Shown here: positions 1 to 64,000 of the stretch, piece by piece
Layout of the letters: the number at the start of each line of letters is the position of its first letter
How positions within the stretch are numbered: position 1 is the stretch's first letter
Assembly: GCF_017565645.3 (NCBI RefSeq)
Contig: NZ_CP086136.1
Coordinates: 248,001-312,000, forward strand
Reading direction: 5' to 3'
Length of the DNA stretch: 64,000 nucleotides
From: Bradyrhizobium barranii subsp. barranii
GTDB lineage: Bacteria; Pseudomonadota; Alphaproteobacteria; Rhizobiales; Xanthobacteraceae
The notes under the pieces: generated by a model
What the model was told of the DNA's origin: nothing
Databases searched by the model: none
Seen by the model: only the letters and a program-made list of their open reading frames with translations
Program-made: the position numbers and the translations under genes

Positions 1-14
1 CGGGCCGAAAGACG

Positions 15-608
15 TCAGCCGCCGAGCGAACCCTTGGTGGACGGGATTTCGCCCACGGCCTTCGGATCGATCGCGACGGCAGTGCGCAGCGCCCGCGCCA
101 GGCCCTTGAAGCAGGACTCGGCGATATGGTGGCTGTTATCGCCATATAGGGTCTCGACGTGGAGAGTCACGCCGGCGTTCATGGCGAAGGCCTGGAACCA
201 CTCGCGCACCAGCTCGGTATCGAACTCGCCGATCTTGTCGCGGGAGAAGTCGGCCTTGAACACCAGGAACGGACGGCCCGAGATGTCGATGACCACGCGC
301 GACAGCGTCTCGTCCATGGGCATGTGCACGCCGGCATAGCGGGTGATGCCCGCCATGTTGCCGAGCGCCTGCTTGACCGCCTGGCCGAGCGCGATGCCGG
401 TGTCTTCGGTGGTATGGTGATGATCAATGTGCAAATCGCCGACCGCCTTGACCGTGAGGTCGATGCGGGAATGGCGGGCGAGGAGATCGAGCATATGGTC
501 GAAAAAGCCGATGCCGGTCGCGATATTGGACACGCCGGTGCCATCGAGGTTCACGGTGACCTCGATGTCGGTTTCCTTGGTCTTGCGCTTGATCGTCGCG
601 GTGCGCAT
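15..608 (-). CDS. hisB: Imidazoleglycerol-phosphate dehydratase
   Basis: Histidine biosynthesis enzyme that dehydrates imidazole-glycerol phosphate to imidazole-acetol phosphate. The 197-residue product is the usual length of a monofunctional HisB. It has the metal-binding motifs [10 protein letters not shown] (about residue 62) and [14 protein letters not shown] near the C-terminus. The open frame extends 19 codons upstream, but family homology begins at [10 protein letters not shown], so the ATG at 608 is preferred. It is transcribed away from hslV, and the rest of the his operon probably lies left of the window. The identification is secure; only the start is inferred. Confidence 0.96.
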
Positions 609-798
609 TGAAAAGCGGTTTCCATTCTGGTTTTGGACCGAAAACGGCGGTCTTTTAACAGTCAAATGACGCCTTCGCTACTGCGGGAACGGCTGGCCGG
701 GCCTCTACTTCTGCCTATGGTGAGCGAAATGGGCCCGGAGCGGCCCGTTGTATGGTCGGTCCCGACCGCCTAAATCAGGTCCGACAACGAGGTATTTG

Positions 799-1359
799 AT
801 GCAGGACTCCCAGAACAGCGCACCGGGCTGGCACGGCACCACGATTTTGACGGTCCGCAAGGGCGGCAAGGTGGTGATCGGCGGCGACGGCCAGGTCTCG
901 ATCGGCCAGACCGTGATCAAGTCCAACGCCAAAAAGGTGCGAAAACTCGGCAAGGGCGACGTCATCGGCGGCTTTGCCGGCGCCACGGCTGACGCCTTCA
1001 CGCTGTTTGAGCGGCTGGAATCCAAGCTCGAGCAGTATCCGGGGCAGCTGACCCGGGCCGCGGTGGAGCTCGCCAAGGACTGGCGGACCGACCGCTATCT
1101 GCGCCGCCTGGAGGCCATGATGATCGTGGCCGACAAGGACGTCTCCCTGGTGCTAACAGGCACCGGCGACGTGCTGGAGCCCGAGGCCGGGGTCATGGCG
1201 ATCGGCTCCGGCGGCAATTACGCCCTGGCCGCCGCGCGGGCCTTGATCGACACCGACAAGGATGCCGAGACCATCGTCCGCCGCTCCCTCGATATCGCCG
1301 CCGACATCTGCGTCTACACCAACCGCAATCTGACCATCGAAAGCCTGGCGACCGGCTAG
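799..1359 (+). CDS. hslV: ATP-dependent protease subunit HslV
   Basis: Threonine peptidase of the HslVU (ClpYQ) cytoplasmic protease. The 186-residue protein contains [15 protein letters not shown] near the N-terminus, where the catalytic Thr is exposed after a short propeptide is removed, and the family block [12 protein letters not shown]. The frame opens at 748, but the ATG at 799 has an upstream GAGG ribosome site and gives the normal family length. The partner hslU lies about 1.2 kb downstream, with two unrelated small genes inserted between them, so HslV and HslU are probably still co-transcribed. Confidence 0.96.
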
Positions 1360-1376
1360 GCCAGACCGAACAGGAC

Positions 1377-1862
1377 ATGGCGCCCGCCTACACCTTCCGC
1401 CCGATGAGCACGGCCGATTTGCCGCTGATCCGGCGGTGGCTGGGCGAGGCGCATGTGCGGGAATGGTGGGGCGATCCGGACGAGCAGTTTGCGCTCGTGG
1501 GCGGCGATCTCGATGAGCCGGCGATGGACCAGTTCATCGTGTTGGCTGGCACCCACCCGTTCGGCTATCTTCAATGCTATCGCCTGACAGCCTGGAATAC
1601 CGGCTTCGGGCCGCAACCGGAGGGCACCCGTGGGATCGACCAGTTCATCGGCGAAAGCGACATGATCGCGCGCGGCCACGGCTCCGCGTTCATCCGCCAG
1701 TTCGTCGACGGCCAGTTGCGGCAGGGCCTGTCACGCATCGTCACCGATCCCGATCCGCTCAACGCACGTGCCGTGCGCGCCTATGAGAAGGCCGGCTTCG
1801 TCCGCGACCGCATGGTCGAGACGCCGGACGGGACGGCGCTGCTGATGGTGCGCGAGCCGTGA
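1377..1862 (+). CDS. GNAT-family N-acetyltransferase
   Basis: Predicted acetyl-CoA-dependent acetyltransferase of 161 residues. The sequence resembles the aminoglycoside 6'-acetyltransferase/siderophore-type branch of GNAT: an early [13 protein letters not shown] block, a central GIDQFIGE strand, and a C-terminal [18 protein letters not shown] segment of the acetyl-CoA-binding fold. It starts 17 bp after hslV with AGGA just upstream, and its TGA overlaps the GTG of the next gene, so it belongs to the hslV-hslU transcription unit. The substrate cannot be told from sequence; resistance activity should not be assumed. Confidence 0.85.
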
Positions 1863-2476
1863 CGCTGACCAGCACGCACGTGAGCAAGGTCGCCGTACCG
1901 CCATTGGCCTGGGTCGGCATCGCAATGCTGCTGCTGGCGCTGCAGGCCTCGATCCTGTTCGCGATGGGGCGGGTGCCGATCTGCACCTGCGGCTATGTAA
2001 AGCTCTGGCATGGCGTGGTGAACAGCTCCGAAAATTCGCAGCACATCACGGACTGGTACACCTTCTCTCACATCCTGCATGGCTTCCTGTTCTACGGCTT
2101 GACCTGGCTGCTGTTCGCGCGCCTGCCCTTCCTGCAACTGTCCTGGCCGGCACGGCTGATCGTCGCCATGCTGATCGAAGGCACCTGGGAGATCGTCGAG
2201 AACTCGCCCTTCATCATCGAGCGCTACCGTGCCGGCACGATCTCGCTGGATTATTTCGGCGACAGCATCGTCAATTCGATTTCTGACAATCTGGCCATGA
2301 TGCTGGGGTTCCTCGCCGCGCGCGTGCTGCCAGTCTCGGTGACCGTCCTGCTCGGGCTCGCCTTCGAGATCATGCTGGCGCTTCACATTCGCGACAATCT
2401 GACGCTCAATATCCTGATGCTGATCCATCCGATCGACGCCGTGAAACAGTGGCAATCGGGCCCGCCCATCATCTGA
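1859..2476 (+). CDS. DUF2585 family integral membrane protein
   Basis: Predicted inner-membrane protein of 205 residues with about five hydrophobic segments, the first near residues 15-35 ([17 protein letters not shown]). The conserved block [19 protein letters not shown] and the motif [18 protein letters not shown] fit the DUF2585 (UPF0314) family, whose function is unknown. It begins with GTG, overlapping the TGA of the acetyltransferase by 3 nt, which suggests translational coupling. It ends 49 bp before hslU. The acidic and histidine residues conserved in membrane segments could bind metal or lipid, but that is speculation. Confidence 0.8.
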
Positions 2477-2525
2477 CGTAAAATGCGGCTTGTCCCGACC
2501 CGCATCTGATCCTAGCTAAGGTCCC

Positions 2526-3830
2526 ATGACAGACTTCTCTCCCCGCGAAATCGTCTCCGAACTCGACCGTTTCATCGTCGGCCAGGCCGATGCCAAGCGC
2601 GCGGTCTCGATCGCGCTGCGCAACCGCTGGCGGCGGCAGCAGCTCTCCGGCTCATTGCGCGAAGAGGTACTCCCGAAGAACATCTTGATGATCGGCCCCA
2701 CCGGCGTCGGCAAGACGGAGATCGCGCGACGGCTCGCCAAGCTCGCGAACGCGCCGTTCCTGAAGGTGGAAGCGACGAAATTCACCGAGGTCGGCTATGT
2801 CGGCCGCGACGTCGAGCAGATCGTGCGCGATCTCGTCGAGGTCGCGATCGCCCAGGTGCGTGAGCGCAAGCGCAAGGACGTGCAGGCACGCGCGCAACTC
2901 GCCGCCGAGGAGCGCGTGCTCGACGCGCTGGTCGGCGCCAATTCCAGCCAGGCAACGCGCGAATCGTTCCGCAAGAAGCTGCGCGCCGGCGAGCTCAACG
3001 ACAAGGAAATCGAGATCGAGACGCAGTCCTCGGGCGGCGGCATGCCGATGTTCGAGATCCCGGGCATGCCCGGCGCGCAGATGGGCGCGGTGTCGCTCGG
3101 CGACATCTTCGGCAAGCTGGGTGGCCGCAGCAAGACGCGGCGCCTGACGGTGGAGAACTCGCACGAGATCCTCGTCAACGAAGAGTCCGACAAGCTGCTG
3201 GACACCGACCAATTGACGCAGGAAGCGATCAGCGCGGTCGAGAATAACGGCATCGTGTTCCTGGACGAGATCGACAAGATCTGCGCACGCGACGGCCGGG
3301 TCGGCGGCGACGTCTCGCGCGAGGGCGTGCAGCGTGACCTGCTGCCGTTGATCGAGGGCACCACGGTCTCGACCAAGCACGGCGCGGTGAAGACCGATCA
3401 CATCCTGTTCATTGCGTCCGGCGCCTTCCACGTCGCGAAGCCGTCCGACCTGTTGCCGGAATTGCAGGGCCGCCTGCCGATCCGCGTCGAACTGCAGGCG
3501 CTGACCCGCGACGACATGCGCCGCATCCTGACCGAGCCCGAGGCGTCGCTGATCAAGCAATATGTCGCGCTGCTGCAGACCGAGGGCGTGACGCTCGACA
3601 TCACCGCCGACGCCATCGACGCGCTCGCCGACGTCGCGGTCGCCGTCAATTCCACAGTCGAGAACATCGGCGCGCGGCGGCTCCAGACGGTGATGGAACG
3701 GGTGCTGGACGAAATCTCCTTCACCGCCCCCGACCGCAGCGGCGAGACCGTCAAGGTCGATGCGGATTTCGTCCAGAAGCACGTCGGCGACCTCGCCAAG
3801 AACGCGGATCTGAGCCGGTTCATTTTGTAA
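2526..3830 (+). CDS. hslU: HslU ATPase, unfoldase of the HslVU protease
   Basis: AAA+ unfoldase that recognises, unfolds and threads substrates into HslV. The 434-residue protein starts with the typical [16 protein letters not shown]. It carries Walker [16 protein letters not shown] (about residue 58), the pore motif [10 protein letters not shown], Walker [11 protein letters not shown] (about 240) and the arginine-finger/sensor region ending in DLSRFIL. Length and C-terminal tail, which docks into HslV, are complete. It is the last gene of the hslV cluster; a large intergenic palindrome follows. Confidence 0.98.
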
Positions 3831-3856
3831 TTCGGCTGCGGTCAGCTATCTATCCT

Positions 3857-3990
3857 GCCGTCGTCCCCGCGAAAGCGGGGACCCATACTCCCCGGCGGTT
3901 CTTGTTGGAAAAGATAGCGGCTCCAGCCTTGGTTCAAACGACATCCTGTGGTTATGGGTCCCGGGTCGCGCTTCGCTTGCCCGGGACGAC
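3857..3990. repeat. Intergenic palindromic repeat (GTCCCGGG family)
   Basis: The left arm (about 3857-3888) contains a hairpin, CCCCGC-GAAA-GCGGGG. The right arm (about 3952-3990) reads TTATGGGTCCCGGG then CCCGGGACGAC. Similar right arms occur at 57890-57930 and, in part, at 29400-29440. It lies in the gap after hslU and has no U-tract, so it is more likely a dispersed repeat than a simple terminator. Confidence 0.75.
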
Positions 3991-4019
3991 AGCGGAGTTT
4001 GACGTGCCGCGGGTGCCAC

Positions 4020-5144
4020 GTGCCCGCTAGTCTTTGGCAAAATCCCTGGCGTCTCCTGCTCGCGATCAACGCGGCGGTCATCGTCGGCGTGTTCGTCCAC
4101 AAGATCCAGCTGCCGCCTTACGTCCCCTACATCCACCTCCTCGTCGACTATCATTTCGGCTTCATCAAGCGAGCGCTGATCGGCGCCATCGTCGCGCTGT
4201 TCACGGACAAGGTGCCGGTGTGGCTGGTGTTTGCGCTCGGCGGCGCGACGTGGCTGGTGACGCTGGGACTGTACGCCAGATTATTTCAGAAAACGTTCGG
4301 CTTCACCGCGAAGACGCTGCCGCTGTTCGTCTTCATCGCGGGCTCGCCGTTCTTTCTGAAGAACTTCATGCACACGCTCGGCCATTTCGACATCTATGGC
4401 TGCGCACTGGCGATCATCCTGCTGCTGATGCCAGCTGGCTCCTTGCTGTTCGTCGCAACGGCCGCGCTGTTCTCGATCATCCTCGTGCTGATCCACCACA
4501 TTCATCTGCTGATGTATGTGCCGACGATCATCGCCATCGTCGTGATCAGGCACTACCTCATGCATGGCGTCACCAGAGCGAATGTCGTGTTCGGTTTGGT
4601 CGCGCTGCTTTGCGTGAGCGCGCTGTTCTTCGCGGCGCAATTCCTGGGAACGATGCCGATCCCGGAAGCGGATTTCGTCGCGTATCTGAAGACCCGGATG
4701 GCCGATCCGGCGCGGACCGACCTGCTGCAATTCGCCTACATCTGGTATCAGCCGCTGGCGAAGGAGGTTTCGGATACCTGGGGCCGCCTGCCGCACAACA
4801 TCCTCGGCGTGCCGGTGTTTGCCCTGCTGATCTGGCTGCACACGCCACTCTGGCGCTATTTTGCCGGCGTGATCGGCGCGCTCGCGAACGACCTGCACCG
4901 GCGCCTCGTCATCGCGGCGCTGATCGGCATCAGCCTCGCCTATCTCGTGATGTTCGCGATGGTGTTCGACTATTCGCGCTGGATCTCGAACTGGGCGGTC
5001 TGCCTGTTCCTGATCCTGCATGCGGTGAAGATGCTGCCGGCCAAATACAATGCACCGCTGATCGCGTCGGAGGATCGGAAGACAAACATCTTCGGCCTGA
5101 TCCTCACACTGATCCCGCGCGTCGGAATCGTCCGGCCGTTCTAA
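4020..5144 (+). CDS. Polytopic membrane protein, function unknown
   Basis: Unrecognised integral membrane protein of about 374 residues with roughly nine or ten hydrophobic segments (for example LLLAINAAVIVGVFV near the start, and ILLLMPAGSLLFVATAALFSIILV cut across residues about 140-165). A loop with VDYHFGFIKRALIG follows the first membrane segment. Large polytopic proteins of this shape are often polysaccharide polymerases or glycan transferases, but no diagnostic motif was seen. The frame opens at 3948 inside a palindromic repeat; the GTG at 4020, at the repeat's edge, is the first credible start. Its 3' end overlaps smr by 4 bp, convergently. Confidence 0.6.
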   Translation: MPASLWQNPWRLLLAINAAVIVGVFVHKIQLPPYVPYIHLLVDYHFGFIKRALIGAIVALFTDKVPVWLVFALGGATWLVTLGLYARLFQKTFGFTAKTLPLFVFIAGSPFFLKNFMHTLGHFDIYGCALAIILLLMPAGSLLFVATAALFSIILVLIHHIHLLMYVPTIIAIVVIRHYLMHGVTRANVVFGLVALLCVSALFFAAQFLGTMPIPEADFVAYLKTRMADPARTDLLQFAYIWYQPLAKEVSDTWGRLPHNILGVPVFALLIWLHTPLWRYFAGVIGALANDLHRRLVIAALIGISLAYLVMFAMVFDYSRWISNWAVCLFLILHAVKMLPAKYNAPLIASEDRKTNIFGLILTLIPRVGIVRPF

Positions 5145-5731
5145 TACCTCGCCCGGCGTATCCGTACATAGAGCGCGCCCTCGCCGCCGTGGCCGATATG
5201 CGCCTCCTCGAAGCCGACGACGAGGGCGCGGAATTCCGGAAGGCTCAGCCATTCCGGCACCTGGCGGCGGAGCACGCCGCTTTCGCCGCCGCTCCGTCCC
5301 TTGCCGGTGATGACGAGCACGAAGGTCAGGCCGTCGTGATGGGCGCGGTGCAGGAAGCCGGTCAGGGCCCGGTGGGCGCGTATCTGGGTCATGCCGTGCA
5401 GATCGAGCCGCGCCTCGATCTCGCTGCGGCCGCGCGACAATTTTGTGCGCTCGCGCTTGCCCAGCGGTGCCAGCGGCGGCATGGCCGGCTTTGCCACGCG
5501 CACAGCCGGCGCGGCAGCGATCGGCCGTGGCGACGGCGCAGATCGCGTGGCCGGCGCTGCCGGTGAAGGCTCGGTGCGCGGCGGGGCATGCGCCTTTGCC
5601 ACGCGATGCTTCCGCAGCGGCTTGACCTGTTTTGCGACCGCATCCCACAGCGCGCGCTCCTCCTCGCTCAGCGCACGGCGGCGCGGCGAGGGACGAGGCT
5701 CCAGCACGGGCGGACGGGACGATCGCTTCAT
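5141..5731 (-). CDS. Smr-domain protein
   Basis: 196-residue protein with a basic, Pro/Ala-rich N-terminal half (about residues 1-100) and a C-terminal Smr domain. The domain shows the signature LDLHGMTQIRAHRAL, then LVITGKGRSGGESGVLRR and a closing HGGEGALYVRIRR. Smr domains are nicking endonucleases or structure-binding modules related to the MutS2 tail. The start ATG at 5731 overlaps the stop of mltA, so it is translated from the tim44-like/mltA/smr message. A role in nucleic-acid processing is family-based only. Confidence 0.88.
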   Translation of the reverse strand: MKRSSRPPVLEPRPSPRRRALSEEERALWDAVAKQVKPLRKHRVAKAHAPPRTEPSPAAPATRSAPSPRPIAAAPAVRVAKPAMPPLAPLGKRERTKLSRGRSEIEARLDLHGMTQIRAHRALTGFLHRAHHDGLTFVLVITGKGRSGGESGVLRRQVPEWLSLPEFRALVVGFEEAHIGHGGEGALYVRIRRARY

Positions 5732-7281
5732 TGCTGTCGATGGGGACGATTCTTGACCGGCCGCCGCGGCTCCTGAACGGGCTCTATCACGGGACGCGGC
5801 ACCGGCAACGGGACCGGATTGGCAACGGCGACTGTCTCACCCTTACCTTGTGCCACGGCTGCGGCCGGAGCCGCCGGCTTGGTCTGATCCTTGGGCGAAT
5901 CCTTGGCAGGATCGGTCTGCGGAAACAGCTTTGCGATCTTCTCCGAGGGACGCGGGTCCGGCACCGGCAATTTCGCGGCGCGCACCGTGGGATCGAGGCC
6001 CTTCGGTACCAACATGACGAAGTGCATGGGATGGCGCAGCCGTCCCGAGACACGGCCGGCGTCCGCGCCGGCGCCGAAATAGAGATCGGCGCGCGCGGGG
6101 CCGATGATGGCCGAGCCGGTGTCCTGCGCGATCATAAGCCGGTGGAACGGCGTCTTGGAGCGTTCGGAATCGATCGGCAGCTCGCCCTCGATGAAGAACG
6201 GCGTGCCGTAGACGTGCAGCGCCTTGTCGACCGCGATCGAGCGGCCGGCGGTCAGCGGAATGCCCTGCGCACCCACCGCTTCTTCCTTGTCGGACAGATT
6301 GACCTCCCGGAAGAAGATGTAGGAGCGGTTCTGGCGGCGTAGATCCTTGGCGCCATCGGGGTTCTGCGCCATCCACTCCCTGATCTTCTGCATCGACATC
6401 TCCTCCTTCGGAATGATGCCGCGCTCGATCAGGACACGGCCGACGGCCGTGTAGGGATAGCCGTTATAGGCGTCGTAATTCAGCCGGACCGTGCCGCCGT
6501 CGTCGAACTTGATCCGCGCCGAGCCCTGGATCTGGGTGAACAGCAGATCGGTCGGGTCCTTCAGCCAGGCGATCTCCAACCCGCGGCCGGCGATCTTGCC
6601 GTCCTCGATCTCGCCGCGATCGTAATAGGGCACCAGCTTGCGGCGGCCGATCTTGCGATAGACCGGGCCCTTGTTGGGCAGGCTGACCGAGTCCTGCTTG
6701 TAGCCGCGCACGAACAGGTTCGACGGGCGACGATAGACCGGCACGTTGAAGATTTCGGTCTGCGTCCGCGATCCCTCCAACACCGGTTCGTAATAGCCGG
6801 TGACGAAGCCGTCGGGCTCGCCGAGGCGCGAGATCCGGAGCGGCGCAAAATTCTCCTCAAAGAACGTCCTGGCTTTGGCGTCGTCGGTAAGCTCGAGCGA
6901 CTTGACGGCCCGGCAGGGCTCGCTCAGCGAGCCGCCAAGCGCCTTCGGTTCAGCCGCACCGGTCTGCGCGTTGATCGTCCGGCAGCTCGCGCGGAACGTC
7001 TTGTAGGCGGCCAGATGGTCGTCGTCGCTCCAGCCTTTCACGTCCGCCCAGGTCAGCGGCAGATATTGCGCACCGGGGATTTCGAACGGCAAAGGGAGCT
7101 GCGGATAGGGCAACGCGCGCGGTGGGGCGGCGGGCAGTGCCGGGAGATGATGGTGATGGCTGCGATAGTGACGCCGCGCCGCCTCGGCGCCGAGCGAAAA
7201 CGACGACAGCACGACGGCACCTGCGCAAAGCGCCGTCGCGCTGTTCTTCAGGAAATTCTTAATTCGCGCTTCCGGTGCCAA
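5728..7281 (-). CDS. mltA: Membrane-bound lytic murein transglycosylase A
   Basis: Peptidoglycan-cleaving lytic transglycosylase of the MltA family. The central region has the MltA block PDGFVTGYYEPVLEGSRTQ, then PVYRRPSNLF, and the C-terminal 3D domain with AQDTGSAIIGPARADLYFG, whose Asp residues form the active site. A Pro-rich tail follows. No ATG precedes the signal peptide (KNFLKNSATALCAGAVV). The TTG at 7281, after GGAAG, gives a good Sec leader and a 22-bp overlap with the tim44-like gene, so it is preferred. The operon continues into smr. Function is certain; the start is a judgement. Confidence 0.9.
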   Translation of the reverse strand: MAPEARIKNFLKNSATALCAGAVVLSSFSLGAEAARRHYRSHHHHLPALPAAPPRALPYPQLPLPFEIPGAQYLPLTWADVKGWSDDDHLAAYKTFRASCRTINAQTGAAEPKALGGSLSEPCRAVKSLELTDDAKARTFFEENFAPLRISRLGEPDGFVTGYYEPVLEGSRTQTEIFNVPVYRRPSNLFVRGYKQDSVSLPNKGPVYRKIGRRKLVPYYDRGEIEDGKIAGRGLEIAWLKDPTDLLFTQIQGSARIKFDDGGTVRLNYDAYNGYPYTAVGRVLIERGIIPKEEMSMQKIREWMAQNPDGAKDLRRQNRSYIFFREVNLSDKEEAVGAQGIPLTAGRSIAVDKALHVYGTPFFIEGELPIDSERSKTPFHRLMIAQDTGSAIIGPARADLYFGAGADAGRVSGRLRHPMHFVMLVPKGLDPTVRAAKLPVPDPRPSEKIAKLFPQTDPAKDSPKDQTKPAAPAAAVAQGKGETVAVANPVPLPVPRPVIEPVQEPRRPVKNRPHRQQ

Positions 7282-7966
7282 CCAGCTTCCAGTTTGGATC
7301 GCGAGAGGTGATATCGCGGGCGAAGGTCCAGATGTCGGTGATGTCGGCGACCGTGTCCGCACTACCGTCGACGATATTGCCACTCTTGTCGCGGGTGGCC
7401 GAGATCATCTGCGAGACGAATCGTATGGTGAGCTGAGCCGTGCGGTCGCGCAGCTCGGCGCCGACGAGCTCGGCCTTGTCGATCGAGACGAAACGCGTCT
7501 CGGTCTTCTGCTCATACTTCTCGCGTTCCTTGATGGCGGCGTCGAAGCTGTCATAGACCTCCGACGACAGCAGGTCGCGCAACGCGCGGCGGTCGCCATT
7601 GGCAAAGGCCAGCACGATCATCTCATAAGCGCCGCGGGCGCCCGAGATGAAATGGCGCGGATCGAAGGTGGAATCCTTGTCGACGATGGCGTCGAGACCC
7701 TGGGCGAGCGCGGTGCCCGGCTCGGTCAGGCCCTTCCAGCGATCGGAGGGCGGGGCCGGCTCGGCGGTCGGCGCCAGCGGGGCCTGGTCGATCACCTTGC
7801 CCGGCATGGTCACGACGTTCTTGTCCTGGGCACCCCCCAGCGCATTGCGGGCGGCGGTGCGGTCGAACGGCGGCCGCTCGTTACCCGTCCGCTGTCCCAG
7901 CACGCTGCGCAGCCTCAGAAAGATGAAGACCGCCAGCGCCAGGAAGATGATGGTGTAGATGTCCAC
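7259..7966 (-). CDS. Tim44/TimA-like membrane-anchored protein
   Basis: 235-residue protein with an N-terminal membrane anchor (DIYTIIFLALAVFIFLRLRS) and a C-terminal Tim44-like domain of about 140 residues, including AYEMIVLAFANGDRRALRDLL and the terminal DPNWKLVGTGSAN. Bacterial members are inner-membrane proteins; mitochondrial Tim44 tethers Hsp70 to the import channel. The frame extends to 8029, but homology begins at the GTG at 7966. It is the first gene of the operon with mltA and smr. secB, also an export factor, is divergent on the other side. Confidence 0.87.
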   Translation of the reverse strand: MDIYTIIFLALAVFIFLRLRSVLGQRTGNERPPFDRTAARNALGGAQDKNVVTMPGKVIDQAPLAPTAEPAPPSDRWKGLTEPGTALAQGLDAIVDKDSTFDPRHFISGARGAYEMIVLAFANGDRRALRDLLSSEVYDSFDAAIKEREKYEQKTETRFVSIDKAELVGAELRDRTAQLTIRFVSQMISATRDKSGNIVDGSADTVADITDIWTFARDITSRDPNWKLVGTGSAN

Positions 7967-8379
7967 GTCGTATTCGCTTTCTGGTCTTCGCTGAAAGGGG
8001 CCGTCTCGGGTCGTCGCCGGGAAAATCAATCCGGCCAGTAGACCGTTCCATACGGGAACGGCAAGTCTACATCACCATTTTAGGTCCGCGCGTCTGGTCC
8101 TCGGGATGTAGGCACGAAATCTTGCCCGGCCAATGGCGCCTTTTGGCACAGCGCCGAGTGTAGCGCGTTTTATGCTTAAGGGGAAACCCGATCCTGCCCG
8201 GAAATCGCGCATCTTCAATCGTTTAACGCGCGATTTCGTCAGGAGCGCCGGGTGAACGTCACAATTGCGGGGGCGGCGCGGATACCCGATCCGGGGCCGT
8301 TCGTCCTTGTGGAGTGAGGCGGCCCTATGTTAGCCAACCGCCGCGAAATTCAGCCCAAATCGGGTAAGGAGAGACTCTC
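7967..8379. promoter_or_regulatory. Divergent promoter region, tim44-like / secB
   Basis: 413-bp divergent gap with no credible gene. It must hold the promoters of the tim44-mltA-smr operon and of secB. Its clearest structure is a perfect 10-bp inverted repeat, GAAATCGCGC at 8201-8210 and GCGCGATTTC at 8228-8237, with a 17-nt spacer. A purine-rich ribosome site (AAGGAGAG) stands just before secB. Confidence 0.6.
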
Positions 8380-8865
8380 ATGACCAACGGCAACGGCACC
8401 CCTCCCGAGGCGGCCCAGGCTGCCCAGCTCAACGTTCTGGCGCAGTATATCAAGGACCTTTCGTTCGAGAATCCGAACGCACCGACCTCGCTCCAGCAGC
8501 AGGGCCAGCCGCCCCAGATCAACATCCAGATCAATGTCAGCGCCATCAATCTCAGCGAAACCGAGTTCGAGGTGACGCTGTCGGTCGAGGGCAAGGCCGA
8601 GACCGCCGGTAAGATCATGTTCTCGTTCGAGCTCGCCTATGCCGGCGTGTTCCGCATCACCAACGTGCCGAAGGAGAATTTGCATCCGCTGGTCATGATC
8701 GAATGCCCGCGCCTGCTGTTCCCATTCGCCCGCGAGATCATCGCGACCGCCGTGCGCGACGGCGGGTTCCCGCCCCTGATGCTCGATCCGGTCGATTTCG
8801 TCGGTCTCTATCGTCAGAATATGGAGCGGCAAATGGCCGCTCAGCAGACGAGCGGTCAGGCCTGA
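8380..8865 (+). CDS. secB: Protein-export chaperone SecB
   Basis: Homotetrameric chaperone that keeps preproteins unfolded and delivers them to SecA. The 161-residue product has the SecB core, with a [15 protein letters not shown] strand and a strongly conserved [15 protein letters not shown] block (about residue 108), followed by [14 protein letters not shown]. The N-terminus is Gln/Ala-rich. Length is normal for alphaproteobacteria. A strong AAGGAGA ribosome site precedes the ATG. Its last 10 bp overlap the convergent dnaQ. Confidence 0.97.
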
Positions 8866-9578
8866 CCAGCCGGAGAGGCGGCTGGAACGGGCAGGAACTC
8901 GTTCCAGATCGCCTTGTCGCCGAGCGTTGCGATGAAGGCCCGATGGGCCTCGCGCTCGGCATCGGAAATCCGCGGCGCGAGCGGCACGGTCCGCTGCCGC
9001 CGCGGCGCATCGCCAGCCGCATTGATTCGAATGTCCTCGCCTTCCGAAGCGAGGAGCAACTGCGATTGCCGCGCCCCGACCAGATCGACATAAACTTCGG
9101 CCAAGAGTTCGGCGTCGAGCAGCGCGCCGTGCTTGGTGCGGTGTGAATTGTCGATCGAATAACGCGAGCAGAGATCGTCGAGCCGGTTCGACACGCCCGG
9201 ATGCTTGCGCCGCGCCAAGAGCAGCGTATCGACCAGCCGCTCGCGCGGGATCACGACGCGTTTGATCTTGTCGAGCTCGGCGTTGATGAAGCCGATGTCG
9301 AACGAAGCGTTGTGGATCACCAGCGGCGCATCGCCGATGAACTCCAGAAACGCATCGACGACCTCGTGGAACAGCGGCTTGGTCGACAGGAACTCGGCCG
9401 ACAGTCCGTGCACCGCAAAGGCTTCCGCCGGCATGTCCCGTTCGGGATTGATGTAGACGTGATACGTCTGGCCCGTCGGCATGCGGTTGAAAATCTCGAC
9501 GCAGCCGATTTCGACCAGGCGATCGCCGCGGAGCGGATCGAGGCCAGTGGTTTCGGTGTCGAGAACGATTTCACGCAT
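8856..9578 (-). CDS. dnaQ: DNA polymerase III epsilon subunit (proofreading exonuclease)
   Basis: 3'-5' exonuclease of the replicative polymerase. Residues 4-14 carry ExoI ([11 protein letters not shown]), the middle has ExoII ([11 protein letters not shown]), and ExoIII follows in [17 protein letters not shown], giving the DEDD metal-binding set. The C-terminal extension is the polymerase alpha-binding tail. The frame opens two codons earlier at 9584; MREIVLDT at 9578 is the conserved start. It follows coaE in the leftward operon ppsR-maf-coaE-dnaQ, an origin-proximal order also seen in Caulobacter. Confidence 0.96.
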
Positions 9579-9605
9579 GATCAAGAGGCCGTGTGAGGCA
9601 GCGAA

Positions 9606-10205
9606 TCAGGCTCGCCGCTGCGGCATCTTAACGACCTCGGCCAGAATGTGCGTGATTTGGGCGCGCACGGGTTCAAGTCCGTGTGACGTATCCACTACGA
9701 AATCGGCCCGCTTGCGCTTCTCGGCATCCGGCGTCTGCTTGGCGATGATCGCGTCGAGCTTGGCCTCGTCCATCGTGCCGCGCTCCAGCACACGCTTGCG
9801 CTGGAGTTCCGGCGAGGTCGACACCACGACGACGGCGTCGACCCGCTTCTCGCCGCCGGTTTCGAACAGCAGCGGGATATCCAGGACCACGACGGGCGCC
9901 TTGGCTGCTTCCGCATCGGCGAAGAATTTTTGCCGGGAGGCGCCGAGCATCGGATGGACGATCTGCTCGAGCTGCTTGATCGCGGCCGGATCATGCACGA
10001 CGCGCGCGGACAGTTTTGGGCGATCCACCTTGCCGTTCGCGGTGGTGCCGGGAAAGGCGGCCTCGATCGCGGGCGCAGCCTCGCCCTCATAGAGCTGATG
10101 GACGGCGGCATCGGCGTCGTAGACGGGAACGCCGGCCTCCGCGAACAATTTCGCGGTGGTGGATTTTCCCATCCCGATCGAGCCGGTCAGTCCAAGGATC
10201 CGCAT
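9606..10205 (-). CDS. coaE: Dephospho-CoA kinase
   Basis: Last step of coenzyme A synthesis: phosphorylation of dephospho-CoA. The 199-residue protein begins [21 protein letters not shown], whose GSIGMGKST segment is the P-loop. It contains the CoaE lid and substrate region ([15 protein letters not shown]) and an [17 protein letters not shown] segment. An upstream in-frame ATG at 10232 would overlap maf and add nine residues with no homology, so 10205 is used. It lies between maf and dnaQ, as in other alphaproteobacteria. Confidence 0.95.
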
Positions 10206-10228
10206 CAGCAGGCAGCCGTTTCTGTCGT

Positions 10229-10837
10229 TCACACTGCAACTAGCCGTTCGCGCCGCAGGAACGCAAGCAACGGCAGCAGCGGCAGCCCGAGAATGGTGAA
10301 ATGGTCACCTTCGATGCGCTCGAACAGATGGCTGCCGAGGCCTTCGAGCTGATAGGCGCCGACGCTGGTCGTCACCGCATCGCCGGCAGCGTCGAGATAG
10401 GCTGAAAGCTCCGTCTCGGTCATCGGCCGCATGGTCATGCGGGCCACCGAAACATCCTCGAAAACGATCTTGGCATCTCGCGCCACGGCCACCGCGGAAT
10501 TCAGCGCGTGGCTTTTGCCGGCGAGGTCGAGCAGTTGCGTCATCGCCTGTGCGCGGCCTGCGGGCTTGTTGAAGAGACGCTCGCCGAGAGCCAGGGTCTG
10601 GTCGGCACCGATCACATAGCTCCCTGGATGACAGGCCGAGACCGCCTTGGCCTTCTCACGCGCCAGCAGCAGGGCGATGTCATGCGGGCCTGAAAGCTTC
10701 GAGGCGGCCTGAATGCCGCGCTCGTCGATATCGGCCGTAATCGCCTTGAACTCCAGTCCGGCACTCGCCAGCAGCATCTTTCGCGCGCTGCTCTGCGAGG
10801 CCAGTATCAACGGAGTTTCGCCGCGCCAGAGAGACAT
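10229..10837 (-). CDS. maf: Maf-family nucleoside triphosphate pyrophosphatase
   Basis: House-cleaning pyrophosphatase that hydrolyses non-canonical or excess nucleotides to monophosphates. The 202-residue protein has the N-terminal [14 protein letters not shown] signature, the central [16 protein letters not shown] block and [21 protein letters not shown] split near the C-terminus (conserved Gln/Glu of the active site). The ATG lies 8 bp after the ppsR stop, which supports co-transcription. Substrate class (dTTP/UTP or m7GTP type) cannot be fixed from sequence alone. Confidence 0.93.
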
Positions 10838-10845
10838 CGCCGAAA

Positions 10846-11685
10846 CTATCCCGTGGGCCGGTTGCGCTGGCGATCGCTGTAGAGCTTCATGATCGCCGCG
10901 GCGGTTTCCTCGATCGATCGCCGCGTGACATCGAGCAGCGGCCAGTCGTGCTTGGCGCTCAGCTTGCGCGCGAACGCGACCTCGTCGGCGACCGCCTGCC
11001 TGTCGGTATAGGTGTCGCCGCTGGTATCGGCACCCATCGAGAGCAGGCGGTTCTGGCGCACCTGGATCAGGCGTTCCGGCGTGGCATGCAGGCTCACCAC
11101 CAGCGGCCGCGTCAGGGTCTCCAATTGTGCCGGCACCGGAATGCCCGGAACCAATGGCACGTTGGCGGTGCGGATGCCGCGATTGGCCAGATAGATCGAC
11201 GTCGGTGTCTTGGAGGTGCGTGAGACGCCGACGAGCACCACGTCGGCATCATCAAGGCCTTCGACATGCTGGCCGTCGTCGTGGATCATCGTGTAGTTCA
11301 GCGCGTCGATGCGCTTGAAATATTCCGCATTGAGGACGTGCTGGGCGCCGACGCGGCCCGTGGTCGCGGCGCCGAGATAGGCTTCGAACAACTGCATCAC
11401 CGGCCCGATGATCGACAGGCTCGGAACGTTGATCTGCTTGCACTTGTCCTCGAGCCTGGAGACCAGATCCTTCTCCAGCAACGTGAACAGCACGATCCCC
11501 GGCGCCTCCTCGATCTCGTCGAGCACGCGATCGAGCTGCTTCTGGCTGCGCACCAGGGGATAGACATGCTCGACCGGGGTAACGTTGGCGTACTGCGCCG
11601 CGACGGCGCGCGCGACGGTGATCAGCGTCTCTCCGGTGGAGTCGGAGACCAGGTGGAGATGGAAATAATTGTTCGAGGTCGGCAC
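10846..11685 (-). CDS. ppsR: Pyruvate, phosphate dikinase regulatory protein (kinase/pyrophosphorylase)
   Basis: Bifunctional serine/threonine kinase and Pi-dependent phosphorylase that inactivates and reactivates pyruvate phosphate dikinase or PEP synthase (DUF299 family). The 279 residues include the start [19 protein letters not shown] and the P-loop-like [20 protein letters not shown] (about residue 155). It is the first gene left of the origin candidate and is the counterpart of the conserved gene bordering the origin in Caulobacter and Rickettsia. It probably heads the ppsR-maf-coaE-dnaQ operon. Confidence 0.93.
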
Positions 11686-12144
11686 AAAAGCCCTTTGTAT
11701 GGAGGCGGTGTGGTTTGTGGATTTCTGTGGACCTTAACCCCTCGGAAAGGGTTGCGCGACACCAGGGGCGGGACAAGTGCCAATTTTCTTCACACCACTG
11801 CCCATCGGAACAAGTCCGGCGACCCGTTGAGAGGAAAACGGGATTGCGCGGACAACCCCCTTGATAAGCTGCCGACAGAAACGCGCAAGCCTTTGAAGCT
11901 GGCCGACTTATCGAAGGCCGCCGGAAGCATCAGGGATATGTTGATGGATGTGAACAAGCGCACGTGAACGTGCGGACGGAATTGTGTGAGTCCTATTCAC
12001 GGTCACATAGACTCAAACCTTAAGAATCTAAGATTCTAGATTAGAGGAAGGCGCTACGGACGGATAAGTGTGTAGGGTGAGACCTTAACGAGTTCTTACT
12101 ATCCCCAGCGTTCCCTGCGCTGGACAGAAAGCCGGGCGCAGAAA
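11686..12144. other. oriC: Candidate chromosomal replication origin (oriC)
   Basis: 459-bp gap between diverging ppsR and hemJ with no gene. GANTC (CcrM) sites cluster at 11988 GAGTC, 12010 GACTC, 12024 GAATC and 12032 GATTC. The last two lie in the AT-rich palindrome AGAATCT-A-AGATTCT (12023-12037). DnaA-box-like TGTGGATTT (11716) and TGTGGACCT (11726) are exactly 10 bp apart; weaker TTATC/GATAA cores lie at 11863, 11908 and 12063. TTAACGAGTTCTTAC (12085-12099) fits the CtrA pattern TTAA-N7-TTAA with one mismatch. Core genes read outward on both sides, and parS-parAB lies within 10 kb. Origin function is inferred. Confidence 0.75.
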
Positions 12145-12579
12145 ATGTTCGAAGACGTCTATCTCTGGATCAAGGCGCTGCACGTGATCGCCGTCATCTC
12201 CTGGATGGCGGGCATGCTGTATCTGCCGCGGCTGTTCGTTTATCACTCCGAGGCCGAGATCGGCTCGAAGCAGTCGGAAACGTTCAAAGTGATGGAACGC
12301 CGGCTGCTCAAGGCGATCATCAACCCCGCCATGATCGTCACATGGCTTGCCGGGCTCTATCTCGCCTGGTCCGGCCACTGGTTCTCGTTCGGCTGGCTGC
12401 ACGTAAAACTGGCACTGGTCCTGGCGATGTCTGGGGTCCACGGCTTTTTTTCACGCTGGTGCAAGGATTTCGCCGCCGACCGGCGTCCGCGTAGCCAGAA
12501 ATTCTATCGAATTATCAATGAGGTGCCGACTGCTCTGATGATTTTGATCGTCATCATGGTGATCGTGAAGCCGTTCTAG
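12145..12579 (+). CDS. hemJ: Protoporphyrinogen oxidase HemJ
   Basis: Membrane protein oxidising protoporphyrinogen IX to protoporphyrin IX, the penultimate step of heme synthesis in bacteria without HemG or HemY. The 144-residue product has four membrane segments and the family residues: a His in WIKALHVIAVISWMAGML (helix 1) and a Lys in GWLHVKLALVL (helix 3). It is the first gene right of the origin candidate. The hemE gene, often next to the origin in relatives, is not present here. Confidence 0.92.
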   Translation: MFEDVYLWIKALHVIAVISWMAGMLYLPRLFVYHSEAEIGSKQSETFKVMERRLLKAIINPAMIVTWLAGLYLAWSGHWFSFGWLHVKLALVLAMSGVHGFFSRWCKDFAADRRPRSQKFYRIINEVPTALMILIVIMVIVKPF

Positions 12580-12826
12580 GCAAGGCTTGCGATGAATCGC
12601 TCAGCGCTTCGGCTTGCGGAGTGGAAAGCGATTTTCTATATTGGCGACATCCCACCCAACGCAGGCGGATGTGGTTTTGTCTGAGCTTTCCAGAGGCCGG
12701 ACACCGCATCAGGTTTGAAGCCTCACCGGCGCTCTCCTTGCCAGACCTGCGGACCTTACCTTCTCGCGTCCGCATTTCAGAGCCTCCTCGCACCCCCTCC
12801 CAAGGTTACCCCACAGGACCACCCCA
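12580..12826 (+). promoter_or_regulatory. rho leader region
   Basis: 247 bp between hemJ and rho with no credible gene. A long leader before rho is common, because rho is often attenuated by its own product. The stretch 12780-12820 is C-rich and G-poor (for example CCTCGCACCCCCTCCCAAGG), the composition expected of a Rho-utilisation site. This is an inference from composition only. Confidence 0.35.
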
Positions 12827-14092
12827 ATGCGGGAAATTAAACTCCAGGACCTCAAGTCGAAGACGCCGGCCGAGCTTGTCTCGTTCGCGGAAGAGAATGG
12901 GGTCGAGAATGCCAGCACCATGCGCAAGCAGGAGCTGCTGTTCGCCATCCTCAAGCAGCTCGCGATTGCTGAAACCGACATCGTTGGCGAGGGCGTCGTC
13001 GAGGTGCTCTCCGACGGCTTCGGATTCCTCCGCTCGCCGGACGCCAATTATCTGCCGGGACCGGACGACATCTACGTTTCGCCCTCGCAGATCCGCCGCT
13101 TCGGCCTGCGCACCGGCGACACCATCGAAGGCCACATTCGCAGCCCGAAAGAGGGCGAACGCTATTTTGCGCTGCTGAAGGTCAACACGCTCAATTTCGA
13201 AGACCCGGAAAAGGCCAAGCACAAGGTCAATTTCGACAACCTCACGCCGCTGTTTCCGAATCAGCGTTTCCGTATGGAAATCGACGACCCGACGCGAAAA
13301 GACCTTTCTGCAAGGGTGATCGATATCGTCGCGCCGATCGGAAAGGGCCAGCGCGCGCTGATCGTCGCGCCGCCGCGCACGGGTAAAACCGTGCTGATGC
13401 AAAACATCGCGCATTCGATCGCGCACAATCACCCCGAATGCTATCTGATTGTGCTGCTGATCGACGAACGTCCGGAAGAAGTCACGGACATGCAGCGCTC
13501 GGTGAAGGGCGAGGTCGTTTCGTCGACCTTCGACGAGCCGGCGGTTCGTCACGTCCAGGTCGCCGAGATGGTGATCGAAAAAGCAAAACGGCTGGTCGAG
13601 CATGGCCGCGACGTCGTCATCCTGCTCGATTCGATCACGCGCCTGGGCCGCGCCTACAACACCGTGGTGCCGTCATCCGGCAAGGTCTTGACCGGTGGTG
13701 TCGACGCCAACGCGCTCCAGCGCCCGAAGCGCTTCTTTGGTGCCGCCCGCAATATCGAGGAGGGCGGCTCGCTGACGATCATTGCAACCGCGCTGGTCGA
13801 TACTGGCAGCCGCATGGACGAAGTCATCTTCGAAGAGTTCAAGGGCACCGGTAACTCCGAACTGATCCTGGACCGCAAGGTCTCGGACAAGCGCACCTTC
13901 CCGGCGATCGACATCTCGCGCTCCGGCACCCGCAAGGAGGAGCTCATCACCGATCCGCAGGTGCTCAAGAAAATGTATGTGCTCCGCCGCATCCTGAACC
14001 CGATGGGCACCATGGATGGGATCGACTTCCTGCTCGACAAGCTGCGCTCGACCAAGAGCAATTCAGAGTTCTTCGACTCGATGAACACCTGA
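12827..14092 (+). CDS. rho: Transcription termination factor Rho
   Basis: Hexameric RNA-dependent ATPase that ends transcription. The 421 residues show the N-terminal Rho domain ([17 protein letters not shown]), the cold-shock-like RNA-binding region ([20 protein letters not shown]), Walker [15 protein letters not shown] (about residue 184), Walker [12 protein letters not shown] and the secondary-site Q/R loops ([16 protein letters not shown]). Length and C-terminus are normal. It is followed by a classical intrinsic terminator at 14116. Confidence 0.98.
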
Positions 14093-14115
14093 GTGCGATG
14101 CAGCATGAGATCAGA

Positions 14116-14142
14116 GGGCGCCTTCGGGCGCCCTTTTTCTTT
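14116..14142 (+). terminator. Intrinsic terminator of rho
   Basis: A perfect GC stem GGGCGCC-TTCG-GGCGCCC with a stable UUCG tetraloop is followed by TTTTTCTTTT. It begins 24 bp after the rho stop codon. Both the stem and the U-tract are directly visible. Confidence 0.95.
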
Positions 14143-14409
14143 TGTGCGGCTTTGCTGCGGAAGAAATGCAGCATGGCGATGGGACGAAAGGAAAATCCGG
14201 GTCTTCCGGAAGTTATTGATATCTTTACGTAATGCTTGACGCTGGCTGACCATTTGGTGCTTGGGCGAGGCTGCCTTCGCAGCGAAATGCTGCGCCTTAT
14301 GTTGCATCGCAATAGAGCCGTTGCTGCGGGCCAGAGCGCAGCAAAAGGGGGCGTCGGCATCGCGAGAACGGGCCGTTTGCCTTTTCCCCGCCAGCCGGAC
14401 AAATAGGCC

Positions 14410-15768
14410 ATGCATCCGCGAGACCAGACCATCTTTGCGCTGTCGTCCGGCCGTGCGCCCAGCGCGATCGCCGTGGTGCGCGTCTCGGGCCCGCAGGCCG
14501 GCCTGGTCCTGATGAGGCTCGCGGGCAAGCCGCCGGCGCCGAGACAGGCCAGCCGCCGGCTGCTCCGCGATGGCGCGGGCCAGGCGATCGACGACGCGGT
14601 CGTGCTCTGGTTTCCGGGGCCGGCCAGCGCGACCGGCGAGGACGTCGCCGAATTTCACGTCCATGGCGGCCGCGCGGTGCTCGCGGCACTCCTCTCCGCT
14701 ATTTCTTTTATTCCGAATACGCGCGCGGCCGAGCCCGGCGAATTCACGCGGCGCGCCTTCGAGAACGGCAAGCTCGATCTCACCGAAGCCGAAGGTCTCG
14801 ACGATCTCATCCATGCCGATACCGATCGTCAGCGCCGCCAGGCACTGCGCCAGTTGCAGGGCCTGCTCGGCGATCGCGCGCGCGACTGGCGCGAGCGCAT
14901 CATCGAGGCCTCGGCGCTGATCGAGGCCGGCATCGATTTTTCCGACGAGGGCGATGTGCCGGCCGAGTTGAGGGCGCCGGCGGTGAAAGCGATCAAAGCG
15001 CTGCATGACGAAATCGCAGAAGTCCTTGCGGCACAGGGACATTCTGAACGCCTGCGCGACGGCCTGGTGGTCGCGATCGCCGGCGAGCCGAATGTCGGCA
15101 AGTCGACGCTGATCAATCAGCTCGCGCGCCGCGAGGTCGCGATTGTCTCGCCCTATGCCGGCACCACGCGCGACGTGATCGAGGTGCAGCTCGATCTCGA
15201 CGGCTACCCGGTCACGGTGATCGACACGGCTGGCATCCGGCAGACCGACGATCCCGTGGAGCAGGAAGGCGTGCGCCGGGCGCGAGCCCGAGCCGAAGAT
15301 GCCGACCTCGTGCTGTGGCTGGTGGAGGGTGGGCGCACTGTCGATCCGGGCGCGATGCAATCGCTGGTGAAGTCCGGCTCCGGGCGTGATCAATCGGGCG
15401 GCTCGATCTGGATCGTCCGCAACAAGATCGATCTGGGCGAGGTGGGGGACGTCGGGCTGCGCGGCGAGTTCGGGATCTCGGCGAGCCGGGGGGACGGAGT
15501 TCCCGACCTGATCGACGCGCTCGTGAAATTCGCCGCCGAATTTTTCGGGGCAACCGAGGGCGCTTTGGTGACCCGCGCCCGCCAGCGAGATCTGTTGCGC
15601 CGGGCCTCAGACAGCTTGCGCCGAAGTCTGGAGCTTGTAGAAGACGGCGAAGAGCTTGCCGCCGAAGAGCTGCGTGCTGCGGCCTATGCCTTGGGTCGGC
15701 TGTTGGGCCGGGTCGACGTCGAGGACGTCCTCGGGGCCATCTTCCAGAAATTCTGCATCGGAAAGTAG
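14410..15768 (+). CDS. mnmE: tRNA modification GTPase MnmE
   Basis: With MnmG, builds the 5-carboxymethylaminomethyl group on U34 of tRNAs. The 452 residues begin [20 protein letters not shown] (folate-binding N-domain, to about 120), then a helical domain holding the inserted G domain: [35 protein letters not shown]. The invariant C-terminal FCIGK is present. It is separated from its partner mnmG by a 700-bp parS-rich gap, so the two may have separate promoters. Confidence 0.97.
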
Positions 15769-15810
15769 ACTAGTTCTTCATTGTAGAACTAGCGCTTGTT
15801 CCAGTCCTTG

Positions 15811-15826
15811 TGTTTCACGTGAAACG
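15811..15826 (+). promoter_or_regulatory. parS: parS site 1
   Basis: TGTTTCACGTGAAACG: exact 14-bp palindromic core, 15 of 16 to the bacterial parS consensus (TGTTTCACGTGAAACA). It is 43 bp after mnmE and is a predicted ParB loading site. Confidence 0.95.
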
Positions 15827-15848
15827 GCAATGGGATGGGTTCCGGGCC

Positions 15849-15862
15849 GTTTCACATGGAAT
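15849..15862 (+). promoter_or_regulatory. Degenerate parS-like half site
   Basis: GTTTCACATGGAAT matches the core at the left arm and CAC but is broken in the right arm. Probably a decayed copy; binding is doubtful. Confidence 0.35.
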
Positions 15863-15878
15863 AGGTGCTTGCAGTTTC

Positions 15879-15964
15879 GTAGCCCGGATGAAGTGAAGCG
15901 CAATCCGGACGGCTCCGCAGCCGGAACACCTTTCCCGGATTTCGCTGCGCTCCATCCGGGCTAC
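15879..15964. repeat. Intergenic palindrome (GTAGCCCGGATG family)
   Basis: Inverted arms GTAGCCCGGATG (15879) and CATCCGGGCTAC (ends 15964) enclose further pairing (AAGCGCAATCCGG with CCGGATTTCGCTGCG). This class is widespread in Bradyrhizobium intergenic DNA. It sits between parS sites. Confidence 0.85.
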
Positions 15965-15975
15965 AAGCTTCCTGC

Positions 15976-15990
15976 TGTTTCACTGAAACA
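15976..15990. promoter_or_regulatory. parS-like palindrome with one base missing
   Basis: TGTTTCACTGAAACA is a parS site lacking one central base pair, leaving an odd-length palindrome. The changed arm spacing should weaken ParB binding. Confidence 0.45.
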
Positions 15991-16010
15991 GGTGGTGGGC
16001 GCTTCCGGCC

Positions 16011-16026
16011 TGTTTCACGTGAAACG
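16011..16026 (+). promoter_or_regulatory. parS: parS site 2
   Basis: TGTTTCACGTGAAACG, the same 16-mer and orientation as site 1. It is exactly 200 bp after site 1. Confidence 0.95.
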
Positions 16027-16129
16027 CGAGCGGCCCTCATTGCGGCTTCTGGGCCCGCGGACTTGGGCGGGAGATTCGATTTCACTGCCCAAGCGGTCTT
16101 GGCCGTAAAAGACGCTCGTACCCCAATCT

Positions 16130-16215
16130 CGTCATTGCGAGGAGCTCTTGCGACGAAGCAATCCGGACTGCCGCCACGGAAGGATTCTGGATTGCTTCGC
16201 TCCGCTCACAATGAC
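16130..16215. repeat. Intergenic palindrome (CGTCATTGCGAG family)
   Basis: The left arm CGTCATTGCGAGG (16130) and a right end ...CACAATGAC (16215) are joined by GAAGCAATCC/GGATTGCTTC pairing. A second copy is at 21110-21196 after parB. Confidence 0.88.
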
Positions 16216-16303
16216 CGAGCAGACCCATCGCTTGGGTCCTCTCTACCTACGTCCAGAGCCGTGCGAGATGTCGCCGGGAGCTCTCTCCCGATTAGACCCA
16301 TCT

Positions 16304-16319
16304 TGTTTCACGTGAAACG
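16304..16319 (+). promoter_or_regulatory. parS: parS site 3
   Basis: TGTTTCACGTGAAACG, identical to sites 1 and 2 over 16 bp. Confidence 0.95.
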
Positions 16320-16338
16320 GCAGTCCTCTCAATGCCCC

Positions 16339-16365
16339 TTCTACTGTGCATGGGGTTGTTTTCGC
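16339..16365 (+). repeat. 27-bp dispersed repeat, copy 1
   Basis: A 27-bp string containing CTGTGCATGGGGTTGTTTTC is repeated exactly at 55353-55379. It lies between parS sites 3 and 4. Confidence 0.85.
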
Positions 16366-16394
16366 GAAAATGCGCATCGCCTACTTGGCCGCAC

Positions 16395-16410
16395 CGTTTC
16401 ACGTGAAACA
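16395..16410 (-). promoter_or_regulatory. parS: parS site 4
   Basis: CGTTTCACGTGAAACA, the reverse complement of the 16-mer in sites 1-3. It is 58 bp before the mnmG start codon, so it probably overlaps or flanks the mnmG promoter. Confidence 0.95.
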
Positions 16411-16467
16411 ACCGACTCACTCAGTTTCTACTTCCGGCGTCTCCGCCTCTGCTATAGAAGTCCGCCC

Positions 16468-18348
16468 ATGCGAACAGAGCGAGAGAGTTTCGACGTCATC
16501 GTGATTGGCGGCGGCCACGCCGGCTGTGAAGCCGCGGCCGCTTCCGCCCGGATGGGTGCGACGACCGCTCTGGTGACGCACCGTTTCTCCACCGTTGGCG
16601 CGATGTCCTGCAACCCCGCGATTGGCGGTCTCGGCAAGGGCCATCTGGTCCGCGAGGTCGATGCTCTCGATGGTCTGATGGGCCGGGTCGGCGATGCCGG
16701 CGGCATCCAGTTCCGCGTCCTCAATCGCCGCAAGGGACCGGCTGTCCGGGGCCCTCGGGCTCAGGCCGACCGGAAGCTCTATGCCGCAGCCATGCAGGCC
16801 GCGATCCGGGACACCGAAGGTCTTTCCGTCATCGAGGGCGAGGCAGACGAGCTGATCGTGGTCGAGGACCGGGTGACCGGACTACGCCTGGCGGACGGCC
16901 GCGAGCTTCGGGCAGGGGCCGTCGTCGTCACCACCGGCACGTTTCTCCGCGGTCTGATCCATCTCGGCGAGAAGAACTGGCCCGCCGGCCGGGTCGGCGA
17001 GGCGCCCGCGATGGGTCTTTCGAGCTCCTTTGAGCGGGCAGGCTTCACCCTTGGACGGCTCAAGACCGGCACTCCGCCGCGTCTGGATGGCACCACGATC
17101 GACTGGTCAGCGGTCGAGATGCAGCCCGGTGACGAGCCTCCGGAGCCGTTCTCGGTGATGACGGAGCGGATCACGACCCCGCAGATCCAGTGCGGGATCA
17201 CCCGGACGACCTCCGCGACCCATGAGGTGATCCGCGCGAACGTCCATCGCTCGCCGATGTACTCCGGCCAGATCAAGAGCTCCGGACCGCGCTACTGTCC
17301 CTCGATCGAGGACAAGATCGTCCGCTTCGGCGACCGCGACGGCCATCAGATCTTCCTGGAGCCGGAAGGGCTCGACGATAGCACCGTCTATCCCAACGGC
17401 ATCTCGACCTCGCTGCCGGAGGAGATCCAGCTCGCGATCCTCGCCAGCATTCCTGGCCTAGAGCAGGTGAAGATGGTCCGTCCGGGCTATGCCATCGAGT
17501 ACGACCACATCGATCCCCGCGAGCTCGATCCGACCCTGCAGACCAAACGTCTGCGTGGTCTCTTCCTGGCTGGGCAGATCAACGGCACCACCGGATACGA
17601 AGAAGCTGCCGGGCAGGGTATCGTGGCCGGCCTGAACGCGGCTTTGGCGGCGAGCGGCGCCGCCCCGACCGTGTTCGACCGTGCCGATGGCTATCTCGGT
17701 GTGATGATCGACGACCTCGTCACCCGCGGGATCAGCGAACCCTATCGGATGTTCACCTCACGCGCCGAGTACCGGCTGACCCTGCGCGCCGACAATGCCG
17801 ATCAGCGCCTCACCGAGAAGGGGATTGCGCTTGGATGCGTCGGGAGCGCCCGGACGCAGCATCACCGCGCCAAGATGGACGCCCTGAATGCGGCCAGGGC
17901 GCTGTCGAAGTCCCTGACCATCACCCCGAACGAGGCGATCAAGCACGGCCTGTCCCTGAACCGGGACGGCCAGCGTCGTTCGGCGTTCGAGTTGATGGCC
18001 TATCCGGATATCGGCTGGAGTCAGGTCCGGACCATCTGGCCGGAGCTGTCGGCGATCGACCCGGTCATCGCCACCCATCTGGAGATCGACGCGAAGTACG
18101 ACGTCTATCTCGAGCGCCAGAGCGCTGACGTCGAAGCTTTCAGGCGAGACGAGGGGATGGTGCTGTCGGACGTCGATTACCAGCAGGTCCCGGGTCTTTC
18201 CAACGAGGTGCGGGCCAAGCTTGAGAAGGCGCGGCCGTTCACCGTCGGCCAGGCTGGCCGGATCGACGGCATGACGCCGGCGGCGCTCGGCATCCTCGCG
18301 GCCTACCTCCGGCGCGAGGCACGGAAGACCTCAAAGGCGATCGCATAG
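16468..18348 (+). CDS. mnmG: tRNA uridine-5-carboxymethylaminomethyl modification enzyme MnmG
   Basis: FAD-dependent partner of MnmE in U34 modification (GidA). From [20 protein letters not shown] the 626 residues cover the family: FAD dinucleotide fold at the N-terminus, the [17 protein letters not shown] block with the conserved Cys, [21 protein letters not shown] near residue 375, and the C-terminal helical MnmE-binding region. The open frame extends to 16063 through repeats and parS sites; that part is not protein-like, so ATG 16468 is the start. rsmG follows after 9 bp. Confidence 0.97.
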
Positions 18349-18349
18349 G

Positions 18350-18365
18350 CGTTTCACGTGAAACA
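18350..18365 (-). promoter_or_regulatory. parS: parS site 5, overlapping the rsmG start codon
   Basis: CGTTTCACGTGAAACA fills the 9-bp mnmG-rsmG gap and continues into rsmG. The GTG of its centre (18358-18360) is the only possible rsmG start codon. Confidence 0.93.
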
Positions 18366-19128
18366 GCGCGGGCCGGGCGGCAGATCGTCATCAGGGAAAC
18401 CAGCGGCAGGTGAGGGCGCGAGCCGTCGATCCGAGCCGACGCCGATCAAACCGAAGATCGACAAGGCCAGCGCCAACGATCGGTCGCTGGACTCCATCAT
18501 CGCGGCGGACAAGCTCACGGCGCTCAGGCTCGCCCCCGTTTCACGTGAAACCGAAGAACGACTCGATCGCTACATCGCGCTGCTCCGCGAGTGGCAGGCC
18601 AAGACCAATCTGGTCGCGCCCTCGACCCTGCCGCAGCTCTGGACCCGGCATATCGCCGACTCGCTCCAGCTCGTCGATCTCGCTCCTTCGGCCAAACGCT
18701 GGGCCGACCTCGGCAGCGGCGGTGGCTTTCCCGGAATCGTCCTCGCCTGTGCCATGGCCGGGACGCCTGGCGCCAGCGTCCATCTCGTCGAGCGAATCGC
18801 CAAGAAGGCGGCCTTTCTGCGCGAAGCAGTTCGCGTCACCGCATCGCCGGGGCTCGTACATCTCGCGGAGATCGGGGATAATGTGGATAGAATCACCGGC
18901 CCCGTGGATTGCGTCACCGCGCGTGCGCTGGCTCCGCTACATCAACTCATCGGCTTTGCGGAGCCGCTGATGCGCCAAGGTGCAAAAGCGCTGTTTCCGA
19001 AGGGTCAAGATGTAGAGGCTGAATTGACCGAAGCCGCTAAATATTGGAATATCCAGCCGCAGCTTCACCAAAGCCGTACCGGCGACGGTTGGATCGTCGA
19101 GCTGACGTCCGTCGAGCAGCGCGGCTGA
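18358..19128 (+). CDS. rsmG: 16S rRNA (guanine-527-N7)-methyltransferase RsmG
   Basis: SAM-dependent methyltransferase (GidB) acting on G527 of 16S rRNA. The 256 residues contain WADLGSGGGFPGIVLA (SAM site, about residue 119) and FPKGQDVEAELTEA near the C-terminus. A basic, low-complexity N-terminal extension of about 50 residues precedes the family domain. The only in-frame start after the mnmG stop is the GTG at 18358, inside a parS palindrome; a second parS core encodes VSRET at about residues 61-65. The ribosome site is weak, suggesting coupling to mnmG. parA follows after 30 bp. Confidence 0.93.
   Translation: MKQRGPGGRSSSGKPAAGEGASRRSEPTPIKPKIDKASANDRSLDSIIAADKLTALRLAPVSRETEERLDRYIALLREWQAKTNLVAPSTLPQLWTRHIADSLQLVDLAPSAKRWADLGSGGGFPGIVLACAMAGTPGASVHLVERIAKKAAFLREAVRVTASPGLVHLAEIGDNVDRITGPVDCVTARALAPLHQLIGFAEPLMRQGAKALFPKGQDVEAELTEAAKYWNIQPQLHQSRTGDGWIVELTSVEQRG
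18537..18552. promoter_or_regulatory. parS: parS site 6, inside rsmG coding sequence
   Basis: CGTTTCACGTGAAACC retains the exact 14-bp core while encoding Val-Ser-Arg-Glu-Thr in rsmG. It is 14 of 16 to the consensus. Confidence 0.92.
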
Positions 19129-19158
19129 GGCGTTCAGGGGTCGAGTGGGGAATTTGCG

Positions 19159-20013
19159 ATGAGCGTGATTGACGAACCGCAGCAGCAACAGACCGGCGAA
19201 GTGCCGCAGGGCCACCCGCGCATCCTGGCGCTGGCGAATCAGAAGGGCGGCGTGGGAAAAACAACCACGGCGATCAATCTTGGCACGGCACTCGCTGCGA
19301 TCGGCGAGCGCGTCCTGATCGTCGATCTCGATCCGCAGGGCAACGCCTCGACCGGCCTCGGCATCGATCGCCGCAACCGCTCCTGCTCGACCTATGACGT
19401 GCTGATCGGCGAAGCCGCTCTGCGCGAGGCGGTGGTCTCGACCGCGGTGCCGCGGCTGCACATCGCACCCTCGACCATGGACCTCTCCGGCCTCGAGCTC
19501 GAGCTCGGCACCACGCCCGGCCGCGCCTTCAAGCTGCGCGACGCCATCGGCGCGCTCAACAACAACGTCTCGCCGGACGCCGATTACACCTATGTGCTGA
19601 TCGACTGCCCGCCCTCGCTCAACCTGCTCACGGTGAACGCGATGGCGGCCTCCGATGCGATCCTGGTGCCGCTCCAGTGCGAGTTCTTCGCGCTCGAGGG
19701 TCTGTCGCAATTGCTCCAGACGGTGGAGCAGGTGCGCTCGACGCTCAATCCGAACCTGTCGATCCACGGCATCGTGCTGACCATGTTCGACTCGCGCAAC
19801 AACCTCTCGAACCAGGTCGTCGCCGACGTCCGTCAGTTCATGGGCGAGAAGGTCTACAAGACCATGATCCCGCGCAACGTGCGCATCTCGGAAGCGCCGT
19901 CCTACGGCAAGCCGGTCCTGGTCTACGATCTCAAATGCGTCGGCAGCGAAGCGTATCTGCGGCTCGCCACCGAAGTGATCCAGCGCGAGCGCGAGCTGCG
20001 CACCACGCATTGA
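19159..20013 (+). CDS. parA: Chromosome partitioning ATPase ParA
   Basis: Walker-type ATPase that binds DNA non-specifically and moves ParB-parS complexes. The 284 residues have a 24-residue polar N-terminus, the deviant Walker A QKGGVGKTTTAINLG (about residue 31), switch I VDLDPQGNASTGLG and Walker B VLIDCPPSLNLLT. The C-terminal NVRISEAPSYGKPVL is typical of chromosomal ParA/Soj. It is upstream of parB, separated by a palindromic repeat, and next to the parS cluster. Confidence 0.97.
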   Translation: MSVIDEPQQQQTGEVPQGHPRILALANQKGGVGKTTTAINLGTALAAIGERVLIVDLDPQGNASTGLGIDRRNRSCSTYDVLIGEAALREAVVSTAVPRLHIAPSTMDLSGLELELGTTPGRAFKLRDAIGALNNNVSPDADYTYVLIDCPPSLNLLTVNAMAASDAILVPLQCEFFALEGLSQLLQTVEQVRSTLNPNLSIHGIVLTMFDSRNNLSNQVVADVRQFMGEKVYKTMIPRNVRISEAPSYGKPVLVYDLKCVGSEAYLRLATEVIQRERELRTTH

Positions 20014-20019
20014 CGATGC

Positions 20020-20102
20020 CGTAGGGTGGGCAAAGGCCTCTTCGCCGTGCCCACCATCTTCCGCGCAAACTGGTGGGCACGCTTTGCTTTGCCCACCCTA
20101 CG
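20020..20102. repeat. Intergenic palindrome (CGTAGGGTGGGCAAAG family)
   Basis: Outer arms CGTAGGGTGGGCAAAG and CTTTGCCCACCCTACG, with an inner pair GTGCCCACCA/TGGTGGGCAC. It fills the parA-parB gap and could form a long RNA hairpin within the parAB message. Related copies are at 33068 and 33143-33232. Confidence 0.9.
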
Positions 20103-20149
20103 ATAATTCAGTTCTGGAGTGTTGCACCGTGAATCCAAGGGAGCTGGCG

Positions 20150-21037
20150 ATGGCCGACGAAGCGCGTTCGCGACTGGGCCGGGGTCTTGCGAGTCTGATC
20201 GGTGATGTCGGCGGCGAGGCTCAGCATGTCGATCGTCCGCGCGCGCAGCGCAAGGTGCCGATCGAATTCATCAAGCCCAATCCGCGCAACCCGCGCCGCG
20301 CCTTTTCGGAAACGGAGCTCAAGGAGCTCTCTGATTCGATCAGGCAGCACGGCGTGATCCAGCCGATCGTCGTGCGTCCGGTGAAGGGCGCGCAGGATCG
20401 CTTCGAGATCATCGCCGGCGAACGGCGCTGGCGCGCGTCGCAGATAGCCGGCCTGCACGAAGTGCCGATCGTGCCGGTCGACATCAGCGACAGCGATGCT
20501 CTGGAGTTCGCGATCGTCGAGAACGTGCAGCGCGAAGACCTCAACCCGATGGAAGAGGCGCTCGGCTATCACGCGCTCGCCAACGAGTTCAAACGCAGCC
20601 AGGACGACATCGCAAAGGTCGTCGGCAAGAGCCGCAGCCACATCGCCAACATGATGCGGCTGACGAAACTGCCGGCCGAAGTGCAGGCCTTGATCACGAG
20701 CGGCGAGCTGACCGCCGGCCACGCCCGCGCGCTGATCGGCGTGCCCGATCCGCTCGCATCGGCCAGGCGCATCGTCGCGGAAGGCCTCAACGTCCGCCAG
20801 GCCGAAGCCCTCGCGCACGAAGAGGGTGTGCCGGAGCGCAAGCCGCAGAAGGCGCGCAGCACCGGGGGCAAGGAAAAAGACCCCGACACGATCGATCTCG
20901 AAAAGCGCGTCAGCGATGCGCTTGGCCTCAAGGTCACGGTCAATCACCGCGACCCCGGCGGCTCCGTCCAGATCAACTATCGTAACCTCGATCAGCTCGA
21001 CGAGGTGATGAGGCGGCTCGCGAAGGGCGCGCTGTAG
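20150..21037 (+). CDS. parB: Chromosome partitioning protein ParB
   Basis: CTP-dependent DNA clamp that loads at parS and spreads. The 295 residues begin MADEARSRLGRGLASLIGD, the ParA-interacting N-terminus. Then come the CTP-binding domain with GERRWRAS (the GERR box, about residue 94) and ENVQREDLNPMEEALGY, a helix-turn-helix DDIAKVVGKSRSHIANM, and a C-terminal dimer domain. The frame opens earlier at 20084, but the ATG at 20150 has AAGGGAGC upstream and matches the family. Confidence 0.97.
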   Translation: MADEARSRLGRGLASLIGDVGGEAQHVDRPRAQRKVPIEFIKPNPRNPRRAFSETELKELSDSIRQHGVIQPIVVRPVKGAQDRFEIIAGERRWRASQIAGLHEVPIVPVDISDSDALEFAIVENVQREDLNPMEEALGYHALANEFKRSQDDIAKVVGKSRSHIANMMRLTKLPAEVQALITSGELTAGHARALIGVPDPLASARRIVAEGLNVRQAEALAHEEGVPERKPQKARSTGGKEKDPDTIDLEKRVSDALGLKVTVNHRDPGGSVQINYRNLDQLDEVMRRLAKGAL

Positions 21038-21051
21038 ACCTAGCCCTCAGT

Positions 21052-21080
21052 GTCGTCCCCGCGAACGCGGGGACGACACC
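21052..21080. repeat. Short perfect hairpin GTCGTCCCCGCG
   Basis: GTCGTCCCCGCG-AA-CGCGGGGACGAC, a 12-bp perfect stem 14 bp after parB. There is no U-tract. It is the same hairpin motif as in the left arm at 3858. Confidence 0.85.
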
Positions 21081-21109
21081 GGGTATTTGGCGCGCATCTG
21101 TTTCCACAT

Positions 21110-21196
21110 CGTCATTGCGAGCGAAGCGAAGCAATCCAGATTCTTTCCGCGGAGAGACTCCGGATTGCTTCGTCGCTTGCGCTCTTCGCAATGACG
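21110..21196. repeat. Intergenic palindrome (CGTCATTGCGAG family), copy 2
   Basis: CGTCATTGCGAGCGAAGCGAAG at the left is mirrored by CTTCGCAATGACG at the right, with an inner pair GCAATCCAGA/CCGGATTGC. It lies between parB and holA, which converge. Confidence 0.88.
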
Positions 21197-21212
21197 TGGA
21201 GAGAGCGGTGCC

Positions 21213-22241
21213 TTACCCCCGCCGCTTCGCATTCGCGGCGATAGCCATCAACGTGCGCTGGGCGATGGCGGCGGCGAGCGTGGATTGCTTGCGGGTGTCG
21301 AGCGCGGCGGTCGCGAGCTGCTCGATGATTGCGGCGAGCCGCGCCACGCTGAAATTGCGCAGCGCCGTTTCCACCGCGGGCTTTCGCGAAAAATGCAGGC
21401 GCGGATAGCCGCCCTCGAGCACCGCGGAGGCAGGCTGGCCGTCGGCGATCGCGAGCGCAGATTTGTGCAGCCACGCGGCCTGGCGCTGCGCGGCGGAGAT
21501 GATCACGCCGGGATAGGTGCCGGCGATCATGGCCTTTGCAAATTCCGTCTCGACGATGTCGGGCCGGCCGGCGAAGGCGCCGTCGACGATGGGGTCGAGT
21601 TTCAGCTCGGACGCATCGGCAACGACGGACATCACGTCATCCAGCGTGATCTCGCCTTTGCCGTGCGCATAGAGCGTCAGCTTGCGCAGCTCATTGCGCG
21701 AGGCCTGGCGGTCGCCGCCGAGGAATGACATCAGCGCCGCGCGGGCATCCTGCGCGATGCGCAGATTGGCGATGCGGAGCTCGTCGTCCATCAGCTTGGC
21801 AAGATCACGCTCGGTGTCGGGATAGCAGCCGATCGCCACGGCCGTCTTGGCGCGCTCGCAGGCTTTGCGCAGGGGCGATTCCGGGCGCAGCTCGCCGGCC
21901 TCGATCACGATCCGGCAATCCTTCACGCCCATCTCCGCCAGCGTATCGATACCGCTGGCAAAGCTGCGCGAGCCGGCACGGACACGGATGGCGCGGCGGC
22001 CGCCGAACAACGGCACCGTCATGGCTTCATCGACGAGCCGCGACGGCTCGGCGGAGAGTTCGTCGCCGTCGAGCTTGACGAGCGAGAAGGGATCGTTGGG
22101 GTCGTCGACAGCCGAGGCAATCAGCGCATCGGCGCGCTCGCGCACGAGGCCGGCATCGGGACCGTAGAGCAGGATGATCGGTCGGCCCCCGTCGGGACGG
22201 GCGAGGAAGGCGTCGATCTCTTTTCCGCGCAGCGCGACCAT
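21213..22241 (-). CDS. holA: DNA polymerase III delta subunit
   Basis: Clamp-loader wrench that opens the sliding clamp. The 342 residues carry the HolA N-terminal domain (IILLYGPDAGLVRERADAL, about residue 22), the VKLDGDELSAEPSRLVDEA block, and a helical C-terminus with ATAALDTRKQSTLAAAIAQR. It is the last gene of the leftward run leuS, lptE, holA, an arrangement conserved in Rhizobiales beside parAB. A repeat separates it from lptE. Confidence 0.93.
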   Translation of the reverse strand: MVALRGKEIDAFLARPDGGRPIILLYGPDAGLVRERADALIASAVDDPNDPFSLVKLDGDELSAEPSRLVDEAMTVPLFGGRRAIRVRAGSRSFASGIDTLAEMGVKDCRIVIEAGELRPESPLRKACERAKTAVAIGCYPDTERDLAKLMDDELRIANLRIAQDARAALMSFLGGDRQASRNELRKLTLYAHGKGEITLDDVMSVVADASELKLDPIVDGAFAGRPDIVETEFAKAMIAGTYPGVIISAAQRQAAWLHKSALAIADGQPASAVLEGGYPRLHFSRKPAVETALRNFSVARLAAIIEQLATAALDTRKQSTLAAAIAQRTLMAIAANAKRRG

Positions 22242-22253
22242 CGGACCTGACTG

Positions 22254-22366
22254 TCATTCCAGGGCGCACGAAGCGCGAACTACGGCGCGCAATTGCGCGC
22301 CTGAGAATCTCGATCAATAATCTCTGGATTCCGGATCCGCCCTGCGGGCGCTCCGGAATGACGGGG
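22254..22366. repeat. Intergenic palindrome (CTGGATTCCGG family)
   Basis: Contains TGGATTCCGGATCCGC, CGGAATGACGG and a GCGCGCAATTGCGCGC palindrome (about 22287-22302). The GCGCAATTGCGC core recurs at 29290-29310 and 57800-57815. It lies between lptE and holA. Confidence 0.75.
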
Positions 22367-22371
22367 ATGAC

Positions 22372-22923
22372 TTAAGTGCCGGCGATGAAGAACGAGGCCA
22401 GGCGAGTGTTGATGTTCTCGGCGATCTCGTTGGCGGCACGATCCTCGGCATCGCGAAGGGCCCGGTTGCGGGCAAAGCGCTGGTAGGAGCCGGGCATGTC
22501 ATAGGACACGCGCGCGAACGTCGTGCCGGTCATGACCGACTTGCCGCTGACGACCTCGATCAAATTGTACTGGGCGTCGATGCCGTAGTTTTCACTGTTC
22601 GGCAGGCCGGTATTGGGATCGACGATCAGCGACGTTTTGCTGCTCGCGAAGCGAATCTCCAGGCGATGGGTCGGCGGCATGCCCGTGGCCGTGCCATAGA
22701 GCTTGAAGGCCAGGGCGTTGCGGACCTCGACGCCGACACGGGCCTCGCGGGAGGCATTGGCCTTGTTGATCGGCGGAAGGTCGACCCCCATCAGCTTCTC
22801 GCGCAGGCCGGGGGTGCCGTCACCACGCTCGGCATACATCGGCTGGAAGCAGCCAGCCGTCAGCGCCGCCAATGCGGCGACCGCCAGCAAGCGGGCAGCG
22901 ATCCGGATCCTAGCCGACAACAT
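22372..22923 (-). CDS. lptE: LPS-assembly lipoprotein LptE
   Basis: Outer-membrane lipoprotein that plugs LptD during lipopolysaccharide insertion. The 183 residues begin with a lipoprotein signal, hydrophobic to residue 22 with lipobox LTAGC (Cys about residue 25), followed by FQPMYAERG, a common alphaproteobacterial LptE start. Sequence conservation in this family is low, so position also counts: it overlaps the end of leuS by 14 bp and precedes holA, the usual leuS-lptE-holA order. Confidence 0.88.
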
Positions 22924-25534
22924 TCACGATCCTCTTGGGGACGATGATCACCTTGCGGACGGGCTTGCCGTCCAGGGCCAGTTTTACCGCATCGAGGGCC
23001 AAAACGGCAGCCTCGATTTCCGGATTCTGGGCCACTGTTGCAACTGTGACCTCACCCCGCTTCTTGCCATTGACCTGGACCACCAGGGTCACGGCGTCTT
23101 CAACCAGCAAATCGCGTTCGATTTGGGGCCAATCGGCCTCGGAAACCAGCCCGCTATGGCCCAGAACCTGCCAACACTCCTCGGCCAGATGCGGCATCAT
23201 CGGGGAGAACAGCTGAACCAGGATCTGGCTGGCCTCCCGGACCGCCCAGGCGAGGTCAGCTGTGGGCTGGCCGGGGCGCTGGAGCACCTCCGAAAACGCA
23301 TTGGCGAATTCGCGGATATGGGCAAGGCAGACATTGAAGTGCAGCCGCTCGATGCCGGTGGTGACCTTGTCCAGCGCGCCATGGGCGGCCTTGCGCAAGG
23401 CGGTCGCATCCGGGCCGAACGAGCCCGGACGATCTGCCGGCGCGGCCTGGCCGAGCTCCACTGCATCGTTCACCAGCCGCCACAGCCGCTGCACGAAGCG
23501 CGAGGCGCCCTGGACGCGCTCGTCGCTCCAGATCACGTCGCGGTCGGGCGGGGAGTCCGACAGCATGAACCAGCGGGCGACATCGGCGCCGTAGGTCTCG
23601 ATGATGTCGTCGGGGTCGACCGTGTTCTTCTTCGACTTCGACATCTTCTCGATCGGACCGATCTGGATGTCTTCGCCTGACGTCAGCAGCGTCGCGCGCC
23701 GGCCGTTGCCGCCGACCTCGATCTTCACCTCGGCCGGCTGCACATAACTGCCGTCGGCCTTCTGGTAGGTCTCGTGCACCACCATGCCCTGCGTGAACAT
23801 GCCGGCGAACGGCTCGTCCAGCGCAATGTGCCCGGTCGCCTTCATCGCGCGGGTGAAGAAGCGGCTGTAGAGCAGATGCAGGATCGCGTGCTCGACGCCG
23901 CCGATATACTGGTCGACCGGCAGCATCCGGTTGGCGACGGCTGGTGTGGTCGGCGCGTTCTCGTTCCAGGGATCGGTGAACCGCGCAAAATACCAGGACG
24001 AATCCACGAAGGTGTCCATGGTGTCGGTTTCGCGCTGGGCCTTGCCGCCGCATTTGGGGCAGGTGACGTGCTTCCAGGTCGGGTGATGGTCGAGCGCATT
24101 GCCCGGTCTGTCGAAGGTCGCGTCATCCGGCAGCGTCACCGGCAGGTCGGCGTCCGGCACCGGCACCACATCGCACTTTGGACAATGGATGACGGGAATC
24201 GGGCAGCCCCAATAGCGCTGCCGTGAAATACCCCAGTCGCGCAGGCGGAAATTGACCTGACGCTCGCCGACCGGCGCGTTGCCGCGCAGTTCGCCTTCCA
24301 GGCGCTTTGCGACCTCGTCCTTGGCCTGCTCGATGGTCATGCCGTCGAGGAAGCGCGAATTGATCATGCGGCCATCACCGTCATAGGCGGTGTCGGTGAT
24401 GACGAAGGTCTTCGGGTCCTGGCCCTCGGGGCAAACGACCGGCGTGTTGCCGAGATTGTACTTGTTGACGAAGTCGAGGTCGCGCTGGTCGTGCGCGGGG
24501 CAGCCGAAGATCGCGCCCGTGCCGTATTCCATCAGCACGAAGTTCGCGACATAGACCGGCAGCTTCCAGCTCGGGTCGAACGGGTGCACCGCGCGGATGC
24601 CGGTGTCAAAACCCTGCTTTTCCGCGGTGTCGATGATCTCTTGCGCGGTGCCGATCTTCTTGATGTCGGCGATGAACTGGGCAAGCTTCGGGTTCTTCGC
24701 GGCTGCCGCTTGAGCCAGCGGATGATCCGACGAGATCGCCATGAATTTGGCGCCGAACAGGGTGTCCGGGCGCGTCGTAAAGATCTTCAGCTCGCTCTCG
24801 CCGGCGGGCGTCGTCGCCTGATCCAGCGCGAAGCGGACCAGCAGGCCCTCGGAGCGGCCGATCCAGTTGCGCTGCATCAGCCGCACCTTGTCGGGCCAGC
24901 GGTCGAGCCCATCCAGCGCGGACAGCAGTTCCTGCGAGTACTTCGTGATCTTGAAGACCCACTGGCTCATTTCCCGTTGTTCGACAACGGCACCCGAGCG
25001 CCAGCCGCGGCCGTCGATCACCTGCTCGTTGGCGAGCACGGTCATGTCGACCGGATCCCAGTTGAGCTTGCGCTTCTCACGCTCGGCGAGGCCGGCGGCG
25101 AGCATGTCCAAAAACATCTTCTGCTGATGCTTGTAGTAGCTGGGGTCGCAGGTCGCGAATTCGCGCGACCAGTCCAGCGACAGCCCGATCGAGCGGAGCT
25201 GCTTCTTCATCGCGGCGATGTTGTCGTAGGTCCAAGCCTTCGGCGCGACCTTGCGCTCGATGGCGGCGTTCTCGGCCGGCAGGCCGAACGCGTCCCAGCC
25301 CATCGGGTGCAGCACGTTGAACCCCTTGGCGCGCATGAAGCGGGCCAGCACGTCGCCGAGCGTGTAATTGCGGACATGGCCGATATGGATGCGCCCGGAC
25401 GGGTAGGGGAACATCTCCAGCACGTAGTATTTCGGCCGCGAATCGTCGTTCTTGGAGACGAAGATCGCCTGTTGGTCCCAGGCGGCTTGCCAGCGCGGTT
25501 CGGCGTCGCGGGCGTTGTAGCGTTCGGAGGTCAT
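22910..25534 (-). CDS. leuS: Leucyl-tRNA synthetase
   Basis: Charges tRNA-Leu. The 874 residues have the class I HIGH motif in [19 protein letters not shown] (about residue 47), the editing domain in the middle ([15 protein letters not shown]), a zinc-type [20 protein letters not shown] segment and the [15 protein letters not shown] loop (about residue 640). The C-terminal anticodon and LeuS-specific domains are complete. It heads the leuS-lptE-holA operon. Confidence 0.98.
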
Positions 25535-25726
25535 GGAATCGTTGGGTTTTCGTGGATTCGGCCGTCTAAAGACGGCGGACTAGGCCATAGAAGTCCTTAG
25601 GGGGTCAATGGGTTGCCGCTGGCGGCGGCCCCCCCGCAAGGCTGCTCCGCTAAAGTACGGACGGCCCATTGGGATCGGATTAAGGGGTCGGTGCGAGGTT
25701 GGCCGCCGACAGCACCCCGCCAGGCG

Positions 25727-26773
25727 ATGGAATCAGGCTTCGACGATCTCGATTACGACTATGCCGCGTCCGTCGCCGGACGGGCGGTGCGGAGCATGGC
25801 CGAGCAGCGGATTCCGCCGACGCCGACCAATTTTGCCGTCTGGTTCCACTATTTCGCAGGCAGCCATGACGACCTGCGCAATGCCATCGATCTCCTGATC
25901 GACCACAATCGTCCCTTCGACGCCAGGACCAACCAGGATCTGTTCGAGACCTATGTCGCGCCCAGGGCGGGCGCCATCGCCTCCGAGACGTCCGATAGGC
26001 TGCATGCCCTCATGGGGACGGCGAAGGAGTTTCTGGCGACGGCCATGGCCGACAATCGTTCCCAGATGCAGGCGATCAGCGAGGTCGCGGATCGGGGCAG
26101 GGCCGGCGTCGATCCGAAGGCGCTGGTCGCCCAGCTCATGAATGAGCTGGCGCGGGCCGCCACGAGGGCGACCCGGCTCGAGGCCGGTTTTGCGGAAAAG
26201 ACCCGCGAGCTCGACGTGATCCGCGACTCGCTCTCCAAGTCCGAAGAGCGCGCCCGGACCGATACGCTGACGGGGCTGGCAAACCGGCGGGCGCTCGATG
26301 AATTCCTGCGCAAGGCGCAGACGACCGCGGATTGGGGCGAGCCGCTTGGCGTGCTGATGCTCGACATCGACCACTTCAAGACCTTCAACGACAATTTCGG
26401 CCATGGTGTCGGCGACCAGGTGCTGCGCCTGATTGCGAAAGTGCTGCGCGAAAAAGTTCGCGAGCAGGATCTGTCGGCCCGCTATGGCGGCGAGGAGCTG
26501 ATTGCCGTGCTGCCGGATGCCGATCTCGCCACTTGCGCCGAGATCGCCGAGCGCATCAGGCGCGCGATCGCCGAATGCACGATCACGCGCCGCTCGACCG
26601 GCGAGACCCTGCCCGGCATCAGCGTGTCGATCGGCGTAGCGCAGTATCGTGCGGGCGAGGCGATCACCGATCTGATCGAGCGCTGCGACCGCGCGCTCTA
26701 TCTCGCCAAGGGCGGCGGCCGCAATCGCGTGGTGACGGAGGTCGAGCTCGATCGCGCCGCGGCCGCAGGCTAG
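25727..26773 (+). CDS. Diguanylate cyclase (GGDEF) with an N-terminal helical domain
   Basis: Makes cyclic-di-GMP. The 348 residues from MESGFDDLDYDYA begin with about 170 mostly helical residues lacking membrane segments (IPPTPTNFAVWFHYFAG block), then a GGDEF domain with DTLTGLANRRALDEFL, a catalytic GGEEL in ARYGGEELIAVLP and, five residues before it, REQD, an intact RxxD inhibitory site. It is therefore predicted to be active and product-inhibited. The frame opens at 25613, but ATG 25727 is the likely start. Its stop overlaps the next gene's stop (convergent, 4 bp). Confidence 0.9.
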   Translation: MESGFDDLDYDYAASVAGRAVRSMAEQRIPPTPTNFAVWFHYFAGSHDDLRNAIDLLIDHNRPFDARTNQDLFETYVAPRAGAIASETSDRLHALMGTAKEFLATAMADNRSQMQAISEVADRGRAGVDPKALVAQLMNELARAATRATRLEAGFAEKTRELDVIRDSLSKSEERARTDTLTGLANRRALDEFLRKAQTTADWGEPLGVLMLDIDHFKTFNDNFGHGVGDQVLRLIAKVLREKVREQDLSARYGGEELIAVLPDADLATCAEIAERIRRAIAECTITRRSTGETLPGISVSIGVAQYRAGEAITDLIERCDRALYLAKGGGRNRVVTEVELDRAAAAG

Positions 26774-28470
26774 GCGCTCGCCGCCAGCATCATGTCGGCC
26801 GCGCCGTTCTCGATCACCTGGATGCCGTGCTCCATGACATTGTTGCGACCGCGGTGTTTTGCGGCGTAGAGCGCGGCGTCGGCGGCTTCGATGAGATCGC
26901 CGGGGCGCAGCGTCTCGTTCGGCTTCGTTGCGGCAACGCCGATCGAGACGGTGACGATCATGTGGGCGGAGGTGATGTGCGGCAGGCACAGCTTCAGCAC
27001 GGCCGCGCGCACCTGCTCGCCGATCTCGACGGCGCGGTTCACGTCGGTGTTCGGCAGCAGCAGGCAGAATTCCTCGCCGCCATAGCGGGCCGCAAAGCCC
27101 ATCGTGTCGGCGGCGATGCCGGACAAGGATTCGCCGAGCCGGGTCAGGCAGGAATCGCCTTCAAGATGGCCATAGGTGTCGTTGAACAGCTTGAAGTGAT
27201 CGACGTCGATCATCAGCAGCGCAAGCTCGCTGTCATATTGCTGCGCGCGCATCCATTCGAAGTCGAGCCGGCTCTGGAAGCCGCGGCGATTGGCCAGCCC
27301 CGACAGCATGTCGATCGAGGCCATCACGGTCAGGCGGTCGTTGCTCGCGATCAGCTCGCGCTCGCGCTGGCTGAGCTGCGCGGCCATCGCGTTGAAGGCG
27401 CGGGCCAGCGGCACGAACTCGGCCGGCAGACGGTTGCGCGCGGCGCGGGCCGAGAGGTCGCCCTCGCCGAGGCGTTTGGCCATGTCGGCCAGCATCTCGA
27501 TCGGCTTGATCACGAGCTTCTCGGCAGCGATCAGCGCGCCGAGCAGCACGAACAGGACGACGAACGCGAGCTGCAGATAGGCAGTGCGGATGTCGCGGCT
27601 GACCGCCGCGGACACCTTGTCCTCGTCGATGCTGGCAATCAGGCGGGCATTGGTGCCGGCGATGCGGATATAGCTCACCGCGCGGCGGGAGCCGTCGGCG
27701 GCGAGGAAAGAGAGTGAGCCCTCGTCCTGGTCCGAACGCAGCGCCCTGTCGGCGATCGCCGACATCAGCGGCATGTTGTCGAGCGGACGGCCGATCGCGC
27801 TGTGCTGGTCAGCCGGCGCGGCGAGCACGGTGCCGGCGCTGTCGACCAGCACGGCAGTGATCCCGGCACGGCCGCCGAGATTGCTCATGACCTTCGACAT
27901 CCAGTCGAGGTTCACGGTGGCGAGAACGACGGCATCCGCCACACCGCTGAAGGCCGACACCGGATAAACCGCCATGACGGTCGGCGACGGCACGGGCCGC
28001 GACAGGATGAAGTCGCTCAGCACGAAGCGGCCGGTTTCCTGCGCCTGCTGGAAGTATGGCCGGTCGCTGAGGTCGAGGCCGACATACATGTTGTTGGTGG
28101 CGCACTGGATGCGTCCGTCCTGGCCGGCGATCAACAGCGTGCGGATCCAGGGAAGGTTCGACGGCAGGCTCGCGCGCAGCACGTCGCAGCTCTTGCTGAT
28201 GCCGCCGGCGGAGGCGCGGATGAAGGCTTCAGATTTCAGGATGGTTTCGACCGACGAGATCACTTCGCGCTGCGCATCGGCGCTGTGTCTTGCAATGGTG
28301 GTGAATTCGGTCGCGGCCTGCGCGATCTGACGCGCGCGCGTGTCCTCGAGCGAACGGATGCGCTCGAACATCAAAGGTGTCACCAGAATCACCGCGAGCA
28401 ACGCAAGCCGTGCCCGGATTCCGAGAACCTGCTTGAGTTTCGCTCGTTTGCGGTTGAAACTGACGTTTGC
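26770..28470 (-). CDS. Membrane diguanylate cyclase with periplasmic Cache-type sensor
   Basis: 566-residue protein with a first membrane helix (IRARLALLAVILVTPLMF), a periplasmic sensor of about 250 residues with a dCache-like YVGLDLSDRPYFQQAQETG block, a second helix (LAFVVLFVLLGALIAAEKL), a HAMP region (VIKPIEMLADMAKRLGEGD) and a GGDEF domain with GGEEF in ARYGGEEFCLLLP. No RxxD site precedes GGEEF, so product inhibition may be absent, unlike the neighbouring cyclase. The start at 28470 (MANVSFNRKRAK) replaces a longer frame. The ligand is unknown. Confidence 0.9.
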   Translation of the reverse strand, partial: ANVSFNRKRAKLKQVLGIRARLALLAVILVTPLMFERIRSLEDTRARQIAQAATEFTTIARHSADAQREVISSVETILKSEAFIRASAGGISKSCDVLRASLPSNLPWIRTLLIAGQDGRIQCATNNMYVGLDLSDRPYFQQAQETGRFVLSDFILSRPVPSPTVMAVYPVSAFSGVADAVVLATVNLDWMSKVMSNLGGRAGITAVLVDSAGTVLAAPADQHSAIGRPLDNMPLMSAIADRALRSDQDEGSLSFLAADGSRRAVSYIRIAGTNARLIASIDEDKVSAAVSRDIRTAYLQLAFVVLFVLLGALIAAEKLVIKPIEMLADMAKRLGEGDLSARAARNRLPAEFVPLARAFNAMAAQLSQRERELIASNDRLTVMASIDMLSGLANRRGFQSRLDFEWMRAQQYDSELALLMIDVDHFKLFNDTYGHLEGDSCLTRLGESLSGIAADTMGFAARYGGEEFCLLLPNTDVNRAVEIGEQVRAAVLKLCLPHITSAHMIVTVSIGVAATKPNETLRPGDLIEAADAALYAAKHRGRNNVMEHGIQVIENGAADMMLAASA

Positions 28471-28582
28471 CATCTTCGCTGCCCACCCCATCGGCCAAGG
28501 TAAAGCGAAGGGTTCAAAAACTCTTTCTTGAACTCGGTAAAATTAGAACTAGCTCCGCAACAATCCAGTCCGAACCGACGTC

Positions 28583-29272
28583 ATGACCGAAACCAACGCC
28601 GCGCCGGTAACCGGCCATTCACCAAACGCGCTCACTGCGGTCGAAGCCGAAATTGTCCGCGCCTGCAAGGAAGCGCGGCGCGATCGCGCCTCCGTGACGC
28701 TGATCGCGGTGTCCAAGACGTTCGCCGCGGATGCAATTATCCCGGTCATCGACGCCGGACAGCGCGTATTTGGCGAAAATCGGGTGCAGGAGGCCAAAGG
28801 CAAGTGGCCCGCGTTAACGTCCGCCTATTCCGGCATCGCGCTGCATCTGATCGGGCCGCTGCAGTCCAACAAGGCGAAGGAGGCGGTGGCGCTGTTCGAT
28901 GCCATCCATTCGGTCGACCGCCCGAGCATTTGCCAGGCGTTAGCCAAGGAAATCGAATCCCAGAACAGGCACCCGGAGCTGTTCGTCCAGATCAACATCG
29001 GCGAGGAGCCGCAGAAGGCCGGCATCGCTCCCGGCGAGGCCGATGCCTTCATCGCGAGCTGCCGCGACAGCTATGGGCTGACGATCTCCGGCCTGATGTG
29101 CATCCCGCCGGTCGACGAGCCGCCGGCGGCGCATTTCGCGCTGACCGCCAAGATCGCAGCGCGCAATGGATTGAAGAATCTCTCGATGGGCATGAGCGCG
29201 GACTTCGCCACCGCAATCATGCTCGGCGCCACCCATGTGCGCGTCGGGAGCGCGATCTTCGGGCATCGGTAG
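28583..29272 (+). CDS. YggS/PLPBP family pyridoxal-phosphate homeostasis protein
   Basis: Single-domain PLP-binding protein that buffers vitamin B6 and influences amino-acid pools. The 229 residues contain LIAVSKTFAADAI (PLP-Lys region, about residue 40), FGENRVQEAKGKWPAL, HLIGPLQSNKAKEAVALFDAIHS (cut here across residues 87-109) and a closing LSMGMSADFATAIMLGATHVRVG. All family blocks are intact. It stands alone; its upstream neighbour is divergent. Confidence 0.94.
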   Translation: MTETNAAPVTGHSPNALTAVEAEIVRACKEARRDRASVTLIAVSKTFAADAIIPVIDAGQRVFGENRVQEAKGKWPALTSAYSGIALHLIGPLQSNKAKEAVALFDAIHSVDRPSICQALAKEIESQNRHPELFVQINIGEEPQKAGIAPGEADAFIASCRDSYGLTISGLMCIPPVDEPPAAHFALTAKIAARNGLKNLSMGMSADFATAIMLGATHVRVGSAIFGHR

Positions 29273-29278
29273 TTGCTG

Positions 29279-29451
29279 TCGTCCCTGCCTAGTGCGCAAT
29301 TGCGCACGGGGCGCAGGGACCCATACCGCGTGATCTCTGATTGGTGGGTGGTCTTCGTACCGGCGAAAGTGAGGTAACTGCCAGTCTTAGCCAAACTTCT
29401 CCCTGGGGTTATGGGTCCCTGCGTCCGCAGGGACGACCGCGGTGTGTGCGG
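29279..29451. repeat. Intergenic palindromic repeat region
   Basis: Contains GTCGTCCCTGC near the left end and GCAGGGACGACCGC near the right end as inverted arms, with GCGCAATTGCGCAC inside. It has the same build as 57766-57930. It separates convergent yggS and the hydratase gene. Confidence 0.8.
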
Positions 29452-29454
29452 TGG

Positions 29455-30240
29455 TCATGCAAACCCCACCGACACCTGCCCCAGCACACCAAAATCCACC
29501 GTGAAATGATCGCCGGCCTGGATCGGCAGCGGTGGATGGCACGTGCCTGTCGTCACCACCTCCCCTGCTCGCAAGGTGATGCCGAGCCCGCGCAGCTCGT
29601 TGGCAAGCCAGGCCAAGGCAACACGGGGATCGCCGAGCACGTTCTTGCCGTGGCCGAGATAGCGCTGGCCGCGCAGCGTGATCTGCGGCCGCTCCTCGAC
29701 GAGATCCATGGCGCGCCAGTTCGCAGTCGTCGCTGCGCCCAGCACGAACAGATGCGCGCAGGCATTGTCGGCGATCAGCTGCGCCTCGCCGGCGCTGGCG
29801 AAATCGCCAAAGCGCGAGTCGGGAATCTCGATCGCGGGATGCAAGGTGCCGACGGCGGCGAGCACGTCGTCGACACTGTACGGCGTCGCGCACGGCGGCA
29901 GATCGCGGCCCATGACGAAGGCGAACTCCGGCTCGCCGACGCGCATCTCGTTGCCCTTCATCGACGCCGTGCCGCCGTCGGCGATCACGGTGTCGCTCAT
30001 GATGCGGCCGGCCAGCGGTCCTGCGACGTTGATGTGCTTCTGTCCGGCCTCGCTTGTCGCCGCGATCTTCCAACCGAACAGCTTTCCAAGCGATTGGTTT
30101 TCGAGGACGGCCTGGATGGCATAGCCATCGGCGCGGCTCAGCGGCCGCAACCGCGGCTCCAGCGCGTCAAACTTGGTGCCGTCGCGCCAATGGTTGACCA
30201 GGACCTGCGATGCGGCGGCGATCTGATCCTTGTCGAGCAT
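29455..30240 (-). CDS. 2-keto-4-pentenoate hydratase family protein
   Basis: 261-residue member of the fumarylacetoacetate hydrolase superfamily (MhpD/HpaH branch). It has the block KIAATSEAGQKHINVAGPL, then PEFAFVMGRDLPP (metal-binding Glu) and VALAWLANELRGLGITLRAG near the C-terminus. These enzymes hydrate 2-hydroxypenta-2,4-dienoates or decarboxylate related acids in meta-cleavage pathways. No other aromatic-degradation genes are nearby, so the substrate is open. It ends an operon begun by the L,D-transpeptidase gene (6-bp gap). Confidence 0.85.
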   Translation of the reverse strand: MLDKDQIAAASQVLVNHWRDGTKFDALEPRLRPLSRADGYAIQAVLENQSLGKLFGWKIAATSEAGQKHINVAGPLAGRIMSDTVIADGGTASMKGNEMRVGEPEFAFVMGRDLPPCATPYSVDDVLAAVGTLHPAIEIPDSRFGDFASAGEAQLIADNACAHLFVLGAATTANWRAMDLVEERPQITLRGQRYLGHGKNVLGDPRVALAWLANELRGLGITLRAGEVVTTGTCHPPLPIQAGDHFTVDFGVLGQVSVGFA

Positions 30241-30246
30241 GTGCCC

Positions 30247-30840
30247 TCACCCGATGATGATTCTTGTTCTTGGTCCCAGTTGCCGCAGCAATTGCAGCAT
30301 CGCCGCTTTGGTCATCGAGACGCAGCCTGCGGTCGGCCCGAAACTGTCGCGCGCCAGATGCAAAAATACCGCACTGCCGCGGCCGGCGATGCGCGGTCTG
30401 GTGTTGTGGTCGATTTCGATGATGAAGTCATAGAGATGGTCGGTCCGCTTGAGACGGTCACCGCCCTGCTCCGGTCCGAGCCGGATCGCCTGATTGTAGT
30501 GGCGATCCCCGGCGTCCTCGCACCAGGCGTCCGTGTCGCCGATGGCCCGGGCCGGAAGAAAGGTCCGCGGACGGCTGTGGCGGTCGCCCCGCCACCATAA
30601 TTGCCTGGGACGGAAGCTGCCCCGCGGGGTGCCGCCATCGCCCTCGCGCTTGTTTGCCAGGATTCCGCCCCGCCCCAGCGCCACCGGGATCGTCAGCGCG
30701 CCGGCCGTCAGCCAGCCCCGGCGCGGATTCCCGGCAGCAGGTTTAACGCGGATCGCTCGAAGCGGTCCGGAGCTTCGATTCTTTGGGTAACTAACTGAAT
30801 TCGCTTTGTTTTTCATGTGAACGTGCGATGTCGAATTCAT
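30247..30840 (-). CDS. L,D-transpeptidase (YkuD) family protein
   Basis: Predicted cysteine transpeptidase of peptidoglycan. The 197 residues include REGDGGTPRGSFRPRQLWW, YDFIIEIDHNTRPRIAGRG and the catalytic segment HLARDSFGPTAGCVSM, with the His and Cys of the YkuD motif (Cys about residue 174). No clear signal peptide is seen; the start could be the ATG at 30840 or at 30816, and neither gives a secretion leader, which is odd for an envelope enzyme. The adjacent hydratase is probably co-transcribed but unrelated in function. Confidence 0.85.
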   Translation of the reverse strand: MNSTSHVHMKNKANSVSYPKNRSSGPLRAIRVKPAAGNPRRGWLTAGALTIPVALGRGGILANKREGDGGTPRGSFRPRQLWWRGDRHSRPRTFLPARAIGDTDAWCEDAGDRHYNQAIRLGPEQGGDRLKRTDHLYDFIIEIDHNTRPRIAGRGSAVFLHLARDSFGPTAGCVSMTKAAMLQLLRQLGPRTRIIIG

Positions 30841-31020
30841 TACAGGACATTCATCAAAACGGGCTGAGATTTTGAGTTAGAGTGCTTCTGGCTTGTGAAT
30901 CGGTAACAGCCCACTACTTCAACACGAACAACAATAATAACGGCGACCCCCCTAACTTTCCCTCGCGGCTGGGTGCAGCATGCATGCGCGCCGAGCCGGA
31001 CTCCAAAAGGATGACCCCCT

Positions 31021-31707
31021 ATGGCCAATGCCCGCAAGATCCTCATCGTGGATGACGATACCGATCTGCGCGATACGTTGGTGGAGCAATTATCGCTGCA
31101 CGAAGAATTTGAGGCCTCCGCCGTCGATACCGGCGCCAAGGGCGCGAGCGCCGCGAAGGCCAATGCCCCCGATCTCGTCCTGATGGATGTCGGCCTGCCC
31201 GACACCGATGGCCGCGAGGTGGTTCGTTCCTTGCGCAAGGGCGGCTTCAAGGCTCCGATCATCATGCTCACCGGGCATGACACCGATTCCGACACGATTT
31301 TGGGGCTGGAATCCGGCGCCAACGACTACGTCGCAAAACCCTTCCGTTTCGCCGTGCTGCTGGCTCGCATCCGCGCCCAGCTCCGCCAGCACGAGGCGAG
31401 CGAGGACGCGGTGTTCTCGGTCGGCCCCTACTCCTTCCGCCCGGGCTCGAAGATGCTGACCGCGGCCAATGCCCGCAAGGTCCGGCTCACCGAGAAGGAA
31501 ACCGCCATCCTCCGCTTCCTCTACCGGGCCGGCCAGATGCCGGTCTCGCGCGAGACCCTGCTCCAGGAGGTCTGGGGCTATAATTCCGGCGTCACCACCC
31601 ACACGCTGGAAACCCACATCTATCGCCTCCGCCAGAAGATCGAGAAGGACGCCGCCAATCCGGAGATCCTGGTCACGGAAGCCGGTGGCTACAAGCTGGT
31701 GCCGTGA
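31021..31707 (+). CDS. OmpR-family response regulator
   Basis: Two-component DNA-binding regulator of 228 residues. The receiver domain begins KILIVDDDTDLRDTLVEQL, the phosphorylated Asp lies in LVLMDVGLPD (about residue 58) and the switch Lys in NDYVAKPFRF. The C-terminal winged helix shows LTEKETAILRFLYRAG and THTLETHIYRLRQKIE. No histidine kinase is adjacent. The N-terminal wording (DLRDTLVEQLSLHEEFE) resembles the alphaproteobacterial envelope regulator CenR, also near the origin in Caulobacter, but that assignment is tentative. A 180-bp leader precedes it. Confidence 0.9.
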   Translation: MANARKILIVDDDTDLRDTLVEQLSLHEEFEASAVDTGAKGASAAKANAPDLVLMDVGLPDTDGREVVRSLRKGGFKAPIIMLTGHDTDSDTILGLESGANDYVAKPFRFAVLLARIRAQLRQHEASEDAVFSVGPYSFRPGSKMLTAANARKVRLTEKETAILRFLYRAGQMPVSRETLLQEVWGYNSGVTTHTLETHIYRLRQKIEKDAANPEILVTEAGGYKLVP

Positions 31708-31766
31708 TACGCTTTAGGGGCGTGCGAATCGTTTTAGATCGCATGCCCTTTGAGCCCCGGACCTAA

Positions 31767-32213
31767 ATGTCAATCGACGACGACGTAACGCTTCTCGAGC
31801 GTGTCCCGACACTGCGCTTGTTGGGAGACGCGTCGTTGCGCATGCTGGCGATCGGCTCCGAGCAGCGTAATTTCGTCCGCGGCGACGTCCTGTTCAATCT
31901 CGGCGACGAAGCCGATGCCGGATACGTGGTTCAACGCGGCGCCTTTCGGGTCGACGACGGCGCCGGCGCGGAGATGATCGCAGGTCCCGGCGCGCTGATC
32001 GGCGAGCTCGCGCTGGTGGTGCCGATGAAGCGGCCGTCGAGCGCGGTCGCGCTGGAGCACGCCTCCGTCATCCGCGTCGCCCGCAGTCTGTTTCAACGCG
32101 TGCTCGAGAGTGACCCCGCGGCTGCGGTGCGCCTGCGTGACGAATTCGCGGTGCGCTCCAGCCAGATCGCGAGCGATATCCTGATGGCGGGCGCGAAGCT
32201 GACGTCGTCGTAG
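31767..32213 (+). CDS. Cyclic-nucleotide-binding-domain protein
   Basis: 148-residue protein that is almost entirely a cNMP-binding beta-roll: LLGDASLRMLAIGSEQR, a GDVLFNLGDEADAGYVVQRG strand set and PGALIGELALVVPMKRPSSA, the phosphate-binding cassette with the usual GE...R spacing altered to GELALVVPMKRPSSA. No DNA-binding helix-turn-helix follows, so it is not a Crp-like regulator. It lies 59 bp after the response regulator on the same strand and may act in the same circuit; its ligand is unknown. Confidence 0.82.
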   Translation: MSIDDDVTLLERVPTLRLLGDASLRMLAIGSEQRNFVRGDVLFNLGDEADAGYVVQRGAFRVDDGAGAEMIAGPGALIGELALVVPMKRPSSAVALEHASVIRVARSLFQRVLESDPAAAVRLRDEFAVRSSQIASDILMAGAKLTSS

Positions 32214-32227
32214 CCCAGACGGCGCCG

Positions 32228-33043
32228 TCAAACCTCCAGTGTCACCGTCACCGGCACGTGGTCCGACGGGCGCTCCCAGCTCCGCGCGTCGCGCAGGATC
32301 TTGAAATCGCTGACCGCGTCCTTCAATGCGCGCGAGACCCAGATGTGGTCGAGCCTGCGGCCGCGATCACCGACGGTCCAGTCGGCGGAGCGATAACTCC
32401 ACCACGTATAGACCTTCTCCGACATCGGAAAACGCTCGCGCGCGACGTCGACCCACTCACCGGCTGCCAGCGCGGCTTGCAGCTTCTCGGTCTCCACAGG
32501 TGTATGCGAAACCACTTTGAGAAGCTGCTTGTGCGACCAGACGTCGTTCTCGTGCGGCGCGACGTTGAGATCGCCGACCAGGATGTGGCGATCCTCCCCG
32601 CGCGGATGCAGCGGCTCGCAGGCCTTCATCTCGTCGAGGAAGCGCAGCTTGTGGTCGAATTTCTCGTTCAGCGCGGGATCGGGAATGTCGCCGCCGGCGG
32701 GCACGTAGAAATTATGCAGCACCAGCGGCTTTGCGATGCTGGCCTTCTCGCCGAACGAGACCGAGATGTGGCGCGAATCCACCTTGTCGCAGAAGGTGCG
32801 GATGTCTTTCGATTCGAACGGAATCTTTGAGACGATGGCGACGCCGTGATAGCCCTTCTGCCCGTTCAGCGCGACATGCTCATAGCCGAGCCGCTTGAAG
32901 CGCTTCAGCGGAAAGGCATCGTCGATGCACTTGGTCTCCTGGAGGCACAGCACGTCCGGCCGCGCGCTCTTGAGAAACTTCGCGACCAGGTCGATGCGCA
33001 GCCGCACCGAGTTGATGTTCCAGGTTGTCAGGGAAAGACGCAT
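32228..33043 (-). CDS. xthA: Exodeoxyribonuclease III
   Basis: AP endonuclease and 3'-exonuclease of base-excision repair. The 271 residues begin LSLTTWNINSVRLRIDLV and show the metal Glu in VLCLQETKCID (about residue 36), LNGQKGYHGVAIVSK, HILVGDLNVAPHENDVW and a closing WERPSDHVPVTVTLEV with the catalytic Asp-His. All active-site blocks are present. It is the last gene of a leftward run after ftsK and lolA, separated from lolA by two palindromic repeats. Confidence 0.95.
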   Translation of the reverse strand: MRLSLTTWNINSVRLRIDLVAKFLKSARPDVLCLQETKCIDDAFPLKRFKRLGYEHVALNGQKGYHGVAIVSKIPFESKDIRTFCDKVDSRHISVSFGEKASIAKPLVLHNFYVPAGGDIPDPALNEKFDHKLRFLDEMKACEPLHPRGEDRHILVGDLNVAPHENDVWSHKQLLKVVSHTPVETEKLQAALAAGEWVDVARERFPMSEKVYTWWSYRSADWTVGDRGRRLDHIWVSRALKDAVSDFKILRDARSWERPSDHVPVTVTLEV

Positions 33044-33067
33044 GAGGGATGCGTCTTAGCAAGCTCT

Positions 33068-33232
33068 CGTAGGGCGGGCAAAGGCGCAAAGCGCCGTGCC
33101 CACGTCTTTTAGGGGATGGGTGCAAGGTTCGTAGCAAGCCCTCGTAGGGTGGGCAAAGCGAAGCGTGCCCACCATGCCTGCCGCAAGGAGAGATGGTGGG
33201 CACGGCGCTAATGCGCCTTTGCCCACCCTACG
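33068..33232. repeat. Two intergenic palindromes (CGTAGGGTGGGCAAAG family)
   Basis: A short degenerate copy starts at 33068 (CGTAGGGCGGGCAAAGGCGC) and a full copy spans 33143-33232, from CGTAGGGTGGGCAAAGCG to TTTGCCCACCCTACG. The inner pair is GTGCCCACCAT/ATGGTGGGCAC. It is the same family as the parA-parB repeat. Located between lolA and xthA. Confidence 0.9.
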
Positions 33233-33244
33233 GCAGTAGAGCTT

Positions 33245-34045
33245 TCAACCCGGCGATGGGCCGTAATTGGTGAAATCGATCTTGAACATGGCAGGATCGA
33301 GCTTCTTGCCCGCATCGAGATTGTAGACCGCGATCGTGGTGTCGTAGCCCTGCGGGTCGGTGACGGTCCACTGCTTCAACTGGCCGTCCTTGGCGCCGAA
33401 CATCAGCAGCAGGCGGCTGGTGCCGACCAGCGCCTGCTTCTCCTCGATGGTGACGCTGACGAACACGTCGTCAGCCGAGACGTTGACGACATTGGTGTCC
33501 TTCATCAGGTCGATGCGGTCGGACAGCAGGAAGCGCAGCGGCGTCTGCGACAGCGGATAGACGTCCTGGGTCGCGAGCTTGCGGTCGCGCACCACCAGCG
33601 ACGATCCGTCGGCGACGATGTCGATCGGGCTTGGCGCGTCATATTCGAAGCGCACCTTGCCGGGCTTCTGGATGTAGAAGTCGCCCTGCGTCTTGCTGCC
33701 GTCGGGGCCGACCTGGACGAAATTTCCAACCAGTGTCGACAGCGAGGACAGATAGGCGCTGACCTTGGCCGCCTGCGCCTTCTGGTTGGCGTCAAACGTC
33801 TGGAAGATGCTGGTCGGCACGTTGCGGCGCGGATCCGGGATGACCGGGTTCGGCGGCGTCTGGGTCGCGCCGGTGACGGCGGGGCCTCCGCCATCGCGGC
33901 CCTTCGGCGCGGGCTTCGGCACAGGCACGGTCTGCGCAAACGACGCCGCGGTCACCATCGCGGCGGTGACGAGAAGCACGCCGGCCATGCGCGCGCTTCG
34001 CGCAGCGATGGTGGCAGCGAATCGAATGTCCGGATGTCTGATCAA
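33245..34045 (-). CDS. lolA: Outer-membrane lipoprotein carrier protein LolA family
   Basis: Periplasmic chaperone that carries lipoproteins from LolCDE to the outer membrane. The 266 residues start with a long signal sequence (hydrophobic AGVLLVTAAMVTAASFAQT) and a Pro-rich linker, then the LolA fold with NFVQVGPDGSKTQGDFYIQK, KPGKVRFEYDAPSPIDIVAD and LRFLLSDRIDL. The N-terminal linker is longer than in enteric LolA, as is usual in this order. Downstream of ftsK, as in many alphaproteobacteria. Confidence 0.9.
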   Translation of the reverse strand: MIRHPDIRFAATIAARSARMAGVLLVTAAMVTAASFAQTVPVPKPAPKGRDGGGPAVTGATQTPPNPVIPDPRRNVPTSIFQTFDANQKAQAAKVSAYLSSLSTLVGNFVQVGPDGSKTQGDFYIQKPGKVRFEYDAPSPIDIVADGSSLVVRDRKLATQDVYPLSQTPLRFLLSDRIDLMKDTNVVNVSADDVFVSVTIEEKQALVGTSRLLLMFGAKDGQLKQWTVTDPQGYDTTIAVYNLDAGKKLDPAMFKIDFTNYGPSPG

Positions 34046-34138
34046 CGCGTCGTCCTGTGTGGCTGGGCGCCCTTTTAGCGTGATTTCGCTACTGCAGATA
34101 TCGATTTTGCGTGAAATTATGTTCAGAGGCGGCTCGCC

Positions 34139-36619
34139 TCACATATGGCTGTCTTCTTCCTCGACCAGAATCTCGCGCTTTCCGGCGTGGTTGGCGGGTC
34201 CGACGATGCCTTCCAGTTCCATGCGCTCCATCAAGGAGGCGGCACGGTTATAGCCGATCTGGAGCCGGCGCTGGATATAGCTGGTCGAGGCCTTGCGGTC
34301 GCGTTTGACGATGGCCACGGCCTGTTGGAAGAGATCGCCGCCGCCATCCGCGCCCATGCCGCTGGCGTCGAACACGGCGCCACCGTCCTCGTCCTCGGTC
34401 GGCTCTTCGGCCGTGACGGCCTCGAGGTATTCGGGCTGGCCCTGCGTCTTGAGGTGACGCACCACCTTTTCGACTTCCTCGTCCGACGCGAAAGGTCCGT
34501 GCACGCGGCTGATGCGGCCGCCGCCCGCCATGTAGAGCATGTCGCCCTGCCCGAGCAGCTGCTCGGCGCCCATCTCGCCCAAAATGGTGCGGCTGTCGAT
34601 CTTGGACGTCACCTGGAAGGCGATGCGGGTCGGGAAGTTCGCTTTGATGGTGCCGGTGATGACGTCGACCGACGGGCGCTGCGTCGCGAGGATCACATGC
34701 AGGCCGGCGGCGCGCGCCATCTGCGCGAGACGCTGCACCGCGCCTTCGATGTCCTTGCCGGCGACCATCATCAGGTCGGCCATTTCGTCGACGATGATGA
34801 CGATGTAGGGCAGCGGGTCGAGCGAGAGCTTCTCTTCCTCGTAGATCGCCTTGCCGGTTTCCTTGTCGAAGCCGGTGTGCACAGTGCGCGTCGGTTCCTC
34901 GCCCTTGGCTTTCAATTCGAGCAGGCGCGTATTGTAGCCGTCGATGTTGCGCACACCGAGCTTGGCCATGTTCTTGTAGCGCTCTTCCATCTCGCGCACG
35001 GCCCATTTCAGCGCGACCACCGCCTTCTTCGGGTCGGTCACAACAGGCGTGAGTAGATGGGGAATGCCGTCATAGACGGAGAGTTCGAGCATCTTCGGAT
35101 CGACCATGATCAGGCGGCACTGGTCCGGGCGCAGCCGGTAGACCAGGCTGAGGATCATGGTGTTGATGGCGACCGACTTGCCGGACCCGGTGGTGCCGGC
35201 GATCAGCATGTGCGGCGTGCGCGCGAGGTCGATGATCACGGGGTCGCCGCCGATGGTCTTGCCGAGGCAGAGCGGCAGCTTCGCAACCGAATCGACAGTC
35301 TCCTTGGCGACCAGCAGCTCGCGCAGATAGACCTTTTCGCGATGCGCATTCGGTAGCTCGATGCCGATGGCGTTACGGCCGGGTACGACGGCGACGCGTG
35401 CCGACAGCGCGCTCATCGAACGGGCGATGTCGTCGGCGAGACCGATCACGCGCGATGACTTGATGCCGGGCGCCGGCTCCAGCTCGTACAGTGTGACCAC
35501 GGGACCCGGATTGGCTTTCACGATCTCGCCGCGCACGCCGAAATCCTGCAGCACGCCTTCCAGCGAACGCGAATTGGCTTCCAGCTCAGCCTTGCTGAGC
35601 GGTTGGCGATCGCCCGCCTTGGGCGCGGCCAGCACGGACACGGACGGAAGCTCGAACTTGTCGGAGGATTTCTTGGAAGCGGCCTTTGGTGCAGCCTTCT
35701 TGCGCGGGGCGCGCGCGGCCGGCTCCTCCTCTTCCTCCTCCTCGTCTTCCTCTTCTTCGTGCTCGTCCTCGTCAATTTCGTCTTCGGACTGCGGCGAGAT
35801 CGACGGCGCGGCGCGGCCGGCGCCGAGATTCGGCTCCTGGCGGCTGAACGCAACGGCTTTGGTCTTCGGTCCGCTCGAGACCAGCGAGCGGTAAGCGGTG
35901 CCGAGCAGCCAGATCAGCCGCGCCTTCGTGCTCATCAATGCGTGGAACAGCCACCCCAGCGACACCGAGCCGCGATCGCTCTCCTCGTCTTCGTCGAGCG
36001 GCTTGTCGTCGTCCTCGATCTCCGCGAACTCGTCGTCATGCGCGCGCGCGCCGAGGCCGCAGGCGATCAGGAAGGTCGCGCCCATCGCGGCGAACAGGAT
36101 CGTGCCCAGCACCATGCGATAGATCGTGCCCGCCGGTCCGAAAATCACCGCGGGCGCGCGTACGAGCGCATCGCCGACCACGCCGCCGAGGCCGGTCGGC
36201 AGCGGCCAGGCGCCGCCATGCGGCCAGCAGCTGGCAAAGCCCGCAGCGATCACGGTGCAGAGAATCCAGGAACCGAGCCGCAGCGCCTCGCGGTCGAACG
36301 GGCGATGGGTCATCATGCGCCAGCCCCAGACCGCGACCGTCAGGACCAGCATGATCGCGCCGAGCCCGAGGATCTGCATCGCAAGGTCGGCGCCGATCGC
36401 GCCGGCATAGCCGAGAATGTTGCGGATCGGCCGCGAGGTCGCGTGGCTGAGGCTTGGATCCTGCACCGACCATGTCATCAGCGCGGCCGAGGCGACGCCG
36501 GACAATGCAATCAGGCCGAAACCGGTGAGCTCGCGCATACGCCGCGCCAGCCCCTCGCGGATCGACGGTGGCAGATGGCCGACCAGTGGAATGACACGTT
36601 CGATTGCTGACATGCTCAT
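34139..36619 (-). CDS. ftsK: DNA translocase FtsK
   Basis: Septum-anchored motor that pumps chromosome termini at division. The 826 residues have four N-terminal membrane segments (to about 190), an acidic linker, the motor with Walker [15 protein letters not shown] (about residue 480) and Walker [16 protein letters not shown], and a C-terminal gamma winged-helix ([21 protein letters not shown]) that reads polar KOPS sequences. The linker has a run of about 18 nearly all Asp/Glu residues at about 35711-35780. The start may be Met1 or Met3. lolA follows after 93 bp. Confidence 0.97.
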
Positions 36620-36628
36620 GGGCCCCGC

Positions 36629-37843
36629 CTAACCCAGAGTCTCGACCAGGCGGTGCAGCGCCTGCGCCGTGGTCTCGCCATCCTGCACCAGCGCAAGGCG
36701 AATGAAACCTGCGCCCGGATTGAAGCCGTCGGGCTGGAGCCGCGCCAGATAGCTGCCGGGCACCACGCGTACGCCTGCTTCCTTGAAGAGCCTGAGCGTG
36801 ATCGACACGTCGTCGCCGAGCGCGGACGTGTTGAGCCAGACGCAGAAGCCGGCGTCAGGCCGGCGATAGCCGTAACGATCGCCGATGATCTGGTCGGCGA
36901 GATCGAACTTGATCCGGTAGAGCCTGCGGTTCTCCTCGACATGCGCCTCGTCGCCGTAGGCAACGGTCGCGACATGCTGGAGCGGCACCGGCACCTGCGG
37001 CGCCGCGATGTTGCGCAGCTCGAGGAACATGCTGATGAATCGCTTGTCGCCGGCGGCGTAACCGACGCGCAGGCCCGGCAGGTTGGAGCGTTTCGACAGC
37101 GACTGGAACGCAACCACGCGGGTGAAATCAGGGCCGGCGCATTCGAGCGCGCTCCCCGGGGCCTCGCGGGTGTAGATTTCGGAATAGCACTCGTCGCTGA
37201 GGATCACGAAGCCGTAGCGGTCGGCGAGCTGCTTCAACCGCCTGAAATAGTCGGGTTTGGCGACCGAGCCCTGCGGATTGGCGGGCGAGGCCAGATAGAA
37301 CGCCACCGTGCGCGCCAGCGTCGCTTCGTCGATGGCATCGAGATCGGGCAGAAAGCCGTTTTCCACGGTGGTCGGCAGGTAGACCGGCTCGCAGGCCGCG
37401 GCTCGGGCGCCGGCGCCATAGACCGGATAGAACGGGTTCGGCATCAGGATGGCGGGCTTGCCGGGGCGCGGGCCGACATAGCGCGCGGCCGCGATCGCGG
37501 CGAGGAACAGCCCCTCGCGGCTGCCATTGAGGACGAGAATCTCGTTCTCGGGGTCGAGCGGCCGCGGCAGCTTGAAGCGCGACGACAGCCAGGCGCCCGC
37601 TGCCGTGCGAAACGGGTCGGTGCCCTTGTTCGCGGGGTAACGGCCAAAATCGGCGATGTGCTTGGCCAGCACCGGGCCGACGAAGTCAGGCACGGGATGC
37701 TGGGGCTCTCCGACTGCAAGCGTAATCAAGGGCTTACCCGGTTGATGGGGTGCCAGCAGCTCGTTCAGCCGGACGAAGGGCGAGCGTTCGCTATCGGAGC
37801 TTCCACTGTCCTGCGGCGCACGGGATGAAGCGGTTATAGCCAT
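36629..37843 (-). CDS. Class I/II aminotransferase, probably succinyldiaminopimelate-type
   Basis: PLP-dependent fold-type I aminotransferase of about 404 residues. It shows PLITLAVGEPQHPVPDFV near the start, NPFYPVYGAGARAAACEPV, ASPANPQGSVAKPDYFRRL and FQSLSKRSNLPGLRVGYAAGD, whose Lys is the Schiff-base residue. Homologues near ftsK are usually annotated as DapC-like or generic aspartate-family enzymes; the substrate is not proven. The longer frame to 37882 adds only 13 residues; ATG 37843 is preferred. The 9-bp gap to ftsK suggests co-transcription. Confidence 0.85.
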   Translation of the reverse strand: MAITASSRAPQDSGSSDSERSPFVRLNELLAPHQPGKPLITLAVGEPQHPVPDFVGPVLAKHIADFGRYPANKGTDPFRTAAGAWLSSRFKLPRPLDPENEILVLNGSREGLFLAAIAAARYVGPRPGKPAILMPNPFYPVYGAGARAAACEPVYLPTTVENGFLPDLDAIDEATLARTVAFYLASPANPQGSVAKPDYFRRLKQLADRYGFVILSDECYSEIYTREAPGSALECAGPDFTRVVAFQSLSKRSNLPGLRVGYAAGDKRFISMFLELRNIAAPQVPVPLQHVATVAYGDEAHVEENRRLYRIKFDLADQIIGDRYGYRRPDAGFCVWLNTSALGDDVSITLRLFKEAGVRVVPGSYLARLQPDGFNPGAGFIRLALVQDGETTAQALHRLVETLG

Positions 37844-38203
37844 TCTGGACGCCAGCACTCTTGGAACAGCCGGTCGCACCAAGGCGCCGGCGGGAAGCGG
37901 TTCACTTCACCATAGATAGGGCGAGGTTAAGACGCGATTAACCATCGGCTTTCCGCGCCATCAAGAGTCATTTCCGTGACCCGGATTTGAGGTTCGGCCC
38001 GACCGGAGCGGGACTAATGAGGCCGGATACAGTGGACGATGGCGGGCCCGGGTCTCGTCAAGGCCGGGCCTGTCTCGGCCATCCCCGGCCTTCCTGCCAC
38101 GCTCCAGGAACGTTCATGCCCGGGCCTTCGCCTCGCCGAAGCGGGCTTCGGCCGCGCAGGCGGGGCAAGCCCGGGCATGGCGAGTTTCCGGATATGGGCG
38201 CGC
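37844..38203. repeat. Gene-free gap with a palindromic repeat
   Basis: 360-bp gap. The right half (about 38033-38184) holds inverted GC-rich arms (GGGCCCGGGTCTCG, GCCCGGGCATGG) and a hairpin GCCGAAGC-GG-GCTTCGGC. The left part contains the promoter for the leftward aminotransferase-ftsK run. No gene is seen. Confidence 0.6.
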
Positions 38204-38608
38204 CTAGTGCCCCGGCAGCTTCTCGAACGTCGCCATGCCAGCGGGGATCGCGTGAAACTCCTGCTTGTCGCAGGTGTAGATCGCCATTTGCGGATGGAAC
38301 TGCTTTGGCTCGTCCAGGGTGCCGACCTTCAGGATCGCCGCTGGCAGTCCCGGAACCTTGGTCACCAGATGGGTGCCGCATTCGGCGCAGAATTCGCGCG
38401 TGACGGCGCGTTCGAGATCCTTGCGCGTGAACTGCTTGGGCTGCCCGGTGATGTAGCTGAAGCCGGACACCGGCATCGCGATGAAGGTGTTGGGCGCGCC
38501 GCCCGAGATGTACTGGCACTCGCGGCAATGGCACTGGGCCTGCATCATCGGATCGCCTTCGGCCACGTAGCGCACTTCGCCGCAATAGCATCCGCCTTCC
38601 AAACGCAT
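38204..38608 (-). CDS. GFA-family (Mss4-like fold) zinc-binding protein
   Basis: 134-residue protein of the glutathione-dependent formaldehyde-activating enzyme family. The zinc ligands are visible as GGCYCGEVRY at the N-terminus, QAQCHCRECQYISGG (about residue 25) and FCAECGTHLV (about residue 73). Most members are uncharacterised; the formaldehyde link is for one branch only. The frame extends to 38689, but ATG 38608 has a good GGGAGG ribosome site. It lies downstream of the caspase-like gene on the same strand. Confidence 0.9.
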   Translation of the reverse strand: MRLEGGCYCGEVRYVAEGDPMMQAQCHCRECQYISGGAPNTFIAMPVSGFSYITGQPKQFTRKDLERAVTREFCAECGTHLVTKVPGLPAAILKVGTLDEPKQFHPQMAIYTCDKQEFHAIPAGMATFEKLPGH

Positions 38609-38744
38609 GACGACCTCCCGATTTGTTTTTCGTTGTGGTCGATATTTCTGCGCCGCAATCTGAAATGGCAATCTATTTCTTTTGCGCAACGGTCAAAAAG
38701 ACCATGGCGTTCTCGATGGGAAGGCTGCGGAGAATGCCTTGCGC

Positions 38745-40344
38745 CTATCGCTTGGCGATGCCGCAGCCGTTGAAAGCTCGACTTCTCCAGCATCCGCTGC
38801 TCATGCATTCCGCTTCTTGCCGCACGCAGAAGGTTGAGCCACAGTTGGGCTGGCCGCCAAAACTGACGCAAGCCACCGCGCAATTTCTGCGCATCGTGGA
38901 GCAGCTCATCCCGTTGCCGCCCGGCGCGGCCTGTCCGCCGTCGCGCCGATCGGAAGGCGCAGCAGCCGCATTGTCATTGCGCTTTGCGGCGCGCTTCGGG
39001 TCGGGCTGCCTCCGCTCGGATTCTCCGCTTGGCGCTGATACCTTTGAAAAGTCGTAGCGACACGGCCAATAGGTTTCCGTGCGGACCCCAGCCCCTTTGG
39101 AAGCCTTCAGTTCGAGCACGATCTTGTATCGATAGGACGAGCCCGCGGCGCGATTCAGCGGATCCTTGTCGCCAATGATACCGTTGACGGAGATGGTGCT
39201 GTTGCCGTCCGCTTCGATCTTGCCGTCATAACTCACAGAGCCGGGCTTGCCCTCGTCCCCGAGCACCGTGTGCAGCACTCCCTCCTTGATGCGAAAGACA
39301 TATTGGCGATGGGCTTCCGGAAAAGGCGGTTTGCTCTCGCAGCTTTCGTTGGCGATCCAGGTTCCGTCGAAAGTCGTCGGGCGCTTTGCGCTGTCGATGG
39401 ATTTCGACAGCAGCTCGATGCGGTATTTCGCCAGGTCTGCAAAGGCGCAGGACGGGAAGCGAAGCAGATGATCCTTGAAGGCCGTGATGGTCCCGAGCGC
39501 GTCCGCACCGCGCCAATGGTCGGCGGCCTCTGCGCAAGGGTCAGTCCGAGGTGAAGATGGTGTCAGCGCCGCGGGTTCGGCTTTGCCATTGAGGTAAAAC
39601 TCGCCGAAGAACGACAACGACAGCTCCGGGACCTGTGATCCCTTGGTGCGACTTGTAGACGCCGGCGCCGATGGTCTGGAACACTGTATTGATGTTGTCC
39701 CTGTCGCTGATGTGCTCCAGGAACGAGCTGGTATAGGGACTGTTGCGGCCGTTGCCGTCGTCGGCCGTGCGACCGGCCTGGGTCGCATAGGAGATGATGG
39801 TGCCCTCCGGGCTCTCCATCTTGGCCAGCCCGCGGCTGACGGTTACGCCGCGCCCCTGCCCGATGTTTCGCCGGAGCTCGTCCGCGAAGGGATTGTCGCG
39901 GCAGGCGTCGAGCACGAGGATGCGCAGGTTCTTGGCCTGCTGCAAATCCGCCAGGATCTCGTCGGCGCGCACCAGGCGCCGCAGATCAACCTCGTCGCGC
40001 ACGACGGCATCGACGGGCACCAGATAGTTGACTCCTGCGAATTGCAGCGCGTGTCCGCTGTAATAGAACAGGGCGACGTCGGCGCCGCGGGCCTCGCGCG
40101 CAAAGCGAAGAACGGTGTCCTGCATGGCGGCCTGATCGAGATCGGTCGCGACCAGGGGCTCGAATCCCGATCGCTTCAGCGCCGCGCCGATGTCGGCCGC
40201 ATCATTGGTCGGATTGGCGAGCGTGGGAACGTTCCGGTAGGCGCCGTTGCCAATCACCAGCGCAACGCGCTTGTCGGCCTTGGCGTCGAGGGCAGACAGG
40301 GCAAGCGACAGCAAACACAAAGCCACGAAACGCAACAGGCTCAT
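38745..40344 (-). pseudogene. Caspase-like (peptidase C14) secreted protein, frameshifted
   Basis: Starting at 40344, the frame gives a signal peptide (LLRFVALCLLSLALSALDAKA) and a caspase domain, KRVALVIGNGAYRNVPTLAN, catalytic His in LFYYSGHALQFAGVNYLVP and Cys in LVLDACRDNPFA. After GVYKSHQG, near 39640, homology leaves this frame and resumes in the next with SQVPELSLSFFGEFYLNG, reading on to 38745. Removing one base of the CCC run at 39640-39642 restores a continuous protein of about 530 residues. The downstream part has a repeat-free beta-rich region and a Cys-rich tail. It is either a true frameshift or a sequencing error. Confidence 0.8.
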
Positions 40345-40442
40345 GAGACCGTGCTCCGGACGGGAGCATGATATTCACCAGTTTCGGGACAATGCAATTT
40401 GGGCTTGGTGCAGGCGTGGCCGCTGCGACGATGCGGCGCGCC

Positions 40443-40477
40443 AAAAAGAAAGGGGCTCCAGCTTGCGCTGGAGCCCC
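40443..40477 (-). terminator. Intrinsic terminator of the glnK1-amtB1 operon
   Basis: Read on the minus strand: an 11-bp perfect stem GGGGCTCCAGC-loop-GCTGGAGCCCC (40452-40477) followed by TTTCTTTTT. It lies 85 bp after the amtB1 stop codon. Confidence 0.9.
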
Positions 40478-40561
40478 TCAACGGTCGGGACATTGCCGGG
40501 TATGTGCCCCAAACCGTAGTTGTGGGCACGGCCCCCGCGGAGGCCGCGCCCGGGAGAAGAG

Positions 40562-42010
40562 TTACATGTTGTAGGCGCGCTCGGTGTGCTCGGTGATGTC
40601 GAGGCCTTCACGCTCGGTCTCGACATTGGCGCGGAGGCCAACGATCACATCGACGACCTTGTAGAGGATCGCCGAACCGATGCCCGACCACACCAGCGTG
40701 GTGCTGACGCCCCAGAGCTGGGAGATCATCTGCGCCGCGAAGTCGTAATCGGCAACCTTCGGCGGGATCGCCGTGTAGTCGATGATGCCCGCACCACCCA
40801 GCGCCGGATTGACGAGGATGCCGGTGCCGAGGGCGCCGACGATGCCGCCGACGCAGTGCACGCCGAACACATCGAGGCTGTCATCGTAGCCGAGCGCGTT
40901 CTTCACGACGGTGCAGAAGAACAGGCAGACCACGCCGACCACGAGGCCGAGGACGATCGCACCCATCACGCCGGCGAAGCCGGCGGCAGGCGTGACGGCC
41001 ACGAGGCCCGCGACAGCACCGGAGATGACGCCGAGCACCGACGGGTGACCCTTCACGATCCACTCCGCGAACATCCACGACAGCGCGGCGGCTGCGGTGG
41101 CGACGAAGGAGTTGGTCATGGCGAGGGCTGCGCCGCCGTTGGCCTCGAGGTTGGAGCCGGCGTTGAAGCCGAACCAGCCGACCCAGAGCAGCGAGGCGCC
41201 GATCATCGACATGGTCAGCGAGTGCGGAGCCATCAGCTCCTTGCCGTAGCCGACGCGCTTGCCGATCAGCAGAGCGCCGACGAGACCTGCGATGCCGGCG
41301 TTGATGTGCACCACGGTGCCGCCAGCGAAGTCGATCGCGCCCTTCTTGAAGATCCAGCCGGCGTCGGCGTTGATCTCGTCGAGCTTGGCCTGCGCCGCCG
41401 TCTTCGCAGCCGCATCAGTGGCAGCAGCGAGTGCCTTGGCAGCGTCCTGGATCATGTCCGGGCCGGGCCAGTACCAGACCATGTGCGCGATCGGGAAGTA
41501 GATCAGCGTGACCCAGAGCGGGATGAAGAGCGCGATGGCCGCGAACTTCATGCGCTCGGCGAAGGCGCCGACGATGAGGGCCGGCGTGATCGCCGCGAAG
41601 GTCATCTGGAAGCACATATAGATGAGCTCCGAGATGTTGGCGTCGACCGAGAAGGTCGCGGCCTTCGAGTCGGTGGTGACGCCCATCATGAAGGCCTTGG
41701 AGAAGCCGCCGATGAAGTCGGAGCCGCCGGTGAAGGTGAGGCTGTAGCCGTACACGGCCCAGATTACGGTGACGACGCAGACGGTGTAGAACACCTGCAT
41801 CAGCACGGAGAGCATGTTCTTGGAACGGACGAGACCGCCGTAGAACAGCGCGAGGCCGGGGATCGTCATCAACAGCACGAGCACTGTCGATGTCAGCATC
41901 CAGGCGTTGTCTCCCTTGTTGACCGTTGGCTCGGCATAGGCCGCGGTCGCAGCGAACATGCCGACTGCGAGAGCCGCCAATCCCGCGCCATAGGGACGCT
42001 TAAACGTCAT
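40562..42010 (-). CDS. amtB: Ammonium transporter AmtB (copy 1)
   Basis: Trimeric ammonium channel. From MTFKRPYGAGLAALAVG the 482 residues include a cleavable leader ending TAAYAEP, 11 membrane segments, and the twin pore histidines in IYFPIAHMVW and FGVHCVGGIVGAL. A family block DDSLDVFGVHCVGG is present. An insertion of about 35 residues rich in Ala and Lys (AAKALAAATDAAAKTAAQ) follows helix 5, longer than in E. coli AmtB. The upstream PII gene (37 bp away) blocks the pore when nitrogen is plentiful. Frame upstream of 42010 is not homologous. Confidence 0.96.
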   Translation of the reverse strand: MTFKRPYGAGLAALAVGMFAATAAYAEPTVNKGDNAWMLTSTVLVLLMTIPGLALFYGGLVRSKNMLSVLMQVFYTVCVVTVIWAVYGYSLTFTGGSDFIGGFSKAFMMGVTTDSKAATFSVDANISELIYMCFQMTFAAITPALIVGAFAERMKFAAIALFIPLWVTLIYFPIAHMVWYWPGPDMIQDAAKALAAATDAAAKTAAQAKLDEINADAGWIFKKGAIDFAGGTVVHINAGIAGLVGALLIGKRVGYGKELMAPHSLTMSMIGASLLWVGWFGFNAGSNLEANGGAALAMTNSFVATAAAALSWMFAEWIVKGHPSVLGVISGAVAGLVAVTPAAGFAGVMGAIVLGLVVGVVCLFFCTVVKNALGYDDSLDVFGVHCVGGIVGALGTGILVNPALGGAGIIDYTAIPPKVADYDFAAQMISQLWGVSTTLVWSGIGSAILYKVVDVIVGLRANVETEREGLDITEHTERAYNM

Positions 42011-42047
42011 TTTATTCACTCCTGATTGGTAAAGGTTGAGCGCGAAA

Positions 42048-42386
42048 TCAAAGGGCCGCGGCATCGGCCTCGCCGGTGCGGATGCGAACCGCATGGTCGA
42101 GGTTGATGACGAAGATCTTGCCGTCGCCGATCTGCCCGGTTTTCGCGGCGGACGTGATGGCGTCGATGGTCTTGTCAACCTGGTCGGAGGCGACAGCGAC
42201 CTCGATCTTGATCTTGGGCAGGAAGCTCACGGCGTATTCGGCACCGCGATAGATTTCCGTATGGCCTTTCTGGCGGCCATATCCCTTGACTTCCGTCACC
42301 GTGAGACCGTGAACGCCGATGGCGGTCAGGGCGTCACGGACTTCTTCCAGCTTGAATGGCTTGATAATCGCCATAACAATTTTCAT
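42048..42386 (-). CDS. glnK: PII nitrogen signal protein GlnK (copy 1)
   Basis: 112-residue PII trimer subunit that senses 2-oxoglutarate and ATP/ADP and inserts its T-loop into AmtB. It starts [20 protein letters not shown]. The T-loop [18 protein letters not shown] has the uridylylated Tyr51, and the C-terminal GKIFVINLDHAVRIRTGE block is complete. It is the first gene of glnK1-amtB1. A candidate sigma-54 promoter lies about 105 bp upstream. Confidence 0.95.
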   Translation of the reverse strand: MKIVMAIIKPFKLEEVRDALTAIGVHGLTVTEVKGYGRQKGHTEIYRGAEYAVSFLPKIKIEVAVASDQVDKTIDAITSAAKTGQIGDGKIFVINLDHAVRIRTGEADAAAL

Positions 42387-42778
42387 GGGTCCTATCCCCG
42401 CTTGGCCCGGTCCGGACGTGGCCGGGCGTTTCTCGACTGGTTCGCCACGAGGGAGAAGTTCACTACGCGGGCACAGCCAGCACCCTTAGAATCAAATGCC
42501 GTGCCAGATCGGGCGCGTTGCCTAACGGACTATGAAAACGGGTGTTTTCGCGTTTGACGCGTGCTGCGGTGCAGTGCGCTAATACGTCGCGCTCAAAACG
42601 TGGTCACGCCTGATCAAAAAGCGGGCACGACAGGCTGTCGACACAATTGCTGCTCACGTGTCGGGCAGCAAGAAGGTATTTTATTACAGAAGGGGCCCGA
42701 CAAAGGGGCCCGCCGCCCTGCGAAATATCGAACCGGCCCTCGGCGTGCTCACGGGATGCGCGCAACCGGCCTGAATCG
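42387..42778. promoter_or_regulatory. glnK1 / clpP intergenic region
   Basis: 392-bp gap upstream of glnK1 and downstream of the clpP-like gene; no gene is seen. It holds the sigma-54-like element at 42492-42506, a hairpin GAAAAC-GGGT-GTTTTC at 42535-42550, and a tandem GGGGCCCG repeat near 42691-42710 close to the clpP stop codon. Confidence 0.5.
42492..42506 (-). promoter_or_regulatory. Candidate sigma-54 promoter of glnK1-amtB1
   Basis: The minus strand reads TGGCAC-GGCAT-TTGA, against the RpoN consensus TGGCAC-N5-TTGC. The -24 box is exact and the spacing correct; the last base of the -12 box differs. Nitrogen-regulated glnK-amtB operons commonly use RpoN with NtrC. No NtrC site was identified. 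Confidence 0.6.
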
Positions 42779-43381
42779 TCAGGCGGCCTCGCGCTCCGCA
42801 AAGACCCGGTCGATCAATCCCCACTCGACCCCCTGCTGCGCGGTCATGAAGTGGTCGCGGTCCAGGGTCCGTTCCACCTCCGCCTCGGTGCGCCCGCAAT
42901 GCAGCGCGTAGAGCCGGGTGATGCGCCGCTTGGTCTCCTGCATTTCGTTGGCATGGATCAGGATGTCGGACGCCTGGCCCTGGAAGCCGCCGAGCGGCTG
43001 ATGCACGTGAAGGCTCGCATTGGGCAGCGCGGCGCGGTGACCCGGCTCGCCGGCCATCAGCAGGAACGAGCCCATCGAGCGCGCGGTGCCCATGCACAGC
43101 GTATGAACCGGCGCCTTGATGAACTGCATGGTGTCGTACATGGCGAGACCAGAGGTGACCACGCCGCCATAGGAGTTGATGTAGAGATTGATCGGCCTGT
43201 TCGGATTCTCCGCCTCCAGGAACAACAATTGCGCGCACACCAGTCCGGACATCGCATCATTGACCTCGCCGTTGAGGAAGATGATGCGCTCGCGCAGGAG
43301 CCGCGAATAGATGTCGAAGGACCGCTCGCCGCGGGCGGATTGTTCGACAACCATAGGGACGAGCTGAAGCATGTCGCGCAT
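42779..43381 (-). CDS. clpP: ClpP-family serine protease (accessory copy)
   Basis: Proteolytic subunit of an ATP-dependent Clp protease. The 200 residues have the Ser in [15 protein letters not shown] (about residue 99), the His in [16 protein letters not shown] (about 124) and the Asp in [21 protein letters not shown]. The catalytic triad is intact. The start after GGAGGTCGCC is good. No clpX or clpA is adjacent; alphaproteobacteria usually have a clpP-clpX-lon cluster elsewhere, so this is probably a second ClpP. That inference needs the whole genome. Confidence 0.92.
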
Positions 43382-43423
43382 TGGCGACCTCCATGTTTGC
43401 AGGTGACGAAGTCTTGTTGGTGT

Positions 43424-43780
43424 TTAAGCCGCCGCGCGCATCAGGCAGCAATTGCTGTTGGCCGGCTGCGGCAGCTTTGTTCGCTCTTCGCAGGCTTGCT
43501 GGATGATGCGGAAGCGCGTGCCGCCGTCCTCGTTCGGCTCGATCCGGAAGATGACGTGGCTCTCGCGAAACGGCGGCTCTGAATCGCGAAGCCGGTAGCG
43601 CACCTCTTCGCCTGCGATCGTTGATTCAGGCTCGGCGCCTGCGAGGTCGCAATCCGGCAGCCAGCGCTCGCGCAAGGCCGGAATGGTCACGGCGCGCCAG
43701 ACCTTCGCTGGCGGCGCATCGAAATCATATTCAAGTACCAGGGCTTCGTCGGGACGATCAGGCTTCGCGGCGTCGCTCAT
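43424..43780 (-). CDS. SRPBCC (AHSA1-like) domain protein
   Basis: 118-residue protein of the START/SRPBCC fold: LVLEYDFDAPPAKVWRAVT at the N-terminus, then ERWLPDCDLAGAEPES and a beta strand SHVIFRIEPNEDGGTRFRI. AHSA1-like proteins of this size often follow an ArsR gene, and here the ArsR gene lies 12 bp upstream on the same strand. The tail contains NSNCCLMRA with two adjacent Cys. The ligand is unknown. Confidence 0.85.
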   Translation of the reverse strand: MSDAAKPDRPDEALVLEYDFDAPPAKVWRAVTIPALRERWLPDCDLAGAEPESTIAGEEVRYRLRDSEPPFRESHVIFRIEPNEDGGTRFRIIQQACEERTKLPQPANSNCCLMRAAA

Positions 43781-43792
43781 TGATCCCAGTCC

Positions 43793-44107
43793 TTATTGAT
43801 CCATGTCCTTGAGGAGATCGGCGAGTGCTTCCATGCGCTTCGGCCAGTAGGCGCGGTAGCGCGCAAGCCATGTGCCGATGGCCACGATTCCGTCCGGGTC
43901 GACTTCGTAGTTCACGAACCGGCCCTGCCGCTGTTCGCGCACGAGGCCTGCCGCGCGCAGCACCGAAAGATGCTGCGACATCGCCGGCTGGCTGATCTCC
44001 AAACCGTCGCGCAAAGCGCTGGCATTCAGGCTTCCGCCAGCGAGCTTCTCAAAGACTTTTCGGCGCGTCGGGTCGGCCAATGCCTTGAAGATGTCGGCTT
44101 CGATCAT
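43793..44107 (-). CDS. ArsR-family transcriptional repressor
   Basis: 104-residue winged-helix regulator with ADIFKALADPTRRKVFEKL, the recognition helix region ISQPAMSQHLSVLRAAGLV and the wing EQRQGRFVNYEV. There are no CxC-type metal ligands of ArsR/SmtB proteins, so it is probably of the non-metal subgroup linked to SRPBCC partners. A perfect palindrome lies four bases before its start codon, probably its operator. It precedes the SRPBCC gene. Confidence 0.92.
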   Translation of the reverse strand: MIEADIFKALADPTRRKVFEKLAGGSLNASALRDGLEISQPAMSQHLSVLRAAGLVREQRQGRFVNYEVDPDGIVAIGTWLARYRAYWPKRMEALADLLKDMDQ

Positions 44108-44110
44108 GCC

Positions 44111-44136
44111 AACACATAAGCATTTACTTATGTGTT
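44111..44136. promoter_or_regulatory. ArsR operator (perfect inverted repeat)
   Basis: AACACATAAG (44111-44120) and CTTATGTGTT (44127-44136) form a perfect 10-bp inverted repeat with a 6-bp spacer, immediately before the arsR start codon and 13 bp after the amtB2 stop codon. Its form is typical of ArsR autoregulation. Confidence 0.88.
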
Positions 44137-44149
44137 GCGCAAGCCCCGA

Positions 44150-45451
44150 TTACTGAAGCGCTTCTCCGTGCTGCGAAATATCCAGCCCCTCCAGCTCGTG
44201 CTCACGGGATACGCGCAAGGGCACGAACAGGGAGACCAGCTTGAGCAGGACAAAACTCACGCCGGCCGCCCAGACGAAGGTGACGGCGACCCCGTAGAGC
44301 TGGATCAGCAATTGCTGCGGATGGCCCTCGATCAGGCCGGCGGTGCCGCCGATCGCGCTGGTCGCGAACACGCCGGCCAGCAGCGTGCCGGTCAGGCCGC
44401 CGATGCCGTGGACGCCGAACACGTCGAGGGAATCGTCATAGTTGAAGCGGTGCTTGAGCCAGGTGCAGGCCCAGTAGCAGACCGCGCCGGCGACGATGCC
44501 GATGACGATGCCATGCCAGGGCGCGACGAAGCCCGAGGCCGGCGTGATCGTGCCGAGCCCGGCGACCGCGCCGGAGATCATGCCGAGCACCGAAGGCTTG
44601 CGCCGGGTCGACCATTCGATCGCGCCCCATGTCAGCGCGCCGGAGCAGGCCGCAAGATGCGTCGCGATGATCGCCAGCACCGCGCGCGAATTGGCTGCCC
44701 CTGCCGAGCCGCCGTTGAAGCCGAACCAGCCGACCCACAACAGGCCGGTGCCCATCACCGCGAGCGACAGATCGAACGGCGACAGATTTTCAGTGCCGTA
44801 GCCGTGGCGGCGGCCCATCACCTTGGCGGCGACGAGGCCGGCGGTGCCGGCCGACAGATGCACGACGAGGCCGCCGGCGAAATCCAGCACGCCCATGCTG
44901 GCGAGGAAGCCGCCACCCCACACCCAATGCGCCAGCGGAATGTAGACGAAGATGAACCAGGCGACCGAGAACACCAGATAAGCGGAGAATCTCATCCGGT
45001 CGGCGACCGAGCCCGCGACCAGCGCCACCGTGATGATGGCAAAGGTCATCTGGTACAGCATGAACAGCGCTTCCGGGATCGTCTTCGCCGCCGGGTTGAC
45101 GCTGTCCATCGTCATGCCCGCGAGGAACCAGCGGTCGAGCGTTCCGATCCACGGCCCGTCGCCGACGAAGCAGAGCGAATAGCCGAACGCCACCCAGAGG
45201 ATCGAGATCATCGTCACCGCGGCGAGGCTCTGCGCCATGGTGGCGAGCACGTTCTTCTTGCGCACCATGCCGGAATAGAACAGCGCCAAGCCGGGGATCG
45301 TCATCATCAGCACCAGCGCGGTGGCGACGATCATCCAGGCGGTGTCGGCTGTGTTGATCTCGGAGCCCGCGGCGTATGCGGGCGCCGCAACGAACGTCAC
45401 AAATCCGAGCGGCGCAGCCATAGCAGCTGCGCGGCGCGACAATCCCGCCAT
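44150..45451 (-). CDS. amtB: Ammonium transporter AmtB (copy 2)
   Basis: Second AmtB, 433 residues from MAGLSRRAAAMAAPLGF, with a leader to about residue 28, 11 membrane segments and both pore histidines (FVYIPLAHWVWG and DVFGVHGIGGLTG). It lacks the Ala/Lys-rich insertion of copy 1. The preceding glnK2 is 133 bp upstream, with a palindromic repeat in the gap, unlike the tight spacing of copy 1. The frame extends to 45523, but homology and the leader start at 45451. Confidence 0.95.
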   Translation of the reverse strand: MAGLSRRAAAMAAPLGFVTFVAAPAYAAGSEINTADTAWMIVATALVLMMTIPGLALFYSGMVRKKNVLATMAQSLAAVTMISILWVAFGYSLCFVGDGPWIGTLDRWFLAGMTMDSVNPAAKTIPEALFMLYQMTFAIITVALVAGSVADRMRFSAYLVFSVAWFIFVYIPLAHWVWGGGFLASMGVLDFAGGLVVHLSAGTAGLVAAKVMGRRHGYGTENLSPFDLSLAVMGTGLLWVGWFGFNGGSAGAANSRAVLAIIATHLAACSGALTWGAIEWSTRRKPSVLGMISGAVAGLGTITPASGFVAPWHGIVIGIVAGAVCYWACTWLKHRFNYDDSLDVFGVHGIGGLTGTLLAGVFATSAIGGTAGLIEGHPQQLLIQLYGVAVTFVWAAGVSFVLLKLVSLFVPLRVSREHELEGLDISQHGEALQ

Positions 45452-45524
45452 GTCATTCCCCCCGGCATCAATTGGCGTCGCACGCTGTGGCGTCGTTGCC
45501 CGGTGCGATCGAAGAAGGATCAAA

Positions 45525-45576
45525 GCGTTTTCGAGCGAAGTGGATACCGGTTCGCGTGAAGAAAACGCGTCAAAAC
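45525..45576. repeat. Dispersed repeat (GCGTTTTCGAGCGAAG family), copy 1
   Basis: Arms GCGTTTTC and GAAAACGC enclose GAGCGAAGTGGATACCGGTT. The second copy is at 49813-49864, nearly identical. Here it lies between glnK2 and amtB2. Confidence 0.9.
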
Positions 45577-45584
45577 GAAAAGCC

Positions 45585-46076
<492 letters not shown>

Positions 46077-46162
46077 TCATCCTTCACAATGCGTTTTTGG
46101 CATGGATGCGGTGAACCGAAGCGTCCCGGCCGGTACAAAAGTATGTTTGAGGGGGACGCTTC

Positions 46163-47074
46163 ATGGCGAGTTGGTTCTACGCATCCGAGGGCAAGCAACA
46201 GGGACCCTATCCGGAAGGGCAATTCCGCGACCTGGTCGCGCAGGGAGTTGTGCGCCCGGATACGCTGGTGTGGTCCGAGGGCATGGCCGGCTGGCAGAAG
46301 GCCGCCGAAATTCCCGGCCTGATCGGCGGTGGCGGTGCGCCCCCGATGATGCCGGCCGGCGGTCCGCCGATGATGGGCTCCGGTGGTTACGCTGGCGCCG
46401 GCTACGCTGGTGGTGGCGGTGGCAGCGGAGGAGCGCTGTCGGTCGATTTCGGCATCCTCGAGTTCACCTGGCGCAGCATCGTGATGCTGATCGGCATGTG
46501 CCTCATCATTCCGGTGCCGTGGGTGTTCGTCTGGTACACGAAATGGATCGTGTCCTGCGTGAAGGTGCCCGGCCGGCCCAATCTCAGCTTCACCGGCAAT
46601 GCGATGACGCTGGTGCCCTGGTTCTTCGGCTTCATCGTTCTGGCGATCGCGATCGGCGTCATCGGCAGTGCGCTGCTCAGCAATCTGCTGTTCATCGCGC
46701 AGATCGTGCTCTACTGGCTGCTGATCAAATGGATGGTCGCGAACCTCGCCTCCAACGGGCAGCCGCTCGGGCTCAGCTTCTCCGGCTCAGCTTGGGCCTA
46801 TATCGGCTGGAATCTGTTGTTCGCGATCTCGATCATCACGATCATCGGCTGGGCCTGGGTCGCCGCGGCGCAGATGCGCTGGTTCTGCCGCAGCATCGAA
46901 GGCACGCGCCGTGAGATCGTGTTCAAGGGCAGCGGTCTCGGCATTCTCTGGCGCGGCATCGTCGCCGCGATCCTGTCCAGCCTCATCATCCCGATCCCGT
47001 GGGTGTATCGCTGGATCATGAACTGGTTTGCATCGCAGACCGAGCTCGCTCCGCGCGGGTCGCTCGGAGCTTGA
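46163..47074 (+). CDS. GYF-domain (DUF4339) and DUF898-like membrane protein
   Basis: 303-residue protein of two parts. Residues 1-60 (MASWFYASEGKQQGPYPEGQ, VRPDTLVWSEGMAGWQKA) form the GYF_2/DUF4339 module. After a Gly/Pro-rich linker (about 60-95) the rest is a membrane domain of about six segments with the DUF898 layout (PWVFVWYTKWIVSCVKV, AQMRWFCRSIEGTRREIVF). Its function is not known; such proteins are thought to be peptide-binding membrane proteins. It is a single gene facing tesB convergently. Confidence 0.82.
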   Translation: MASWFYASEGKQQGPYPEGQFRDLVAQGVVRPDTLVWSEGMAGWQKAAEIPGLIGGGGAPPMMPAGGPPMMGSGGYAGAGYAGGGGGSGGALSVDFGILEFTWRSIVMLIGMCLIIPVPWVFVWYTKWIVSCVKVPGRPNLSFTGNAMTLVPWFFGFIVLAIAIGVIGSALLSNLLFIAQIVLYWLLIKWMVANLASNGQPLGLSFSGSAWAYIGWNLLFAISIITIIGWAWVAAAQMRWFCRSIEGTRREIVFKGSGLGILWRGIVAAILSSLIIPIPWVYRWIMNWFASQTELAPRGSLGA

Positions 47075-47111
47075 TCGCAAATCCCAGGCGCGACGAACTC
47101 GCGCCTGGGCT

Positions 47112-47975
47112 CTAGGACTTGCGCTCGCGCACAGAACCTTCTTGCGCGACGGAGGCGACCAGCGTGCCGTCGGGCTTGAAGATCGAGCCGCGGGTCAAGC
47201 CGCGGCCGCCGCGTGCGTTCGGCGAATCCTGCGCGTAGAGCAGCCATTCGTCGGCGCGGAACGGGCGGTGAAACCACATCGCGTGGTCGAGGCTCGCGGG
47301 CATCATGCGCTTGTCGAACAGCGTGCGGCCGTAGCGCGCCATGATCGCGTCGAGCAGCGAAAAATCCGAGGCATAGGCCAGCGCGCACATGTGCAGCGCC
47401 GGATCGTCCGGCAGCTTTGCCGCGGTCCTGATCCAGACGTGAATGCGGCCGTCCTCGATCTTCTGGCCGAAATAACGGCCGAGCTCGACCGGGCGCAGCT
47501 CGATCGGACGATCGGACTCGTAGTAGCGGCGGATGAACTCCGGCATCTCCTTGAACATCGGCTGCTTCGCTATCTCCTCCGCCGTGAGCTTTTCCGGCGG
47601 CGGCACGTCGGGCATCTTGTCCTGATGATCGAACGCGCTCTCCTCGTCGGCGTGGAACGACACCATGATCGAGAAGATCGCGTTGCCGTGCTGGATCGCG
47701 GTGACGCGGCGGGTCGAATAGCTCTTGCCGTCGCGCAGGCGCTCGACCTGGTAGATGATCGGGATCTGCGGATCGCCAGGCAGGATGAAATAGCAATGCA
47801 GCGAATGCGGCAGCCGGCCCTCGACCGTGCGGCAGGCCGCAACCATCGCCTGCCCGATCACCTGGCCGCCGAACACCCGCTGCCAGCTCGTCTTCGGGCT
47901 GTTGCCGCGGAACAGATTCACCTCGAGCTGTTCGAGGTCGAGAATCGAGATCAGGTCGATCAGGCCTTTGGACAT
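47112..47975 (-). CDS. tesB: Acyl-CoA thioesterase II
   Basis: Hydrolyses medium- and long-chain acyl-CoA. The 287-residue double hot-dog protein starts MSKGLIDLISILDLEQLEVN. It has GNSPKTSWQRVFGGQVIGQA (about residue 25), the VAACRTVEGRLPHSLHCYF block, MMPASLDHAMWFHRPFRADEWL (cut here; catalytic Asp region near residue 225) and a final GRGLTRGSIFKPDGTLVASV. A longer frame to 48002 adds nine residues with no homology. Confidence 0.94.
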   Translation of the reverse strand: MSKGLIDLISILDLEQLEVNLFRGNSPKTSWQRVFGGQVIGQAMVAACRTVEGRLPHSLHCYFILPGDPQIPIIYQVERLRDGKSYSTRRVTAIQHGNAIFSIMVSFHADEESAFDHQDKMPDVPPPEKLTAEEIAKQPMFKEMPEFIRRYYESDRPIELRPVELGRYFGQKIEDGRIHVWIRTAAKLPDDPALHMCALAYASDFSLLDAIMARYGRTLFDKRMMPASLDHAMWFHRPFRADEWLLYAQDSPNARGGRGLTRGSIFKPDGTLVASVAQEGSVRERKS

Positions 47976-47996
47976 GATGGTGCTTTCGCAGCGTCT

Positions 47997-48092
47997 CGTC
48001 ATTCCCGGGCATCGCGACAGCGATGACCCCGGAATCCCGAGCCGATAACCTCTGGATTCCGGGTTCGCGCTTGTGCGCGGCCCGGAACGACG
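47997..48092. repeat. Intergenic palindrome (CGTCATTCCCGGG)
   Basis: CGTCATTCCCGGGCATCGC at the left pairs in part with GGCCCGGAACGACGG at the right, with CTGGATTCCGGG inside. Same broad family as 22254-22366. Between divergent tesB and the ubiH-like gene. Confidence 0.75.
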
Positions 48093-48191
48093 GAATGAGG
48101 CAGTTCCGCCCTTGTTTCACCGCACTGTTTCGCCCACCTCAAGTCTGCTAGCAAGGCCTGGAAAAGCCGAAGTGTGAGCCAGGAATTTGGT

Positions 48192-49412
48192 ATGCCGGTA
48201 CAGGGTAGCATTGTCATTGGTGGCGGCGCGTTTGCCGGCCTCGCGCTGGCCCTGGCGTTGCGCCAGGGGCTCGGGCCCGAGATTCCCGTCACCGTCGCCG
48301 ACCCCGCGCTCGCGACCCGTCCGAGCCGCGACCCGCGCGCGACCGCGATCGTGGCCGCCTGCCGCCGCCTGTTCGAGGCCATCGGCGCCTGGGACGCCGT
48401 CAGGGGCGAGGCGCAGCCGATCCTCGACATGGTCGTCACCGATTCAAAGCTTGAAGACGCCACCCGTCCGGTTTTTCTGAACTTTGCCGGCGATGTCGCG
48501 CCCGGCGAGCCGTTTGCGCATATGATCGAGAACCGCCGTTTGATCGACGCGCTGGTGGTGCGGGCCGAGGCCGAGGGCATCGATCTCCGCGCCACGACGG
48601 TCGCGTCCTATGACGCGCGCCCGGAAGGCGTCGACGTGACGCTTGGCGACGGCAGCGTGATTGCGGCAAGCCTGCTGGTCGCCGCCGATGGCGCGCGGTC
48701 GAAACTGCGCGAGCGTGCCGGCATCGTCACCCATGGCTGGGAGTATGATCAATCCGGCATCGTCGTCACCGTCGGCCATGAGCGCGATCACGACGGCCGC
48801 GCCGAGGAGCACTTCCTGCCCGCGGGTCCCTTCGCCATCCTGCCTCTCTCCGGAAAACGATCCTCGCTGGTGTGGACCGACCGCCGCAGCGAAGCCGCGC
48901 GCATCATCGCGTTGAGCGACGAGGAGTTCCACGGCGAGCTCGAGCGCCGGTTCGGCCTGCATCTCGGCGAGGTCAAGGCGCTCGACAAGCCGCGTGCGTT
49001 CCCGCTGTCCTATTTCGTGGCGCGCTCCTTCATCGCCGAGCGTCTCGCGCTTGTCGGCGATTCCGCGCATGTCATCCATCCGATCGCGGGCCAGGGCCTC
49101 AACATGGGGCTGAAGGATGTCGCAGCACTGGCCGAAGTCGTGGTCGATGCCGCGCGGCTCGGCATGGATCTCGGCGGCGTCGACGTGCTCGAACGTTATC
49201 AGCGCTGGCGCCGCTTCGACACCATGGCGATGGGCGTTGCCACCAACTCGCTGAACTTCCTGTTCTCCAACCAGTCGACGCTGCTGCGCACGGTGCGCGA
49301 CATCGGCCTCGGCCTCGTCGACCGCGCCCCGCCGCTGAAGAACCTCTTCATCCGCCAGGCCGCCGGTTTGACCGGTGAGATCCCGCGGTTGCTGAAGGGT
49401 GAGGCGTTGTAG
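48192..49412 (+). CDS. UbiH/UbiF/COQ6-family FAD monooxygenase
   Basis: Ubiquinone-biosynthesis-type hydroxylase of 406 residues. It has the N-terminal FAD fold SIVIGGGAFAGLALALALRQ, the DG motif LLVAADGARSKLRERAG (about 160) and the GD motif LALVGDSAHVIHPIAGQGLN (about residue 290). These three motifs define the family; which ring position it hydroxylates is not decided. A GTG at 48174 is a possible earlier start; the ATG at 48192 has AGGA at good spacing. Confidence 0.9.
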   Translation: MPVQGSIVIGGGAFAGLALALALRQGLGPEIPVTVADPALATRPSRDPRATAIVAACRRLFEAIGAWDAVRGEAQPILDMVVTDSKLEDATRPVFLNFAGDVAPGEPFAHMIENRRLIDALVVRAEAEGIDLRATTVASYDARPEGVDVTLGDGSVIAASLLVAADGARSKLRERAGIVTHGWEYDQSGIVVTVGHERDHDGRAEEHFLPAGPFAILPLSGKRSSLVWTDRRSEAARIIALSDEEFHGELERRFGLHLGEVKALDKPRAFPLSYFVARSFIAERLALVGDSAHVIHPIAGQGLNMGLKDVAALAEVVVDAARLGMDLGGVDVLERYQRWRRFDTMAMGVATNSLNFLFSNQSTLLRTVRDIGLGLVDRAPPLKNLFIRQAAGLTGEIPRLLKGEAL

Positions 49413-49430
49413 CAATCGCGCAAGCTCTAA

Positions 49431-49546
49431 CTCCTCATCCTGAGGAGCGCGCTTGCGCGCGTCTCGAAGGATGAAGGCCGAGGTGAGAGAGCCGGGCTTT
49501 CATGGTTCGAGACGGCGCTATCGCGCCTCCTCACCATGAGGGCCGC
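49431..49546. repeat. Intergenic palindromic repeat (CCTCATCCTGAGGAGCGC family)
   Basis: CTCATCCTGAGGAGCGCGCTTGC, cut here to its key parts: a small CCTCA/TGAGG hairpin at the left (49434), TCTCGAAGGATGA, then CATGGTTCGAGACGGCGC and CTCACCATGAGGGC at the right. It is a common Bradyrhizobium intergenic class, after the ubiH-like gene. Confidence 0.75.
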
Positions 49547-49550
49547 CTGA

Positions 49551-49748
49551 TCAATCGATCTTGCGCGCCTCTTCCGGCAGCATGATCGGGATGCCGTCCC
49601 GGATCGGGTAGGCCAGCTTGGCGCTGCGCGAGATCAGCTCCTGCTTTGCGGAATCGAACTCCAGCGGACCCTTGGTCAGCGGGCAGACCAGGATCTCCAG
49701 CAATTTGGGATCGACGCTGGTTTCGGGGCGTTCGGTGGGAGCGTTCAT
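49551..49748 (-). CDS. Trm112-family small zinc-ribbon-like protein
   Basis: 65-residue protein, too short for the longer frame that covers it. From [20 protein letters not shown] it contains [20 protein letters not shown] and [18 protein letters not shown], the Trm112/DUF343 pattern. Only one Cys of the usual set is seen in the CPLTKG motif, as in many bacterial members. Eukaryotic Trm112 activates methyltransferases; the bacterial role is unknown. Its stop lies just after the repeat. Confidence 0.85.
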
Positions 49749-49812
49749 TGGGGTCTCCGAAGATCGCTTGCCTCTAGCACAGAAAATCGCGGTCGCCCAT
49801 TGCGCCAACAGA

Positions 49813-49864
49813 GCGTTTTCGAGCGAAGTGGATACCGGTTCGCATAAAGAAAACGCGTCAAAAC
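49813..49864. repeat. Dispersed repeat (GCGTTTTCGAGCGAAG family), copy 2
   Basis: Near-identical to 45525-45576, including GAGCGAAGTGGATACCGGTT. It lies at the 3' end of the TetR gene. Confidence 0.9.
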
Positions 49865-49870
49865 AAGAAT

Positions 49871-50425
49871 CTAGGCGGAGACCATCCGCATGATCTCGTC
49901 GAGCAGGCCCTGGAGCCGTGCCGCCGGCACCGGCGTGCCCGACAAGGCAAAGCCCAGGAATGTCCAGTACAGGATCTGCGCGCGCGCCTGCGCCTTCGCC
50001 GGCTCGAGCCCCCGCATCGCAAGCAGCGTCTCGATATAGTCGATCCTGCGGCGGTCGATCGCGCGGACCGCGCCTTGCGCGGCCGTATCGAACGCCGCCC
50101 AGCTGCGCACGGCGCGCTCCAGGTCGAGCCGCGCGCCAAAGGATCTCCGCAGCAGCGCCTTCAGCGGCTCGTCGCCGGCAGCCTCGACGTCGGCGATGAT
50201 CTGTTCGGCCGCGATCTCGCGCCAGCGCTTCAGGACAGCGGCGTGGAACGCGCCGAGATCGGCGAAGTGCCAATAGAAGCTGCCGCGCGAGACGCCCATG
50301 GCCCTTGCGAGCGGATCGGCTTTCAGGGCCGTGAAGCCGTTCTTGGCCAGCGCCTTCAGGCCCTGCTTGATCCAGTCGTCGGCGGAGAGTTGTTCGGTCA
50401 TGACCGGTTCCGGAAAATTGGCCAT
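49871..50425 (-). CDS. TetR-family transcriptional repressor
   Basis: 184-residue regulator with an N-terminal helix-turn-helix ([20 protein letters not shown]) and a ligand-binding helical C-terminal domain. It is divergent from the small membrane gene at 50509. A palindrome ATACACTAGTGTAT overlaps its start codon, and a related sequence lies about 45 bp away, so it probably represses itself and its neighbour. The inducer is unknown. Confidence 0.92.
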
Positions 50426-50437
50426 ACACTAGTGTAT
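50424..50437. promoter_or_regulatory. TetR operator 1
   Basis: Perfect palindrome ATACACTAGTGTAT. It covers the start codon of the TetR gene and abuts the -35 box (TTGACA, 50437-50442) of the divergent promoter. Confidence 0.82.
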
Positions 50438-50465
50438 TGACAGGCGGCGGGCCAGCGCCTATCTC
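50437..50465 (+). promoter_or_regulatory. Sigma-70-type promoter for the 50509 gene
   Basis: TTGACA (50437-50442), 17-bp spacer, TATCTC (50460-50465). Spacing is ideal and the -35 is exact. It is enclosed by two operator-like palindromes, as expected for a repressed promoter. Confidence 0.65.
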
Positions 50466-50468
50466 ACC

Positions 50469-50482
50469 ATACACAACTGTAC
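50469..50482. promoter_or_regulatory. Candidate TetR operator 2
   Basis: ATACACAACTGTAC matches 11 of 14 positions of operator 1. It lies just downstream of the -10 box of the promoter for 50509, 45 bp centre to centre from operator 1. Confidence 0.55.
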
Positions 50483-50508
50483 GGACGAAGCTTCAGGGAG
50501 CTGTGCCG

Positions 50509-50859
50509 ATGCGTGATCTCTTGCTCCAGTGCTCCGGCGTGGTGGCCATTGCCGTGGCCCTCATCCATGGCGTTCTCGGCGAGACCAAGGTCTTTGCCCG
50601 GGCCCGCATCGAGCCGGAACGGCTCCGCACCCTGATTCGCCTGGTCTGGCAGGCCTCGACCGTCGCCTGGATCGGTGGTGGTGTGCTCCTGATCGCGGCG
50701 CCCTGGATGGACTCGGAGCTGGCGCGCCGCTGGATCGTCGTCACCATGGTCTGTGTGTTCGGTTTCTCGGCTGTCGCCAACGCGTGGGCCACGCGCGGCC
50801 GGCATTTCGGCTGGATGGCGCTCAGTGCCGTCGTTGCGATGGCGGTTGCCGGCTATTGA
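50509..50859 (+). CDS. Small four-helix membrane protein, function unknown
   Basis: 116-residue hydrophobic protein with about four membrane segments (for example CSGVVAIAVALIHGVLGE near the start, IGGGVLLIAAPWMD in the middle, MALSAVVAMAVAGY at the end). It starts at ATG 50509 after CAGGGAGC. Divergent from the TetR repressor with an operator-flanked promoter, so it is probably the repressor's target. No family was recognised; it could be an efflux accessory or a stress membrane protein. Confidence 0.7.
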   Translation: MRDLLLQCSGVVAIAVALIHGVLGETKVFARARIEPERLRTLIRLVWQASTVAWIGGGVLLIAAPWMDSELARRWIVVTMVCVFGFSAVANAWATRGRHFGWMALSAVVAMAVAGY

Positions 50860-51075
50860 GGTGCCGCGCCCAGAATGCCGGCCGTCAAACCGTGAGGCGT
50901 AAGGCCGCAGCGGCCGCTCAAATGCCTGCTGCCTACGGAGCCAACTGATCTTTTCCGGATCGTTAGAATAACTCTAAAGCCATCCGCGTCCAAACCGGAT
51001 TGACTTCATCATCGCCTTTGCTTCCCTCGCTCCCGCTTCGCGCCGCGCGCGCACACGACAGAGGAGGAGACGTTC

Positions 51076-51354
51076 GTGAAGGTCATTCGTGTTGTTGCAA
51101 TTGCACTGACGGTCGGCATGGGTATGAGCTCGGCGGCCATGGCCGACGGGTTCAAGGATTGCACCAAGCTCGACAAGGCGTCGTGGAAGCCGGCCGCCGA
51201 AGCCGAAGCCAAGGCCAAGGCGCTGGGTTACGAAGTGCGGCGCTCCAAGATCGAAGGCTCGTGCTATGAGGTCTACGGCGTCAAGGAAGGCAAGCTCTAC
51301 GAGCTGTTCTACAGCCCGGAAGATCTTAGCCTGAAGAAGACGGTTGCCAAGTAA
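51076..51354 (+). CDS. Secreted PepSY-like small protein
   Basis: 92-residue protein with a GTG start after a strong GAGGAGGAG ribosome site. A signal peptide (VIRVVAIALTVGMGMSSAAM, cleaved near AMA-DG) precedes a domain with WKPAAEAEAKAKALGYEVRR and GSCYEVYGVKEGKLYELFYS, which fits the PepSY fold. PepSY proteins are often beside cytochromes or peptidases. A cytochrome b561-type gene follows after 44 bp, so they are probably an operon. Confidence 0.82.
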   Translation: MKVIRVVAIALTVGMGMSSAAMADGFKDCTKLDKASWKPAAEAEAKAKALGYEVRRSKIEGSCYEVYGVKEGKLYELFYSPEDLSLKKTVAK

Positions 51355-51398
51355 GGTTTCAAGCAAGGTCTTGAGCAAGGCTTGAGGATAGTCACGGC

Positions 51399-51992
51399 TT
51401 GATCGACGAAGCGGTGTCAGAAACGCGCGGGGCGTCCGACGGGACCCCCGCGGATCGAACGGCTTCGCGGACGGTCGCAGTCTGGGACCTCCCGCTACGC
51501 CTCTGGCACTGGGCCCTCGCGGTCAGCATCTTGGCCGCGTGGTTCACGCCCACCGTCTACGACACCCTTCACCGCATCGTCGGCTATACGGTGCTCGGGC
51601 TTCTCGCCTTCCGCCTGGTCTGGGGTTTTTGGGGAAGCCGCTATTCGCGCTTCCGCATGGTCGGCATCCGGCTTCGGGCCGCGCCACACTATCTCTGGAA
51701 TCTACGCCGCGGCATGACCGGCCGCTATATCGGCCTCAATCCAGCCGGCACCTTGATGCTGGTGGCGCTGCTGCTGGCGATCGCCATCTCGGCCATCACG
51801 GGGGCGATGTCGGTGACCGTCACCTTCTTCGGCCTGTGGTGGGTCGAGGACACCCACGCGATAGCATCCGACGCCGTCATCGTGCTGGCCGTGGTACACG
51901 TGCTGGGCGTCGTGCTGATGGGGCTTCTCCAGCGTGAGAACCTGATCCGCGCGATGTTCACCGGACGCAAGCGCATCCGCCATCATCAATAG
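51399..51992 (+). CDS. Cytochrome b561-family membrane protein
   Basis: 197-residue protein with four membrane helices, including WDLPLRLWHWALAVSILAAW and TLHRIVGYTVLGLLAFRLVW. His residues in these helices, and another in LAVVHVLGVVLMGLLQREN, are the expected heme ligands of a di-heme b-type cytochrome. Residues 1-28 are polar. The start is unusual: a TTG at 51399 with GAGGA upstream, or GTG at 51411. Together with the PepSY-like protein just upstream it resembles a periplasmic electron-transfer pair. Confidence 0.88.
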   Translation: MIDEAVSETRGASDGTPADRTASRTVAVWDLPLRLWHWALAVSILAAWFTPTVYDTLHRIVGYTVLGLLAFRLVWGFWGSRYSRFRMVGIRLRAAPHYLWNLRRGMTGRYIGLNPAGTLMLVALLLAIAISAITGAMSVTVTFFGLWWVEDTHAIASDAVIVLAVVHVLGVVLMGLLQRENLIRAMFTGRKRIRHHQ

Positions 51993-52015
51993 GGTTTTTG
52001 AGGCGGCGCTCTCTC

Positions 52016-52134
52016 CTCGTCATGGCCGGGGTTGTCCCGGCCATCCCGTTCCTTTGTGCCTCTCAGACGTGGATGCCCGGGTCATAGGCGAGCGAAGCGA
52101 CGCCGTCCTTCGGACGGCTATGCCCGGGCATGAC
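52016..52134. repeat. Intergenic palindrome (CATGGCCGGG family)
   Basis: Contains GTCATGGCCGGG and CCCGGCCAT as a hairpin at the left, and GCCCGGGCATGACGG at the right, with GCGAGCGAAGCGACGCCGTC inside. Between the cytochrome gene and the Lon-like gene, which converge. Confidence 0.8.
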
Positions 52135-52159
52135 GGAGCGTGACGCGGCAGCGCGCCCC

Positions 52160-52837
52160 TCACTGCAACGGCGGATCGCCGCTGGTGCGCTTCTTGGCGA
52201 GATCCATCTCGGTAACCGCGATCAGGATTTCGGCGCGGGTCTTCAAATCCGGCGCCTCCAGCATGGCCTGCTTTTCCGCGGGGCCATAGGGCGACATCAT
52301 CGCCAGCGCGTTGACGAGCGCCTCATTGGGCGCGCTCTCGACGCCTTCCCAGTCGACCTTGAGATTGTTGGCCTTCAAGAAATCCGCCAGCACGGTCAGC
52401 AGCGCCTCGCGATCGACCTCGTCCTCGCCCATGCGCGCGGTGAAGTCGTCGACGAAGGTGAAGAAGTCCACCTTGCACTGGCGGTAGGCGGTCAGCACTT
52501 CGAGCTCCTTGACCACCTTGAAGCGCGAGACGCCGGTGAGCTCGAGGAGGTAGCGGCCGTCGCCGGATTCGGCGAGTTGGGTGATGCGGCCGACGCAGCC
52601 GACGCGGAACAGCGCCGGCCTGTCGGAATTCTTCGGCGAGTGGGCGATGTCGGGCTGGATCATGCCGATCAGGCGATGGCCGTCGCGCAAGGAATCGTCG
52701 ACCATCGAAAGGTAACGCGGCTCGAAGATGTTGAGCGGCATCTGGCCGCGCGGCAGCAAAAGCGCGCCCGGCAGCGGAAATACCGGAATGATCTCCGGCA
52801 GGTCGGCGGGGCCGCGATATTCGATGTTGATCGGCAT
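52160..52837 (-). CDS. LON substrate-binding (N-terminal) domain protein
   Basis: 225-residue stand-alone LON-N domain without the ATPase or protease parts of Lon. It begins MPINIEYRGPADLPEIIPVF and has PRGQMPLNIFEPRYLSMVDD, then TQLAESGDGRYLLELTGVSR. Such proteins are found in many bacteria and are annotated as Lon-like or peptidase S16; the role is unknown. It follows the thioredoxin gene on the same strand after a repeat. Confidence 0.88.
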   Translation of the reverse strand: MPINIEYRGPADLPEIIPVFPLPGALLLPRGQMPLNIFEPRYLSMVDDSLRDGHRLIGMIQPDIAHSPKNSDRPALFRVGCVGRITQLAESGDGRYLLELTGVSRFKVVKELEVLTAYRQCKVDFFTFVDDFTARMGEDEVDREALLTVLADFLKANNLKVDWEGVESAPNEALVNALAMMSPYGPAEKQAMLEAPDLKTRAEILIAVTEMDLAKKRTSGDPPLQ

Positions 52838-52856
52838 CTGGACCCCGCTAGACTCG

Positions 52857-52933
52857 CTAGAGCATGATCCGGACCCGGAGGGCCGCGTTAGCGCAAAGTG
52901 TGAAGCGGCTTTCCGACAAGATCATGCTCCAAC
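52857..52933. repeat. Intergenic palindrome (AGAGCATGATCCGG family)
   Basis: Left arm TAGAGCATGATCCGGACCCG and right arm AAGATCATGCTCCA; the middle reads AAAGTGTGAAGCGGCTTTCC. Class common in Bradyrhizobium. It lies between the thioredoxin and Lon-like genes. Confidence 0.85.
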
Positions 52934-52941
52934 AATAACCC

Positions 52942-53865
52942 TTACGAAAACAGGATCGTCGACAAGCGCTTTCGTCCCTCGACGGTAGCATCATCCGTGC
53001 CACCCCAGGCCTCGAAGAATTGCACGAGCTGCTTGCGGGCGCCGTCGTCGTTCCACTTGCGGTCGCGCTTGATGATCGCCAGCAACTGCTCGGTGGCCGC
53101 CGCCCGGTTGCCTTGCGCATTCAGCGCGGTCGCAAGGTCGAAGCGAGCCTGATGATCGAGCGGGTTTGCGGCGACTTTCTGTTCCAGCTCGGCCACCGGC
53201 CCCAGCTGCTCCGCCTGCTCGGCGAGATCGATCGCGGTCTGCACGGCTTTCACGGCGGGGTCGTTGCGCTTGGATTCCGGCACCATCGCCAGCGTCTGCT
53301 TGGCCTGCTCCATCGCGCCGGAGACGGCGTAGCATTTCGCGAGTCCGGCAAGGGCCGCGATGTTGGTCGAATCGTGCTGCAGCACCTCGGCATAGATCTG
53401 CGCGGCGGCGGCGGCGTCCCCCTCGGCGAGCACCGCCTCGGCCTCTTGCAGGATCTCGGCGATATTGGGCTCGCCCGGCGCCGTCACGCCCTTGGTCACC
53501 TTTTCGATGAAGGCGTTGACCTGGCTCTCCGGCACGGCGCCCATGAAGCCGTCGGCCGGCTGGCCGTTGACGAAGGCGATCACGGCCGGGATCGACTGGA
53601 TGCCCATCTGGCCCGGGATCGCCGGATGCTGGTCGATGTTCATCTTGACCAGCTTGACCTTGCCCTTGGCCGCCTTGACCGCCTTTTCCAGCACGGGCGT
53701 GAGCTGCTTGCAGGGGCCGCACCACTCCGCCCAGAAGTCGATCAGAACCGGCTGGCGCTTCGATTCCTCGATGACGTCCTTCACGAAGGTCTGGGTGGTG
53801 GTGTCCTTGATCAGATCGGCCGCAGCCGGGCCCGCCGCTCCGTTACCTTGGTCGATGATCGTCAC
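52942..53865 (-). CDS. Thioredoxin / CnoX-like co-chaperone
   Basis: 307-residue protein with an N-terminal thioredoxin domain (active site WAEWCGPCKQLTP, about residue 44) and a C-terminal TPR region (AAQIYAEVLQHDSTNIAALA, PLDHQARFDLATALNAQGNR). The architecture is that of CnoX (YbbN), which holds oxidised proteins for GroEL and DnaK. The CGPC site suggests it may be redox-active, unlike E. coli CnoX. It stands before the LON-N gene on the same strand. Confidence 0.9.
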   Translation of the reverse strand: MTIIDQGNGAAGPAAADLIKDTTTQTFVKDVIEESKRQPVLIDFWAEWCGPCKQLTPVLEKAVKAAKGKVKLVKMNIDQHPAIPGQMGIQSIPAVIAFVNGQPADGFMGAVPESQVNAFIEKVTKGVTAPGEPNIAEILQEAEAVLAEGDAAAAAQIYAEVLQHDSTNIAALAGLAKCYAVSGAMEQAKQTLAMVPESKRNDPAVKAVQTAIDLAEQAEQLGPVAELEQKVAANPLDHQARFDLATALNAQGNRAAATEQLLAIIKRDRKWNDDGARKQLVQFFEAWGGTDDATVEGRKRLSTILFS

Positions 53866-54140
53866 GGGATCCCCTCGTCTGATGTCTGGAATGGCGGCTC
53901 TTTAGCACGTCGCCAATTCATATGCTTCGTTGTCGGCTCCTAGATTGGGCCGAATGGGCCGAATTTCAATCCATCAGGGCCGATTCGCCGGTTCCGGCGC
54001 GCTTTCGGGCGATTTGGCCGCATTCGGGGTCCATATAGGGCCTTCGAAACCGAATCTATTCTGCCGGTAGCTGTTGCATTCGCCGTCCGCTTTTGGCATA
54101 CGACAGCCGTTGCCGGCGCGTCATGCGACCGACACAGGAT

Positions 54141-54215
<75 letters not shown>

Positions 54216-54291
54216 ATTTTTCCCAAAGCATCCAGCCAAACCGGGTCGGGCCGTGGTTTTCCACGCCGCTGGCGGCTGTATTGGGTCTCAA

Positions 54292-55278
54292 ATGACAATA
54301 CTGGTCACGGGCAGCGCGGGCCACCTTGGGGAGGCCGTTCTCCGTATGCTCCGGGGACGCAGTTTCCCCGCGCGTGGGATCGATCTGAAGCCATCGCCCT
54401 TCACCGATGCCGTCGGCTCGATCGTCGATTCCGACTTCGTGCGGCGCCAGATGGAGGGCGTCACCGCCGTGGTCCACTCCGCGACGCTGCACAAGCCGCA
54501 TGTGGCGACCCACAGCAAACAGGATTTTGTCGACACCAACGTCACCGGCACGTTCAATCTGCTCGAGGCGGCCATAGCCGCCGGCGTGCGCAGCTTCGTC
54601 TTCACCAGCACCACCAGCGCATTCGGTTCGCAGCTTCGACCCGGGGCCGGACAGGCTGCGGTGTGGGTCACCGAGGATCTGGCGCCGGTGCCGAAGAACA
54701 TCTACGGCACGACGAAGCTGATGGCCGAGACGCTGTGCGAGCTGTTCTTTCGCGAGCGCGGCCTGCCCGTCGTGATCTTGAGGACCTCGCGCTTCTTCCC
54801 TGAGGACGATGACGATCCGGCGATGCGCTCGGCTTACCCGCTGGACAACGCACAGGCCAATGAGCTGCTCTATAGACGGCTGGATATAGCGGACGCGGTG
54901 AGCGCCCATCTGCTCGCCGTCGAGCGCGCGCCGAAGATCGGTTTTGCCCGTTACATCATCTCCGCCACGAGCCCGTTCGAACCCCGTCATCTCGCGGCGC
55001 TCGCGCGCGACGCGGCCGGTGTCGTGCGCGAGCTCTACACGGATTGCGCGCAGCTCTATGCGGCGCGCGGATGGCGGCTATTCCCCGAGATCGACCGCGT
55101 CTATGTCAACGATCGTGCGCGGCACGAGCTAGGCTGGCGGCCCGAATTCGACTTCGCGCATGTCCTGAACAGCCTGCGCGACGGCCGCGATTTTCGCAGC
55201 ACGCTGGCGCGCGAGATCGGGTCGAAAGGCTATCACGACACGGTATTCGACGACGGACCCTATCCCGTCGCCTCGTAA
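54292..55278 (+). CDS. NAD-dependent epimerase/dehydratase family protein
   Basis: Extended short-chain dehydrogenase of 328 residues. The N-terminus TILVTGSAGHLGEAVLRML has the GxxGxxG NAD site, and the catalytic Tyr-Lys lies in KNIYGTTKLMAETLCELFF. The C-terminal part (NELLYRRLDIADAVSAHLLA) is family-like. The frame begins at 54253, but ATG 54292 matches the family start. The substrate is unknown. No nucleotide-sugar operon is near, and the tRNA-Gly lies 77 bp upstream. Confidence 0.88.
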   Translation: MTILVTGSAGHLGEAVLRMLRGRSFPARGIDLKPSPFTDAVGSIVDSDFVRRQMEGVTAVVHSATLHKPHVATHSKQDFVDTNVTGTFNLLEAAIAAGVRSFVFTSTTSAFGSQLRPGAGQAAVWVTEDLAPVPKNIYGTTKLMAETLCELFFRERGLPVVILRTSRFFPEDDDDPAMRSAYPLDNAQANELLYRRLDIADAVSAHLLAVERAPKIGFARYIISATSPFEPRHLAALARDAAGVVRELYTDCAQLYAARGWRLFPEIDRVYVNDRARHELGWRPEFDFAHVLNSLRDGRDFRSTLAREIGSKGYHDTVFDDGPYPVAS

Positions 55279-55657
55279 TCGCCGTCTTTGCCGTTTTGCT
55301 CGACGCATCAAATGTCTGCCCGGCATCACCGGGAGCAGACCGGGCTGAGCCGTTCTACTGTGCATGGGGTTGTTTTCGCAATTTTGTGCGACCGCCCCGC
55401 CTGCTGCCTGCAAATCAGTCACACGCCATTTTGATTCCGCGTTGCAGCGAGACCGCGATCGTCGCCGTGCAAATCTTCGTAGCATTCAGTCTCAATTTCT
55501 ATTGAGTCTGACTGCAGTGCTCCCGACGCGCTTCTCACCGTCCGCAGATGTGCTAACATTTTTGCGTCTGTCGTCCTGACAGAGTCCGAACTTCGCCTCT
55601 CGACTAGCAAAACAAAATAACGTGCAGCCCTGACGGCTGCCTTAGGGGAGTGACGTG
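55279..55657. promoter_or_regulatory. Leader region upstream of the sugar dehydrogenase
   Basis: 379-bp gap without a credible gene. It holds one copy of the 27-bp repeat (55353-55379) and the promoter for the dehydrogenase. A small hairpin GCAGCC-CTGAC-GGCTGC (55624-55640) lies just before the ribosome site AGGGGAG. Confidence 0.55.
55353..55379 (+). repeat. 27-bp dispersed repeat, copy 2
   Basis: Identical over 27 bp to 16339-16365, including CTGTGCATGGGGTTGTTTTC. It lies downstream of the epimerase gene. Confidence 0.85.
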
Positions 55658-56938
55658 ATGAAATTCCATCAATCCGTCTTTCAATCCGTCCTGGCGCTTG
55701 CAGCGGTTGCCCTTCTCGCGGGGACAAGCGCAGTCAGCGCACAACAGCAGGACAAGAACCGCCAGCTGAAGAAATACGAATCCGGCACCAAGGAGTTCTG
55801 GACCCATCCGCCGGACGACTGGTTCCTCGGCGACGAGACCGAGGCGCAGAAGGGCCTCGCACCGCCGTCGGGCCCGCCGACCGGCGCGTCGGAGGCCGAG
55901 CTCGCCGCGATGATGAAGAAGATCAAGCTGCCGGCCGGCTTCAAGATCGAAGTCTATGCGCCCGGCGTTCTCGCCGCGCGGCAGATGGCCTGGGGTGACA
56001 AGGGCACGCTGTTCGTTGGCTCGTTCGGCCTCGGCAACGTCTATGCCATCAAGGACAACAACGGAAAGAAAGAGGTCAAGACCATCCTCAAAGGGCTGAA
56101 CATGCCCACCGGTCTCGCCTTTAGGGATGGCGCGCTCTACGTCATCGCGGTCGACAAGCTGATCCGTTACGATAACGCCGAAGCCAATCTCGACAAGCTC
56201 GGTGACGGCAAGGTCGTCTATGACGACATGCCCTCCTATGCCGCGCATGGCTGGAAGTACATCGCGGTCGACAAGGAAGGCTGGTTCTACCTGCCGTTCG
56301 GACCGCCCTTCAACGTCGGCGTGCCCCCGACCAGTGTCTCGCAGATCCGCCGCGTCGATCCCAAGACCGGCAACGCCGAGATCTACGCGCTCGGCGTTCG
56401 CAACTCGGTCGGCGGCGACGTCGATCCGCGCACCGGCAAATATTGGTTCACCGAGAACGCGCGCGACTGGATCAGCGACGATCTGCCCTCAGACAAGCTG
56501 AACATGATCTCGAAGATCGGCGAGCATTTCGGCTATCCCTACTGCCACCAGGGCGACCTGCTGGATACGAAGTTCGCGATGGGTCACAAGTGCTCCGAGT
56601 TCACGCCGCCCGTGCTGAACCTCGGCGCGCATGTCGCTCCGCTCGGTATGAAGTTCTATACCGGCGACCAATTCCCCGCCGAGTACAAGAACAACATCCT
56701 GATCGCCGAGCACGGCTCCTGGAATCGTCACAAGTACCAGGGCGGCAATATCACACGCGTGATCGTCGGCCCCGACGGCAAGAACGCCAAGAAGGAGGTG
56801 TTCGCCTCCGGCTGGATCGAGGGCGACCAGGGCTATCTCGGCCGTCCCAACGACATCATCCTCGCCAAGGATGGCTCGATCCTCGTCGCCGACGACTGGG
56901 CCGGCGCGATCTATCGCATCAGCTACAGCAAGAAGTAG
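55658..56938 (+). CDS. PQQ-dependent sugar (sorbosone/glucose) dehydrogenase family protein
   Basis: Secreted beta-propeller dehydrogenase of 426 residues. After a signal peptide ending TSAVSA it shows LPAGFKIEVYAPGVLAARQM, the propeller repeats (KGTLFVGSFGLGNVYAI, LKGLNMPTGLAFRDG) and the conserved ENARDWISDDLPSDKLNMI segment (PQQ or metal site), and ends DDWAGAIYRISYSKK. Electrons probably go to the cytochrome c gene 200 bp downstream. A GTG at 55655 precedes the chosen ATG by one codon. Substrate is not fixed. Confidence 0.9.
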   Translation: MKFHQSVFQSVLALAAVALLAGTSAVSAQQQDKNRQLKKYESGTKEFWTHPPDDWFLGDETEAQKGLAPPSGPPTGASEAELAAMMKKIKLPAGFKIEVYAPGVLAARQMAWGDKGTLFVGSFGLGNVYAIKDNNGKKEVKTILKGLNMPTGLAFRDGALYVIAVDKLIRYDNAEANLDKLGDGKVVYDDMPSYAAHGWKYIAVDKEGWFYLPFGPPFNVGVPPTSVSQIRRVDPKTGNAEIYALGVRNSVGGDVDPRTGKYWFTENARDWISDDLPSDKLNMISKIGEHFGYPYCHQGDLLDTKFAMGHKCSEFTPPVLNLGAHVAPLGMKFYTGDQFPAEYKNNILIAEHGSWNRHKYQGGNITRVIVGPDGKNAKKEVFASGWIEGDQGYLGRPNDIILAKDGSILVADDWAGAIYRISYSKK

Positions 56939-56951
56939 CGCAAGACGACAC

Positions 56952-56990
56952 GAGGCTGCGACCGGATGACGGTCGCAGCCTCTTTTGTTT
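56952..56990 (+). terminator. Intrinsic terminator after the sugar dehydrogenase
   Basis: A perfect 12-bp stem, GAGGCTGCGACC (56952-56963) and GGTCGCAGCCTC (56971-56982), is followed by TTTTGTTT. It lies 13 bp after the stop codon, so the cytochrome c gene probably has its own promoter or relies on read-through. Confidence 0.93.
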
Positions 56991-57017
56991 GTGACAGGCT
57001 TGCAGCGGAACGCGTTC

Positions 57018-57124
57018 GTCATGCCCGGACTTGATCCGGGCATCCATCAAACGAGAAACCTCTTTGCAAACGGGATGGATTGCCGGGCCTACGCCAAGCA
57101 GGCGGGTCAAGCCCGGCAATGACA
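57018..57124. repeat. Intergenic palindrome (CGTCATGCCCGG family)
   Basis: CGTCATGCCCGGACTTGATC at the left (57018), GCCGGGCCTACGCC in the middle and AAGCCCGGCAATGACAG at the right. It lies between the dehydrogenase and the cytochrome c gene. Confidence 0.75.
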
Positions 57125-57140
57125 GTCGGAGAAATCAGCC

Positions 57141-57734
57141 ATGCGAGCCGTTCGGTTTGGAATTCTGTCTGTGACGCTATCGCTCGCAGCACTTGCATTC
57201 GTCCGAGCTCAGGCCGCCGATAATGCCGCGATCCAGGAGAAGGCCGCCGTCTGCTCCGGCTGTCACGGCGAGAACGGCATTTCGCAGACGGAGAACATCC
57301 CCTCGCTGGCCGGCCAGCCTGATCAATTCATCCAGTGGCAGCTCGTGTTCTTCCGCGCCGGCTCGCGCAAGAACGACCAGATGCAGCCGATCGCCGAGGA
57401 GATCACCAACGAGGACATCCGCAATTTCGGCGCCTATTTCGCGCAGATGACGCCGCCGAAGGCAGCGGAAGACGGGGATCCGGACCTGTCGAAAAAAGGC
57501 GCGCAAGTTGCCGTCGGCCGCCGCTGCGCCTCGTGCCATACGGATAGCTTTGCCGGCACCAAGGCCGTCGCGCGGCTCGCGGGCCAACGCGAGGAATACC
57601 TGGTCAAGGCGTTGCACGACTACAAGAGCAGCCAGCGCGTCGGCGGCGGTGGCGCTGCGATGGCCGATGTCGCCTATCACATGAGCGATGAGGAAATCAC
57701 CGCCGTCTCGCACTATCTCGCGTATTTCAAGTAA
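57141..57734 (+). CDS. Di-heme cytochrome c (c4-like)
   Basis: 197-residue secreted cytochrome with a signal peptide (SVTLSLAALAFVRAQA) and two c-type heme motifs, CSGCH (about residue 38) and CASCH (about residue 132), each in a domain of about 90 residues. The distal Met ligands are probably the Met in NDQMQPIAEEITNED of domain 1 and a Met in AMADVAYHMSDEEI of domain 2. This is the c4 arrangement. It is likely the electron acceptor for the neighbouring sugar dehydrogenase. Confidence 0.93.
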   Translation: MRAVRFGILSVTLSLAALAFVRAQAADNAAIQEKAAVCSGCHGENGISQTENIPSLAGQPDQFIQWQLVFFRAGSRKNDQMQPIAEEITNEDIRNFGAYFAQMTPPKAAEDGDPDLSKKGAQVAVGRRCASCHTDSFAGTKAVARLAGQREEYLVKALHDYKSSQRVGGGGAAMADVAYHMSDEEITAVSHYLAYFK

Positions 57735-57765
57735 CGCGGAGTCGTTGCGGCAAACGCCGCTGTCG

Positions 57766-57930
57766 TCCCGGGGCGCGACGAAGTCGCGAGCTACGATGCG
57801 CAATTGCGTATCTGAGGACCCATAGCCACAGGATCAAGTTTGGCGAAGACTCGTGGTGACCAGCTCGCGTCATAACCACTCCCTGTGGTTATGGGTCCCG
57901 GGCTCGCGCTCTGCGCGCCCCGGGACGACA
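57766..57930. repeat. Intergenic palindromic repeat (GTCCCGGGGCGCGACG family)
   Basis: Left arm TGTCGTCCCGGGGCGCGACG and right arm GCGCGCCCCGGGACGACAG. It includes GCGCAATTGCGTA and two copies of TGTGGTTATGGGTCC or a similar end. Similar to 3857-3990 and 29279-29451. Confidence 0.85.
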
Positions 57931-57943
57931 GCGAAGTTTGGAG

Positions 57944-58867
57944 CTACCCCGCCCGCTGCCTCTCATACGCCTTCAGATGCGTATACGCGATGCGCAGCTT
58001 CGGCACCGGCACCTTGGCGGCGTCGGCGCGCGCGATGAGGTCGCCGATGACGTGATCGGCCTCGACCGGCAGGCCCGCCTTGATGTCGCGGAACATGGAT
58101 GCCGTCATCGGCGATCCCTCGGTGGTGAGGTTGCCCTTCACGCGCTCGAAGAACGGGCCGCCCGGCGTGTAGCCCGACGCGGTGGCGATCGCGCTGGTCT
58201 CGTCCAGCATGCCGAGCAAAAAGTCCCGGCCGCCGGGGGCCGCGAGGATGTTGCCGACGGAGGTGCGCATCAGGCTGGTGCTTGCGGCGAGCGAAGACAG
58301 GAACACCCACTTCTCCCACATGTCCTGCATGATGTTCTGGCTGGCGGCGGCGCCATTGATGCCGCTCTTGAAGGCCTCGTCGATCGCCTTGACCCGGTCC
58401 GAGAGCTTGCCGTCGCGCTCGCCGTAACTGAGCGACTGCATCGGCTGGAGCTGCACCACTTCGCGCTTCTCGTTCAGGGTTGCCGCGATGGCGCAGAGGC
58501 CGCCGAGCACGCGCTCCTTGCCGAATTTTTCGTCGAGCGTGTCGAGATGCTTCATGCCGTTGAGCATGGGGATGATCGCCGTATCAGGCCCGACGGCGGC
58601 CGCGAACGATTTGATGGCGTCGTCGAGGTCGAACGCCTTGCAGCTCAAGAGCACGACGTCGAACTTTTCCTTGAGCGCGTCGGCTTGAACGGTCGGCGGA
58701 TTCTTCAGCGTCACGTCGCCGTTCGGGCTCTTGATGACGAGGCCCGCGCTAGCGAGCTCGCTGGCGCGGCGCGGCCGGACCAGGAAGGTGACGTCGCGGC
58801 CGACCTGTAACAGCCTGCCACCAAAATAGCCGCCGATGGCGCCGGCGCCGACCACGAGGATACGCAT
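57944..58867 (-). CDS. panE: 2-dehydropantoate 2-reductase (ketopantoate reductase) family
   Basis: NADPH-dependent reductase of the pantothenate pathway or a close paralogue. The 307 residues begin MRILVVGAGAIGGYFGGRLL (NADP site), then VVLLSCKAFDLDDAIKSFA (catalytic Lys region) and C-terminal SPMTASMFRDIKAGLPVEAD with DHVIGDLIARADAAKVPVP. Bacteria often carry several ApbA/PanE paralogues, so the in vivo substrate is uncertain. Single gene between repeats. Confidence 0.88.
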   Translation of the reverse strand: MRILVVGAGAIGGYFGGRLLQVGRDVTFLVRPRRASELASAGLVIKSPNGDVTLKNPPTVQADALKEKFDVVLLSCKAFDLDDAIKSFAAAVGPDTAIIPMLNGMKHLDTLDEKFGKERVLGGLCAIAATLNEKREVVQLQPMQSLSYGERDGKLSDRVKAIDEAFKSGINGAAASQNIMQDMWEKWVFLSSLAASTSLMRTSVGNILAAPGGRDFLLGMLDETSAIATASGYTPGGPFFERVKGNLTTEGSPMTASMFRDIKAGLPVEADHVIGDLIARADAAKVPVPKLRIAYTHLKAYERQRAG

Positions 58868-58915
58868 GAGAGAACTCCGTCTTTATTCTTGGCTTTGTAC
58901 TAGGCTTTATTTTTG

Positions 58916-58990
58916 GCGGATGGCGAATAGGAAGTAGCGAATAGCAGGCGCGATTTCCACTCGCTATTCGCTACGCGCCATTCGCGCGCT
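58916..58990. repeat. Palindrome with GCGAATAG arms
   Basis: Inverted arms GGATGGCGAATAGGAAGTAG at the left and CTATTCGCTACGCGCCATTC at the right, with TAGCGAATAG in both halves. It ends exactly at the stop codon of the DsbA-family gene, so it may serve as a 3' structure. It differs from the other repeat families here. Confidence 0.8.
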
Positions 58991-59599
58991 TCACTTTCCC
59001 GACACCATCTCCTCGACCTCGCGCAGCTGCTCCTTGCCGAAGAGCATCTCGTTACCGACGAAGAAGGTGGGCGAGCCGAACGCACCGCGGGCAACGGCGT
59101 CCTCGGTGTTCTTGATCAGCTTGCCCTTGACCTCGGGCTCCTGGGCGCGCGCGAACAGTTTATGGGCATCGAGGCCGGAGGATGCCAGTGCCTTCGCCGC
59201 GACTTCCGGGTCGTCCATCTTCTTCGGCTCGCGCCACATGTGGTGGAAGGCGGCCTCGACATATTTTTCGAACACGCCCTCGGCCTGTGCCGCGATCGCG
59301 GTACGCATCAGGTTCAGCGTGTTGACCGGGAAGAACGGATTCATGACATAGGGCTGGACCTTGAAGCGCTTGACGAAGCGCTCGGTCTCGACCGCCTGGA
59401 ATTCGCGCTTGTTCTTGATGCCGGCGAGCGTCTCGGCCGGCGACTTGTTGTTGGTCGACTTGAAGATGCCGCCGAGCAGGATCGGCACGTACTCGAATTT
59501 GACGCCGATGCGCTGCTCGATCGCCGGGATCGCGAGATGACTGAGATAGGCGTTCGGGCTGCCGAAATCGAACAGGAATTGCGGGGCTATGCGGGTCAA
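58991..59599 (-). CDS. DsbA-family / 2-hydroxychromene-2-carboxylate isomerase-like protein
   Basis: 202-residue thioredoxin-fold protein of the kappa-GST branch. The N-terminus PQFLFDFGSPNAYLSHLAIP carries the Ser that replaces the DsbA cysteine, and VKFEYVPILLGGIFKSTNN follows. The C-terminal half ends in FGSPTFFVGNEMLFGKEQL. Members isomerise hydroxychromene carboxylates in naphthalene degradation or conjugate glutathione; the substrate here is unknown. Confidence 0.88.
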   Translation of the reverse strand: MTRIAPQFLFDFGSPNAYLSHLAIPAIEQRIGVKFEYVPILLGGIFKSTNNKSPAETLAGIKNKREFQAVETERFVKRFKVQPYVMNPFFPVNTLNLMRTAIAAQAEGVFEKYVEAAFHHMWREPKKMDDPEVAAKALASSGLDAHKLFARAQEPEVKGKLIKNTEDAVARGAFGSPTFFVGNEMLFGKEQLREVEEMVSGK

Positions 59600-59706
59600 A
59601 ATCGTTCTCCCTGACCTGGCTTTTGATCTGGCTTTTCATCCATTGTGGCGCAGGGCGCGCCACGGGTCCACCGTTTAATGATGGTCATAATATCTTGATG
59701 ATCCGG

Positions 59707-61056
59707 TCAGATCAGACGCCGGATCGCGCGCCTGCGCCACACCGTGAGGTAATAGCCCATCTGCAAAACGAACATGGCGCAGAACACGATCGGATAGGCA
59801 GCCCACACACCTTTCAGGCCGATCGTGCGGCTCAGGATCACCGCGGCCGGCAGCTCGATCGCGACAATGGCGAGGATCGACAGCAGCATCGGCGTCAAGG
59901 CGACGCCGGCCGCGCGCATGGCTCCGGAAAACACGGTAGCCAAGCCGAACGGCACCGAGCTCCACAGTGCGATGTGAAGCAGTCCCCCGGCGAGGTCGAG
60001 TACGGCACTGTCGGTGATGAAGAGGCCGAGCACGGCCCGCGGCGCCAGATAGATCAGCCCCACCAGCCCGCCGGTCAGGACAATGTTGAACAGGAGGCCG
60101 GTGCGCACGATGCCATCGAGCAGCGCCCTGTTGCCGCCGCCGATGGCCTGTGCGCCGAGGATCGAGACCGCGATCGAAATCGACATGGCCGTGAACTGCG
60201 TGTAGCCCATCACCTGGTTGACCGCGCCATACGCGGCGGTGGCATCCGATCCAAAGCCGTTGACGAGCCCGAGCAGCACCAGCTCGGCGATTGCCATCAC
60301 CACCATGCCGACCGCGCTCGGCAGTCCGATGCCGAGAATGTTTCCGAGCACGGCACGATTGAGCCGCAGATGACGCAGCAGCGCGGCATCCGGTGCCAGT
60401 GCATGCTTCGTCCGCAGCAGATAGACGGCCAGCGCGAGCAGCGTCAGCGCGTTGGCAATCGCGGCCGCCCAGGCCGGACTGGTGATTCCGGCGGCAGGTA
60501 TCCCGAACGCGCCGCGGATCAGCATCGGCGTCAGGATCAGTCCGATGGTGGTCGACAAGGCCAGCGCCAGCAGCGGCGTCACGGCGTCACCGACGCCGCG
60601 GATCATCGCCGTCATCAGCAGGAAGACGAAGCCGAGCGGCATGGTGAGCAGCATGATGCGCGCATAGGCACTGGCCTGGTCGAGGATGTCCGGAGGCGTC
60701 GCGAGCATCGTCATTAATTGCCGGCTGAAGAAGCCGCCGACCAATGCAACCGAAAGCGAGAGCAGCAGGCCGATCGCGAGCGTCGTGCCGACGACGATCC
60801 TGATCCTGTCGTGCTCGCCGGCGCCAAAGGCCTGGCCGATCAGCACAGTGGCGCCGGTGCTCAGGCCCATGACGAAGGCGAACAGGAAGAACATCACCGG
60901 GAAGAATGCCGACACCGCTGCGAGCGCGTCGACGCCGATCATCTGGCCGAGATAGACGTTGCTGACGGTCCCGAACAGCGATTGCAGCGCGTTGCTCAGC
61001 ACCAGCGGTGCGAGGAAGCGGAGGAATGTCGTCCAGAGCGGCTTTGGAGTGGGCAT
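59707..61056 (-). CDS. MATE-family multidrug efflux transporter
   Basis: 12-helix cation antiporter of 449 residues. It begins MPTPKPLWTTFLRFLAPLVL after an AAAGG ribosome site. It has NVYLGQMIGVDALAAVSAFF in helix 2, the repeated GQAFGAGEHDRI/IGGGNRALLDG loops of the two halves, and a basic C-terminus (TVWRRRAIRRLI). The ATG at 61071 is an alternative start. Substrates are unknown; such pumps often export cationic drugs or dyes, but that is only a family trend. Confidence 0.92.
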   Translation of the reverse strand: MPTPKPLWTTFLRFLAPLVLSNALQSLFGTVSNVYLGQMIGVDALAAVSAFFPVMFFLFAFVMGLSTGATVLIGQAFGAGEHDRIRIVVGTTLAIGLLLSLSVALVGGFFSRQLMTMLATPPDILDQASAYARIMLLTMPLGFVFLLMTAMIRGVGDAVTPLLALALSTTIGLILTPMLIRGAFGIPAAGITSPAWAAAIANALTLLALAVYLLRTKHALAPDAALLRHLRLNRAVLGNILGIGLPSAVGMVVMAIAELVLLGLVNGFGSDATAAYGAVNQVMGYTQFTAMSISIAVSILGAQAIGGGNRALLDGIVRTGLLFNIVLTGGLVGLIYLAPRAVLGLFITDSAVLDLAGGLLHIALWSSVPFGLATVFSGAMRAAGVALTPMLLSILAIVAIELPAAVILSRTIGLKGVWAAYPIVFCAMFVLQMGYYLTVWRRRAIRRLI

Positions 61057-61144
61057 GGATAGGCCTTTCATCGGGGCGTGCGAAGCCGTTGCCGCGCGAT
61101 GCACGCGCGGCTTGGCCGTCGATGGGTGAGAGAAAGTGCTGCGC

Positions 61145-61741
61145 CTAAGCGCGGTCGCTGTAGGCGAGCTTGACGATGTGGTCGCGGACGTCGACCGGCC
61201 AGTCGGCGATCAGTCCGGTGAAGCGCCGCCGGTCATCCGCGAACAGGGCGCGCGAAGCTTCCTCGAACTGCGGCAGATTACCCGCCATGGTCGACATGAA
61301 GTGATAGGCCGCATCACGCGCCTGCCGCTCGCGGTCCTTGTCGCCGCTTGCGCGTCTCGCCTCGTCGACGAGTTTCCGCAGCGCGACCGAGGCGCCGCCC
61401 GGCTGGGCTCCGAGCCACTCCCAGTGCCGCGGCAGCAGCGTCACCTCGCGCGCGACCACGCCGAGCTTCGGCCGGCCGCGCCCGCGGGGCTCGCTCGGTG
61501 GCGCGGTCTCCTCGACCGGCGGCGGGACAAGCTTCGCCACCCGCGCCAGCACCTCGCGATCCCCGCCGCGCAGATCGAAGTCGATCGGTCGGCCCGTGCT
61601 GTCCTCGAAGATGATGATGGGCTCGTCCGGCGGTGGCGCTATCCGTTTGACGACCAGCGCGACCTCTCCCGCTGGCCCGGACGCCAGGCGGCGATGGCCC
61701 TGGAAGGCTGTGAAAGTCCGTTGCATTGAAATCATTGCCAT
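61145..61741 (-). CDS. DUF2239 family protein
   Basis: Soluble protein of about 198 residues (193 if it starts at the ATG at 61726). The block RTFTAFQGHRRLASGPAGEV, IIIFEDSTGRPIDFDLRGGD and VTLLPRHWEWLGAQPGGASV fits DUF2239, whose function is unknown. It is divergent from a glutathione S-transferase gene, and a pair of CCCGGGT-type repeats lies between them, so both may share one regulator. Confidence 0.85.
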   Translation of the reverse strand: MAMISMQRTFTAFQGHRRLASGPAGEVALVVKRIAPPPDEPIIIFEDSTGRPIDFDLRGGDREVLARVAKLVPPPVEETAPPSEPRGRGRPKLGVVAREVTLLPRHWEWLGAQPGGASVALRKLVDEARRASGDKDRERQARDAAYHFMSTMAGNLPQFEEASRALFADDRRRFTGLIADWPVDVRDHIVKLAYSDRA

Positions 61742-61761
61742 ATTGATGATGTTGGCCTTTT

Positions 61762-61804
61762 AATATCCGGGTAAATTGCGGACGTCAATATACCCGGGTT
61801 AAAT
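61762..61804. promoter_or_regulatory. Operator-like repeats between DUF2239 and GST genes
   Basis: AATATCCGGGTAAAT (61762-61776) and AATATACCCGGGTTAAAT (61787-61804) share AATAT...CCGGGT..AAAT, the second containing the 8-bp palindrome ACCCGGGT. They are 25 bp apart, start to start, in a 150-bp divergent gap with AT-rich surroundings in an otherwise GC-rich region. A regulator gene is not adjacent. Confidence 0.55.
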
Positions 61805-61891
61805 TGTCCGTCTGGATGGCTCGACATTGCGTTCCCGGGCTGGCACGAACAGCGCGGCCGACCGACCACGCCTAGCCTGGGGACCTCCACG

Positions 61892-62557
61892 ATGCTGACC
61901 GTTCACCACCTCAACAATTCCCGCTCACAGCGGGTGCTGTGGCTGCTCGAGGAGTTGGGCGTGCCCTACGAGATCGTGCGCTATCAGCGCCAGCCGGACA
62001 TGCGCGCGCCGAAGGAGCTGCGCGCCATCCATCCGCTCGGCAAGTCGCCCGTCATCACCGACAACGGCAACACCATCGCCGAGTCAGGCGCGATCATCGA
62101 ATACCTCATCGCCACCTACGGCAACGGCCGGCTGATTCCGCCGCCGAATACGCCTGAGCGGCTGCGCTTCACCTATTGGCTGCACTATGCGGAGGGCTCG
62201 GCGATGCAGCCGCTGCTGCTCAAGCTGCTGTTCACGCTGATGCCGAAGCGCGCACCCGCGCTGCTTCGCCCGCTGGTGCGCAAGGTCTCGAACCAGGCGC
62301 TCACCGCGCTGGTCAATCCGCAGCTCAAGCAGCACATGGATTATTGGGAAGGCGAGCTCGGCAAGAGCGAGTGGTTTGCCGGCAGCGAGTTCACCGCCGC
62401 CGATATCCAGATGAGCTTCCCGCTCGAAGCCGCGCAAGCGCGTGGCGGGCTCGAGCTCGGCCATCCCAAGGCGATGGCATTCCTGGAGCGCATTCACGCG
62501 CGGCCGGCGTACGCCAGAGCGCTGGAAAAGGGCGGGCCGTACCAAGTGGGGCGGTAA
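61892..62557 (+). CDS. Glutathione S-transferase family protein
   Basis: 221-residue GST. The N-terminal thioredoxin-like domain reads TVHHLNNSRSQRVLWLLEEL (conserved Ser about residue 10), then HPLGKSPVITDNGNTIAESG, the cis-Pro and glutathione-binding Glu-Ser. The C-terminal helical domain has EWFAGSEFTAADIQMSFPLE. It resembles the bacterial beta/omega-like class. Divergent from DUF2239; the target is unknown. It ends just before the IS element. Confidence 0.92.
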   Translation: MLTVHHLNNSRSQRVLWLLEELGVPYEIVRYQRQPDMRAPKELRAIHPLGKSPVITDNGNTIAESGAIIEYLIATYGNGRLIPPPNTPERLRFTYWLHYAEGSAMQPLLLKLLFTLMPKRAPALLRPLVRKVSNQALTALVNPQLKQHMDYWEGELGKSEWFAGSEFTAADIQMSFPLEAAQARGGLELGHPKAMAFLERIHARPAYARALEKGGPYQVGR

Positions 62558-62593
62558 AATTTCCTCACCGCCCCGGGTGATAACGCCGGACTA

Positions 62594-63711
62594 GTACCCG
62601 GAATCAGAGCTGAGTGATACGGCGGCCTTTGAAACGGCGTTGACGGACCTTTTTCTTGGTCCAGACGAAGGGCTCGGCTCTGTCGTTGTATGCGTTGACG
62701 TAGGCATCGATGTGTTCCTGAAGCTGCTTGAGGCTCGTGAAGGAGGTGCCGCTGAGCGACTGCCCCTGCAAGATGGAAAACCATACTTCGACCTGATTGA
62801 GCCATGACGCACTTGTCGGCGTGAAATGAAATTGCACGTTGGGGTGGGCCTTGAGCCAGTCCTCGTTCTTTTTATGGGTGTTGAGGTTGTCGAGGATGAC
62901 GTGAAGCTTGCGGTTCGGAAAAGCCGCGGTGACGCTGTTCATGAAATCGAGAAACTCGACGCGGCGCCGGCGTTTTGAATGGGTCGCGATGATCTTTCCG
63001 GTGGCGACTTCGAGCGCCGCAAACAATGTTGTGGTGCCATGCCGCTTGTAATCGTGGCTTTGGCCGGTCAAGGCGCGGCCATTGGGCAACTTCAGATAAC
63101 CCTGCGCTCGCTCCAAAGCCTGGATCGAGGGCTTCTCGTCCACGCACAGCACAATGGCCTTCGCCGGCGGCGCGACATAGAGGCCGACAACATCGGCGGC
63201 TTTGGCCGTAAAGTTCGGGTCGTTGCTCTCGCACCAGGACTTGCGAGCCACCAGGTCAATCTTGTGGCTGCGCAGGAACCGCCAGACATATTGGACATCG
63301 ACATCGCCCAGCGCCTCGGCCAGCAGGGGGCCGGTCCAGCGCGCAAACCCTTGCGGTGGCGGCTTATCCAGCAGCTTCAGAATCCGCTTGTCGGTCGTCT
63401 TCGTATAGATCGGCTGCTTGCCAGGCCGCGGCTTGTCTTGCAGCCCTTCAAGGCCATGGTCGGCATAGCGATGCCGCCAAAGGCTGACAATCCGCGGCTG
63501 GACCCCAACTTCCTTGGCGATCGACCGGGTGCTGCGCCCATCCGCCGCCAACAGAACTATCCGCGCCCGCTTCAAATCGCGCTGCAACGTCACCGGTGAG
63601 CGACAGCACGCCTCAAGCACCTTGCGATCTTTCCTCGAAAGGTGGACTTCTCTTGCTTCGGGTATCATCCCGACCTTGAATCACGACTCACGTTCCAAGA
63701 AAAGTGGGTAC
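62594..63711 (-). mobile_element. IS630-family insertion sequence
   Basis: 1118-bp element bounded by GTACCC (62594) and GGGTAC (63711), flanked by a duplicated TA (62592-62593 and 63712-63713). Removing it and one TA rebuilds the CTAG target typical of IS630. The transposase is intact. The imperfect inverted ends extend inward to matching GAGTGAT-like/GAGTCGTGAT stretches. Confidence 0.92.
62604..63668 (-). CDS. IS630-family transposase
   Basis: 354-residue DDE transposase. The N-terminal helix-turn-helix region reads STRSIAKEVGVQPRIVSLWR, and the catalytic triad is visible as LCVDEKPSIQ (Asp), ILDNLNTHK (Asp) and SWLNQVEVWFS (Glu). No stop or frameshift is present, so the element may be active. 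The open frame fills the whole IS between its inverted ends. It is read on the minus strand, like the interrupted MFS gene beside it. Confidence 0.95.
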   Translation of the reverse strand: MIPEAREVHLSRKDRKVLEACCRSPVTLQRDLKRARIVLLAADGRSTRSIAKEVGVQPRIVSLWRHRYADHGLEGLQDKPRPGKQPIYTKTTDKRILKLLDKPPPQGFARWTGPLLAEALGDVDVQYVWRFLRSHKIDLVARKSWCESNDPNFTAKAADVVGLYVAPPAKAIVLCVDEKPSIQALERAQGYLKLPNGRALTGQSHDYKRHGTTTLFAALEVATGKIIATHSKRRRRVEFLDFMNSVTAAFPNRKLHVILDNLNTHKKNEDWLKAHPNVQFHFTPTSASWLNQVEVWFSILQGQSLSGTSFTSLKQLQEHIDAYVNAYNDRAEPFVWTKKKVRQRRFKGRRITQL

Positions 63712-64000
63712 TAGTCCGCGTGCAGCACGCGCCCGCGCGTCTCCGGCAGCGCGAAGGCGGCAATGAAGAACAGCACGTAAGCCACCACCGCGAACATCGC
63801 GATCGCATTCGCGAGCGAGGTCGTCGCCGAGAGCGCGCCGACTAGGAACGGAAACAGCGCGCCGATGCCGCGGCCGAAATTGTAGCAGAAGCCCTGGCCG
63901 GAGCCGCGCAGCCGCGTCGGATAGAGCTCGGTCAGGAACGCGCCGATCCCCGAGAAATAGCCCGAGGCGAAGAAGCCCAGCGGGAAGCCGAGCACCCACA
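63711..64000 (-). CDS. MFS transporter, C-terminal part (runs off the window)
   Basis: The C-terminal 96 or so residues of a major-facilitator transporter of the sugar/aromatic-acid type: FASGYFSGIGAFLTELYPTR, LRGSGQGFCYNFGRGIGALF and FIAAFALPETRGRVLHAD. The 5' end lies beyond 64000. Its stop codon TAG (63713-63711) is formed by the duplicated TA and the first base of the IS630 end, the same TAG that stood there before insertion, so the protein ending is intact. Confidence 0.9.
   Translation of the reverse strand, partial: WVLGFPLGFFASGYFSGIGAFLTELYPTRLRGSGQGFCYNFGRGIGALFPFLVGALSATTSLANAIAMFAVVAYVLFFIAAFALPETRGRVLHAD

Follow-up and report, generated by a model that had tools for sequence, protein, structure and literature searches.

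The chromosomal replication origin of Caulobacter crescentus, Cori, has parABS close by. It has been mapped experimentally and is flanked by ppsR (COG1806/DUF299) and hemE, and few or no CtrA sites are described for some other alphaproteobacterial origins in the same report (PMC1914354). Caulobacter origins with GANTC sites and the extra chromosomes that follow CcrM overproduction are both cited in PMC3973325, which also describes normal initiation, and normal DNA content after rifampicin, in Caulobacter without CcrM. In Agrobacterium tumefaciens, ori2 responded when CcrM was depleted or in excess, whereas ori1 showed no significant change (PMC11514494). For the Bradyrhizobiaceae, the origins of ten genomes predicted by Ori-Finder adjoin gidA and contain the palindrome TGTTTCACGTGAAACA, and TGTTTCACG, which lies inside TGTTTCACGTGAAACA next to gidA, was proposed as the DnaA box of the family (PMC2275245). 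TGTTTCACG was also used to identify the origin in a B. diazoefficiens assembly (PMC4840208) and to call that of O. carboxidovorans (PMC3091675). A literature search of titles and abstract openings, with subscription journals mostly outside its coverage, found no report of GANTC sites in a Bradyrhizobium origin.

The window analyzed in this study is a 64-kb stretch (C1:248001-312000) of the 11.4-Mb genome of Bradyrhizobium barranii, which is assembled in four contigs. Judged from its sequence, the intergenic gap between ppsR and hemJ (11686-12144) is very probably the chromosomal origin (oriC) of this bacterium. The call, already made in the first-pass annotation, is well supported by GC skew and by orthology to the Cori gap, as well as by the DnaA boxes, the unwinding-prone core, deep conservation and the parS sites nearby. 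The first-pass annotation placed the gap between two diverging genes, and this is borne out by the coordinates, strands and family matches of ppsR (10846-11685, minus strand; PF03618 and NF003742) and hemJ (12145-12579, plus strand; TIGR00701). Rightward from hemJ, the gene order is rho, mnmE, mnmG, rsmG, parA and parB, of which the last two (19159-20013 and 20084-21037) are on the plus strand. No RNA element was found at the Rfam gathering threshold between 11000 and 13000.

Synteny, together with the skew minimum of three genomes, identifies the gap as a putative orthologue of the Caulobacter Cori gap. The likeness to Cori claimed in the first-pass annotation holds except for hemE, which is absent from the locus and lies at C1:2.73 Mb. 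In all 25 genus genomes compared (B. barranii included), hemJ adjoins ppsR; in 13 of the 25 loci, the position of the hemJ start is approximate, and so is the right edge of the gap that it defines. Outside the genus, 30 family loci from other genera were compared: 19 had hemE no more than 1.5 kb away on the right side, nine had hemJ but not hemE, and two had neither gene. All five order-level loci tested also had hemE within 1.5 kb on the right side. We infer that the gap is a Cori orthologue that lost hemE or from which hemE was moved away. The presence of hemJ instead of hemE beside the origin was observed in Bradyrhizobium and nine sampled genera (L329-L358 compared with L009).

Cumulative GC skew was calculated on contiguous stretches of 452 kb in B. 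barranii and of 400 kb in each of the genomes G021 and G015. The latter two stretches were centred on the GANTC dyad described below, and the rest of the chromosome was sampled in B. barranii and G015 only. The skew minimum of B. barranii was at 243,474, which is 16.5 kb from the dyad at 259,988. In G021, the minimum (950,614) and the dyad (957,336) were 6.7 kb apart, and in G015 (5,317,934 and 5,317,583, respectively) they were 351 bp apart. The skew switch anticipated at the gap was found near it in all three genomes, at a resolution that is coarse in B. barranii and G021. Among 63 stretches of at most 20 kb from B. barranii, 28 came from the right arm, of which 21 had positive skew, and 35 from the left arm, of which eight did. 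The final 0.3 Mb of the contig, sampled in five pieces, gave mixed signs. In G015, 20 spaced samples had negative skew between 1.4 and 5.0 Mb and, apart from 7.4 Mb, positive skew on the other arm, a pattern that an origin near 5.3 Mb would give. The KOPS-like motif GGGNAGGG occurred 62 times forward and 17 times reverse in the right-arm stretches of B. barranii, and 19 and 49 times, respectively, in those of the left arm. Within 200 kb, the forward and reverse counts were 6 and 16 on the left and 13 and 6 on the right in G021, and 4 and 17 on the left and 9 and 5 on the right in G015. Local polarity was weak in B. barranii (8 and 10 on the left, 15 and 9 on the right).

The skew also bears on an origin located at dnaA, which is 260 kb off, at the start of the record, and has a cluster of DnaA boxes. 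The region upstream of dnaA (C1:10,691,826-10,692,121; L279) contains four boxes with at most one mismatch, the densest in the 1.25 Mb sampled. However, the skew sum of B. barranii is still falling from dnaA to about 243 kb, and dnaA of G015 is about 198 kb from the skew minimum. The boxes upstream of dnaA would also fit autoregulation of dnaA or titration of DnaA. Because the skew sum continues to fall beyond dnaA, a dnaA-proximal origin was rejected and is considered exceedingly improbable. Since skew is flat over about 20 kb in B. barranii and G021, it cannot by itself separate the ppsR-hemJ gap from the parS cluster that lies to its right.

The ppsR-hemJ gap contains several DnaA-box-like sites. 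The tandem TGTGGA boxes reported in the first-pass annotation, 10 bp apart, are present at 11716 and 11726 (11716-11731, minus strand) and, as assigned from sequence, resemble DnaA boxes. They are kept as TGTGRA/TGTGGA in an alignment of 25 genomes, in which the TGTGGA of the second copy is invariant. Two further DnaA boxes, TTCTTCACA (11786-11794, plus strand) and TTGTTCACA (11949-11957, minus strand), each differ from TTATNCACA by one mismatch and are conserved in the same alignment. When compared with TTATNCACA, the gap (459 bp) has two boxes with at most one mismatch and five with at most two, and the latter number was reached by 2 of 984 tiled segments of 459 bp. At least two boxes with at most one mismatch were found in the gap of all 25 genus genomes.

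The DnaA boxes are accompanied by a probable DNA unwinding element at 11993-12042, which is calculated to be the least stable 50 bp of both the gap and the window (-58.9 kcal/mol, nearest-neighbour sum). Eight places in the 1.25 Mb sampled, the gap included, are equally unstable. The GACTC site is part of the gap's least stable 50 bp in all 25 genus genomes. Among 35 unstable places in the 1.25 Mb, 31 have no GANTC, three have one and the gap has three. Thus, instability alone does not create GANTC.

Four parS-like sites, defined as 16-bp palindromes resembling TGTTTCACGTGAAACA with at most two mismatches, start at 15811, 16011, 16304 and 16395 in the mnmE-mnmG gap (15811-16410), and two more are in the end of mnmG and in rsmG (18350-18552). 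The six sites are 3.8-6.5 kb from the dyad and near parAB, and there are none elsewhere in the 1.25 Mb sampled, the ppsR-hemJ gap included. Together with parA and parB, these sites (15811-18552) agree with the earlier placement of parABS in the neighborhood. Of the 117 plausible named loci among the matches listed, 33 extend 5.5 kb or more to the right, and in each of these the distance from the dyad to the first parS is 3.6-3.9 kb. The TGTTTCACGTGAAACA palindrome corresponds to the consensus of parS, the target of ParB, and parB is encoded nearby. TGTTTCACG is identical to the first nine bases of the six parS-like palindromes, and the densest TGTTTCACG cluster in the 1.25-Mb sample is the parS cluster. 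Given that TGTTTCACG is part of the parS palindrome, origins placed with TGTTTCACG, those of B. diazoefficiens and O. carboxidovorans among them, probably sit on the centromere. If the 'species-specific DnaA box' of the family is part of a ParB site, origin placements made with it would be shifted onto the centromere. This is a possible correction to the literature, for which no priority is claimed.

The parS-bearing mnmE-mnmG (gidA) gap, about 4 kb rightward, would itself be the origin if the Ori-Finder box TGTTTCACG were followed. Ori-Finder puts the Bradyrhizobiaceae origins next to gidA with TGTTTCACGTGAAACA (PMC2275245), and a distance of 4 kb is beyond the resolution of GC skew in two of the three genomes. 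However, the mnmE-mnmG gap (15769-16480) has no box with at most one mismatch to TTATNCACA and three with at most two, and its least stable 50 bp has -66.5 kcal/mol compared with -58.9 kcal/mol in the ppsR-hemJ gap. In addition, the skew sum of G015 is -1801 at the ppsR-hemJ gap versus -1641 to -1694 at parS, and the skew minimum is closer to the ppsR-hemJ gap than to parS in all three genomes. The palindrome there would, moreover, be explained as parS. On DnaA boxes and stability, the mnmE-mnmG gap is a much less likely origin than the ppsR-hemJ gap, and we regard it as very improbable.

All four GANTC sites listed in the first-pass annotation are present: GAGTC at 11988, GACTC at 12010, GAATC at 12024 and GATTC at 12032, which together span 49 bp (11988-12036). 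The accompanying chance expectation of about one GANTC per 256 bp has to be revised, because the density in 1,252,000 sampled bases of the B. barranii genome was one per 540 bp. At least four GANTC within 60 bp or less were found at two places in these bases, the gap and C1:9,500,671. The second place extends over C1:9500671-9500717 (L079). The first two sites of the gap form a GANTC dyad, GAGTC-N17-GACTC (11988-12014), whose arms TGAGTC and GACTCA surround a weak DnaA-like core. The third site, AGANTCT (12023-12029), has an N that varies among genera, and the fourth, GATTC (12032-12036), is limited to part of the genus. The AT-rich palindrome attributed to two of the sites is real and reads AGAATC-TAA-GATTCT. 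In the 25 genus genomes, B. barranii included, the right arm of the dyad and the third site were both conserved in 25, the left arm, and with it the dyad, in 24 and the fourth site in 13.

The conservation of the dyad was also apparent in pattern searches. GANTC-N5-CAC-N9-GANTCAAA matched 204 of 242 genus genomes (199 of the 228 good ones), with a single match per genome except for one genome that had a second, unrelated match, and its reversed control gave one match in the 242 genomes. The pattern was absent from the other 38 genomes, including G006, in which the left arm is lost. In G346, the dyad is at C1:684,816. Among the matches listed, the unrelated one excepted, the left arm of the dyad had G as its N and the right arm had C. 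Similarly, TGAGTC-N16-AGACTCAAA matched 12 of 149 genomes of a family sample, once each, comprising all 7 of the genus and 5 of the 142 others, the latter from three further genera; its reversed control matched none of the 149. Among the matches listed from named sequences, 109 of 119 stretches had both ppsR and hemJ within 700 bp, each on its expected side, and eight had ppsR or hemJ where the slice ends. The remaining two, a Sulfurimonas and a Pirellula bin, showed neither gene and are probably chance matches. These named matches were mostly from Bradyrhizobium, with three from Rhodopseudomonas and some from alphaproteobacterial bins.

For comparison beyond the genus, the family offered 46 other genera, of which 35 were picked by hand and 11 left out; loci were obtained from 30 of those picked. 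The five picked genera without a locus were those with the least similar ppsR, and one of the 30 loci (G107) was included because of an earlier match to the pair pattern. AGANTCT was found in 27 of the 30 loci and in 26 of 29 when G107 was set aside. Over all family copies of AGANTCT, the N was A in 12, T in 11, C in 7 and G in 6. At the aligned third site, it was A in 16, T in 8 and G in 6, with no C, and its information was 0.54 bits, while the six fixed bases ranged from 1.45 to 2.00 bits and the mean column was 0.57. At least three GANTC per 60 bp occurred in 19 of the 30 loci, compared with 1.4 expected from dinucleotide shuffles, and at least two in 29, compared with 9.8. Moreover, GANTC was within the least stable 50 bp in 29 of the 30 loci, compared with 11.0 expected by random placement. 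The exact GAGTC-N17-GACTC dyad was present in seven of them. The GANTC sites fall within the melting element, and what is conserved in them is GANTC itself.

At the order level, 12 loci were obtained from 16 genomes; three genomes had no ppsR match and G035, whose match was weak, was omitted. Of the 12 loci, 4 had at least three GANTC per 60 bp (0.4 expected), 5 had AGANTCT and 7 had a GANTC in their least stable segment of 50 bp (3.4 expected). That segment was free of GANTC in the other five loci, two of which (L364 and L365) are cut by contig ends. The conservation of GANTC at the order level is mixed.

The genome of B. barranii encodes a CcrM-like methylase with N6_N4_Mtase and RAMA domains, which scored 608.9 bits against NF050803, under the cut-off of 830, as well as GcrA-family proteins. 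In cultured B. diazoefficiens, 99.76% of GANTC sites were methylated (PMC4840208). A RAMA match was found in all 12 order-level genomes, including the five without GANTC in the least stable 50 bp, and was missing from 2 of 42 genomes, G057 and G044, both of which are drafts. The origin of G057 (L344) has lost AGANTCT but kept the dyad, and in that of G044 (L353), no 60 bp contain more than one GANTC, but AGATTCT is kept. In the most likely reading, which we put forward tentatively, methylation by CcrM would tune the melting of the origin or the loading of DnaA. The GANTC sites of Caulobacter origins and the extra chromosomes of Caulobacter overproducing CcrM (PMC3973325) speak for this reading. 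Against it stand the normal initiation of Caulobacter without CcrM (PMC3973325), the lack of a significant response of ori1 in A. tumefaciens (PMC11514494), the five order-level loci whose melting element has no GANTC and the 38 genus genomes that do not match the pair pattern. Methylation-timed re-initiation, as suggested in the first-pass annotation, is not supported, the results in these two other Alphaproteobacteria being contrary to it. A more specific version of the reading is rather doubtful: the unwinding element of the family would be a CcrM-methylated switch, with the hemimethylated GAGTC-N17-GACTC as its sensor, and methylation would change melting or the loading of DnaA and help to limit firing to once per cycle.

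The GANTC sites might instead be a by-product of an AT-rich palindromic protein-binding site, their methylation being incidental. AGANTCT is a palindrome with a free centre, which a dimeric DNA-binding protein could also need; the arms of the dyad keep their N bases among the matches listed; and order-level loci exist with a CcrM match but no GANTC in the melting element. On the other hand, other unstable DNA of the B. barranii genome is nearly free of GANTC, as seen from the 31 places above, and although the individual sites turn over among genera, the pairing of at least two per 60 bp is kept in 29 of 30 family loci, well above the shuffle expectation. This explanation is a real possibility that falls short of being probable.

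Alternatively, the gap could be the origin while its GANTC cluster serves as a CcrM/GcrA-controlled promoter of ppsR or hemJ rather than in initiation. Both arms of the dyad fit the YGAKTC core of the GcrA-activated promoter motif YGAKTCG (PMC7987155), but the final G of the motif is missing in them. GcrA-family proteins are encoded in the genome, and the N bases of the arms are fixed among the matches listed. However, the GANTC cluster persists irrespective of which gene, hemE or hemJ, follows on the right. Some 300 bp separate it from ppsR, and in 29 of 30 family loci it falls on the least stable segment. A role of the cluster as such a promoter is unlikely in our judgment.

The CtrA-like TTAA-N7-TTAC, TTAACGAGTTCTTAC, noted in the first-pass annotation is present at 12085-12099 (plus strand), 45 bp before hemJ. 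Control by CtrA, which had been suggested along with it, was not sustained: the site is found in 13 of the 25 genus genomes and absent from the other 12. TTAA-N7-TTAA, to which this site has one mismatch, has no exact copy in the gap. A CtrA-timed origin was rejected, as the CtrA-like site is lineage-limited. In one clade, TTAACGAGTTCTTAC may act as a promoter element of hemJ.

With the ppsR-hemJ gap as origin, the binding sites of DnaA would be the conserved boxes toward ppsR (11716-11731, 11786-11794 and 11949-11957) and perhaps also the weak DnaA-like core within the GANTC dyad. As is general for bacterial origins, DnaA would then open the unstable 50 bp at 11993-12042, where the helicase would be loaded. 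ParB, bound to the parS cluster 3.8-6.5 kb off, would move the new origins apart. Methylation of the GANTC sites by CcrM may tune melting or the loading of DnaA, a step that is much less certain than the origin itself. The gap provides an origin address at the sequence level for a large and agriculturally important genus. Moreover, it makes an old question testable, namely whether initiation at an alphaproteobacterial origin is influenced by CcrM methylation there.

In oriC of Escherichia coli (GATC/Dam/SeqA), adenine-methylation sites are within the unwinding repeats. The ppsR-hemJ gap is similar to it in having methylation sites in a probable unwinding element and different in the methylase and the sequence methylated. 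To our knowledge, there is no SeqA in Alphaproteobacteria. If the proposed switch is real, it would be a methylation-controlled origin that evolved independently of Dam/SeqA. Similar to the gap, ori2/repABC of A. tumefaciens is an alphaproteobacterial origin with GANTC motifs; ori2, which is CcrM-sensitive, depends on RepC, whereas ori1, which was not significantly affected, depends on DnaA (PMC11514494). The Bradyrhizobiaceae 'oriC' of Ori-Finder is in the same neighborhood, beside gidA/mnmG, but was placed on TGTTTCACGTGAAACA, about 4 kb away (PMC2275245). Finally, the gap shares with Cori of C. crescentus the position beside ppsR/COG1806, DnaA boxes and an AT-rich part (PMC1914354), as well as several GANTC sites, as reported for Cori (PMC3973325). 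Different from Cori, hemE is absent and hemJ abuts the gap in Bradyrhizobium, and the CtrA-like sites number five in Cori and at most one in Bradyrhizobium, in part of the genus only. Also different from Cori, the GANTC sites of Bradyrhizobium are concentrated in the least stable segment, with the GAGTC-N17-GACTC dyad. By its sequence features, the ppsR-hemJ gap is predicted to be a variant of the Cori-type origin.
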